35,793 nucleotides of DNA, from positions 1 through 35,793 of the IMG/VR virus record IMGVR_UViG_3300036862_000019, one strand, 5' to 3'. Numbering within the stretch: position 1 is the stretch's first letter; each line of letters begins with the position of its first letter. The stretch comes from a virus. The notes beneath the pieces were generated by a model that saw nothing but the letters and a program-made list of their open reading frames with translations, was not told where the DNA came from and did not search any database. Shown one piece after another: positions 1 to 35,793 of this stretch. The position numbers were made by a program, and so were the translations under genes.

Positions 1-1592
1 TTGAGCATGCGGTGCGCACCGAACTGCGCCTAGTCATGACGCCGCAGGGCCAAACCCAGCAGCAAGACCAGTCGCACGACGTGACCATTCTGCGCACCAC
101 CAAGCGCGGCAAAATCTGCTTTGAATCGGTGCCACAGGACGAATTCCTGCTGTCGCCGGCCGCGCGCAGCCTGGAGGACGACAATCTGCCGTTCATCGGG
201 CGCCGCTACCGCAAGACCATCTCGCAGCTGGAAGAAATGGGCGTGTCGGACGCGGAAGACATCACCAGCGACACCGCCGAGGAAGGCTGGCTCAACACCG
301 CGCGCTATCGCTACAACGACAGCACCTGGGAACTCGACCTATACGAACCGGCCGACCCGGCGATGCGTATGGTGTGGCTGACTGACGCTTATATCCGTCT
401 GGACTATGACGGCGACGGAATCGCCGAGTTGCGGCATATCATCCGCTCCGGAACACGCGTGCTACTCAATGAGGAAGTGGACGACCACCCGTTCTCGGCG
501 TTCTGCCCGGTGCCGATTACCCACCGCGTGATTGGGCTATCGGTAGCAGACCAGGCGATGGAGAGCCAGCGCATTAAGACCGCCGTGCAGCGCGCGGTTC
601 TGGATAACTTCTATCTGAGCGTGAACAAGCGCATCGGCGCGGTGGTCGATCAAGTCAATCTGGACGATCTGCTCGACTCCAAGCCGGGCGGCATCGTGCG
701 CATTAAGCGACCAGATGCGCTGGTGCCGATTGAGCAGTCCGGGATCGGCGCCGACGCGATGGGCCTGCTCGAATATCTGGAAGTACAGAAAGAGAACCGC
801 ACCGGCTTCACCCGCTACTCGCAGGGCTTGCAGGCCGACAGCCTGAACCAGACCGCGACCGGCATGAACATCATCACCAACCGCTCCGACCAGCGCGTGG
901 AGCTGATCGCGCGCCTGTTCGCCGAGGCGATGAAAACGCTGTTCAAGAAAACCTTGGCCTTGGTGATCCAGCACCAGGACCGCAAGGCGGTGTACCGGCT
1001 GCGCAATCAATGGGTCGAGGTCGATCCGAGCGAATGGCGCACCAACTACGACATGTCGGTGACGGTCGGCCTAGGCACCGGCAACAAGGATCAGCAGGTG
1101 CAGCACATGATGATGTTGCTGCAGACCCAGCAGCAGTTGCTACAGCTGGGCGTGGCCACGCCGCAGAACATTTTCGCCGCCGCCTCAAGGCTGACCCAGG
1201 CGCTCGGCTACAAGAACAGCGAGCAGTATTTCACCGAACCGAACCCGAACGGCCCGCTGCAGCAGATGCAGCAGCAAATGCAGCAGATGGACCAGCACGC
1301 CAAGGAGGCAGTCGCGGCACTGCAGCAGCAAATCGCCCAGCTCAAGGCGGATAAGGAAGTGGACCTGCGCAAGGTCGATGTGTCGGCCTACGGCGAGGAA
1401 ACCAAGCGCATGGCCGCGTTGGCGCCGGCACTGACGCCGGACCAGTTGATGCCGCTGATTCAGCAGATGGTCATGCAAGTGCTGTCCTCGCCGGATGTGC
1501 TGCCGCTGCCGCCGCAAATGCAGCCGATGCCCCAGCAGCCGATGAATGGGCCAAATATGGCACCTCCCACTGAGCCGGGGATGATGCAATGA
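1..1592 (+). CDS. Portal protein, C-terminal three quarters (gene crosses the contig ends)
   Basis: This is the downstream part of the head portal, the dodecameric ring through which DNA is packaged and ejected. The frame is open from base 1. Bases 1-178 match the last 178 bases of the window, so the gene starts at 35060 and runs through the junction to the stop at 1590-1592, giving about 715 residues, close to P22- and BPP-1-class portals. The C-terminal 150 residues are rich in Gln and Met (QQMQQQMQQM-type runs), suggesting a coiled-coil or barrel-like extension. It follows the large terminase and precedes a small gene whose ATG overlaps its stop. Identification rests on size, position and the acidic N-terminal half. 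The N-terminus lies at the other end of the window. Confidence 0.88.
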   Translation, partial: EHAVRTELRLVMTPQGQTQQQDQSHDVTILRTTKRGKICFESVPQDEFLLSPAARSLEDDNLPFIGRRYRKTISQLEEMGVSDAEDITSDTAEEGWLNTARYRYNDSTWELDLYEPADPAMRMVWLTDAYIRLDYDGDGIAELRHIIRSGTRVLLNEEVDDHPFSAFCPVPITHRVIGLSVADQAMESQRIKTAVQRAVLDNFYLSVNKRIGAVVDQVNLDDLLDSKPGGIVRIKRPDALVPIEQSGIGADAMGLLEYLEVQKENRTGFTRYSQGLQADSLNQTATGMNIITNRSDQRVELIARLFAEAMKTLFKKTLALVIQHQDRKAVYRLRNQWVEVDPSEWRTNYDMSVTVGLGTGNKDQQVQHMMMLLQTQQQLLQLGVATPQNIFAAASRLTQALGYKNSEQYFTEPNPNGPLQQMQQQMQQMDQHAKEAVAALQQQIAQLKADKEVDLRKVDVSAYGEETKRMAALAPALTPDQLMPLIQQMVMQVLSSPDVLPLPPQMQPMPQQPMNGPNMAPPTEPGMMQ

Positions 1593-1918
1593 ACGACGAA
1601 CAGGAAATGGCGCGCGGTCAGGAGGCGGAAACGCTGCTGGAATCGCCGCTGACCACCGACAACCTCAACCACCCGACCTTGCAGGCGGTGTTTGACGAAA
1701 TCGAGGCGCAGTTGACCCAGGCGTGGAAAGACGCGCCGCTACGTGACCTCGAAGGCCAACAGGAGTTGAAACGATGGCTGGCAGTATTGACCAAGATTCG
1801 CAACCATCTGGACAGCGTGGCGCAAAGCGGCCGAATGGCGGCACTGGCGATAGAACAGCGCAAGAACCCAGTGCAGCGCGTGGTACAGACCACGCTCGAA
1901 AAGCTTGGCATACGCTAG
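1589..1918 (+). CDS. Small protein between portal and scaffold, function unknown
   Basis: Encodes 109 residues and starts in an ATGA overlap with the portal stop. The sequence is mostly helical in character, with no signal peptide or membrane segment, and contains LKRWLAVLTKIRNHLDSVAQ in the middle. Its place between portal and scaffold suggests a head-assembly or virion-associated role, but I recognise no domain. Its last 145 bases are overlapped in another frame by the next gene, which has a good ribosome binding site of its own. Confidence 0.75.
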   Translation: MNDEQEMARGQEAETLLESPLTTDNLNHPTLQAVFDEIEAQLTQAWKDAPLRDLEGQQELKRWLAVLTKIRNHLDSVAQSGRMAALAIEQRKNPVQRVVQTTLEKLGIR

Positions 1919-2082
1919 AGCCGCTGATCAAGGCGGCGGAACGGGAGCGCGGCTTGCCGGTGACGCAGGTGTTCTGCGAGGCAGGCCCGGACCTGTACCA
2001 CGGCCGCTACGGTAGCGCGCCGGTGTTGGCCGGCAAACAGGATGTGATTATTTTCACGGACGGCCACTTGGTCGTCCTTTAA
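1774..2082 (+). CDS. Overlapping small gene upstream of scaffold, function unknown
   Basis: A 102-codon frame starting inside the preceding gene. AGGAG at 1761-1765 lies 8 bases before ATG 1774, a strong ribosome binding site. The part beyond 1918, where nothing else codes, looks like real protein (LIKAAERERGLPVTQVF, then GKQDVIIFTDGHLVVL) and fills what would otherwise be a 180-base gap before the scaffold gene. The N-terminal 48 residues, which overlap the upstream gene, are Gln-, Gly- and Arg-rich and less protein-like. The true start could therefore be a later TTG or GTG near 1954-1960, although the binding site favours 1774. Confidence 0.55.
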   Translation: MAGSIDQDSQPSGQRGAKRPNGGTGDRTAQEPSAARGTDHARKAWHTLEPLIKAAERERGLPVTQVFCEAGPDLYHGRYGSAPVLAGKQDVIIFTDGHLVVL

Positions 2083-2097
2083 TCGAGGGATTGCACA

Positions 2098-3030
2098 ATG
2101 ACTACGACCACCGAGAACGGCGTCGAGGGCATGGGCAGCGAGCTAGACCGGCTCGCCGCATTGTTGGGTGAGGAAGACGAGGACCTGGACGAGGCCGCTG
2201 ACAGCCAAGCCGAAGACCGGGACGACGGCGCAGAAGAAGGTGCCGACGCCGAGGACGAATCCAAAGACGATGACGATAATGACGAGCTCGTTACCATCAA
2301 AGTCGATGGCAAAGAGCGCCAGGTCAGCCGGGCCGAACTGATCGAGCTGGCGCAGAAATCCGATTCTGCCACCCAGCGCTTTCAAGAAGCTGCGGCAGTA
2401 CGCCAGCAGGCGGAACAAGTCCAGCAGCAGGCATCACAGGCGCGCGATCAGGCTATGCAGTTGGCGCAGCAGTACCAGGAACAGTTGGGCTCACAGCTGG
2501 CGCAGTTCCAGCAGGTCGACTGGCAGCAGTTGCTGAACGAAGACCCGCAGCAGTATCTGCAGGTTAAGCACGCGTACGACGCGCTGCAGCAGCAGATGTA
2601 CGCGGTGGCCCAGCACCGCCAGCAGTTGGCGCAGGAAACGGCGCACGAGCAGCAGCGCGTGGCCAGCGAAACCTTGCAGCGTGAGAGCCAAGCCTTGCTA
2701 CAAGCCCTGCCTGAGTGGCGCGACCCAAAAGTCGCTACCGCCGAACAGGGCGAGATTAAGGAATGGATGCTCAAGCGCGGCTATTCGCAAGCGGAAATCA
2801 GCAACGTGACCGACCATCGACGGCTGCTGGAACTGCGCGACGCCATGCTGCTGTCCAAACTGCGCGACAAGAAGCCGCTGCTGGACAAGAAAGTAAAGGA
2901 CTTGCCGAAACCGCCGGCCAAATCGGGCGGCCGCCAGGCACCGAGCAAGAACGACCGCGCCGCTTCGGACAAGCTGCGCAAAACCGGGCGCGTGAACGAC
3001 GCGGTCGGCGCCCTGACCAAATTTTTGTAA
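2098..3030 (+). CDS. Capsid scaffolding protein
   Basis: A 310-residue protein just before the major capsid gene. Residues 1-65 are extremely acidic (Asp/Glu runs such as DDDDNDEL), followed by about 130 residues of Gln- and Ala-rich coiled coil (QQQASQARDQAMQLAQQYQ) and a basic, Lys/Arg-rich C-terminus. This layout is typical of scaffolds, whose helical body guides procapsid assembly and whose basic C-terminus contacts the capsid protein. No protease motif is seen, so it is probably a plain scaffold. No recognised sequence family was confirmed; the call rests on composition and position. Confidence 0.8.
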   Translation: MTTTTENGVEGMGSELDRLAALLGEEDEDLDEAADSQAEDRDDGAEEGADAEDESKDDDDNDELVTIKVDGKERQVSRAELIELAQKSDSATQRFQEAAAVRQQAEQVQQQASQARDQAMQLAQQYQEQLGSQLAQFQQVDWQQLLNEDPQQYLQVKHAYDALQQQMYAVAQHRQQLAQETAHEQQRVASETLQRESQALLQALPEWRDPKVATAEQGEIKEWMLKRGYSQAEISNVTDHRRLLELRDAMLLSKLRDKKPLLDKKVKDLPKPPAKSGGRQAPSKNDRAASDKLRKTGRVNDAVGALTKFL

Positions 3031-3045
3031 TTTAGGAGAACCACC

Positions 3046-3990
3046 ATGGCTGTCCCATCGAATACCCAGCTGTCTTACAGCACCAACGGCATCAAAGAAA
3101 GCTTTGAAGATGTGATTTTCAACATTGCGCCGACCGACACCCCGTTCCTGTCGATGCTGGAGCGCGGCTCCGTGACGCAGAAGCGCCACCAGTGGCAAAC
3201 CGATTCGCTGGCCAGCGCCGCAAACAACGCGCAGCTGGAAGGCGACGACGCCTCCGCGCTGGCCGCCACCGCAACCACGCTGTACGACAACTACACGCAG
3301 ATTTCCACTAAGACGGTGCAGGTGTCCGGTTCCAACCGCGCGATGCAGAAGTGGGGCCGCAGCAAGGACGAGCTCGCCTACCAAGTCGCGCTGCGCGGCA
3401 AGGAAATCAAGCGCGATATGGAGTTCGCGCTGACGCAGAACACCACCTATAACGCTGGTGCGGCCGGCACTGCGCGTCAGTTGCGCGGCCTGGAGGGATG
3501 GATTGCCACCAACAACAACCTGGGCGCAACCGGCGTGGCCCCGGTGCCGTCCACCAACACCGCGCCGACCGATGGCACCCAGCGAGCCATGACCGAAGCG
3601 ATGTTCAAGGACGTGATCCTGAAGTGCTACACCTCGGGTGGCTCGCCGGCCATCGCCATGTTTGGCCCGTTCAACCGCCAGCAGGCGTCCAGCTTCACCG
3701 GCAACAGCACGCGCACCGACGACGGCGAGGACAAGACCCTGACCGCCACGCTCAACGTGTACGTGAGCGACTTCGGCGATCTGAAGCTGATCCCGAACCG
3801 CTTTCAGCGTGCCCGCACCGGCTTCGTGCTGGATATGGACTATTGGAAGCTCGGCACGCTGCGCCCGATGCAGATCGAAGACCTGGCCAAAACCGGCGAC
3901 TCGGACAAGCGCATGATCGTGACCGAGTACACGCTGATCGCCAGCCAGGAAGCGGCATCAGGCGCGGTAAGGGATCTAACGACGGCTTAA
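3046..3990 (+). CDS. Major capsid protein, SU10/BPP-1-like (HK97 fold)
   Basis: A 314-residue shell protein. The N-terminus (SYSTNGIKESFEDVIFNIAP, then TPFLSMLERG) and the later KEIKRDMEFALTQN segment match the SU10-type major capsid family (DUF5309) as I know it. Lacking an N-terminal delta domain, it would depend on the separate scaffold encoded upstream. TTAGGAG lies 8 bases before the ATG. A homing endonuclease gene is inserted directly downstream, separating it from the decoration-protein gene with which it would normally be adjacent. Confidence 0.92.
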   Translation: MAVPSNTQLSYSTNGIKESFEDVIFNIAPTDTPFLSMLERGSVTQKRHQWQTDSLASAANNAQLEGDDASALAATATTLYDNYTQISTKTVQVSGSNRAMQKWGRSKDELAYQVALRGKEIKRDMEFALTQNTTYNAGAAGTARQLRGLEGWIATNNNLGATGVAPVPSTNTAPTDGTQRAMTEAMFKDVILKCYTSGGSPAIAMFGPFNRQQASSFTGNSTRTDDGEDKTLTATLNVYVSDFGDLKLIPNRFQRARTGFVLDMDYWKLGTLRPMQIEDLAKTGDSDKRMIVTEYTLIASQEAASGAVRDLTTA

Positions 3991-4037
3991 CACATTAATA
4001 ATGTATTAAGCATTACTGGTCCATTTGCTGATAAGAT

Positions 4038-4070
4038 ATGCGACGCAACTTAACTAAAGGAGCGTCGTAT
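4038..4070 (+). promoter_or_regulatory. Hairpin that buries the start codon of the homing endonuclease
   Basis: Arms 4038-4046 and 4062-4070 pair over 9 bp with one G.U, around a 15-base loop. The A and U of the start codon (4069-4070) lie in the 3' arm and the AAAGGA ribosome binding site (4056-4061) in the loop. Translation from long capsid transcripts should therefore be damped. T4 homing endonuclease genes are known to use hairpins around their translation starts in a similar way; that it acts so here is inference. Confidence 0.55.
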
Positions 4071-4668
4071 GTCTGAATGTTGCATAAAAGGTTGTGATAA
4101 GGCTGCCGTCTGTAAAGGGATGTGCATGGTTCATTACAGCCGCGTAAAGGCGCATGGCTCACCGTTCATAACCATGCAAATACGCGGAAATGATGAAGCC
4201 AGATTCTGGAGCAAGATCAGAAAGGGCACCCCGGATGAGTGCTGGGAATGGCAAGCCAAAGCGCAAACAGATGGGTACGGGGTTATTGCCATTGGCGGAA
4301 GAAATGGAAAGCATGTGTTAGCTCACCGTTATTCCTACGAGCTAGCTAACGGACCCATCCCTGATAACAAAGAGGCCTATCACGGCTTTGTGGTGATGCA
4401 TCTTTGTGATAACCGCAAGTGTGTTAACCCCGCTCATTTGCAACTAGGCACACAGGCGGAGAATTGCCGGGATGCGGCCGATAAAGGGCGGATGATAGTG
4501 CCTAAATTGCGTGGCGAACAGCATCATAACAGCGTGAAGCTGAGTCGTGAGCAAGCCTTGGAGATTAGCCAATCACCTGAACCTGGACCGGTTTTAGCTA
4601 AGCATTACGGTGTATCAAAACACACGGTTAACCGGATAAAAGCCGGCGACCACTGGTTAATTAGATAG
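4069..4668 (+). CDS. Free-standing HNH homing endonuclease
   Basis: A 199-residue protein with three visible parts. Residues 1-25 form a Cys/His cluster (C4, C5, C9, C15, C19, H22) likely to bind zinc. The middle holds an HNH_3 core with LAHRYSYELANG, IPDN, then MHLCDNRKCVNPAHLQLGT, in which the His, Asn and His are the metal-binding and catalytic residues. The C-terminus carries a helix-turn-helix type DNA-binding module (ALEISQ...LAKHYGVSKHTVNRIK). The gene is visibly more AT-rich than the capsid genes on both sides, as expected for a transferred selfish element. It would nick or cut phages lacking the insertion between capsid and decoration genes. Confidence 0.9.
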   Translation: MSECCIKGCDKAAVCKGMCMVHYSRVKAHGSPFITMQIRGNDEARFWSKIRKGTPDECWEWQAKAQTDGYGVIAIGGRNGKHVLAHRYSYELANGPIPDNKEAYHGFVVMHLCDNRKCVNPAHLQLGTQAENCRDAADKGRMIVPKLRGEQHHNSVKLSREQALEISQSPEPGPVLAKHYGVSKHTVNRIKAGDHWLIR

Positions 4669-4676
4669 GAGGCATC

Positions 4677-5102
4677 ATGCCTAACATTCGGCAAAACGAT
4701 GACGGCTCGTTCGGCATCGAGGGCAAGGACGGCGGCAAGGGCGGCTTTGTCAAGATCAACATTCCGTATAACGCGTCCAGCGTCGATTCGGTGAACATGG
4801 TGGCGGCGCGCTCCTATCGCGTGATCGACGTGCGCGGCCGGGTGGAAGTGGCTGGCACCGACGCGGGTGCGGTCACGGCCGCAGTCAAGAAAGCGCCATC
4901 CGGCACCGCGATTGGGTCCGGCACCGCGCTGCATAGCAGCACCTTTAACCTGAAGGGCACGGCGGCCACCAACCAGACGCTGACGCTGTCCACCACCAGC
5001 GCCGATCTGGATATTGCCGTCGGCGACTCGATTGGGGTGGATTTGACCGGCACGCTGACCTCTGCCACCGGGGTGCTGACCATCACGCTAGCACCGGCAT
5101 AA
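4677..5102 (+). CDS. Capsid decoration (cement) protein, putative
   Basis: A 141-residue protein of short beta-prone, Thr/Ala/Val/Gly-rich strands, matching the small cement proteins that bind the outer capsid surface in BPP-1-type phages. GGAGG lies 6 bases before the ATG. It was presumably the immediate neighbour of the major capsid gene before the endonuclease inserted, and its transcript ends at a strong terminator, so capsid and decoration genes would form one highly expressed unit. Assignment is by position, size and composition; I see no diagnostic motif. Confidence 0.65.
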   Translation: MPNIRQNDDGSFGIEGKDGGKGGFVKINIPYNASSVDSVNMVAARSYRVIDVRGRVEVAGTDAGAVTAAVKKAPSGTAIGSGTALHSSTFNLKGTAATNQTLTLSTTSADLDIAVGDSIGVDLTGTLTSATGVLTITLAPA

Positions 5103-5107
5103 CGCAA

Positions 5108-5136
5108 AAAGGAACGGCACCACCGTTCCTTTATTT
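5108..5136 (+). terminator. Rho-independent terminator after the decoration gene
   Basis: A perfect 10-bp stem (5108-5117 with 5123-5132, AAAGGAACGG arm) with a 5-base loop, followed by a T-rich tail. It lies 6 bases after the decoration-protein stop and closes the capsid unit. Confidence 0.85.
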
Positions 5137-5144
5137 CGTTCAGC

Positions 5145-5150
5145 TATAAT
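5145..5150 (+). promoter_or_regulatory. Putative promoter, consensus -10 TATAAT
   Basis: A perfect TATAAT directly after the terminator and 30 bases before the next ATG. No convincing -35 element is seen at 16-18 bases; the position would overlap the terminator stem. It would restart transcription for the neck, fibre and ejection genes. Confidence 0.45.
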
Positions 5151-5179
5151 GACAGCAATGTAAATTAAGGTGCCGGCAT

Positions 5180-5479
5180 ATGTTTAATCGAGTGAATATT
5201 CAGGCGACCGGTTCGACCATCGCCACCGGTGCATCGTCGGCCAGCGTGGCGCTGCCGAACAATGCCGCCGGAGTGGCACCTGAATGGGTGCGGGTGGTGG
5301 CGACCGCCGCCGCTTACGTCAAGGTCGGTCCGTCCACCGTCACCGCGGCGGCCGGCGACATGCTGGTGCAGCCGGGCGACGGGGTGTTGCTGCGCGCCAA
5401 GGGCTGGACCCATATCGCGGCGATCCAAGTCACCGCCGGTGGCACGGTGCAGATTTCGCCGGTCGAGGATGCGCGATGA
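5180..5479 (+). CDS. Small putative head or neck protein, unknown
   Basis: A 99-residue, small-residue-rich beta-type protein (FNRVNIQATGSTIATGASSA; AAGDMLVQPGDGVLLRAKGW). It has the look of a head-surface or fibre-base protein and lies between decoration and adaptor genes. A weak AAGGTG ribosome binding site precedes the ATG. No family recognised. Confidence 0.7.
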   Translation: MFNRVNIQATGSTIATGASSASVALPNNAAGVAPEWVRVVATAAAYVKVGPSTVTAAAGDMLVQPGDGVLLRAKGWTHIAAIQVTAGGTVQISPVEDAR

Positions 5480-5763
5480 GCCAGGTCACGACGCAGTTTC
5501 AGGCGCATGACGGCCGGCTGATCGTGCGCCGCGAGCAGGACGTGGAGCCGATCCTGGAGGCGGCCAAGCGCGCGCATCGCGAGGGCGTGCACGGCAGCCG
5601 CGACATGCGCCACGCCGCCTCGCTGCCGATGGTGCTGGTCGAGAAATACTGCAACGACCACGCGATCAGCTTCGCGGAGTTCATGCGCGAGCCGAAGCAC
5701 GTCAAGGCGATGTGCAACGACCCGGCCTTGGCGCATTTCCGCATCTGGCCCGGTAAAGTGTGA
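5476..5763 (+). CDS. Conserved hypothetical virion-region protein
   Basis: A 95-residue protein starting in an ATGA overlap with the previous gene (MSQVTTQFQAHDGRLIVRRE...). It is rich in charged residues and His, and probably soluble and helical. The tight overlaps on both sides place it in the head-neck operon. Function unknown. Confidence 0.75.
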   Translation: MSQVTTQFQAHDGRLIVRREQDVEPILEAAKRAHREGVHGSRDMRHAASLPMVLVEKYCNDHAISFAEFMREPKHVKAMCNDPALAHFRIWPGKV

Positions 5764-6365
5764 TGGCGATCACAAATTACGGCGAACTGAAAACGGCGCT
5801 GGCCAACTGGCTGCACCGCACCGACCTGAGCGCGCGTCTGCCCGAGTTCGTCACGCTGGCGCAGGTGCGGATTTCCGATGACGTACGCGCCAACGCCAAC
5901 ACGGTGAGCGCCAGCGGCACCAGCACCGACAAGACCATTCCATTGCCGGCCGATTTTATCGAGGGGCGCAGCCTGCATTTGAGCATCAACGGCACCAACC
6001 GCCCGCTCGATTACCTGACGCCGGCGCAATACGCCCACTTGGCGCAGCCGACCGGCGACGCCGACGCCTATACCATCATCGGCTCCAGCATCCTGCTGGC
6101 GCGCAACCCGAGCGGCAACCAGAGCTACACGCTGGTGTATTACGCCAAGGAAACGGCTCTCAGTGCCGACAGCGACACCACCACGCTGCTGAGCACTCGC
6201 CCGGGGCTGTACCTGTACGGCACGCTGTGCGAAGCGGCCCCGTATCTGCGCGACGCCGACACGCTGGCGCTGTGGGAACAGAAATACGCGCACGAGGTGC
6301 AATGGGTGAATGGCTCGGTTTCCGGTCATTCCAATATGCGGATTCGCGCCGATCAAGGAGTGTAA
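5763..6365 (+). CDS. Head-tail adaptor protein, putative
   Basis: A 200-residue protein beginning MAITNYGELKTALANWLHR, followed by a pattern (LPEFVTLAQVRISDD...) seen in phage adaptor proteins that sit under the portal and join head to tail. It contains a beta-rich middle with YLTPAQYAHL and a helical end. The ATG at 5763 overlaps the preceding TGA; an upstream GTG at 5760 is possible. Its position between head and fibre genes fits this role. Confidence 0.7.
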   Translation: MAITNYGELKTALANWLHRTDLSARLPEFVTLAQVRISDDVRANANTVSASGTSTDKTIPLPADFIEGRSLHLSINGTNRPLDYLTPAQYAHLAQPTGDADAYTIIGSSILLARNPSGNQSYTLVYYAKETALSADSDTTTLLSTRPGLYLYGTLCEAAPYLRDADTLALWEQKYAHEVQWVNGSVSGHSNMRIRADQGV

Positions 6366-6368
6366 AAC

Positions 6369-8087
6369 ATGGGCCTGGAAACCGGCACCTATGTTGGCGA
6401 CCTGAACACCGCCAACCCGCTGAGCAACGACCCGAAATCGCAGGGTGACGACCATCTGCGCCTGATCAAGACGGTCCTGAAGAACACCTTCGCCGGGTTC
6501 TCCGGCGTGGTGGTGGCAACCGGCAGTGAGGCGCAGGGCGGCACCGTCAACGATTACGTGGTGACCGTGTCGCCGGCCCCGGCCGCCTATACGGCCAACA
6601 CCTTTGTGGTGTTCAAGGCGACCCATACCAACAACGGCGCCGCGACGCTGAAAATCAATGCGTTGACGGCACAGACGCTCAAGGATGTCGAAGGCAACGC
6701 GTTATCGTCCGCCGACATTGCCAACGGCGCAGTGGTGGTGGCCTGGTACGACGGCACCAGCTTCTTTCTTATCAGCGGCAACGACCGCGCCGACCGCAGC
6801 GGCGAAACCTACACCGGCACCCATGACTTTACCGGCGCGACGCTGAACGCTTCGGCGTTGACCGCCACCACGCAGAGCCAGGGCGACAACTCGAACAAGG
6901 CGGCCACCACCGCCTATGTTGACACCGGGCTGGCCCCAAAAGCCAACCTCGCCTCGCCGGCGTTGACCGGCACGCCGACCGCGCCAACGGCCGCAGCGGG
7001 CACCAACAACACGCAGATTGCCACCACCGCCTTCGCAGTGCAGCTGGCCTTCCAGGCGGTATTGCCGGCGCAGGGCGGCAACGGTGGCAAATTCCTGAAG
7101 ACCGACGGATCGACTGCCTCTTGGCAATACGCAGGGGTGAATGGCTACGCCGCCAAGACTTCAAGCTACACCTTGCTGGCGGCCGACAAGGAAGTGCTGA
7201 TCGACTGCACCAGCGGCACATTCACGCTGGCGTTTACTGCTGCCGCCACGCTGGGCAATACTTGGGCCGCATACGTGCGCAACAGTGGCACGGGTGATAT
7301 CACGCTCGACCCGAACGGCAGCGAAACCATCGACGGACTCACCTCCTACCTGATGTATCCGGGCGAGGCGCGACTGATCTTTTGTGACGGCACCAGCTTT
7401 AGATCAATCATTCTTTCGCCATTCTTCAAGACATTTACCGCTTCTGGAACCTTTACTAAACCGCCGGGTTATTCTGATTTTGGTGGGTTGGCATGGAGCG
7501 GTGGCAATAGTGGCGGAAAATCGGGCGCATCAAGTAACGCAGCGGCAGGGGGCGGGGGTGGGGGGTGTTTCCCCTTCAACCTGCTCGCTAGCGCGCTAGC
7601 CGCCTCGGAAACGGTGACGATTGGGGCGGGCGGTGCCGCGCAAACCGGCACCGGGGCCGGGGCTTCCGGCGGGTCGACCTCCTTTGGTTCTTGGTTCACC
7701 GTGTTTAGTAGTGGCACTCCCGCGGGCGGTGGAGCGATTGGATTCAACGCGGCAGTTACCACCTCTGTAGCGAGTGTCGGCTTCGAAGGGGTGGCGGCCA
7801 TTGGATCAGGCCTTTCGTCGATTTACGGTGGGTCTAACGCCTCTGTTGATTCCTCTTCGGCATCGGGTAACAGCATTTACGGCGGTGCTGCTGGTGGGGG
7901 AGTGACCGCCACCAATACCTTAAGATCGGCAGGGACGAGCAAGATGGCAGGCAGCGGAGGGAGCGCCAATACCTCTACGAGCGGGGTTGATGGCACAGCG
8001 CCAGGCGGAGGCGGGGGGGCGACCCAAACCGGGACGCAATCTGGCGCCGGGGCACGCGGTGAACTGCGCATTTGGGGGGTAAGTTGA
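6369..8087 (+). CDS. Tail fibre with glycine-rich receptor-binding tip
   Basis: A 572-residue fibre. Residues 1-50 form a conserved virion-attachment segment (DLNTANPLSNDPKSQGDDHLR). The shaft contains typical repeats such as NSNKAATTAYVDTGLAPKAN and GTPTAPTAAAGTNNTQIATT. From about residue 370 the protein becomes a long Gly/Ser-rich tip with a run of six Gly and VTIGAGGAAQTG-type strands, the pattern of polyglycine-type receptor-binding tips. Long G-runs lie in the DNA here (7548-7565 and 8013-8019). The tip has different codon use from the shaft, suggesting exchange. AAGGAG precedes the ATG, and a fibre-assembly gene follows. Confidence 0.88.
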   Translation: MGLETGTYVGDLNTANPLSNDPKSQGDDHLRLIKTVLKNTFAGFSGVVVATGSEAQGGTVNDYVVTVSPAPAAYTANTFVVFKATHTNNGAATLKINALTAQTLKDVEGNALSSADIANGAVVVAWYDGTSFFLISGNDRADRSGETYTGTHDFTGATLNASALTATTQSQGDNSNKAATTAYVDTGLAPKANLASPALTGTPTAPTAAAGTNNTQIATTAFAVQLAFQAVLPAQGGNGGKFLKTDGSTASWQYAGVNGYAAKTSSYTLLAADKEVLIDCTSGTFTLAFTAAATLGNTWAAYVRNSGTGDITLDPNGSETIDGLTSYLMYPGEARLIFCDGTSFRSIILSPFFKTFTASGTFTKPPGYSDFGGLAWSGGNSGGKSGASSNAAAGGGGGGCFPFNLLASALAASETVTIGAGGAAQTGTGAGASGGSTSFGSWFTVFSSGTPAGGGAIGFNAAVTTSVASVGFEGVAAIGSGLSSIYGGSNASVDSSSASGNSIYGGAAGGGVTATNTLRSAGTSKMAGSGGSANTSTSGVDGTAPGGGGGATQTGTQSGAGARGELRIWGVS

Positions 8088-8485
8088 TGGCACGGTTTGC
8101 GGTGATTCAAGATGGCAACGTGGTTAATCTAGTCGAGGCGGAAGAACCGCTATTCGATAACTGGATTGCCGACGATGGCAGCGCGCGGATCGGGGGAATT
8201 TGGACTGGCACGACCTTCGAAGCGCCGCCGATGACGCTCTTTGTTCCGCCATCAGTGAGCATGCGCCAAGCGCGCTTGGCCTTATTGCAGGCTGGCAAGC
8301 TGGATGGCGTGGCGAACGTGATCGCCGCCATTCCAGATCCGATTCAACGTCAAGCGGCACAAATCAGCTGGGATTTTGCAGGGGATGTGCGGCGCGATAG
8401 CCCGCTGGTGGCGCTGATCGGTTCCACCATGGGCATGGCCGATGCTGAGATTGATACGTTGTTCATTGACGCGAGCGCGAGGTAG
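8087..8485 (+). CDS. Tail fibre assembly protein-like
   Basis: A 132-residue protein starting at the TGATG junction with the fibre stop. The N-terminus (MARFAVIQDGNVVNLVEAEE) and the C-terminal SMRQARLALLQAGKLDGV helix match small fibre-assembly chaperones that commonly follow fibre genes in many caudoviruses. It probably helps fold, or caps, the fibre tip encoded just upstream. An in-frame start 15 bases earlier is possible, but the overlapped ATG is preferred. Confidence 0.7.
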   Translation: MARFAVIQDGNVVNLVEAEEPLFDNWIADDGSARIGGIWTGTTFEAPPMTLFVPPSVSMRQARLALLQAGKLDGVANVIAAIPDPIQRQAAQISWDFAGDVRRDSPLVALIGSTMGMADAEIDTLFIDASAR

Positions 8486-8488
8486 CCC

Positions 8489-10054
8489 ATGTTGATCCGC
8501 GTTCCCAATGCCGGCGCGATTGGTCTGAACAAGGACCTGAGCCAGCACGAGCTGCCAACCGGGGCTTGGACCGATGCGCAGAACATCCGTTTCCTGGACG
8601 GCTACGCCTACCAGTTCTACGGGCATGGCGAGGTGTACAACGGGCCGGCGGTGGTGCCGCAGCATCTGTTACCGGTGGTAGTCGGCACGCAGCGCTACTG
8701 GCTGTACGCGAGCCTGACCAAGATTTACGCGGTCACTATTAGCGGCGGCGCGGCGGTACATACCAACCTGACCCGCCAGACCGCCAGCGTGGATGTGGAT
8801 TACGCGGCGACCGCCAACAGCTGGACCTCAACGCTCTTGGGCGGCATCCCGGTGATGAATCCGGGCAATACCGTAGATCCGCCGCAGATGTGGAACCTCA
8901 ACATCGCTAACCGCATGACGGCGTTGACCAACTGGCCGGCCAGCACCTATTGCAAGGCGTTGCGCGGCTATAAGAACTTCCTGGTCGCGCTGAACGTGAC
9001 CAAGAGCGGCACCAATTACCCGTTCATGGTCAAGTGGAGCCATCCGGCCGACCCGGGCGGCGTGCCGATCAGCTGGGACCCGGCCGACACCACCAAGGAT
9101 GCGGGCGAGGCCGATCTGGCCGAAGGCTATGATCCGATTGTGGACGGCTTGCAGCTGCGCGACAGCTTCATCATCTACAAGGAGGCCAGCGTCTGGCGTA
9201 TGGACTATGTGGGCGGTCCGTTCGTGTTCCGCTTCCAGAAAGTGCTCGGCACCTCGGGCGCGCTGAACCGCAACTGCATTGTCGAGGTGGACGGCTACCA
9301 CGTGGTGCTGACCGGCTCGGATGTGATCGCGCACGACGGGGTGAACGCCAGCTCGATCCTCGATAAGCAGACGCGGCGCTGGCTGTTCCAGAACATCGAC
9401 GTCGATGGAGCCGGGCTGTGCTTCGTGTTCAAGAACCCGTTTTTCAACGAGGTGTTCATCTGCTTCCCGGCCATTGGCGCGACCGTGCCGAACATGGCCA
9501 TCATCTGGAACTACAAGGATAAAACGGTCAGCATCCGCCAGATTCCAAACGTCAACCATGCCGCATTCGGCCCGGTCGATAACGGCCTGACCGGCAACTG
9601 GAACCAGGACAGCGCGCCGTGGGCGTCCGACTTGACGCTGTGGAACGGGCCGGACTTCGTGCCGTCCACCGCGCGCTGCCTGATGGGCAGCAACGACCAG
9701 AAGCTATTCATGATGGACGCGTCCTCGTCGTTCGACGGTGTGCTGCCGAGCGCTTATCTGGAACGGCGCGGGTTGTCGCTCGGAAAGCCTGAGAGTATCA
9801 AGCTGGTGCGCGGCATCCGCGCGCGCATCACCGGCAACCCGGGCGAGACGGTGCTGGTGCGGGTCGGCAGTCAGGATGATCCGTGGAACGAGCCGGTATG
9901 GGGTCCGACCGTGACGCATACCATCGGCAGCACGGTAGCCGATGATCTGCTGGTGTCTGGACGGTATCTGACGGTGCGCTTCGAGTCGGGCAGCGCCTAT
10001 CAATGGCGGCTCGATTCGTATGATCTGGATGTAATGGAAGCGGGGGACTGGTAA
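8489..10054 (+). CDS. Large neck/tail structural protein, possibly packaged-DNA stabilisation type
   Basis: A 521-residue, beta-rich protein. It begins MLIRVPNAGAIGLNKDLSQH and continues with WTDAQNIRFLDGYA, a signature I associate with a widespread podoviral family sometimes called P22 gp10-like DNA stabilisation or tail protein. Repeating beta-type segments would fit a propeller. Position after the adaptor and fibre fits a tail-knob or nozzle component. The exact role is inferred. Confidence 0.65.
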   Translation: MLIRVPNAGAIGLNKDLSQHELPTGAWTDAQNIRFLDGYAYQFYGHGEVYNGPAVVPQHLLPVVVGTQRYWLYASLTKIYAVTISGGAAVHTNLTRQTASVDVDYAATANSWTSTLLGGIPVMNPGNTVDPPQMWNLNIANRMTALTNWPASTYCKALRGYKNFLVALNVTKSGTNYPFMVKWSHPADPGGVPISWDPADTTKDAGEADLAEGYDPIVDGLQLRDSFIIYKEASVWRMDYVGGPFVFRFQKVLGTSGALNRNCIVEVDGYHVVLTGSDVIAHDGVNASSILDKQTRRWLFQNIDVDGAGLCFVFKNPFFNEVFICFPAIGATVPNMAIIWNYKDKTVSIRQIPNVNHAAFGPVDNGLTGNWNQDSAPWASDLTLWNGPDFVPSTARCLMGSNDQKLFMMDASSSFDGVLPSAYLERRGLSLGKPESIKLVRGIRARITGNPGETVLVRVGSQDDPWNEPVWGPTVTHTIGSTVADDLLVSGRYLTVRFESGSAYQWRLDSYDLDVMEAGDW

Positions 10055-10323
10055 TGCGCACCCCTAATCTCGGCACCGCGTTCTATGCCCCGGGGGTTCC
10101 GCCAGACGACCCGGCGCAATTGTCACGTTTTCTGCAAGACGAACTGACCAAGCTCGCGGCGGCGGTGCAGGCGCTGGCTGCCGGGCAACTGGACAAGACT
10201 ACCGTCGCCCCGGCTAAGCCGCGTGAAGGGATGGTGCGGCTGGCGGACGGCTCTAACTGGAACCCTGGTTCCGGGCAAGGCGTATATGCCTATTACAATG
10301 GCGCATGGCATCTTTTAGGATAA
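10054..10323 (+). CDS. Small hypothetical virion-region protein
   Basis: An 89-residue protein starting in a TAATG overlap with the previous gene. A helical middle (LSRFLQDELTKLAAAVQALA) is followed by a C-terminal segment (GMVRLADGSNWNPGSGQGVY, ending in YYNGAWHLLG) that resembles the attachment or tip segments of fibre-associated phage proteins. It could be a small fibre or spike adaptor. Unverified. Confidence 0.7.
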   Translation: MRTPNLGTAFYAPGVPPDDPAQLSRFLQDELTKLAAAVQALAAGQLDKTTVAPAKPREGMVRLADGSNWNPGSGQGVYAYYNGAWHLLG

Positions 10324-10327
10324 AAAC

Positions 10328-11431
10328 ATGGCACAATCCACGACCTCGACTTCCCCATGGCCCGGTGCCAACCCATATCTGCTCGGCACCGATACCATCC
10401 CAGGCGTCTTGCCCGAGGGCGCGCGCCTGTACGGGCTGGGCGGATGGAACGCGAATAAGCAGAGCCTGGCCAATCAGCAGCTGCAGAACCTGAGCAATCG
10501 CAACAATCAGGTGACGGGTGCACAAGGCGTCGCCAATAGCGCCTTGACCGGCGCATTTGATCCGAAGCTACAGGCAATCGACAAGGCCAACGCGATGATG
10601 GTCGATCCGACCAAGGCGTTTGCCTCGCTCGGTGGAGCGAACCCGATGGGCGCCCTCCAGCAGATGCTGACCGGTCAGGTTGACACCTCGTCCCTCAATC
10701 CGGTGGTGCAGAATGCGTTCCGCCGCATGGGCGAATCGTTCAATGAACAGGCATTGCCGAATATCCGAGGCGCGGCGGTGGCTTCGGGGCAGTACGGCAG
10801 CAGCCGGCAGGGGATTGCTGAAGGATTGGCGGCGCGCGATCTGGCCAATTCGATGGGCGACCTATCCTCCAACCTGTACAACCAGGCCTATAACCAGGCG
10901 CAGCAGCAGCGCTACGGCACCGCCAACCAGATGGCCGGACTCGGGGTGAATACCGCCGAGGGCAACGCCAACCGCGACCTGAATGCGCAAAACATCAATA
11001 TCCAGAGCGCGTTGGATCAAAACCGCCAAGCCATGATGAATTCGGCTCAGCAATTGGCGAACCGGCAGGCTGGCCTCGGTATGTATGGGGTCGCCAATTC
11101 GCTGAATGACACAAATTACCAGCAGAAACAGGGTCTGTTAAACGAACCGACCAACGCAAACTGGCAGAACTTGAGTAAGTACGCCTCGCTGGTGCAGCCG
11201 AGCGCCGGCTTCGGCGGCGTTACCACGCAGAATGTCGACAACGGCGGCAATAAGGCCACCAACTACCTCGGCACTGGGCTTGGTCTGCTCGGCTCGCTGG
11301 GCAGTACCAACATCGGCGGCAAGTCGCTGCTGGATCAGGCGTGGAATTATTTTAGCGGAAGCGGTAGCCAAAGCGACAACCTGAATACAGCGGTCAATAA
11401 TCTGGTCGACTACTCCGGCCTGTATTCTTGA
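10328..11431 (+). CDS. Internal or tail virion protein, Gln/Asn-rich
   Basis: A 367-residue protein with a long Gln-, Asn- and Ala-rich helical body (SNLYNQAYNQAQQQRYGTAN; NINIQSALDQNRQAMMNSAQ) and a small-residue C-terminus. It is the first of four consecutive genes with the character of internal or ejection proteins. AGGA precedes the ATG. No enzymatic motif is seen. Confidence 0.65.
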   Translation: MAQSTTSTSPWPGANPYLLGTDTIPGVLPEGARLYGLGGWNANKQSLANQQLQNLSNRNNQVTGAQGVANSALTGAFDPKLQAIDKANAMMVDPTKAFASLGGANPMGALQQMLTGQVDTSSLNPVVQNAFRRMGESFNEQALPNIRGAAVASGQYGSSRQGIAEGLAARDLANSMGDLSSNLYNQAYNQAQQQRYGTANQMAGLGVNTAEGNANRDLNAQNINIQSALDQNRQAMMNSAQQLANRQAGLGMYGVANSLNDTNYQQKQGLLNEPTNANWQNLSKYASLVQPSAGFGGVTTQNVDNGGNKATNYLGTGLGLLGSLGSTNIGGKSLLDQAWNYFSGSGSQSDNLNTAVNNLVDYSGLYS

Positions 11432-11441
11432 AGGGAGCGCC

Positions 11442-12467
11442 ATGGATAAGAAAATGATGGCCAAGCAAGGGCGCAACGGCGACAGCCAATTAGGCCACCT
11501 GACGCCGGGTGAGATGGTGATTCCGAAACAGGCGCTCACCCCACAACTGCGCGGGTTGCTCAACACGCTGCTAACCTCAAGCGGCCAAGAAGCACCGCGC
11601 TTCACGGTCGGGCCGAACGCGTCGAAGAACCCGAAAACCGGTTTGCTCGAATTTTGGGGCGATGACGGCGGTGATAGTGGCAATGGCGGCGGCGAGAGCC
11701 AAGGCGGCCGTGGCCGGGATGGTTTCAGCGCCAAGGGTGGCGTGAGCAACGCGGATGGCGTCGGCCGCGGCGGCAATGGCGGCGCCGACCAAGGCAATGC
11801 CGAATCGGTCGGCAATTCGATGATGGGCATGAATAGCGATCCGCTCGGGTATGGCCGCTATACCGGCGAAACCGTGGCCGGCACGCTGTCCAATATGGCC
11901 GACCAGATGCGCGAGGCAGGGTACAAGGCGCGCTCGGTCAGCGACACGATGAGCAATATGGGCGTCGGCTACGGCACCCGGGCCGGTCTGCTCGGCTTCG
12001 GCCCGGCACTCGGCACGTTCGGCTTTAATGCGCTCAATACCGGGGGCCGCCTGCTGGGCGGCTTGGCCGGCGGTTTACCAGGGGCGATGCTGGGCGGCCT
12101 GCTCGGGGCGGCCGTGACCGGCGACGCGAACGACGTCGGCAACCAGTTCGGTCGGAATGTGGTCGGTACGCTGGCTAGTGGCATCAGCTCGGCGGCTGGC
12201 CTCGGCCCGCTCGGTGGTGCGCTGGCGAGTAAATTGGCGGATCGCGCCTTTAACTCGATGACAGCCAACGCCGGGCCCGCGCAAAACACCGCCAAGACCG
12301 CTGGCAATGCCGATTTGGCGGGGCTATCGGGATACAATAATCCAATGGGCATGAACCAACCGGCGGCCATGGTTACTCCGGAGGCATTGGCGATGCAATT
12401 CAGCCCGGTGCAACTGGCCGAACTATACGACCCGATGCAAAAGCTTCGTGCGCGAGGACTGTCATGA
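11442..12467 (+). CDS. Internal virion/ejection protein, glycine-rich
   Basis: A 341-residue protein. The N-terminus (LGHLTPGEMVIPKQALTPQL) resembles a short conserved segment found in podoviral internal proteins. Residues 70-115 are Gly/Asp/Asn-rich and probably flexible. From about 180 the protein carries hydrophobic, glycine-zipper-like stretches (GGLAGGLPGAMLGGLLGAAV) that could insert in a membrane. Such features suit a protein ejected to help DNA cross the envelope. Gene start overlaps nothing; GGGAG precedes the ATG. Confidence 0.65.
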   Translation: MDKKMMAKQGRNGDSQLGHLTPGEMVIPKQALTPQLRGLLNTLLTSSGQEAPRFTVGPNASKNPKTGLLEFWGDDGGDSGNGGGESQGGRGRDGFSAKGGVSNADGVGRGGNGGADQGNAESVGNSMMGMNSDPLGYGRYTGETVAGTLSNMADQMREAGYKARSVSDTMSNMGVGYGTRAGLLGFGPALGTFGFNALNTGGRLLGGLAGGLPGAMLGGLLGAAVTGDANDVGNQFGRNVVGTLASGISSAAGLGPLGGALASKLADRAFNSMTANAGPAQNTAKTAGNADLAGLSGYNNPMGMNQPAAMVTPEALAMQFSPVQLAELYDPMQKLRARGLS

Positions 12468-13801
12468 ACGAATTGAACGATTACTTTCGACGCACGCAGG
12501 GTTACAGCCTGCTTGACCCGAACCTGGACGCGGCGGCGACGACATTGCCCGCAGCAACCGACCTGCCGGCAGCCATTCCGACGCCGAGCGCGCTACCGCA
12601 GGCGACGCCGAGCGCGCGCGACCAATTCGACTTCACCCCAACCCCGCAGCAGGAAAAGCAGGCGCTGTATTCGAGCCTGGCACGCATGGGCGCGGCGATG
12701 TTGACCAATAATCGCGGGCCGAATTCGTTTGCCAATGCCTTGGGCAGCGGCCTCAGTGCGCAGCAGGAAGGCTACCAGAACGCCTTGAATCTGTCGGAAG
12801 CGCAGAACACCAAGGCGCTGCAGTCGCAGATGCTGCGCTCGAATTTCGCCGAGCAGCAACGGCAGCGCGTCATGCAGCAGGGATTGCGCACCGCCATCGG
12901 CCAACTCGACCAAAACGACCCGGACTATTGGGGCCAGGTCGGGCGCCTGTATGCGGCGGCCGGCGACATGGATACCGCACTGAAGGCCAACGAGGCGGCG
13001 CAAGGCGGCAAGCCGACCGAGGCGCAGCGCAATTTCAATTACCTGACCGGCACCTTAAACGTGCCGCCGAGCAAGGCGATTGGCGTATTCACGCCGATGG
13101 CGCCGCAGCCGTTGCAATACGTTCCGCCAACCGAGAACCGACCCGGCGGCTTCGTGAATATCCGCGAAGGCACCACCAATTTCAATGAGCCGCCGATTCC
13201 GCAGAAGCAGAAGGACATTCCCCCGACCACGCTTAAGGCGATTGCGGACAACCGCGCCACGCTAGCCAAATTCGACAATACCATCACTGCATTAGAAAAC
13301 GCGGTCAAGACCGGTAGCGACGCGCTTGGGTGGAAAAATAAACTGCCATATTCTGAAGAAGTGCGGCAACGCACCGATAAGGAGGGCGTGCCATTGCGCG
13401 CGATGGTGTCGGATGTTGGGAGCGCATTGTTTCACGAGCGCTCTGGTGCGGCAGTAACGGCCACAGAATCGCCACGGCTAAAACCGTTCGCGCCATCGAC
13501 GGACGATAGGCCAGAAGTCGCGCTAGAGAAATTAAAACTGCTACGCGCCAACGTGGCCAACGAAACCAACGCCTTGGCCGATATGTACCCGTCCGACCAG
13601 GGATACAAGCCGCTTGCTCCGTGGACCTCGCCGCGTTCCGCACAACCGCAGCGACAGACTTCCCCTGCCGCGTCACCAGTTCAGGCCGCATTCGGTTCCA
13701 TCATGTCGATGGCGTCCGTTCAGGCCTTGGCTGATCGGCGGAAAGAGCCGGTCGATGCCGTGGCTAAGGCATTGAAGGCTAAGGGCGTGAGGATTCAATA
13801 A
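12464..13801 (+). CDS. Internal virion/ejection protein
   Basis: A 445-residue protein starting in an ATGA overlap. It begins with a Pro/Ala-rich linker and is then helical and Gln-rich (KALQSQMLRSNFAEQQRQR), with a charged C-terminal region. Lying between the glycine-rich protein and the transglycosylase, it probably belongs to the same ejected complex. No domain was recognised. Confidence 0.65.
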   Translation: MNELNDYFRRTQGYSLLDPNLDAAATTLPAATDLPAAIPTPSALPQATPSARDQFDFTPTPQQEKQALYSSLARMGAAMLTNNRGPNSFANALGSGLSAQQEGYQNALNLSEAQNTKALQSQMLRSNFAEQQRQRVMQQGLRTAIGQLDQNDPDYWGQVGRLYAAAGDMDTALKANEAAQGGKPTEAQRNFNYLTGTLNVPPSKAIGVFTPMAPQPLQYVPPTENRPGGFVNIREGTTNFNEPPIPQKQKDIPPTTLKAIADNRATLAKFDNTITALENAVKTGSDALGWKNKLPYSEEVRQRTDKEGVPLRAMVSDVGSALFHERSGAAVTATESPRLKPFAPSTDDRPEVALEKLKLLRANVANETNALADMYPSDQGYKPLAPWTSPRSAQPQRQTSPAASPVQAAFGSIMSMASVQALADRRKEPVDAVAKALKAKGVRIQ

Positions 13802-16410
13802 TGGCCGATTGGCGCGAATTCGCAAAACAGGAGGCGCTGCGCCAGGGCGTCGACCCGTCGCTGGTGCTGCCGCTGGTCGGCCAGGAATCGAACTGGAACC
13901 CGAACGCGGTCAGCCCGAAAGGCGCGGCCGGCTTCATGCAGCTGATGCCGGGCACTGCCAAGCAACTCGGCTTGTCGGCCGCCGACCGCTTCAACCCGCA
14001 GTTGGCGATCCCGGCCGGCATCACCTACCTGAAGCAGCAGCTGGACAAGTACCAAGACCCGGCCAAGGCGCTGGCCGCCTATAACGCCGGGCCGGGCGCG
14101 GTGGACAAATTCGGCGGGGTGCCCCCCTATCCGGAAACGCAGAATTACGTAAGGAAGATCGCGATGGCACAAAAAGGGACGCTATCGGTTGATGAAGCAG
14201 ACGCATTACTGGGCGGTTCTTCAACGCGTGCCGCCCCGCGCACTTTGTCGATTGATGAGGCGGACGCGCTATTGTCAGCCAAACCAACCAAAGCCCCGCT
14301 CAAGGTGATCGACAACACGCTGCCGCCGGCCAATCCGCTCGCAGATGTCAATTCGCTGCGACTGCCGCTGATTGGTAACGTCAAGGTGGCGCCGTGGCTG
14401 GCGCGCGGCATGGTCGGCGCCGGGAAAGGCGCGACCGAGTTTCTTGATTCGATTGGGTTAAAGGATGCGCTCGGGCTATCATCGCTTCCGCCAGCGCGTG
14501 CGGTCAAACCGACCCTGTCCAGCCTGACCACCGGGCAAGCCCCGCAGGTGAGCCCGCAACAACAAGCGGCGAATGCACTGGAAAGCGACCCGGCCGCCAT
14601 GATCGGCAACGTACTGGCACAGATCGGGATTCAATACGCTGGTGGCAAGCTGATTGGCGGTGCCGGTGGGCTAGTCAATTCCGGCGCTAACGCCTCGCGC
14701 GCTTTTGCCGGTGCCAATATCGGGCGCGGAACGCAGCTAGCTAGTGACATTGGCAGTGCGCTGGAAGCGACCGGCACCGCGCTGTCCACGCCGCAGACGG
14801 TGCGGCAGGCGCTAGCGGCCGGCTCCGCATTCGGAGCACTGGCACAGCCTGGTGACCCTGGTGAACGGGTGTCGAATGCATTGGCCGGTGGCATCGGCGG
14901 TGCTGGCGGCTATGGTATCGGCAAATTGATTGGTGTGGCAGGCCAGCAAGCCAACAAGCTGTTGAACCGTCCAGCCGCACAACAGGCCACCCAGGACTTG
15001 ACCAACGAATTAACGGTGCAGCTGCGCGCCAACGGGCTCGACTTCGCCGCGATGCCGCGCGCCGCGCAACAGTCGCTGCTTTCGGCGGCGCAGGACGCGG
15101 TCAGCAAGACCGGCAGCCTCGACCCGGACATGCTCAAGCGCATGGCCGATTTCCAGAATGTCGGCATCGACCCGCTCAAGGGCTGGGTCACGCGCAACCC
15201 ACAGCAATGGTGGCAGGCCGACACGCTTAATACGGTCGATCCGCGCATCTCGCAGCGCTACCAGGCCGCCAACCGCGCCTTGGTGCAGCAGGCCGGGCAG
15301 CGCGCGCCGGAAGCGAGCGATTACCAGCTGGGGCAGCGTTTCGGGCAGGGCGTGCAGGGTGTGTATGACGCAAAAAAAGCCGCTGCGGATGCCGCGTACA
15401 AACAAGCGCGCGCTACGGCTGGCAGAGACATCGAGCTGGACCCATACCGATTTGTCAACGATGTGAGTAACGAATTGCATGACCAATGGACCGGGCAGGC
15501 GCTCAAGGACGAGGTTTTGCCGTGGTTTCAGAACATCACCAGCGGAAAAGAACCGTTCGATATGGGAACCGCTCTGCAGCGATTGCAGGCGCTGAACGGG
15601 AAAATGAACCGTACCAGAGACCCGGAGCAATTGTTTCAGTTCGGCATCGTCAAAAAGCATTTAATCAATGCCATCGAAGGCTATGGCGGACAAGGAAACG
15701 GGCCAATGCCGCTTGTTGGAGCGGACGAACAGCAGCAACTGGCGCTTGCCTTTAAGAACGCACGCGGGGCTGCGTCGCAGTATCTGCAATTCGAGAAAAA
15801 CCCGGTGATCCAGGATGTGTTGGGCGGCAAGTTCACCCCGGAAAAGTTGCCGGACATGATGGGCAAACTGCGGGTGGACGACCTGCAGACGCTGGCACAG
15901 CTGGACCAGGCCAACCCAGGACTCAATGCGTTGCCACGACTCCGCGACGCCGCCGCCGCCTACATCCGCGACGCAGCGGTGCTGCAGCAGGAGACCGGCG
16001 GCAAGTTCACCGTGGCCGGGCTACGCAAGGCGTTGGACCGGATCGGCCCGGAAAACGGCAAGCTGTTGTTCGGCGACGACTGGAACCAGTACCAGTCGCT
16101 ATTGCGCGCGGGCGGCAGCATCATGAATCCGCCGGTTCGTCCGACCGGCTCGACCACCGCACCTAATCTGATGCGCTGGCTGAACATGACCAAAATCCCC
16201 GGCGTTCCGGCTGCGTTAGAGCTGGGTGCGACCGCCGCCGGCAAGGTCAAGCAGACGCTGGACGTGAACAAGTTACTGCAGCCGGGCTTGTACGACCCGG
16301 CCCAGGTGTTGACCAATCGCCAGTTGATCCAGCGTGCATTTCAGAACGCGCCAGCCAGTCCATTGCCGATGGTGACAGCCCCAGGGCTGCTGGATTACCT
16401 GAACCAGTGA
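13801..16410 (+). CDS. Internal virion protein with N-terminal lytic transglycosylase
   Basis: An 869-residue protein. Residues 4-115 form a soluble lytic transglycosylase domain: catalytic Glu29 in GQESNWNPNAV, then GAAGFMQLMPGTAKQLGL and ALAAYNAGPGAV, all hallmark motifs. The enzyme would open peptidoglycan at DNA entry. Two copies of a short LS(V/I)DEADALL segment follow near residues 127 and 150, perhaps a partner-binding repeat. The remainder is long, helical, Ala- and Gln-rich and has no catalytic motif, as in T7 gp16- or P22-type ejection proteins. ATG overlaps the upstream TAA. Confidence 0.9.
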   Translation: MADWREFAKQEALRQGVDPSLVLPLVGQESNWNPNAVSPKGAAGFMQLMPGTAKQLGLSAADRFNPQLAIPAGITYLKQQLDKYQDPAKALAAYNAGPGAVDKFGGVPPYPETQNYVRKIAMAQKGTLSVDEADALLGGSSTRAAPRTLSIDEADALLSAKPTKAPLKVIDNTLPPANPLADVNSLRLPLIGNVKVAPWLARGMVGAGKGATEFLDSIGLKDALGLSSLPPARAVKPTLSSLTTGQAPQVSPQQQAANALESDPAAMIGNVLAQIGIQYAGGKLIGGAGGLVNSGANASRAFAGANIGRGTQLASDIGSALEATGTALSTPQTVRQALAAGSAFGALAQPGDPGERVSNALAGGIGGAGGYGIGKLIGVAGQQANKLLNRPAAQQATQDLTNELTVQLRANGLDFAAMPRAAQQSLLSAAQDAVSKTGSLDPDMLKRMADFQNVGIDPLKGWVTRNPQQWWQADTLNTVDPRISQRYQAANRALVQQAGQRAPEASDYQLGQRFGQGVQGVYDAKKAAADAAYKQARATAGRDIELDPYRFVNDVSNELHDQWTGQALKDEVLPWFQNITSGKEPFDMGTALQRLQALNGKMNRTRDPEQLFQFGIVKKHLINAIEGYGGQGNGPMPLVGADEQQQLALAFKNARGAASQYLQFEKNPVIQDVLGGKFTPEKLPDMMGKLRVDDLQTLAQLDQANPGLNALPRLRDAAAAYIRDAAVLQQETGGKFTVAGLRKALDRIGPENGKLLFGDDWNQYQSLLRAGGSIMNPPVRPTGSTTAPNLMRWLNMTKIPGVPAALELGATAAGKVKQTLDVNKLLQPGLYDPAQVLTNRQLIQRAFQNAPASPLPMVTAPGLLDYLNQ

Positions 16411-16411
16411 T

Positions 16412-16567
16412 TCATCGGTCAGACCACAGTTCATAGGTCAGCACGCGCCGCAGCCAGTTACGAGGCGGCAATCTGTGCAGCAATGACACAAAGGCGAGCA
16501 CCGCTTTATTAAACAGCACGGCACCGCCGGTGGCGGCGGCAGTGATTAACATGGCATGGGTGGTCAT
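16412..16567 (-). CDS. 51-aa single-span membrane protein, antisense to the late operon
   Basis: A 52-codon frame on the minus strand, downstream of the transglycosylase gene. GAGG lies 7 bases before its ATG. The product has an N-terminal hydrophobic segment of about 26 residues (MLITAAATGGAVLFNKAVLA...) and a basic C-terminus (RLPPRNWLRRV). It fills the otherwise empty stretch before the lysis cassette. It could be a membrane accessory or superinfection-exclusion peptide; nothing identifies it. A convergent stop lies only a base or two from the upstream gene's stop. Confidence 0.55.
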   Translation of the reverse strand: MTTHAMLITAAATGGAVLFNKAVLAFVSLLHRLPPRNWLRRVLTYELWSDR

Positions 16568-16703
16568 ACGCAACCTCGGCAAATAAAAGATGCTAACTCT
16601 TAGTTTAGATCGTGTCCGGTTCGCTTTTGGTAAATCGCATAGATCAAAAAGTTATGTATAGCGTGATGTAGAATGAATGAAACATCTACAACAAGGATAC
16701 GAA

Positions 16704-17021
16704 ATGACTGAACCATTGGCAGCGGCGGCAGTGGTAGGCGTGAAGACCATCGGCGGCTTAAATGCGGTGCTGCTGCTGTCCGGGCTGTTCGGCGGGGTAG
16801 TCAGCCTGTCCTATCTGAAACCGTTGACACGCTGGCAGGCCAGCATGGCGGTGATTTCCGGCGCGCTGCTAGCCAATTATCTAACGCCGATGGCGCTGTG
16901 GTACGCAAAGATTCCTCACGATTTCCAGCTTGGCACCGGCTTTTTAATCGGCTTAACTGGCATGCACATAGTGCCGATGCTGCTCGGGGTTGCCAGGCGG
17001 ATCGGGGAGCGCGGGGGTTGA
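16704..17021 (+). CDS. Small membrane protein at head of lysis cassette, putative holin or pinholin
   Basis: A 105-residue protein with three hydrophobic segments at roughly 17-36, 46-64 and 76-96 and a basic C-terminal tail (ARRIGERGG). AAGGA precedes ATG 16704; an in-frame ATG at 16677 lacks a site. Position immediately before a second membrane protein and the endolysin supports a lysis role as holin or antiholin. Confidence 0.6.
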   Translation: MTEPLAAAAVVGVKTIGGLNAVLLLSGLFGGVVSLSYLKPLTRWQASMAVISGALLANYLTPMALWYAKIPHDFQLGTGFLIGLTGMHIVPMLLGVARRIGERGG

Positions 17022-17022
17022 A

Positions 17023-17262
17023 ATGGCATGGGTGAACGTCCTAGTTGGGTCCATTCTGTTACTGGCGGCGATTGACCGCTTGAATAAGATGGGGCCGCAC
17101 ACCAAATGGCTGGTCAAACTGGCCGGTTGGCTGTTGGCCTTGGCCGGCGGCATCGGCATCCTGTGGCCGCTGGCCGACGTGCAGCTGCACCAGATCATGC
17201 CGAGCCTGAGCATCGGCGGCAGTGCGCTGTGGCTGCTGGTGGACCGGAGAATGATGGCATGA
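17023..17262 (+). CDS. Small membrane protein, putative holin component
   Basis: A 79-residue protein with hydrophobic segments near residues 5-19, 30-50 and 58-73. GGGGG lies just before its ATG, which follows the previous gene's stop by a single base, while its own stop overlaps the endolysin start. It may be a holin or antiholin working with its neighbours. Confidence 0.6.
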   Translation: MAWVNVLVGSILLLAAIDRLNKMGPHTKWLVKLAGWLLALAGGIGILWPLADVQLHQIMPSLSIGGSALWLLVDRRMMA

Positions 17263-17786
17263 TCACCGACCAGCAACTGAGCCAGATGTGCGGCCGTACC
17301 ATCGTCGGCTGGGCGGCGCCAATCAATACCGCTATGATCATCTACCAGATCAACACCAGCGCCCGGCAATCGGCCTTTCTGGCGCAAATCCTGCATGAAT
17401 CTGGCCGGCTGCAATACCTGCGCGAACTATGGGGGCCGACCGCCGCGCAGAAAGGTTATGAATTCCGCGCCGACCTCGGCAACACCGAACCGGGCGACGG
17501 CTTCAAATATCGCGGGCGGGGCCTAATCCAAATCACCGGACGCAGCAACCACCAGCTGTGCGGCTTCGCCTTGGGACTCGACTTGATCGAGCACCCGGAA
17601 CTGCTGGAACAGCCAGCCAATGCGGCGCGCTCAGCCGGCTGGTTCTGGTACAACCACGGACTAAACGAATTGGCCGACGCGGGCGACATCGAACACATCA
17701 CGCGCAAGATTAACGGTGGCCTGAACGGCTACGCCGACCGCCAAGCGCTGTATGCGTTGGTAGACGACATCACCACGAAAGGATGA
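17259..17786 (+). CDS. Endolysin, glycoside hydrolase family 19 (chitinase-like)
   Basis: A 175-residue enzyme that cleaves peptidoglycan glycan strands at lysis. The family signature is clear: catalytic Glu47 in FLAQILHESGRL, then FKYRGRGLIQITGRSNH, and the later AGWFWYNHGLNELAD. No signal peptide or SAR segment is visible, so it should need a holin to reach the cell wall, and holin-like genes flank it on both sides. Starts in an ATGA overlap and ends in one. Confidence 0.93.
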   Translation: MITDQQLSQMCGRTIVGWAAPINTAMIIYQINTSARQSAFLAQILHESGRLQYLRELWGPTAAQKGYEFRADLGNTEPGDGFKYRGRGLIQITGRSNHQLCGFALGLDLIEHPELLEQPANAARSAGWFWYNHGLNELADAGDIEHITRKINGGLNGYADRQALYALVDDITTKG

Positions 17787-17788
17787 AC

Positions 17789-18211
17789 ATGGACATCACC
17801 GGCATCGGCTCGCTGCTCGATTTCGGCGGGAAAATCATCGACCGCATCTGGCCCGATCCGGCGCAACGCGACGCGGCCAAGCTGGAACTGTTCAAGGCGC
17901 AGCAGGCCGGCGAGTTCAAGGAAATGGAACAAGCGTTCGAGCTGGCCAAGGCGCAGATCGGCGTCAACGCGGTGGAAGCCGCCAGCCCTAGCCTGTTCAC
18001 CAGTGGCTGGCGCCCTGCCATCGGGTGGATTTGCGGGGCCGCGCTCGCCTATCAGTATCTGCTACGCCCGCTGGTGAGCTGGGGCGTGATTGCCGCCGGC
18101 CATCCGCTGCCGATGATGCCGGGACTGGACGACAACCTGTGGCAGCTGCTGATGGGCATGCTAGGCCTCGGCGGCTTAAGAACTTTCGAAAAAGTCAAGG
18201 GCGTCGCCTAG
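17789..18211 (+). CDS. Holin of the 3TM (GTA_holin_3TM) family
   Basis: A 140-residue protein with an N-terminal amphipathic helical region (IDRIWPDPAQRDAAKLELFK) followed by SWRPAIGW-type motif (SGWRPAIGWICGAALAYQYL) and two more hydrophobic segments ending LWQLLMGMLGLGGLRTFEK, the pattern of the 3TM holin family. AAAGGA lies 5 bases before ATG 17789; the ATG at 17783 has no separate site. Its TAG shares the palindrome CTAG with the stop of the opposing gene. Confidence 0.85.
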   Translation: MDITGIGSLLDFGGKIIDRIWPDPAQRDAAKLELFKAQQAGEFKEMEQAFELAKAQIGVNAVEAASPSLFTSGWRPAIGWICGAALAYQYLLRPLVSWGVIAAGHPLPMMPGLDDNLWQLLMGMLGLGGLRTFEKVKGVA

Positions 18212-18714
18212 GACAACTTCTCCAACAATCCCCTGACTTGCGCCTCGGCCTTAAGCAGCGCCTTCAGGACCATGCCCTGCGTTGCCACCTGGATCAGATC
18301 GGCATGCCATTGGCTGGCCTTTTCCAACTTGGCCAACTCATCACCGGACGCGATGAAGCGGCCGCGCTGATTGAAGCGCTCGCCAATGGCCGCCAAGGTT
18401 TCCGAGCCAGAGGTAAACACTGCCTCGCTCGGCGCGACCGCCTCCTGGCTGTGCTGCGGGCTGTTGGCCCAAATATCGGAGGCGAGGTTAAACGCGCTCA
18501 CGATCATCTCATTGAGCTGGATAAAGCCGTCTACCGACAAGGTGCCGTTCTTCAGTTCCGCCAGCTGCAGCAGGAACGGCAAGGTCAGTTCGGCGTGCTC
18601 GGCCTGGCTGATCGGCTGCACGCTGGCCTTGAGCAGCGTTTTGAGCGGCGCGCCATGCCAGGACGGAGTGACGCGGGATGCAGTCTTCTTGCTGCGACGT
18701 TGGGCGCGGTTCAT
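18208..18714 (-). CDS. Last gene of the leftward early operon, unknown
   Basis: A 168-residue, mostly helical protein with a basic N-terminus (MNRAQRRSKKTASR) and no membrane segment. GGGAG precedes ATG 18714, which overlaps the previous gene's stop. Its TAG is tail to tail with the holin stop, both inside CTAG 18208-18211. I recognise no family. Confidence 0.7.
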   Translation of the reverse strand: MNRAQRRSKKTASRVTPSWHGAPLKTLLKASVQPISQAEHAELTLPFLLQLAELKNGTLSVDGFIQLNEMIVSAFNLASDIWANSPQHSQEAVAPSEAVFTSGSETLAAIGERFNQRGRFIASGDELAKLEKASQWHADLIQVATQGMVLKALLKAEAQVRGLLEKLS

Positions 18715-18890
18715 TTGCCGTCTCCCGTCATGCTCTCGCACAGATTCTGCAGGGTGCGTTCCGCCTTAGCCAAACGGATTTGCAACGACTCCAGCACCAC
18801 AGCATGCTGTAGCGCTTGTTGAGCGATCTGTTGAACTACCTCCAGTAGCTTTTCGAATTCGTCGTCGGTCATCGTGTCTTTTAGGCTCAT
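18711..18890 (-). CDS. 59-aa coiled-coil early protein
   Basis: A small protein (MSLKDTMTDDEFEKLLEVVQ...) with heptad-like spacing throughout, probably a short coiled coil. GGGGG precedes the ATG, which lies in the previous gene's stop region. Function unknown. Confidence 0.65.
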   Translation of the reverse strand: MSLKDTMTDDEFEKLLEVVQQIAQQALQHAVVLESLQIRLAKAERTLQNLCESMTGDGK

Positions 18891-19144
18891 ACCGTACCCC
18901 CATTGGCTTTTACGCGCTTGGCAATTTCGCGCTCGATATACCACTTCGCCTTTTCCAAATCCTCTATCGCATCCCGCTTCAGATCGCAGCGCCAGATATA
19001 CTTGAGCGCATTGCCAAGATTAAAGCCCATGTGCTCGGTAATCTGGATGCACTCCACGCCGCTCGGATGCGAGGTGTAATGCGGCGGATGGTTTACTATG
19101 TCATGTTTGTTGAAGTCGTATTCATGCGGCTGCAGAATGTCCAT
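18887..19144 (-). CDS. DUF3310 protein
   Basis: An 85-residue protein with the DUF3310 signature: VNHPPHYTSHPSGVECIQIT, then GNALKYIWRCDLK and EDLEKAKWYIEREI. The family is common in phage replication regions, and its biochemical role is not settled. GGAGG lies 8 bases before the ATG. The ATG overlaps the stop of a tiny Cys-rich frame. Confidence 0.9.
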   Translation of the reverse strand: MDILQPHEYDFNKHDIVNHPPHYTSHPSGVECIQITEHMGFNLGNALKYIWRCDLKRDAIEDLEKAKWYIEREIAKRVKANGGTV

Positions 19145-19290
19145 TAAATTGCCTCCTCCATCGGTTTATACATTGGGCAGCACTCTTTGGCGCAACTCGG
19201 CTTAAAGCCCGGCACCTGGCTGTAATCGGTTGGCTGCGACGAGTTCGAATCGGCGCGGTAGGTCTGGCACGCGTCGCGCACTAGACACAC
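19144..19290 (-). CDS. 48-aa cysteine-rich small protein, putative
   Basis: A minus-strand frame from GTG 19290 to the TAA at 19144-19146, which overlaps the next gene's ATG as is usual in this operon. The product starts VCLVRDACQTYRADSN and ends near FKPSCAKECCPMYKPMEEAI; six Cys in 48 residues could bind zinc. The GTG start is uncertain: a G-rich element lies only 3 bases upstream, and a second in-frame GTG lies 9 bases later. Operon fit is the main support. Confidence 0.45.
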   Translation of the reverse strand: MCLVRDACQTYRADSNSSQPTDYSQVPGFKPSCAKECCPMYKPMEEAI

Positions 19291-19324
19291 GCGCCCCTAG
19301 CAGCGCTGCAGCAGGCGCACGTCG

Positions 19325-19408
19325 TTAGTCGATCGCCTGAATCACAAAGAAAATCAGCGCGGCCACGAGACAGATTAGAATCAGCAGCAATAATGACACA
19401 ATAGACAT
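19325..19408 (-). CDS. 27-aa single-span membrane peptide
   Basis: MSIVSLLLLILICLVAALIF is followed by FVIQAID and a stop. GGAG lies 8 bases before the ATG, which overlaps the upstream TGA (TGATG). The product is almost entirely one transmembrane helix. It is too short for routine gene callers, but spacing and overlap match its neighbours. Confidence 0.6.
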   Translation of the reverse strand: MSIVSLLLLILICLVAALIFFVIQAID

Positions 19409-19836
19409 CAGACGATCTCCAATGAGGAATGGCCGTAGATGTGGCCGACGCGCGGCGTTAGGTCCGGGTTATGCTGCTCCTCGCGCTCGATCAAGCGCTT
19501 GCCCAGCAGCTTGAGCCGGTCGGCGTGGTAGCCCAACAGCTCGGCCAGCGGCAGGGTGGTATCGACATTCCGTTCCGCTTGCCGCGCCACCTTCTCGGCG
19601 TTATTGGTCGGCATCGGGATGATGCCGTCGCGGATCGCCTTTAACCTAGGCAAGTCGGCTATCTTGTAGCGTAACTGGCGCTGGTGATTGACCTTGCGCG
19701 ATAGCACGCCGATGGAGGCCAGATCATCGAGGCGGTGGCGGGTGCCACTGCTGCTCATCTGGACGATGGCGCATACTTGGGACACGCCGAACCAATCGGT
19801 GAGATCGAGGCAGGCGAGAACGACGGGATGGCTCAT
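19408..19836 (-). CDS. Winged-helix DNA-binding protein
   Basis: A 142-residue protein. Residues 12-65 look like a winged helix: DWFGVSQVCAIVQMSSSGTR (helices) then VLSRKVNHQRQLRYKI (wing). The C-terminal half is helical and charged. GGAGG lies 7 bases before ATG 19836, which overlaps the exonuclease stop. It might regulate early genes or bind replicating DNA. Confidence 0.65.
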   Translation of the reverse strand: MSHPVVLACLDLTDWFGVSQVCAIVQMSSSGTRHRLDDLASIGVLSRKVNHQRQLRYKIADLPRLKAIRDGIIPMPTNNAEKVARQAERNVDTTLPLAELLGYHADRLKLLGKRLIEREEQHNPDLTPRVGHIYGHSSLEIV

Positions 19837-20606
19837 GCTGATGCCTCCGTAAACGTCATGCGTTGGAATACTTGGCGGGTGGCTGCTACGTCGGCGCGGC
19901 AATACTGCGCCACCTCATCAATGCGACCATCGCGCACGTAATCCCATACCATGCTGCCGTCCAAGCCGTCTTTCGGGGACGGCACGCCTAAGGCTTTGCA
20001 CAGGGCGTCCAGACTGATGTGCCCTTGGAAACCGGCCCATGCGGTCATAGTGTCATACAGCTTGTCCGAATAGCGCGCCACGTTCAGATTAATGGACGGA
20101 CGCACGCGGCGAATCACGGCCCGCTGGAACAGGAAGCGCAAATCGAACGATTCCAGGTTGTGCCCGATTAGGCAAATATCGAACTTGCTGCCGTTTTCGG
20201 CCAGGATGTCTTTACCGATGGCGTCGAAGAAGTTGCCCAGCAATTCCTGTTCGCCGGCCACGCTCAAATCCGGGCGTTGAAACGATGTCACGCAACCGCC
20301 ATCGATGGCATAGCCGATCACGGCCAATTCGCCGCTAGAGCCATTCAGCGCCGTCTTGCGCCATTTCTGCTCGGCCTGTTCCGGGGCTTTCGCTTCGCGG
20401 AAGTGTTCGACCCAGCGTGCCACCATTTCGTCTTTGCCGGTAAACTTGATTTCGTCCTTATTGGTCAGCCCCAAATCTTTGGCGGCCTGCTCCTTGGTCA
20501 GCGTGGACGGGGCGCGGAATTCTTCCTTAGCCGAGGTCAGATAGCTATCCAATGCGCCTTCGCGCTGGTCGGGAATGGTCTCGATATCGATCACGATGTT
20601 AAGCAT
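19833..20606 (-). CDS. DnaQ-like 3'-5' exonuclease (polB-exo2 type), stand-alone
   Basis: A 257-residue exonuclease. Motif Exo I is IDIET with Asp7 and Glu9; Exo II is in GHNLESFDLRFL; Exo III is YCRADV with Tyr235 and Asp239, giving the DEDDy set. The family I recognise is the predicted 3'-5' exonuclease related to the proofreading domain of family B polymerases. No polymerase gene accompanies it; it may trim recombination or replication ends together with the SSB-like protein upstream. GGAG precedes the ATG. Confidence 0.85.
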   Translation of the reverse strand: MLNIVIDIETIPDQREGALDSYLTSAKEEFRAPSTLTKEQAAKDLGLTNKDEIKFTGKDEMVARWVEHFREAKAPEQAEQKWRKTALNGSSGELAVIGYAIDGGCVTSFQRPDLSVAGEQELLGNFFDAIGKDILAENGSKFDICLIGHNLESFDLRFLFQRAVIRRVRPSINLNVARYSDKLYDTMTAWAGFQGHISLDALCKALGVPSPKDGLDGSMVWDYVRDGRIDEVAQYCRADVAATRQVFQRMTFTEASA

Positions 20607-20620
20607 ACTGGGCTCCTGGT

Positions 20621-20636
20621 CGCCCCCGAAGGGGCG
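20621..20636 (-). promoter_or_regulatory. Intercistronic UUCG-tetraloop hairpin
   Basis: On the minus-strand RNA, CGCCCC-UUCG-GGGGCG forms a perfect 6-bp stem with a very stable UUCG loop just after the SSB-like gene. There is no U-tract, so it is more likely an mRNA stabiliser or 3' end block than a terminator. Confidence 0.6.
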
Positions 20637-20643
20637 TGATGAA

Positions 20644-21297
20644 TTAATAGGGGATATCGTCGTTCAGGTCGTCAAAATTGGGGGGCGGCTCGTCCTGGGT
20701 ACGGCGCTGCGGTGGTGGCGGCGCATGGCGCTTGTTGGTGGCGTCGGTGTACTCCGGGGACTTGCTGATCGATTCGCGCAAGCCGTCCGACAGTTTGTCG
20801 AACACTTCCCAATCCGGGCTGCCGAGGTCGAATAGCATCAACTCGTTTTCCGGGTGCTCGACTTGCATCCCCTTCGGCAATTTCATCAGGCTGCCAATGT
20901 TGGCGTAGTTCTTGCCGTCCTTGGTGGTATGCACCACGTTCAGCATGCACGGCTTGCCGAGCACGTTGCCGACATCAAACGCGCTCAACTCGTCCTCGCT
21001 GAAATCGCGCCCGCGCCAGCTGATCAGGTCTTTGCGGAAGGCGCTCTTTTCGTGCAGCGACGCGGTATAACGCTTGCTGATCACGAACGGGCGTCCATCG
21101 CTCATGCGGAACTCGGCGTCTTCCTTGTCGGCCTGGATTTCGAACTGCAGCAGAATCTTGTGCTGCATCTTCACGTCGCCCTGGTAGTCGGTGCGTTGCG
21201 TACCCATGTCGATCACGCGGATGCAGATGGCCGGGAACGTGCCGGACGGTGCCGGCTGGAAGTCACCAGAAGGCGAAGCGGAAATGGTTAAAGCCAT
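20644..21297 (-). CDS. Single-stranded DNA-binding-like protein
   Basis: A 217-residue protein with a beta-rich OB-fold-like body (KMQHKILLQFEIQAD; VISKRYTASLHEKSAFRKDL; KPCMLNVVHTTKDGKNYANI), a Pro- and Gln-rich linker from about residue 192, and an acidic tail ending NDDIPY. That tail resembles the DDIPF tip with which bacterial SSB recruits partner proteins. The gene neighbours an exonuclease. The family is one of the phage SSB-like groups; the exact name was not verified. AGGAG lies 8 bases before the ATG. Confidence 0.7.
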   Translation of the reverse strand: MALTISASPSGDFQPAPSGTFPAICIRVIDMGTQRTDYQGDVKMQHKILLQFEIQADKEDAEFRMSDGRPFVISKRYTASLHEKSAFRKDLISWRGRDFSEDELSAFDVGNVLGKPCMLNVVHTTKDGKNYANIGSLMKLPKGMQVEHPENELMLFDLGSPDWEVFDKLSDGLRESISKSPEYTDATNKRHAPPPPQRRTQDEPPPNFDDLNDDIPY

Positions 21298-21322
21298 GGT
21301 AGGGGTCTCCTAATATCGGTCT

Positions 21323-21339
21323 CTGACAATCCGTGTCAG
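21323..21339 (-). promoter_or_regulatory. Small hairpin before the SSB-like gene
   Basis: CTGACA and TGTCAG arms, 6 bp, with a 5-base loop, lie between the 42-aa gene and the SSB-like gene. With the UUCG hairpin after the latter, the SSB-like cistron is bracketed by stems. Confidence 0.5.
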
Positions 21340-21344
21340 TACGG

Positions 21345-21473
21345 TTAAAACGGCAGATCGTTAAAGGTTGGCGTGGGCTCCGGCGTCTCTGGCAAATCCG
21401 GATCATCAGACGGTGTGTATTCTGCCTCCTGCTGTTCTAGCTGATACCATAGCGCTGATTTTGTCGCGCTCAT
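21345..21473 (-). CDS. 42-aa acidic protein ending in an SSB-like tip
   Basis: Encodes MSATKSALWYQLEQQEAEY, then a Pro/Asp/Glu-rich stretch, and ends TFNDLPF. The last residues resemble the SSB C-terminal tip (acidic residues followed by DIPF) and the NDDIPY tail of the adjacent SSB-like protein. AGAGGA lies just before ATG 21473, which overlaps the upstream stop. It may bind the same partner proteins as SSB, as a decoy or regulator. This is inference. Confidence 0.6.
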   Translation of the reverse strand: MSATKSALWYQLEQQEAEYTPSDDPDLPETPEPTPTFNDLPF

Positions 21474-21643
21474 TGTCCTCTCCCTAATATTGCGTCGATC
21501 ACCGCCTCGCGCCGTTCCCGCTCGGCGCGCAGCGTGCGCAACGCCACTTCGCGCGCGTCCGGCAGCATCGGCCCGAGCTTGCGCGTCTTCAAGTCCTGCA
21601 TCCGTTCGCGTGCGGCGAGGATCGCCTGATAGCGGCTAGACAT
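21470..21643 (-). CDS. 57-aa charged early protein
   Basis: A small, strongly basic/acidic helical protein (MSSRYQAILAARERMQDLKT...). Its ATG lies 8 bases inside the upstream gene and its TGA overlaps the next ATG. Function unknown. Confidence 0.6.
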   Translation of the reverse strand: MSSRYQAILAARERMQDLKTRKLGPMLPDAREVALRTLRAERERREAVIDAILGRGQ

Positions 21644-21971
21644 TGGTGTAGATCGTCAGGCCGTACTGGTAGCAACTCAACGCGCCTTGCACGTCGATCC
21701 AGCCTTTGCCAGTATCGGTCGTAATGCGCCAGTCTTCCGGCAATACCATGGCCAGGATCGCGGAATACTGCCCCTTGCTTTGACCTTCCCCGTTCGGCCA
21801 GAAGCGCAGGTAATGCTCGTTTCTGCCATGCGAGGAATAGTCCGAAGAGTTAACCAGATGCATATCGGCGGCGGCACAAACTGCTTCTGCCAGCGTAGCC
21901 ACTTCGCGCAACGCCCGTTCGTGATTAATCGCCCGCTCGCGACTCAGGTTGATCAGCTCGGTGATAGTCAT
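21636..21971 (-). CDS. 111-aa early protein, unknown
   Basis: Begins MTITELINLSRERAINHERA, helical, and then becomes a mixed region with YLRFWPNGEGQSKGQYSAIL and EDWRITTDTGKGWIDVQGAL. GGGAG precedes ATG 21971, which overlaps the stop of the 30-aa membrane peptide upstream. No family recognised. Confidence 0.7.
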   Translation of the reverse strand: MTITELINLSRERAINHERALREVATLAEAVCAAADMHLVNSSDYSSHGRNEHYLRFWPNGEGQSKGQYSAILAMVLPEDWRITTDTGKGWIDVQGALSCYQYGLTIYTNV

Positions 21972-22060
21972 GCATATCTCCCAAAGTAGGACAGTGCGGC
22001 GATGATGAACACCATCAGCGCCAGGTAGCGTAAAAACGCGCATAGGATCAGCTTTGCCAT
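21968..22060 (-). CDS. 30-aa single-span membrane peptide
   Basis: Encodes MAKLILCAFLRYLALMVFII then AALSYFGRYA: one hydrophobic helix with basic ends. A GGGG element lies about 8 bases before the ATG, and its TGA overlaps the next ATG. It resembles the other tiny membrane peptides of this operon. Confidence 0.55.
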   Translation of the reverse strand: MAKLILCAFLRYLALMVFIIAALSYFGRYA

Positions 22061-22071
22061 GTGAAGCGCCC

Positions 22072-22266
22072 CTATTCGCGGTATTTGATCAAGTCCAAGG
22101 CCCGGTCAATTTCGGCAATCGCCGTTTGCGCCGCAGCGAGGCAAACCCGCGCGTCCGGTCCGGCCACGTGCTGCGCGCTAATGGTGACGTTCTCCAACGT
22201 GCTGCGCGCTGCCAACAGGTCTTGCACCAGTTCATAGACCGGCTGCGTAAGTTGGGTGGTGTTCAT
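22072..22266 (-). CDS. First gene of the leftward operon, 64 aa
   Basis: A helical protein (MNTTQLTQPVYELVQDLLAA...; AAAQTAIAEIDRALDLIKY). AGGAG lies 7 bases before the ATG. It directly follows the leader that contains a hairpin and the leftward promoter. No DNA-binding motif is visible, so it is not an obvious repressor. Confidence 0.7.
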   Translation of the reverse strand: MNTTQLTQPVYELVQDLLAARSTLENVTISAQHVAGPDARVCLAAAQTAIAEIDRALDLIKYRE

Positions 22267-22288
22267 CGTCTTCTCCTGTGTGTTGGGC

Positions 22289-22309
22289 GGGGCATCACGG
22301 CGATGCCCC
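22289..22309 (-). promoter_or_regulatory. Leader hairpin of the leftward operon
   Basis: Arms GGGGCATC and GATGCCCC pair perfectly over 8 bp with a 5-base loop, about 20 bases before the first ATG of the leftward operon. In the minus-strand leader it could stabilise the mRNA or act as an attenuator; no U-run follows on that strand. Confidence 0.55.
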
Positions 22310-22402
22310 TATCTTTTGGCCGGAGTGGGTTCGCTTACATATCGTCCGCCTTTCTGTTTGGATTGATCGGCAATCAAACAAGCAGCGTCTTGCTGAGATT
22401 GA

Positions 22403-22431
22403 ATAGTAGCCACGGTGAATATCTAAGTCAA
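22403..22431 (-). promoter_or_regulatory. Leftward early promoter
   Basis: Read on the minus strand: -35 TTGACT (22431-22426), 17-base spacer, -10 TACTAT (22408-22403). A strong sigma70-type promoter for the operon that begins at 22266. One copy of the CGGTGAAT motif lies inside the spacer. Confidence 0.8.
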
Positions 22432-22469
22432 CACCAAAGTGAATAAATATTTCTTGCAAACATTCACCG
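22413..22469. promoter_or_regulatory. Three operator-like GTGAAT motifs between the divergent promoters
   Basis: CGGTGAAT at 22413-22420, GTGAAT at 22439-22444 and the inverse ATTCACCG at 22462-22469. The outer two lie in the -35/-10 spacers of the leftward and rightward promoters. They are candidate binding sites for the Cro-like protein encoded immediately to the right. Confidence 0.5.
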
Positions 22470-22482
22470 CAGTGTTTATAGT
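22454..22482 (+). promoter_or_regulatory. Rightward early promoter
   Basis: -35 TTGCAA (22454-22459), 17-base spacer, -10 TATAGT (22477-22482), followed by the Cro-like gene 35 bases downstream. Confidence 0.8.
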
Positions 22483-22500
22483 TTGCCTACATTAAACACT
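22471..22500. repeat. 8-bp inverted repeat over the rightward -10 and start site
   Basis: AGTGTTTA at 22471-22478 and TAAACACT at 22493-22500 are perfect inverse copies 14 bases apart. They overlap the -10 and the expected start of transcription, so they could be an operator or a leader hairpin. Confidence 0.5.
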
Positions 22501-22516
22501 TATAAGAGCATACGAA

Positions 22517-22729
22517 ATGGGAGATTACCTGTATCACGATTGGCAGAAAATCGTCATCGAGCTGCTGGCGGCCAAGCTTAGCCAGGCGTATTTGGCCAAG
22601 AAATGCCAATGCAGTCCGGCCTATATCCATAAGATCAAGGAGGGCGGTCTGAAGGGCGACCCCGGCACCGGAATCGGTGTGACCCTACTCAACCTGCACC
22701 GTTACCACTGCCGCATCAAGAAAGGATAG
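22517..22729 (+). CDS. Cro-like helix-turn-helix regulator
   Basis: A 70-residue protein with an HTH at about residues 13-38 (ELLAAKLSQAYLAKKCQCSP, then AYIHKIKEGG) of the Cro/CI (XRE) type. The remaining residues would be a short dimerisation tail. It is the first rightward early gene, next to the operator-like sites. A second, CI-like repressor is not seen opposite, so this is unlikely to be a standard lysogeny switch. Confidence 0.8.
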   Translation: MGDYLYHDWQKIVIELLAAKLSQAYLAKKCQCSPAYIHKIKEGGLKGDPGTGIGVTLLNLHRYHCRIKKG

Positions 22730-22733
22730 AAAC

Positions 22734-22877
22734 ATGAACGCCAAGCAACTGATCGCTAACGACCTGATGATCTATCACCTGTGCAAGGCGATTCAGCACG
22801 CCGTATGCGCCAAACGCCATGAGCAGGCCGAAGAACTCAGGCAGTGCCTGTGCCGGGTGACGGAGGCAGCGGCATGA
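22734..22877 (+). CDS. 47-aa early protein
   Basis: Begins MNAKQLIANDLMIYHLCKAI and is helical with several Cys and His. AAAGGA precedes the ATG; the TGA overlaps the next gene's ATG. Function unknown. Confidence 0.6.
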   Translation: MNAKQLIANDLMIYHLCKAIQHAVCAKRHEQAEELRQCLCRVTEAAA

Positions 22878-23158
22878 GCAAGGATGAATTGATAAGCCTG
22901 GCGCGTGAGGCTGGACTCGATGTCAGCTGGCTTGAGGATTGCCAATTGGAGCTGGCCGCGTTAATGCGCTTTGCCAATGAAGTAGAGAGATTGTGGTGGC
23001 ATTCCGCCCAACGCGACGCGGTGCTGGCCGCGCTGGAAGAATCACGGCGTTATGTGAAAGCGCATACCGTACACCATGCACCGGAAGATGGCGGACCTTG
23101 GGAGGTGCTGAAACAGATTGACGCTGCCATCGCCCAATGCAAAGGGGAACCGACATGA
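22874..23158 (+). CDS. 94-aa early protein
   Basis: Begins MSKDELISLAREAGLDVSWL, a layout common in small phage accessory proteins, followed by helical FANEVERLWWHSAQRDAVL. No family assigned. Starts in an ATGA overlap and ends in one. Confidence 0.7.
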   Translation: MSKDELISLAREAGLDVSWLEDCQLELAALMRFANEVERLWWHSAQRDAVLAALEESRRYVKAHTVHHAPEDGGPWEVLKQIDAAIAQCKGEPT

Positions 23159-23361
23159 GCGCAATCACCCGCATCCTGCACGACGCGCTGATCCGTGAGC
23201 GGTACATCGACGACCTGTTCAGCCAGCTGCCGCGCACGCCCGACCCGGCCGACCGGCGCTCATTGCTGGCCAAGATAGAGGCGCTCCGGGCCGAGCGCGA
23301 CCCGGCCATGTGCGCGTGGCTGCAGGCGGCAATCGACCAGGAGGTAACGACTCATGACTGA
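23155..23361 (+). CDS. 68-aa early protein
   Basis: A charged, helical protein (MSAITRILHDALIRERYIDD; LLAKIEALRAERDPAM). GGGGA lies just before the ATG. The next gene begins inside its last codons. Function unknown. Confidence 0.65.
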   Translation: MSAITRILHDALIRERYIDDLFSQLPRTPDPADRRSLLAKIEALRAERDPAMCAWLQAAIDQEVTTHD

Positions 23362-23719
23362 CCGTGAATTGCTGAAATGGGCGGCCAAGGCGATCGGGAT
23401 AGACCTTGTATTCGATCCGTATGGTGTAGCGCGCAATTGTTCTGGAATGCATGAGGCCATGAATGTTTATTGTGCTTCAGCATGGAACCCTCTAGACCAT
23501 AACGATGATGCGCTTCGGATGGCGGTGAAGCTTAATCTGCAAATCACCATCGAAGATAAGCGTTTCGGTGTCGTGGCCATCGCGTGGGGCGACGACTTCA
23601 ATGTGTGGGTCGAAGAACTCTCATCTAACCATGAATCCGCATTGGCTGGCACACGCCGCGCTATCGTACGGGCTGCAGCCGAGATCGGAAAGGCCATACC
23701 ATCCGGAAAATCTCCGTAA
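23354..23719 (+). CDS. Phage ABA-sandwich domain protein
   Basis: A 121-residue protein with ELLKWAAKAIGIDLVFD at the N-terminus, then SAWNPLDHNDDALRMAVKLN and AGTRRAIVRAAAEIGKA. This arrangement matches small phage proteins with the alpha-beta-alpha sandwich fold described in Pfam; their role is unknown. It ends the first rightward transcription unit just before a terminator. Confidence 0.7.
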   Translation: MTDRELLKWAAKAIGIDLVFDPYGVARNCSGMHEAMNVYCASAWNPLDHNDDALRMAVKLNLQITIEDKRFGVVAIAWGDDFNVWVEELSSNHESALAGTRRAIVRAAAEIGKAIPSGKSP

Positions 23720-23747
23720 AAACACGGTGTTGCAAAAAGATTTACCG

Positions 23748-23770
23748 AAAAGCCGCTGAAGCGGTTTTTT
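23748..23770 (+). terminator. Rho-independent terminator
   Basis: AAAAGCCGC, loop TGAA, GCGG then TTTTTT: a 9-bp stem with one G.U and a run of six T. It ends the first rightward unit. Confidence 0.8.
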
Positions 23771-23773
23771 CAT

Positions 23774-23802
23774 TTGCATAACGTAATACGAACGGATATC
23801 AT
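23774..23802 (+). promoter_or_regulatory. Promoter of the replication unit
   Basis: -35 TTGCAT (23774-23779), 17-base spacer, -10 TATCAT (23797-23802), immediately after the terminator. The spacer contains TAATACGA, a chance likeness to the T7 promoter core. Confidence 0.7.
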
Positions 23803-23822
23803 AAAAAGCGTCGGTATAACAA

Positions 23823-24002
23823 ATGGATGAAAGTCAAATGCCCGAAACGCCAACAAAGCAAGAGATTGAAATCAAGCCAATTCGCTTCAACGCCGAGATG
23901 CGCGAGCGTATCGGTAAGTTCCAACAAAAGGACGGGCGCGAAAATTTCAGCATGGCCGTGCGACGCCTCTTGGACCTGGCGCTTAAAGCGCAGGGATTGT
24001 GA
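23823..24002 (+). CDS. Ribbon-helix-helix type small DNA-binding protein
   Basis: A 59-residue protein. EIEIKPIRFNAEMRERIGKF, then ENFSMAVRRLLDLALKAQG, gives a beta strand followed by two helices as in Arc/MetJ proteins. There is no clear ribosome binding site; the expected start of transcription is only about 13 bases upstream, so translation may be nearly leaderless. It precedes the initiator gene and might autoregulate this unit. Confidence 0.65.
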   Translation: MDESQMPETPTKQEIEIKPIRFNAEMRERIGKFQQKDGRENFSMAVRRLLDLALKAQGL

Positions 24003-24009
24003 GGACAAC

Positions 24010-25116
24010 ATGCAAAGAATTAGGACGATCAAGCCAGAATTCTTTAAGCATGACGAATTGTACGACGCCGAATTACAAGTGGATTTGCCATTGCGCTTGG
24101 CCTATGTCGGTCTTTGGACCTGCTGCGATCGAGAAGGCCGGTTCAAATGGAAGCCGCGGCAATTGAAGGCCAGCATCCTCCCTTATGACGAAGTAGATTT
24201 TTCTGACGTGCTGGATGCGTTGGAAATTCACGGGTTCGTACGGAGCTATGAGCACGATGGAGAGAAATACGGAGAAGTCCCAACTTTCAAAGAGCATCAA
24301 TGCGTAAATACCCGCGAAGCGAAATCAAACTTACCTGAACCGCCTGAGTACGACAATGCAATGCACGTGCGTGCACGTGCAAGGATTGCACAGGAGTTTC
24401 GCGGGAAGAACGTCACCAAGACGGTTAGGCAAACCATCTATGCCAGGGACGGCCATCAATGTGTTCGGTGTGACGCTACGGAAGACCTGACGATTGACCA
24501 TATTTTCCCGCAATCCATGGGCGGAACTCATTTCCCTAGCAACCTGCGAACCCTATGCCGGCCTTGCAATTCGGCTAGGCCAGTCGCAGGACAGGCATTG
24601 ATAGATGACCTTGCTAGTGATGGGCTTACCCTGAATGACATGCAGCGCACATGCATGCACGTGCATGCACAAGGGGAAGGGAAGGGAAGGGAAGGGAAGG
24701 GAAAGGAAGGGAATTCCGCCTCCTCACCGTCGGCGGGGCGTGTGGTGTCGATTCAGCCTAAGCAATCAAACCCGCTGAATGCAGAAACCTGGACTGCATA
24801 CGAATCAGCGTATCAACAGAGGTATGCGGTTGCACCGGTACGCAACGCCAAGACCAACAGCCAAGTGGTGCAACTGGTGAAACGGCTAGGTCAGAATGCG
24901 CCCCTCGTGGCTGGCTGGTTTGTCTCGCACAATAAGGGTTGGTACGTGCAGAAGTCGCACAGCCTGGATTGCCTGGTTGCTGACGCGGAAGGACTGTATA
25001 CGCAATGGGCGACCAACCACCAGGTGACGGAAAGCCAGGCACGCAGCGCTGACCGCATGGGCAATGCTGGCCGCCGTTTGGATTCTTTGGTGTTTGACGA
25101 TTCGGAGCCGTTCTGA
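24010..25116 (+). CDS. Replication initiator (O-like) with an internal HNH endonuclease domain
   Basis: A 368-residue protein. Residues 1-105 form the N-terminal wing typical of phage O-like initiators (MQRIRTIKPEFFKHDELYD; LAYVGLWTCCDREGRFKWKP). Residues 138-188 are an intact HNH domain: zinc Cys151, Cys154, Cys183, Cys186, with Asp163-His164 and Asn178. Residues 222-234 are a GKGREGKGK-type linker coded by a GGGAA tandem array. The C-terminal region (WFVSHNKGWYVQKSHSL) is typical of such initiators. The HNH section lies between two near-identical palindromes. It should load host replication machinery; the origin probably lies inside the gene. Confidence 0.8.
   Translation: MQRIRTIKPEFFKHDELYDAELQVDLPLRLAYVGLWTCCDREGRFKWKPRQLKASILPYDEVDFSDVLDALEIHGFVRSYEHDGEKYGEVPTFKEHQCVNTREAKSNLPEPPEYDNAMHVRARARIAQEFRGKNVTKTVRQTIYARDGHQCVRCDATEDLTIDHIFPQSMGGTHFPSNLRTLCRPCNSARPVAGQALIDDLASDGLTLNDMQRTCMHVHAQGEGKGREGKGKEGNSASSPSAGRVVSIQPKQSNPLNAETWTAYESAYQQRYAVAPVRNAKTNSQVVQLVKRLGQNAPLVAGWFVSHNKGWYVQKSHSLDCLVADAEGLYTQWATNHQVTESQARSADRMGNAGRRLDSLVFDDSEPF
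24362..24381. repeat. Palindrome upstream of the HNH-coding section
   Basis: TGCACGTGC, centre GT, GCACGTGCA: 9-bp arms inside the initiator gene, before the HNH domain. It shares the GCACGTGCA core with the palindrome at 24652-24669. Confidence 0.75.
24652..24669. repeat. 18-bp perfect palindrome downstream of the HNH-coding section
   Basis: TGCATGCACGTGCATGCA reads identically on both strands. It lies directly before the G-rich array and mirrors the palindrome at 24362-24381, so the two bracket the HNH-coding section. Candidate initiator-binding site. Confidence 0.8.
24673..24711 (+). repeat. GGGAA tandem array, G-quadruplex capable, inside initiator gene
   Basis: Six runs of at least three G (24673-76, 24679-81, 24684-86, 24689-91, 24694-96, 24699-701) separated by AA, and a seventh at 24709-711. 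It codes a flexible Gly/Lys/Glu/Arg linker. Runs this spaced can form a quadruplex on the plus strand. Gain or loss of one 5-base unit would shift the frame. Confidence 0.85.
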
Positions 25117-25796
25117 TGACAAAAAATTATGCCCCTAGCGAGATTGCCGAGGCGATCAAGATTTCTGCCGAGTTGTGCGGCTCTGAACTATCGGACGGTG
25201 CCATCAAGGCGATGATGCTGCACCTGAAGCCGCATGGTGGCCACGCGGTGATGGCGGCGCTGACTCTGTGCCAGCGCGAAGTCAAAGGGCGCTTGGCATT
25301 GCCGGACATTCTTTCCCGTCTGCAAGCCAAGGATGGCCGCCCCGGAGCGGAGGAAGCGTGGGCACTGGTGGCGAATGCACTGGCCGACGAGGCCGAAACC
25401 GTAGTGTGGACCGACGAAATGGCGCAAGCCTCGGCCGCGGCCGGCGAACTGATGCGCCTCGGCGATAAGGTCGGCGCGCGCATGGCGTTTCGTGAGACAT
25501 ACGAGCGGATGGTGGCGGATGCCCGCCAGATAGGCCAGGAACCGCGCTGGAGCGTTTCAGCCGGTTCGGATAAGGCTAGGGCTGCCCTGGTGATAACCGA
25601 GGCCGTGGCGGCCGGTAGATTGCCGAAAGCGCACGCACTGATCGCGCTGCCCAGTACCGCCGACGACGCGCGCCATCAGCTGCTGACCGGGCAGGTGTTG
25701 AGCTTGGAAGACAAACAGAAAGCCAAGCAATCGCTGCAAGGCTTGCGCCTGCTGATCGAGAGCAAAGCGATGCCGTTGACCAAGGATGAAGCATGA
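25116..25796 (+). CDS. Replication-region protein, possible helicase loader
   Basis: A 226-residue helical protein following the initiator in a TGATG overlap. A segment GRLALPDILSRLQAKDGRPG and a C-terminal half of alternating helices are seen. In phages with O-like initiators the next gene often loads host helicase, but no Walker motif or known loader signature is visible here, so this is positional inference. Confidence 0.6.
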   Translation: MTKNYAPSEIAEAIKISAELCGSELSDGAIKAMMLHLKPHGGHAVMAALTLCQREVKGRLALPDILSRLQAKDGRPGAEEAWALVANALADEAETVVWTDEMAQASAAAGELMRLGDKVGARMAFRETYERMVADARQIGQEPRWSVSAGSDKARAALVITEAVAAGRLPKAHALIALPSTADDARHQLLTGQVLSLEDKQKAKQSLQGLRLLIESKAMPLTKDEA

Positions 25797-26008
25797 CCGA
25801 CCGCACCTACGGCATCCACCACCACAGCCTGGACGGCGTGCAGGAGCTGTACCCCAATTCCAAGACGTTGTCCGACCTGGTGGCGCATATCCGGGAGTTG
25901 CAGGCGGAGAATGCGGCGCTACGCCATGACAAAGATTGGCTAAGCGATAACTTGGTAAGCGCTTTGGCTGAGCTGAATGTGGTGTGTCAGAAAAGCTCTA
26001 GAAGATGA
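25793..26008 (+). CDS. 71-aa coiled-coil protein
   Basis: Begins MTDRTYGIHHHSLDGVQELY and continues with an HIRELQAENAALRHDKDWL coiled coil. The HIRELQA segment also occurs in the accessory gene at 28431. Starts in an ATGA overlap. Function unknown. Confidence 0.65.
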   Translation: MTDRTYGIHHHSLDGVQELYPNSKTLSDLVAHIRELQAENAALRHDKDWLSDNLVSALAELNVVCQKSSRR

Positions 26009-26892
26009 GCGCCTACTACAACGAAATCGACCCCTACGCAGCGCAGTGGCTGCGCAACCTGATTCAGGCCGGACTGATCGCGCCCGGCGACGTAGACGAA
26101 CGGAGTATCGAGGATGTCAGACCTGATGATTTGCGAGGCTATACGCAATGTCACTTTTTCGCTGGAATTGGAGTTTGGTCCCTCGCTCTTCGTCGCGCCG
26201 GATGGGACGATACGCGACCAGTCTGGACGGGAAGTTGCCCGTGCCAGCCTTTCAGCGCGGCAGGCCAGGGACTTGGGTTTGCTGACGAGCGGCACCTATG
26301 GCCCGCTTTCCACCACCTCATCAGCCAGTGCCGCCCTGCAATCGTGTTTGGAGAGCAGGTTGCGAGCAAAGACGCAGACCCTTGGATCGACCTTGTACAA
26401 ACTGACATGGAAGGACTGGATTACGCCTTCGGGGCGGTGCCGTTCCCGGCTGCGGGCGTCGGTGCGCCGCACATTCGCGACCGATTGTACTGGGTGGCCG
26501 ACGCCAACGAAGGGAAACGGGGACCGTGGAGGGATGGACCCGTCAAAGCGCAAGGGGCACATGGTCAATTTGCAGGATGCGGTAACTCTTACCGGTTGGC
26601 CGACGTCGATGGCCGGAACGCCAGCGCAGAACGGCAACAATGCTGCGGGGTACAACGACAGCAGCCGCAAAACGGTGGATTTGTGCAAGCCGGACAGCCC
26701 GGCCCGGTTAACGGATTCTGGCGAGCTGCTGACTGGCTCGCTTGCCGGGATGGAAAGTGGCGGCCAGTTGAACCCGACTCATTCCCGCTGGTTAATGGCG
26801 CTGCCGGCAGAGTGGGACGCCTGCGCGCCTACGGAAACGCCATCAATGCTGAAGCGGCGACAGCTTTCATCCGAGCCTATTTAGGCGCATAA
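26005..26892 (+). CDS. DNA (cytosine-5) methyltransferase
   Basis: A 295-residue enzyme that transfers a methyl group from SAM to C5 of cytosine. Motif I is FFAGIG at 51-56. Motif IV is GSCPCQPFS with catalytic Cys80. Motif VI is FGEQVAS with Glu117. Motif X is [10 protein letters not shown] with GNA at 277-279. The segment [16 protein letters not shown] is typical of phage members. It probably protects phage DNA from host restriction. An open, protein-like second frame covers 87 percent of the gene. Confidence 0.93.
26114..26884 (+). CDS. ORF nested in the methyltransferase gene, conserved-looking protein
   Basis: A 256-codon frame in the +1 frame relative to the methyltransferase. CGGAG at 26101-26105 lies 8 bases before its ATG. 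It holds features that chance frames lack: two GWPT(P/S) motifs at residues 127-131 and 161-165, [32 protein letters not shown], and [13 protein letters not shown] at 219-231. I recall the last as a segment seen in phage proteins and resembling the WLMGxP segment of other cytosine methyltransferases. Both frames stay open over 771 bases. Whether it is translated is not known. Confidence 0.6.
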
Positions 26893-26898
26893 AACCGC

Positions 26899-26927
26899 TT
26901 GATTGTTTGAAAGACCATATGTATGAT
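26899..26927 (+). promoter_or_regulatory. Promoter of the accessory unit
   Basis: -35 TTGATT (26899-26904), 17-base spacer, -10 TATGAT (26922-26927). It would start transcription just before the gene at 26955 and excludes the upstream in-frame ATG codons as starts. Confidence 0.75.
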
Positions 26928-26954
26928 CAATCATCAACACACGAAATACAGACG

Positions 26955-27239
26955 ATGGGCATTCAAATCATCAAGCGCGGCGGCAAGCGGCTTGGGGCCG
27001 GTCCCAAGCCGCAGGGCATGAAAGACACCTGCGTGAGCCTGGACCAGGCCAGCAAGACTATTTTGACCAAGCTCGGCGGCGGCAAGCTGTCGCCCGGCAT
27101 CCGCATGGCGGCGGCGCGGGTTGGCCGGCTCAGGTTAGCCGGCTATGCGCGACGTGAAGACCTGGACAAGTTGCATTTGGAGCTTGAGGCATGGGCCGAC
27201 GGCATCGCGGTGTGGATCAATGAGGAGCAGCAGCCATGA
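26955..27239 (+). CDS. Small putative DNA-binding accessory protein
   Basis: A 94-residue protein, strongly basic at the N-terminus (MGIQIIKRGGKRLGAGPKPQ), followed by VSLDQASKTILTKLGGGKLS, which is like short phage ribbon-helix-helix proteins, then PGIRMAAARVG. The ATG at 26955 is chosen because the start of transcription should fall near 26934. Function unknown. Confidence 0.65.
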   Translation: MGIQIIKRGGKRLGAGPKPQGMKDTCVSLDQASKTILTKLGGGKLSPGIRMAAARVGRLRLAGYARREDLDKLHLELEAWADGIAVWINEEQQP

Positions 27240-27337
27240 GCAAACAGGAGCCGGTAGCTTGGATGCATCCAGTTAATAACGGTGTTCCGTTGCCCGTGCT
27301 GCCATCGCCAAAGCCAAGGAGCAAGCATGATGATTGA
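27236..27337 (+). CDS. 33-aa peptide carrying the EPVAW module
   Basis: Begins MSKQEPVAWMHPVNNGVPLP and is basic at the end. It starts in an ATGA overlap and its coding DNA contains the CAGGAGCCGGT block repeated in the downstream genes. It may be a remnant of a longer accessory protein. Confidence 0.5.
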   Translation: MSKQEPVAWMHPVNNGVPLPVLPSPKPRSKHDD

Positions 27338-28334
27338 TTTGAAGAAATTGTGCATAGCGGTATTGGATGCAGAGTTACAGTACGCCGGAGTAGAAGAACG
27401 CGACGCAAAGCTGGATGCCGTCATTGCCGCGCACGCCGGGCGGAATGGTTGCCAAGGTGGTGCCTGTCCGCACGCTAGTGACTGCGCGGTGCATAACGGC
27501 GAGGATGCTGGGCCATGCGACTGTGGGGCGAGTGGTGGGCCGATGGACATTAAAGAAATCATGGAACAAGCGCAGGTATTCGCCAGTGCATGGTCTTTGG
27601 TTGGTGGTCGCTTTGATGACGGTTCAATGTTAGGAGAGGCCGAAACAGCAAAAGCGGAATTGAGCTGCGTGATCGCTCGCGCCATCGAGCAGCGCGCCAC
27701 GGCACAGGAGCCGGTGACTGTGCCGGATGAGCAAGCGCAATACGCAGTCGATCCGCATTTTATCGGCGTGCAGGCGGTGTGGGACGTATTCGATGGCAAG
27801 GATTGGTTCATGACAGTAACAAGCCCGCTCGGATGGGATGCGTGGAATGTCCGAGAAGCTTTGACAGAGCAACGCTATGCACCGCACCTGAACGTAATAG
27901 CGCGTCATTGCTGCAGCAAAGGCAACCCTGTTACTTCGCTAGCGGCAGAGGTTGAGCGGTTGCGCGCCATCGAGCAGCGCGCCACGGTGCAGGAGCCGGT
28001 GGCGTGGCTAGTTGAATATGCGGATGGAGATAAAGCTGTGGTGTTTGATAAGCCTTCGGAAAAGGTGGTAATTGCCTACGGTGATATGTCGGTTAAACCG
28101 CTCTATCTCGCCCCACCGCCGGTGGCCGTGCCCGATGATCTACCTTCTTATGAATTGATTCGGGATTTGTTAGTTGTTTACGTATCAGCTGCCGTGAGCA
28201 AACAAGAAAATAAATTTACGACAGAAAATCAATGGGAACAGTCAATTGATGCCCTATTCAACGATGTACCAGCACTAGCAAAGGTACGCAACATGCTCGC
28301 TGCCGCCCCGCGCCAGGAGGATCAGGAACAATGA
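27327..28334 (+). CDS. Accessory protein built of EPV modules
   Basis: A 335-residue protein, soluble, acidic, with two copies of an EQRAT(A/V)QEPV module near residues 122 and 216 and several low-complexity stretches. AGGAG lies 5 bases before ATG 27327 (8 before ATG 27330). The DNA of the modules is almost identical, 37 of 39 bases. Similar modules occur in the genes at 27236, 28431 and 29270. No enzymatic motif. Confidence 0.7.
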   Translation: MMIDLKKLCIAVLDAELQYAGVEERDAKLDAVIAAHAGRNGCQGGACPHASDCAVHNGEDAGPCDCGASGGPMDIKEIMEQAQVFASAWSLVGGRFDDGSMLGEAETAKAELSCVIARAIEQRATAQEPVTVPDEQAQYAVDPHFIGVQAVWDVFDGKDWFMTVTSPLGWDAWNVREALTEQRYAPHLNVIARHCCSKGNPVTSLAAEVERLRAIEQRATVQEPVAWLVEYADGDKAVVFDKPSEKVVIAYGDMSVKPLYLAPPPVAVPDDLPSYELIRDLLVVYVSAAVSKQENKFTTENQWEQSIDALFNDVPALAKVRNMLAAAPRQEDQEQ

Positions 28335-28627
28335 TTGAGATCAAACACTGCTTTACCGAAAACGTGCTATTCGCTTGCGAATTGGCAACAATCAAAGAGG
28401 CAGTAGAACAGGCATTGAAGGACGGTGCGCATGAGTGAAGAACGGACGTATGGCGGATGGACATTGCAAGGGATTGATTCAATGTTTCATGATGATGTTT
28501 TGTACGATGATGCTGCAAAAGCGTTGGCCGCCCATATCCGCGAGCTGCAAGCGCAGTTGGCGCGGAGCGAGGCGCAGGCGGTGGAGTGGCAGCCGATTGA
28601 GCAGCGCACCACGGGGCAGGAGCCGGT
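27678..28627 (+). repeat. Dispersed EPV repeat, three long copies
   Basis: 27678-27716 and 27963-28001 match at 37 of 39 bases; a shorter copy is at 28599-28627. They share GAGCAGCGC and CAGGAGCCGGTG. The last block also occurs near 27245. They code the QEPV module and are long enough for recombination between neighbouring genes. Confidence 0.8.
28331..28438 (+). CDS. 35-aa peptide like the N-terminal cap of pentapeptide-repeat proteins
   Basis: Begins MIEIKHCFTENVLFACELAT and ends EQALKDGAHE. Phage pentapeptide-repeat proteins commonly begin with such a MIEIKH...VLF segment, but here the repeats are missing, so it looks like a truncated remnant. AGGA precedes the ATG, and its end overlaps the next gene. 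Confidence 0.5.
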   Translation: MIEIKHCFTENVLFACELATIKEAVEQALKDGAHE

Positions 28628-29273
28628 GGATTACCGGATGGTGGAAGTATTGGACCGTGCCGATGACCTTCTTAGCTGGTGCGTAAAAAATGTAAATAAG
28701 TGGAATTTCCCAGAATGGGATCAGCTAAGCAGGGCGGTATCTGTGGTTAGAGCCGCCCCTCAGTCGGTGGCTGTGCCTTCAACTAGTTATTGCCACGCGT
28801 GCAAGGTTGAACTCGGAAGCGTGCGTAAATGCGATATTTGCGGCGGTGATACTACGCCTGTTATGCCTGTACCGGAAGGCTGGCAGTTGGTGCCGAAAGT
28901 GCCGACACGTGCAATGCTGGATGCTTTGGCAGATAGCCAAGGGGACGTGATTGCCAATTGCGATGAGTTTGCCGCTGCAATTTGGCAAGACATGCTCGCC
29001 TTCGCCCCTCAGCCAGTGGACTCACCAAAGGTTGATTACAATGCGGCATTTAAAATAGCAGAAAAATATGGTTTGAATTACAACCTATTTTGCGCAGCGT
29101 ACCGAGCCATGCTAGACGCGGCCCCGCGCCAGGGGGATCGACCGATCTATGATGCTTGTGCCAATTGTTTGCGGCCTCAAGGCGAACATAGCGAGGATGG
29201 TCATTGTCCAGCCCCGTACACTACAGTATGGCACGCATGGGACTATGCCGCACCACCGGAGAATCAACCATGA
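28431..29273 (+). CDS. Accessory protein with a small zinc-finger motif
   Basis: A 280-residue protein. The N-terminus has a HIRELQAQLARSEAQ coiled coil and an EPV module; the middle holds CHACKVELGSVRKCDICGG, four Cys in two CxxC pairs suggesting zinc binding; the C-terminal part has another Cys pair (YDACANCLRP). The AAPRQGD segment repeats one in the gene at 27327. Function unknown. Confidence 0.65.
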   Translation: MSEERTYGGWTLQGIDSMFHDDVLYDDAAKALAAHIRELQAQLARSEAQAVEWQPIEQRTTGQEPVDYRMVEVLDRADDLLSWCVKNVNKWNFPEWDQLSRAVSVVRAAPQSVAVPSTSYCHACKVELGSVRKCDICGGDTTPVMPVPEGWQLVPKVPTRAMLDALADSQGDVIANCDEFAAAIWQDMLAFAPQPVDSPKVDYNAAFKIAEKYGLNYNLFCAAYRAMLDAAPRQGDRPIYDACANCLRPQGEHSEDGHCPAPYTTVWHAWDYAAPPENQP

Positions 29274-29635
29274 ACGAACAGCAACGGCATGCATTTGAGG
29301 AAGCGCTACATCAGAAATTTACCGGCATCCCACTCTCTGATGAAGAGGTGAATTTGGCTCGGTGGGGCTGGCAAGCCGCACTCGCCCAGCGTGAGCCAGT
29401 GGCGGAGGTAAAACGATATGGCCCTACGCTTTACAATGATGGATATGAAGACCGGGCCTTATGTCTGGAATGCCTAACTGGTCAGTATGTGCACTTTGAA
29501 GATTGGCAACGCACCGAAGCGGCGCGGCTGGCGGCTGATAATTTCGCTGGATGCGCCAAGCTGGAATTAGAACGCGTGCAAGACGAACGCGACGCCCTGC
29601 GCGCCGAACTGGCCGCGCTGAAAGGATCGGAGTGA
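29270..29635 (+). CDS. 121-aa accessory protein
   Basis: Begins MNEQQRHAFEEALHQKFTGI; ARWGWQAALAQREPVAEVKR joins a common phage accessory helix to an EPV module, and the end is a coiled coil (RVQDERDALRAELAALKG). ATGA overlap at the start; the next gene starts at a GTG within its stop. Confidence 0.65.
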   Translation: MNEQQRHAFEEALHQKFTGIPLSDEEVNLARWGWQAALAQREPVAEVKRYGPTLYNDGYEDRALCLECLTGQYVHFEDWQRTEAARLAADNFAGCAKLELERVQDERDALRAELAALKGSE

Positions 29636-29991
29636 TCGAAATCACGCTGCCCTATCCGCCCTCGGCCAACAGCTATTGGCGCAGCCCCAACACCGGCAAG
29701 TTGGCTGGGCGGCACCTGCTCAGCGAAAAGGGCCGCAACTACCGGGAGGCGGTCAAGGTGCTGTGCTGGCAACTCGGGCTCAAGCGCATGCGCGGCCGGC
29801 TCTCAGTGTCGTTGGTGGTGCACCCGCCCGACCGGCGCCGCCGCGATCTTGACAATGTGCTAAAAGCCAGCTTCGACAGCCTGACTGCTGGCGGCGCATG
29901 GGAAGACGACAGCCAGGTGGACCGCATCCTGGTCGAGCGCGGCCACGTGGTTAAGGATGGCGCATTGAAGGTCACCATCCAGGCCATTTAA
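29632..29991 (+). CDS. rusA: RusA-family Holliday junction resolvase
   Basis: A 119-residue endonuclease that resolves four-way junctions during phage recombination. It has LPYPPSANSYWR at residues 6-17, then RRRRDLDNVLKASFDSL with Asp72 and Asp74, and EDDSQ with Asp92-Asp93, matching the catalytic acidic residues of RusA. Starts at GTG 29632 in a GTGA overlap, preceded by AAAGGA. Confidence 0.9.
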   Translation: MIEITLPYPPSANSYWRSPNTGKLAGRHLLSEKGRNYREAVKVLCWQLGLKRMRGRLSVSLVVHPPDRRRRDLDNVLKASFDSLTAGGAWEDDSQVDRILVERGHVVKDGALKVTIQAI

Positions 29992-30059
29992 GGCTAGAAA
30001 ACGCCACCACGATGCGATACATTTAAGCAAACGCCATTCATTGCGAAAAAGGATAGAAC

Positions 30060-30266
30060 ATGGGCCTGCTGGACACAAAGATGCGCAACAAACTGCCTGA
30101 TTCGGCGTTCGCCGGCCCGGATCGCTCCTATCCCGTTCCCGATAAGAGCCACGCTGCCAACGCCAAGGCGCGCGCCGCGCAGCAGGTCAAAGCCGGCAAT
30201 CTGTCGCCGTCCGCAGCCAAGAAAATCAACGCCAAGGCCAACAAGGTCCTCGGCAAGAAGAAGTAA
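30060..30266 (+). CDS. Small lysine-rich protein, DUF6582-like
   Basis: A 68-residue basic protein (KLPDSAFAGPDRSYPVPDKS, then HAANAKARAAQQVKAGNLSP). The pattern PDKSHAxNAKARA is that of a widespread phage family seen near head genes, of unknown role. AAAGGA precedes the ATG. It is the last gene before a structured gene-free stretch. Confidence 0.75.
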   Translation: MGLLDTKMRNKLPDSAFAGPDRSYPVPDKSHAANAKARAAQQVKAGNLSPSAAKKINAKANKVLGKKK

Positions 30267-30504
30267 CCCGATTCATGCGTGGCTCCCGAGCGCGTCACTA
30301 TCGGGGGAGCGCTTCGGCGCTGCGTCATCTCCTATGGGTGTATTAACGCTTGCCGGTGGGCGTAATCACCGGCATCTACACGCATGGCGGTAGATCGTCT
30401 GCAAAGCGCGGACGTAAACAGACCGGGCCGGTATCAGCCGCCAGCCGTGTGGACGAATACATGATGAACCGTTCGCAAAAGTTTCCCCGAAGGACCACCG
30501 CTTA
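30267..30504 (+). ncRNA. Structured RNA stretch ending in a terminator
   Basis: About 240 bases with no credible gene. Hairpins seen: AGCGC-UUCG-GCGCU at 30308-30321; an 8-bp stem, TGCCGGTG with CACCGGCA, at 30351-30374; CTCCC/GGGAG pairing just upstream. It runs into a strong terminator, so it may be a 3' regulatory tail or a separate small RNA. No family was recognised. Confidence 0.45.
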
Positions 30505-30529
30505 CCCCGCTCAATGCGGGGATTTTTTT
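30505..30529 (+). terminator. Rho-independent terminator
   Basis: CCCCGC, loop TCAAT, GCGGGG, then A and seven T: a perfect 6-bp GC stem with a U-tract. It ends the early rightward region. Confidence 0.9.
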
Positions 30530-30531
30530 GC

Positions 30532-30559
30532 CTGTCATCAGCAATGAGAATGGTATAAT
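30532..30559 (+). promoter_or_regulatory. Promoter with extended -10 before the protease gene
   Basis: TGGTATAAT at 30551-30559 is a full extended -10; CTGTCA at 30532-30537, 16 bases upstream, is a partial -35. It lies directly after the terminator and 45 bases before the protease ATG. Confidence 0.7.
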
Positions 30560-30603
30560 AAATGTGAAAATATCTGCATTTGTCACATGACATAGGGGAC
30601 GGC

Positions 30604-31728
30604 ATGACGACCATCAGCTATACGATCATCGACGACAAATACAACGTCGAGGGCAAGGACCATGTGTCACTGGTGAATGCCACCATTTACAAATATCTTA
30701 GCATGTTTGGCAATACCGGCCAGATGACGGTGCTGAATTATCCGCGCGACATTACCCAAGAGGCGGCGCTATTCAAGCAGAGCATCGACGCCGCGCCGGA
30801 CACAACCATCAATAACAGTTGGTCGTCGTTCTCGCTGATCAAGACCGCTGGCGCCATGCTGTACTACAAGCCGGATGTGTATCAGGTGTACAAAAGTGCG
30901 TTTGAAGCGGGAAAGACGCTGGTATTCGCGGCCGGCAATTTCGGTGCCTTTAAGCCGCTTTCGATGTCGTTCGAATCGTCGCTGCCATTCTCGCTCAACA
31001 TCAGCGCCATGGACGAAACCCATCAAATATCCAGCTATTCCAGCGTCAATCCAGGCATTACCAATTACATCGCCGATGGCAGCATTCAGTATATGGGCCA
31101 GACCTATCACGGTACCTCGTTTGCCGCGCCGCGCGTCACCGCACTGGTGGCGATGCTGCAGGACAAATATCAGCATTCCCTCGATAATTCCGAGATTCAC
31201 ACCATTCTGGACTTGGCGAGCAAGGGCGAGCTGATGACCATCAGCGGCCACCCGGAGATCGCCGGCAGCTATTACCATGTGATTGACGACAGCGTGTTTG
31301 CCAAGGCGCTCAATTCGTCCTACGTGCCTGGCACCATCGACAACAAGGTAAAGGTGTCGGCGCTGTATGAGCTGGTGTTGAACCGGGTGGCCGACGACGA
31401 AGGGCTTGCCTACTGGACCGCCATCGCTGACAAACAGGGAATTGGGGCCGTGTTCAACAGCGCCAAAGGCTACGCCCAGCACTATAGCGAGGAAGGGGTC
31501 AGCCTGTTCGACAAGGTGCAAGACCTGTACCACCTGTTTCTTGGGCGTGAAGCCGACGACAAAGGCATGGCGTGGTGGCTGGACGTGGCCATGCAGACCC
31601 AGCGCCCGAGCGGCGATCAAATTTACAACGGCGGCCACGTTTGGGACATGAACGCGATGATCAAGATTATGGGCGACAGTGGCTTGCAACTGCCGGAATG
31701 GTGGGGCCATTACCAGATTAACGCCTAG
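30604..31728 (+). CDS. Subtilisin-like (S8) protease fused to two DUF4214 repeats
   Basis: A 374-residue protein. The C-terminal half of a subtilase is clear: oxyanion Asn in VFAAGNFG and nucleophile Ser172 in GTSFAAPRVTALVAML. The N-terminal Asp and His signatures are not canonical; DD at 10-11 and His20 in GKDHVSLV are candidates. Two DUF4214-type repeats follow, ALYELVLNRVADDEGLAYW near 255 and DLYHLFLGREADDKGMAWW near 310. DUF4214 occurs in large extracellular proteins. There is no signal peptide. It could act in the virion or inside the host. AGGGGA precedes the ATG. Confidence 0.8.
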   Translation: MTTISYTIIDDKYNVEGKDHVSLVNATIYKYLSMFGNTGQMTVLNYPRDITQEAALFKQSIDAAPDTTINNSWSSFSLIKTAGAMLYYKPDVYQVYKSAFEAGKTLVFAAGNFGAFKPLSMSFESSLPFSLNISAMDETHQISSYSSVNPGITNYIADGSIQYMGQTYHGTSFAAPRVTALVAMLQDKYQHSLDNSEIHTILDLASKGELMTISGHPEIAGSYYHVIDDSVFAKALNSSYVPGTIDNKVKVSALYELVLNRVADDEGLAYWTAIADKQGIGAVFNSAKGYAQHYSEEGVSLFDKVQDLYHLFLGREADDKGMAWWLDVAMQTQRPSGDQIYNGGHVWDMNAMIKIMGDSGLQLPEWWGHYQINA

Positions 31729-31750
31729 CGCAATTTTGCCAATATAACGG

Positions 31751-31756
31751 TATAAT
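31751..31756 (+). promoter_or_regulatory. Putative -10 TATAAT before 31798 gene
   Basis: A perfect TATAAT in the 69-base gap after the protease gene, preceded by GG as at 30554. No good -35 is seen. Confidence 0.4.
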
Positions 31757-31797
31757 TCTGGTAATTTAAATTCCAAAATGGCATAAAGGGGCACGTC

Positions 31798-32139
31798 ATG
31801 GACCCAGGCGGATGGAGCGGCCAAGCGCCGTTGAATGCCAGTACCACCGCCTATGCGGCCAATCTGGTGGCCAAGGCGAGTTCGGGGCGGTTGTGGGCGG
31901 TAAAAGGCTACAACTCAGGCCCGGCGCAATTCTTGCAGCTGCATGATGCGGCCGCGCTACCCGCCAATGGTGCGGTGCCGGTGGCAATTTTCATCATTCC
32001 GGCCACCGCCAATTTCGAATTCGACTTCGGCCTGTACGGCCGTGCCTTCGATAACGGCATCACTTTCTGCAATTCCAGCACCGGCCCGACCAAGACCATC
32101 GGCGCGGCGGATTGCTGGATCGACGCGAGGTTTTCGTGA
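31798..32139 (+). CDS. Putative virion protein, 113 aa
   Basis: A beta-rich protein containing LWAVKGYNSGPAQFLQLHDA, then FEFDFGLYGRAFDNGITFCN and SSTGPTKTIGAADCWIDARF. I associate this pattern with a common small structural-type protein family in phages; its role is unknown. AAGGGG precedes the ATG. The next ATG overlaps its stop. Confidence 0.65.
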   Translation: MDPGGWSGQAPLNASTTAYAANLVAKASSGRLWAVKGYNSGPAQFLQLHDAAALPANGAVPVAIFIIPATANFEFDFGLYGRAFDNGITFCNSSTGPTKTIGAADCWIDARFS

Positions 32140-32888
32140 TGATGCTGTCCTCGCTGCCGGAGTACCTGATTCAAATCGGCTTCGGCCTGGTGCCGGGCGT
32201 ATCGCGTGTCACCGGACTCGGGCATAACCCGTCGATTGCTGCCGTGCCGGCCGACGTGTGGTCCGGTGGCGGCACCTATCCGTGGTTGACCGCCGCCACC
32301 TCGCTGGAAATGGTGTCGAGCAGCGCCAGCGATGCCGCTGCGGGCACAGGCACGAGAACAGTGCTGGTGGCCGGTCTGGACGCTAACTATGTAGCGGTAT
32401 CGGAAACGGTCACGCTGAACGGCACCACGCCGGTGGCGCTGCTGAACCAGTATTTCCGCATCAATTCTCTGATTCAGATGAGTGCCGGCAGCGGTAAGGT
32501 CAACGCCGGCACCATCACGCTGCGCGATAGTGGTGGCGGCTCCACGCGCGGCCTGATCCCGGTGATCGGTGGCCAGGGTATCGGCATCAGCCGCCAGTCG
32601 GTCTACACCGTGCCGGCCGGCTTCACCTTGCAGATTCTGAGCCAGTACATCGGTGTCAACGGGTCCGGCGCCACGCGAACTGTCGACGTGTCAACGTACA
32701 TTCAGTCGTCGCTCGGCTATCACCGTCTGCCGGTGGTGCTGTCCGCCCAGGACGGCAACCCGTACCGGCACGACGGCATCCCCGGACTGACCCTGACTGA
32801 GAAAACCGACTATTGCCTGCGCTGCACCGCGATCAGTTCCACCGTGGAGCTGACCGGCGCGTGGCTCGGCATCCTGCGGAAGAACTGA
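32139..32888 (+). CDS. Putative virion structural protein, 249 aa
   Basis: A beta-rich protein (SLPEYLIQIGFGLVPGVSRV; SQYIGVNGSGATRTVDVSTY; YRHDGIPGLTLTEKTDYCLR). It has the look of a beta-sandwich virion protein of a family I have seen in many phages, often paired with the preceding gene. It might decorate the capsid or form a head fibre. Start 32139 overlaps the previous TGA; a second ATG follows at once. Confidence 0.65.
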   Translation: MMLSSLPEYLIQIGFGLVPGVSRVTGLGHNPSIAAVPADVWSGGGTYPWLTAATSLEMVSSSASDAAAGTGTRTVLVAGLDANYVAVSETVTLNGTTPVALLNQYFRINSLIQMSAGSGKVNAGTITLRDSGGGSTRGLIPVIGGQGIGISRQSVYTVPAGFTLQILSQYIGVNGSGATRTVDVSTYIQSSLGYHRLPVVLSAQDGNPYRHDGIPGLTLTEKTDYCLRCTAISSTVELTGAWLGILRKN

Positions 32889-32889
32889 C

Positions 32890-33057
32890 ATGCAAACCTT
32901 TGAGCTGGACCAGATTCAAGCCGCGCAGGATCATCGCCCGCAGGTTGAGCGCTTCATTACCGCCAGCGCGATCTATGTGATCGAGAGCATGGCCGATTAC
33001 GACAGCGTGCCGCCCGAAGTGCAGGCGGCTATCGACCTGCGCAACGAATTCGGTTAA
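32890..33057 (+). CDS. 55-aa acidic small protein
   Basis: Begins MQTFELDQIQAAQDHRPQVE and ends AAIDLRNEFG. It starts one base after the preceding stop. Soluble and helical; function unknown. Confidence 0.6.
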   Translation: MQTFELDQIQAAQDHRPQVERFITASAIYVIESMADYDSVPPEVQAAIDLRNEFG

Positions 33058-33066
33058 TATTTAAAT

Positions 33067-33184
33067 AAGCCCGTCGTCTACCTAGCCAAGGGCGCGAATG
33101 TTTAGGGGAATTACCCGGCCGGATTCCCCTTGATCTATCCGAAAGGATAGCAACGCGCTACAGCGAGCGGTATTCCGCGGGCTT
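33067..33184 (+). ncRNA. Compact multi-stem RNA upstream of terminase
   Basis: Five helices can be drawn. Outer stem AAGCCCG (33067-33073) with CGGGCTT (33178-33184). Second stem GGCGCG (33091-33096) with CGCGCT (33154-33159), one G.U. Within it are an 8-bp hairpin AGGGGAAT/ATTCCCCT (33104-33111/33123-33130) and CTATCC-GAAA-GGATAG (33135-33150). A GCGG-TATT-CCGC hairpin (33167-33178) abuts the outer stem. The loop of the third holds palindromic CCGGCCGG (33115-33122). No family recognised. Confidence 0.65.
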
Positions 33185-33227
33185 TCTCACGTCCTCAATC
33201 TAAACAACATGCATAGAACGCGCTACA
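33152..33227 (+). repeat. 11-bp direct repeat before small terminase
   Basis: AACGCGCTACA occurs at 33152-33162 and 33217-33227, 65 bases apart. The first copy is in the structured RNA; the second carries TACAAT (33224-33229), a possible -10. Candidate binding site for small terminase or a regulator. Confidence 0.6.
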
Positions 33228-33276
33228 ATGGTTATGCACCACCCATATAACAGGGCGTGCTAAAGGAGTTAACCAA

Positions 33277-33753
33277 ATGAGCGACAACCCCAAGCGGCCT
33301 GTTGGTCGCCCGTCAGATTATCGCCCTCAGTATGCAGAGCAAGCGCGCAAGCTATGTTTGCTCGGGCTGATCGATGCCGAGCTAGCTGAGTTCTTCGGCG
33401 TATCAGAGCAAACCATCAACGCATGGAAACATGCGAATCCAGAATTTCTTGATGCCATACAAAAGGGAAAGCTGCTAGCCGACGCCGATGTGGCCGGCAA
33501 GCTATACCACCGCGCCATGGGCTACGAGCATGAAGACGTGGACATTCGTGTGATCGACAGCCAGGTAGTGATGACTCCGGTGACCAAGTACTACCCGCCC
33601 GATACCGGTGCCGCGATCTTCTGGCTGAAGAACCGCCAGCGCGGCAAGTGGCGCGACAAGGTGGAGAACGAGATTACCGGCTCTGAAGGCGGCCCGATCC
33701 GCCTAGAGCTGGAATTCGTCAAAGCCCCGCCCCGTGAAGACGAGCCCGCATGA
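33277..33753 (+). CDS. terS: Terminase small subunit
   Basis: A 158-residue DNA-recognition subunit. N-terminal basic region (KRPVGRPSDYRPQYAEQARK), then a helix-turn-helix (GLIDAELAEFFGVSEQTINA) that would bind the packaging site, and a central helical part with AAIFWLKNRQRGKWRDK, a segment typical of small terminases. The acidic C-terminus overlaps the large-subunit start by ATGA. AAGGAG lies before the ATG. Confidence 0.9.
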   Translation: MSDNPKRPVGRPSDYRPQYAEQARKLCLLGLIDAELAEFFGVSEQTINAWKHANPEFLDAIQKGKLLADADVAGKLYHRAMGYEHEDVDIRVIDSQVVMTPVTKYYPPDTGAAIFWLKNRQRGKWRDKVENEITGSEGGPIRLELEFVKAPPREDEPA

Positions 33754-35003
33754 GGGCGCAATTTCCGGACAAGCTGGAATTTCTGTTCCGCCCGTGCCGC
33801 TTCAAGGTGGCGCGCGGCGGCCGTGGCTCCGGCAAGTCGTGGGGCTTCGCACGGGCACTGTTGTTGCTGGCCGCGCGTCAGCCACTACGCGTGCTGTGTA
33901 CCCGGGAAATTCAGAACTCGATTAAGGACTCCGTCCACCGCCTTTTAAGCGATCAGATCAGTGCGCTCGGTCTGCAGTCGCTATACGAAATTCAGAATGA
34001 TCAGATCATCGGCCCGAACGGCTCACTGTTCCTGTTCTCCGGCTTGCATCAGCAAACGGTGGACTCAATCAAGTCGTTCGAGGGCGTCGACATCGTATGG
34101 GTCGAGGAAGCGCAGTCGGTGGTCAAACGCTCTTGGGACGTGCTGATCCCGACCATCCGCCGCCCCAATTCGGAAATATGGGTCACGTTCAACCCGGACC
34201 TCGACACTGACGACACCTACCAGCGTTTCGTGGTCAATCCGCCGGAAGGGCGCTGCATCTCGATTGAGATGAACTTCAGCGACAACCCGTGGTTTCCGGA
34301 TGAACTGGAGCAGGAGCGCCAGCACTGTGCGCGCACCCGGCCCAATGACTATCCGAACATCTGGCTCGGCAAATGCCGCTCGGTGGTGGACGGGGCGATC
34401 TACGCCGACGAAGTGCGCGATCTGCTCGAATCGGGCCGGCACGGCTTCGTGCCGTACGATCCAACGCTGAAAGTGCATGCCATCTTCGACTTGGGCTGGA
34501 ACGACCTTACCGCAATCATCCTGGCGCAGCGCAACGGCCCGGAAATGCGCGTGATCCGCTACATTGAGGACAACCGGCGCCGCCTCGACCAGTATTCCGC
34601 CGACCTAAGAGACTTTCGTTATAACTGGGGCAAGGTATTTTTGCCGCACGATGGAACCAGCGGGAATATCGTTTCCGGCACGCTCACGCCGCGCACAACC
34701 ATGGAGTCGCTCGGCTGGGAGGTGGAAATACTGCCGCGTCTCGATCCGGAGGACGGCATCCGTTTGGCGCGCGAGATGTTCCCGCGCACCCGAATCGACA
34801 AGAACCAGGCCGGCCCGCTGGTGGAACGGCTGCGCCGCTACCGGCGCCACATCAACAAGGTAACCCGCGAACCCGGAGCCCCATTGCACGACGAGAACAG
34901 CCACGGCGCCGACGTATGGCGCTATCTGGCGATGGCCGCACCGCAGATGGTCAACGAGGAATGGGGCGGCGCACTAAATTACCGTAAGATTGGCACCGCC
35001 TGA
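33750..35003 (+). CDS. terL: Terminase large subunit
   Basis: A 417-residue packaging motor and nuclease. Walker A is GGRGSGKS (residues 23-30), Walker B is VDIVWVEEA (113-121) with catalytic Glu119/Glu120, followed by a coupling segment WVTFNPD. The nuclease domain begins at FDLGWND with Asp247, and FLPHDG follows. The pattern is of the PBSX-type terminase_3 family. It drives DNA into the portal encoded just downstream. Confidence 0.95.
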   Translation: MRAQFPDKLEFLFRPCRFKVARGGRGSGKSWGFARALLLLAARQPLRVLCTREIQNSIKDSVHRLLSDQISALGLQSLYEIQNDQIIGPNGSLFLFSGLHQQTVDSIKSFEGVDIVWVEEAQSVVKRSWDVLIPTIRRPNSEIWVTFNPDLDTDDTYQRFVVNPPEGRCISIEMNFSDNPWFPDELEQERQHCARTRPNDYPNIWLGKCRSVVDGAIYADEVRDLLESGRHGFVPYDPTLKVHAIFDLGWNDLTAIILAQRNGPEMRVIRYIEDNRRRLDQYSADLRDFRYNWGKVFLPHDGTSGNIVSGTLTPRTTMESLGWEVEILPRLDPEDGIRLAREMFPRTRIDKNQAGPLVERLRRYRRHINKVTREPGAPLHDENSHGADVWRYLAMAAPQMVNEEWGGALNYRKIGTA

Positions 35004-35059
35004 TTTGAATAACCAACAGCTATATGCGATGATACTTTTAGTATTTCAAAGGGATTGAC

Positions 35060-35793
35060 ATGGAGCTGAACGACGACATCGGATACGGAGAGCCGGACGC
35101 CGAGCAACCGGAATCCACTCGCATGAGCGAGCAGGAGTTGCTGGCGCTGGTCGATACCGAGGTGTCCGAGGCGCGCAGCTACCAGGACACGGTCGGCGCG
35201 CTGCGCCGCGAGGCGCTGGAGTTCTACTTCGGCGACCCGGTCGGCCGACTCGCTCCCCCGGAAATCGAAGGGCGCTCGACGGTCGTCTCGACCGACGTGC
35301 AAGACACCATCGAATGGATGCTGCCGTCGCTGCTGAAAATTTTCACCGCCGGTGACGAGGTGGTGGAATTCACGCCGAATGGTCCGGAAGACGAGGCCGG
35401 GGCCAAGCAGGCGACCGAATACATAAACTATCTGTTTCGCAACCATCCCGACACGTTCCGCCTGTTGTATACCTGGCTCAAAGACGGCCTGCTTGAAAAG
35501 CTCGGCGTGGCGATGGTGTATTGGGACCCAACCCCGAACCGCGAGCGCGAGCAATACAGCGGCTTGTCCGATCTGCAGCTGCAGCAGTTGCTTAACGATC
35601 CGGATGTCGAGCCGATTGAGCATGCGGTGCGCACCGAACTGCGCCTAGTCATGACGCCGCAGGGCCAAACCCAGCAGCAAGACCAGTCGCACGACGTGAC
35701 CATTCTGCGCACCACCAAGCGCGGCAAAATCTGCTTTGAATCTGTACCGCAGGACGAATTCCTGCTGTCGCCAGCCGCGCGCAGCCTGGAGGA
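35060..35793 (+). CDS. Portal protein, N-terminal part
   Basis: The first 244 codons of the portal; the gene continues at base 1 after the overlap. AAGGGA precedes ATG 35060. It starts with an acidic, flexible segment (MELNDDIGYGEPDAEQPEST), then RREALEFYFGDPVGR and SLLKIFTAGDEVVEFTP, consistent with P22-like/BPP-1-like portals. The gap after terminase (35004-35059) holds only a weak 5-bp hairpin at 35032-35044. Confidence 0.88.
   Translation, partial: MELNDDIGYGEPDAEQPESTRMSEQELLALVDTEVSEARSYQDTVGALRREALEFYFGDPVGRLAPPEIEGRSTVVSTDVQDTIEWMLPSLLKIFTAGDEVVEFTPNGPEDEAGAKQATEYINYLFRNHPDTFRLLYTWLKDGLLEKLGVAMVYWDPTPNREREQYSGLSDLQLQQLLNDPDVEPIEHAVRTELRLVMTPQGQTQQQDQSHDVTILRTTKRGKICFESVPQDEFLLSPAARSLE
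35616..35793 (+). repeat. Terminal overlap with bases 1-178
   Basis: 174 of 178 bases match bases 1-178. The four differences (35743, 35746, 35749, 35773) are all third codon positions and leave the portal sequence unchanged. The overlap shows the molecule closes on itself. Confidence 0.95.

What the first reader, a model, noticed from the sequence alone, without database searches (positions are those of the whole stretch)
26114..26884. A 256-codon protein-like ORF nested in another frame of the cytosine methyltransferase
The methyltransferase has all its key motifs (FAGIG, PCQ, EQV, GNA), so its frame is real. The +1 frame stays open for 771 bases, has a ribosome binding site 8 bases before its ATG, and codes motifs that look conserved: two GWPT motifs and [13 protein letters not shown], reminiscent of a segment of other phage methyltransferases. 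This suggests overlapping dual coding, in which one stretch encodes two proteins, perhaps a methyltransferase and a partner or specificity subunit.
Basis: partly seen in the sequence, partly recalled or inferred. Interest (0 to 1): 0.85.

Follow-up and report, generated by a model that had tools for sequence, protein, structure and literature searches.

The report
Gene hidden inside phage methyltransferase gene
In this phage one stretch of DNA carries two overlapping genes, a DNA cytosine methyltransferase and, read one base over, what is very probably its missing target-recognition partner; the same gene-within-a-gene occurs in hundreds of related phage sequences, where annotation often shows only one of the two.

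Summary
A 256-codon ORF (26114-26884) lies in the +1 frame of a C5-cytosine methyltransferase gene (26005-26892) and is a real coding frame. Of 80 loci fetched with the methyltransferase profile alone, 80 hold the nested homologue in that frame. Nested-frame dN/dS is about 0.33 from methyltransferase codon 82 onward, against 1.23 in the non-overlapping control. The nested ATG and a Shine-Dalgarno site are kept by biased synonymous codons.

Best reading: the frames encode alpha and beta subunits of a split methyltransferase. Alpha holds motifs I-VIII and X. Beta holds the target-recognition region and a motif-IX-like segment, homologous to what single-chain mycobacteriophage methyltransferases carry before motif X. 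In codons 166-233 mainly the nested frame is constrained, and alpha's residues 170-230 are modelled as disordered.

M.EcoHK31I splits its motifs the same way (PMC3404938, passage), so the kind is known; the breadth seems under-recognised. Complex formation and methylation are inferred. Against: nested residues 1-44 show no detectable constraint, and the nested protein alone gave a poor structure model.

The parts
26005..26892 (+). Alpha: C5-cytosine DNA methyltransferase, 295 aa, motifs I-VIII and X; its ATG overlaps the TGA of the upstream ORF 25793-26008 (ATGA)
   Evidence: Pfam PF00145 E 1.5e-11 and phrog_363 E 2.2e-90; M.HhaI is the best sequence and structure match; overlap with the upstream stop
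26114..26884 (+). Beta: nested gene in the +1 frame, 256 aa; target-recognition region and motif-IX-like segment
   Evidence: Homologue in +1 frame in 80 of 80 MTase-selected loci; dN/dS; phrog_31772 E 6.4e-38, phrog_1008 E 1.6e-23
26102..26105 (+). Shine-Dalgarno site GGAG, 8 nt before the nested ATG
   Evidence: Sequence; 59% of 232 relatives have a match of 4 nt or more here against 6.5% under synonymous recoding
26114..26247 (+). Nested N-terminal part (about residues 1-44, over MTase codons 38-81): not detectably constrained
   Evidence: Nested dN/dS 0.67 [0.34-1.39]; identity as expected from the MTase alone
26248..26499 (+). Dual-coding stretch 1 (MTase codons 82-165): motifs IV-VIII in one frame, nested N-terminal domain in the other
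   Evidence: dN/dS nested 0.34, MTase 0.21
26500..26703 (+). Middle stretch (MTase codons 166-233): GWPTP-type variable region of the nested frame; alpha's frame is nearly unconstrained here
   Evidence: dN/dS nested 0.32 [0.22-0.43], MTase 0.80 [0.67-0.93]; alpha residues 170-230 pLDDT below 50
26704..26865 (+). Dual-coding stretch 2 (MTase codons 234-287): approach to and motif X in alpha, motif-IX-like segment in beta
   Evidence: dN/dS nested 0.34, MTase 0.17
26768..26806 (+). Nested [13 protein letters not shown] (residues 219-231), motif-IX-like
   Evidence: Profile-profile match of nested 216-243 to the segment just before motif X of single-chain mycobacteriophage methyltransferases, prob 93.6, E 2e-7, 28 columns
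26833..26841 (+). Motif X core GNA of alpha (residues 277-279)
   Evidence: Invariant or nearly invariant in A2; name of the motif from general knowledge

Best explanation
The locus encodes a naturally split, two-subunit C5-cytosine DNA methyltransferase as a gene within a gene. The outer frame makes alpha (AdoMet binding and catalysis, motifs I-VIII, plus motif X). The +1 frame, started from its own Shine-Dalgarno site and ATG, makes beta (GWPTP-type target-recognition region plus a motif-IX-like helix). Alpha and beta would join so that beta supplies the DNA-reading small domain beside the active site, and the phage methylates DNA at a sequence set mainly by beta. Shown here: both frames are coding and under selection; the start signals are selected; alpha has a conserved large domain and a nearly unconstrained middle; beta is homologous to the segment that single-chain relatives carry in-frame between motif VIII and motif X. 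Inferred: the physical complex, the need for both chains, target specificity and any protective role.
For: 80 of 80 MTase-selected loci hold the nested homologue in the +1 frame; 190 of 190 loci with a single overlapping MTase ORF, of 193 sequences examined, have the same frame. Per-frame dN/dS in 28 pairs. Start signals: Asp37 is GAT in 196 of 225 against 28% elsewhere; Arg33 is AGG in 93 and CGG in 49 of 231. Nested profile matches residues 279-414 of single-chain mycobacteriophage IrishSherpFalk gp71 (E 4.4e-8 among ORFs of 12 loci); motif-IX-like segment aligned just before motif X. Same arrangement in a distant family: 79 of 80 relatives of Paenibacillus phage Lily's methyltransferase, one annotated as 'g62 internal gene'. 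Precedent: M.EcoHK31I large subunit I-VIII and X, small subunit IX (PMC3404938, passage). Alpha middle disordered.
Against: No expression, binding or methylation data. The nested N-terminal 44 residues show no constraint. The nested protein alone gives a poor model (pLDDT 58.3, pTM 0.27) and no structural match below E 0.19, and no match to solved structures by sequence. Motif IX is assigned by position: the C-terminal profile of single-chain relatives reaches a solved methyltransferase only at E 0.7. PMC3404938 places the predicted recognition domain of M.EcoHK31I in the large subunit, whereas here selection points to the nested frame. In 5 of 5 relatives of the Stenotrophomonas phage SBP5phi2 enzyme no nested match was found. 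Gordonia split forms match the nested profile only weakly (E 0.004-0.013).
Confidence: 0.83

Rival explanations
1. The nested frame encodes a translated protein with another job (for example a regulator or counter-defence protein) that happens to overlap the methyltransferase.
For: Nested frame is coding; it has no Pfam or NCBIfam match and no structural match; residues upstream of the GWPTP region have no counterpart named here.
Against: Its C-terminal half is homologous to the in-frame segment between motif VIII and X of single-chain methyltransferases; no stand-alone copy among the 190 assignable loci; alpha lacks a constrained, ordered segment there.
Confidence: 0.1
2. Programmed ribosomal frameshifting joins the catalytic part of alpha to the nested recognition part, so the working product is one chain, not two.
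For: Single-chain relatives exist in mycobacteriophages; L191 shows a natural frame swap.
Against: Selected Shine-Dalgarno site and ATG of the nested gene; nested frame constrained upstream of any joint, over MTase codons 82-165; the nested ORF of the window ends without motif X, which alpha's frame supplies. No search for slippery sites was made.
Confidence: 0.06
3. The long open frame is a passive by-product of codon usage and of the conserved methyltransferase protein.
For: For the window alone the stop test is modest (p 0.012, region chosen for being open) and the overlap is 61% G+C; the nested N-terminal 44 residues behave in just this way.
Against: 80 of 80 MTase-selected loci keep it, with 13.2 stops on average in the other frame; dN/dS and shuffle controls; the same in a family of 49% mean G+C.
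Confidence: 0.01

Closest known systems
M.EcoHK31I (YGGCCR), two-polypeptide C5 methyltransferase
   Same: Large subunit with motifs I-VIII and X, small subunit with motif IX (PMC3404938, passage); called naturally split (PMC3439449, passage). From recall only: the small-subunit gene lies inside the large one in another frame.
   Different: There the predicted recognition domain was placed in the large subunit; here selection and homology place it in the nested frame. Sequence homology between the two could not be tested.
M.AquI, two-polypeptide C5 methyltransferase
   Same: Split enzyme whose small subunit carries the distal variable region and motif IX (PMC3404938, passage)
   Different: Motif X is in the small subunit there; here it is in alpha.
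Single-chain mycobacteriophage methyltransferases (IrishSherpFalk gp71 and relatives)
   Same: PTP-type modules and the motif-IX-like segment homologous to the nested protein
   Different: Those parts are in-frame with the catalytic core in one chain
Paenibacillus phage Lily LILY_62 with LILY_63 'g62 internal gene'
   Same: Nested +1-frame gene inside a C5 methyltransferase, homologous to the window's (E 2.1e-12 among ORFs of 12 loci)
   Different: Shorter (165-codon open frame); its alpha has motif I first, as in M.HhaI
PHROG families 31772 and 1008 ('DNA methyltransferase')
   Same: Match the nested protein in 26 of 26 members of A1
   Different: The label is that of the outer frame; the nested protein has no Pfam methylase match
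ShiLan-domain out-of-frame HNH endonuclease in actinophage methylases (PMC11855218)
   Same: A second protein coded out of frame inside a phage methylase gene (abstract, part of Results, Discussion)
   Different: A mobile insertion coding an HNH nuclease; here the nested gene overlaps the catalytic core itself and has no HNH match

Membership tests
C5-cytosine DNA methyltransferase (alpha) | Catalytic PCQ motif, AdoMet-binding FAGxG motif, motif VIII and GNx motif X in one frame | tested here: met
   Alignments A2 and A5; Pfam PF00145; M.HhaI Z 14.6, rmsd 3.6, 178 aligned
C5-cytosine DNA methyltransferase (alpha) | Recognition region and motif IX between VIII and X in the same chain | tested here: not met
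   That stretch of alpha is nearly unconstrained (dN/dS 0.80 [0.67-0.93]) and modelled as disordered at 170-230; the homologous segment is in the nested frame
M.EcoHK31I-type split C5 methyltransferase | Motifs I-VIII and X in one polypeptide, motif IX in another | tested here: met
   motif IX identified by position before motif X, not by a significant match to a solved structure
M.EcoHK31I-type split C5 methyltransferase | Small-subunit gene nested in the large-subunit gene in another frame (recalled for EcoHK31I) | tested here: met
   for this family; the EcoHK31I arrangement itself was not seen
M.EcoHK31I-type split C5 methyltransferase | Both polypeptides needed for methylation | not testable with these tools
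   Needs expression and methylation assay
M.EcoHK31I-type split C5 methyltransferase | Sequence homology to EcoHK31I alpha and beta | not tested
   The EcoHK31I sequences were not at hand
Overlapping (dual-coding) gene pair | Purifying selection in both frames of the same DNA | tested here: met
   Codons 82-165: nested 0.34, MTase 0.21; 234-287: nested 0.34, MTase 0.17; control codons 1-36, nested frame 1.23. Not met in codons 38-81 for the nested frame
Overlapping (dual-coding) gene pair | Own translation start for the inner gene | tested here: met
   Codon bias that keeps ATG and Shine-Dalgarno site; no ribosome data
ShiLan-type out-of-frame HNH insertion | Out-of-frame ORF is an HNH endonuclease in an insertion | tested here: not met
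   No HNH family among Pfam, NCBIfam or PHROG matches of the nested protein

The most novel reading that the evidence does not exclude
Gene-within-a-gene split methyltransferases are a major, ancient and often half-annotated form of phage C5 methyltransferase across phages of at least three bacterial phyla. Catalysis is coded in one frame and target recognition in the +1 frame; the recognition modules evolve nearly free of the catalytic frame, and frame swaps within the repeated PTP modules convert split enzymes into single-chain ones and back.
Probability: 0.65. Interest if true: 0.82.

Novelty: new member of a known kind. Interest (0 to 1): 0.72.

Why it matters
Few long overlapping genes are fully established in prokaryotic genomes (so the abstract of PMC9927249, seen in the listing). 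This one has hundreds of natural replicates, so dual-frame evolution can be measured directly. It explains why these phage cytosine methyltransferases seem to lack a recognition domain in their own frame, and it warns that expressing only the annotated ORF may give a dead or partial enzyme. The modular second frame offers a testable route to how target specificity changes.

Tried and rejected
Chance open frame: rejected. Bias from seeking relatives with the nested protein: the sets have it, so the set was fetched with the MTase profile; 23 of its 80 loci repeat nested-query loci and 57 do not. All these sets are the best-scoring 80 of longer lists, so they favour close relatives, and one search was not freed of duplicates. 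HNH insertion: rejected. Stand-alone nested copies: none among 190 assignable of 193 sequences (window, its own copy L032 and 191 others); I made no scan aimed at stand-alone copies. Structure of the nested protein alone: low confidence and no match. Link of the motif-IX-like segment to a solved methyltransferase: E 0.7 only. tblastn suggested that N15's nested frame is broken; with the HMM its profile positions 30-251 lie in one open frame, so only the N-terminal part is interrupted. Relatives of the Stenotrophomonas phage SBP5phi2 enzyme: no nested match in 5 of 5. Broken cases: PMG1 (L001) has its MTase frame interrupted near the N-terminus with the nested frame whole; L076 also has its MTase start in another frame; two symbiont loci, L145 and L176, have interrupted frames; L271 has a stop in the nested frame at codon 63. 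The Lily-family pair test rests on 5 pairs only.

Literature: ten searches of an open-licence library showed no paper on this overlap in phages; most subscription papers are not held, so this is weak evidence of absence. What I saw: PMC3404938, PMC3439449, PMC6456624, PMC4574080, PMC5582158 and PMC11860570, passages; PMC11855218, abstract, first part of Results, Discussion; PMC9927249, start of abstract in a listing. Lee et al. 1995 (EcoHK31I) was not seen; its nested arrangement is recalled.

Full report
What is there. The window is a virus record of 35,793 bases. A C5-cytosine methyltransferase ORF runs 26005-26892 (295 aa; Pfam PF00145 E 1.5e-11, phrog_363 E 2.2e-90). A second ORF of 256 codons, 26114-26884, lies inside it on the same strand in the +1 frame, with GGAG 8 nt before its ATG.

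Is it more than chance? For the window alone, permuting synonymous codons gives 3.25 stops on average in the nested region, none seen, p = 0.012; the region was chosen because it is open. Over 192 loci, mostly found with the nested protein, 97 reach p < 0.05 and 57 p < 0.01. The decisive evidence is comparative. Of 193 sequences examined, 190 have exactly one overlapping methyltransferase ORF, and in all 190 the nested ORF is in its +1 frame. Because those were mostly found with the nested protein, I fetched 80 more with the methyltransferase profile only: 80 of 80 hold the nested homologue in the +1 frame, and 57 of them were new. In 22 of 80 the nested frame is open throughout the scanned part; in 57 the stops lie near the 3' end of the methyltransferase gene; in one (L271) there is a further stop at codon 63. 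The other frame holds 13.2 stops on average.

Selection. Over 232 distinct methyltransferases, third-position entropy at conserved fourfold codons averages 1.80 bits in the non-overlapping codons 1-36 (8 columns), 1.13 in 38-165 (32), 1.66 in 166-235 (8) and 0.82 in 236-289 (14). Single codons are nearly frozen, such as P111 CCT in 228 of 229 and V255 GTT in 215 of 216. In 28 independent close pairs, differences at codon positions 1/2/3 are 0.051/0.035/0.226 in codons 1-36, 0.032/0.015/0.189 in 38-81, 0.068/0.025/0.089 in 82-165, 0.246/0.132/0.145 in 166-233, where the nested third position (methyltransferase position 1) is the fastest, and 0.057/0.030/0.100 in 234-287. Frame-wise dN/dS, same choice of pairs: nested 1.23 [0.82-1.97], 0.67 [0.34-1.39], 0.34 [0.25-0.43], 0.32 [0.22-0.43] and 0.34 [0.25-0.47] in these five stretches; methyltransferase 0.09, 0.06, 0.21, 0.80 [0.67-0.93] and 0.17. 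So codons 82-165 and 234-287 are dual-coding, the nested frame leads in between, and the first 44 nested residues are not measurably constrained. The shuffle control agrees: nested identity to the window is 0.634 against 0.33 expected in codons 82-165 and 0.638 against 0.35 in 234-287, but 0.407 against 0.353 in codons 1-35 and 0.321 against 0.298 in 38-81 (comparisons with more than 80% methyltransferase identity in the stretch left out).

Translation signals. The nested ATG needs GAT at aspartate 37: it is GAT in 196 of 225, against 100 of 362 aspartate codons in codons 2-30. Arginine 33 is AGG in 93 and CGG in 49 of 231, making (A)GGAG; AGG is 10 of 254 arginine codons in codons 2-30. Of 232 sequences 59% have a Shine-Dalgarno match of 4 nt or more at proper spacing, against 6.5% under synonymous recoding. 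Of 267 nested ORFs 254 have an ATG within ten codons of the expected start, 206 with a start codon exactly there. This argues for independent initiation of the nested protein rather than frameshifting.

Breadth. The distant methyltransferase of Paenibacillus phage Lily carries an annotated 'g62 internal gene' in the +1 frame, which the nested profile recognises (E 2.1e-12 among ORFs of 12 loci). In 80 IMG/VR relatives of that enzyme, fetched with the methyltransferase (mean G+C 0.49), the longest +1 ORF overlaps it by a median of 212.5 codons against 39.5 for the +2 frame, and 79 of 80 match the nested profile in the +1 frame. Synonymous constraint again begins with the nested gene and relaxes after its end (46 distinct sequences; 5 close pairs). 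In actinobacterial phages the arrangement varies. In Gordonia phages GordDuk1 and Camerico the parts are on two overlapping ORFs, the second carrying PTP, motif-IX-like and GNS segments, but the profile match is weak (E 0.013 and 0.004). Mycobacterium phage IrishSherpFalk has a single chain. Of 30 relatives of the latter, 12 have a nested-profile hit in the methyltransferase frame and 7 in the +1 frame. In L191 the methyltransferase ORF runs into the nested C-terminal part while motif X lies in another frame. Five of 5 relatives of a Stenotrophomonas phage enzyme lack a nested match.

What it does. The nested profile matches IrishSherpFalk gp71 residues 279-414, in-frame in a single-chain methyltransferase (E 4.4e-8). 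Profile-profile alignment ties nested 216-243 to the segment immediately before motif X (prob 93.6, E 2e-7, 28 columns). Alpha therefore has motifs I-VIII and X, the nested protein the region between VIII and X. AlphaFold2 models alpha with block means of 69-96 for residues 1-150 and 87-89 for the last 15, and leaves 170-230 below 50. M.HhaI is the top structural match (Z 14.6, rmsd 3.6, 178 aligned). The nested protein alone gives a poor model (pLDDT 58.3, pTM 0.27, 55 of 267 available sequences used) with no structural match; that fits a subunit that folds on its partner but proves nothing. The simplest mechanism is a heterodimer in which beta provides the DNA-reading small domain.

Comparison. 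M.EcoHK31I is a two-polypeptide C5 methyltransferase whose large subunit has motifs I-VIII, X and the predicted recognition domain, and whose small one has motif IX (PMC3404938, passage). I recall, without having seen it here, that its small-subunit gene is nested in another frame. That makes the present locus a member of a known kind. What seems new is how widespread it is, that the recognition region is under selection in the nested frame, and that single-chain and split forms appear to interconvert. Existing records show partial awareness: K1ind3 annotates both frames ('C-specific methylase' and 'Mte8-like protein') and so does PhiXhv-28; PMG1 annotates only the nested one; N15 and BcepC6B only the methyltransferase. 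Of 5,426 E. coli genomes 68 hold DNA similar to part of the locus and one to at least 80% of it. PHROGs 31772 and 1008 are labelled 'DNA methyltransferase' although they match the nested frame.

Limits. No expression, binding or methylation data; motif IX is assigned by position; homology to EcoHK31I is untested; fetched loci are the best-scoring part of longer lists; the literature search covered only open-licence papers.

Noticed in passing
window 26005-26247 (MTase residues 1-81): Motif order looks locally permuted: residues 1-45 ([13 protein letters not shown]...) correspond to the stretch after motif I in M.HhaI (model residue 1 aligns with HhaI residue 34), while motif I (FAGIG) follows at about 52-66, just before PCQ. 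Profile alignment supports the place of motif I (E 2.1e-7); the match of residues 3-17 to the post-motif-I stretch is weak (E 0.013).
   Followed up: partly
window 23827-25116: A 429-aa ORF matches replication initiation proteins at residues 62-181 and HNH endonucleases at about 168-251, with a further match at 311-410 to a family of unknown function: perhaps an HNH domain set into an initiator protein.
   Followed up: no
L191:3871-4982: Frame swap in a betaproteobacterial genome: the methyltransferase ORF continues into the nested C-terminal part, while the methyltransferase C-terminal part with motif X lies in another frame.
   Followed up: partly
L161:3880-5784: A second, divergent methyltransferase ORF follows the first and also carries a partial nested match (42 bits) in an overlapping frame.
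   Followed up: no
L001:1376-2294 (Pseudomonas phage PMG1): The methyltransferase frame is interrupted near its N-terminus while the nested frame is whole and is the only one annotated.
   Followed up: partly
PHROG families 31772 and 1008: Labelled 'DNA methyltransferase' but matching the nested frame, which has no Pfam methylase match: a label that hides the overlap.
   Followed up: partly
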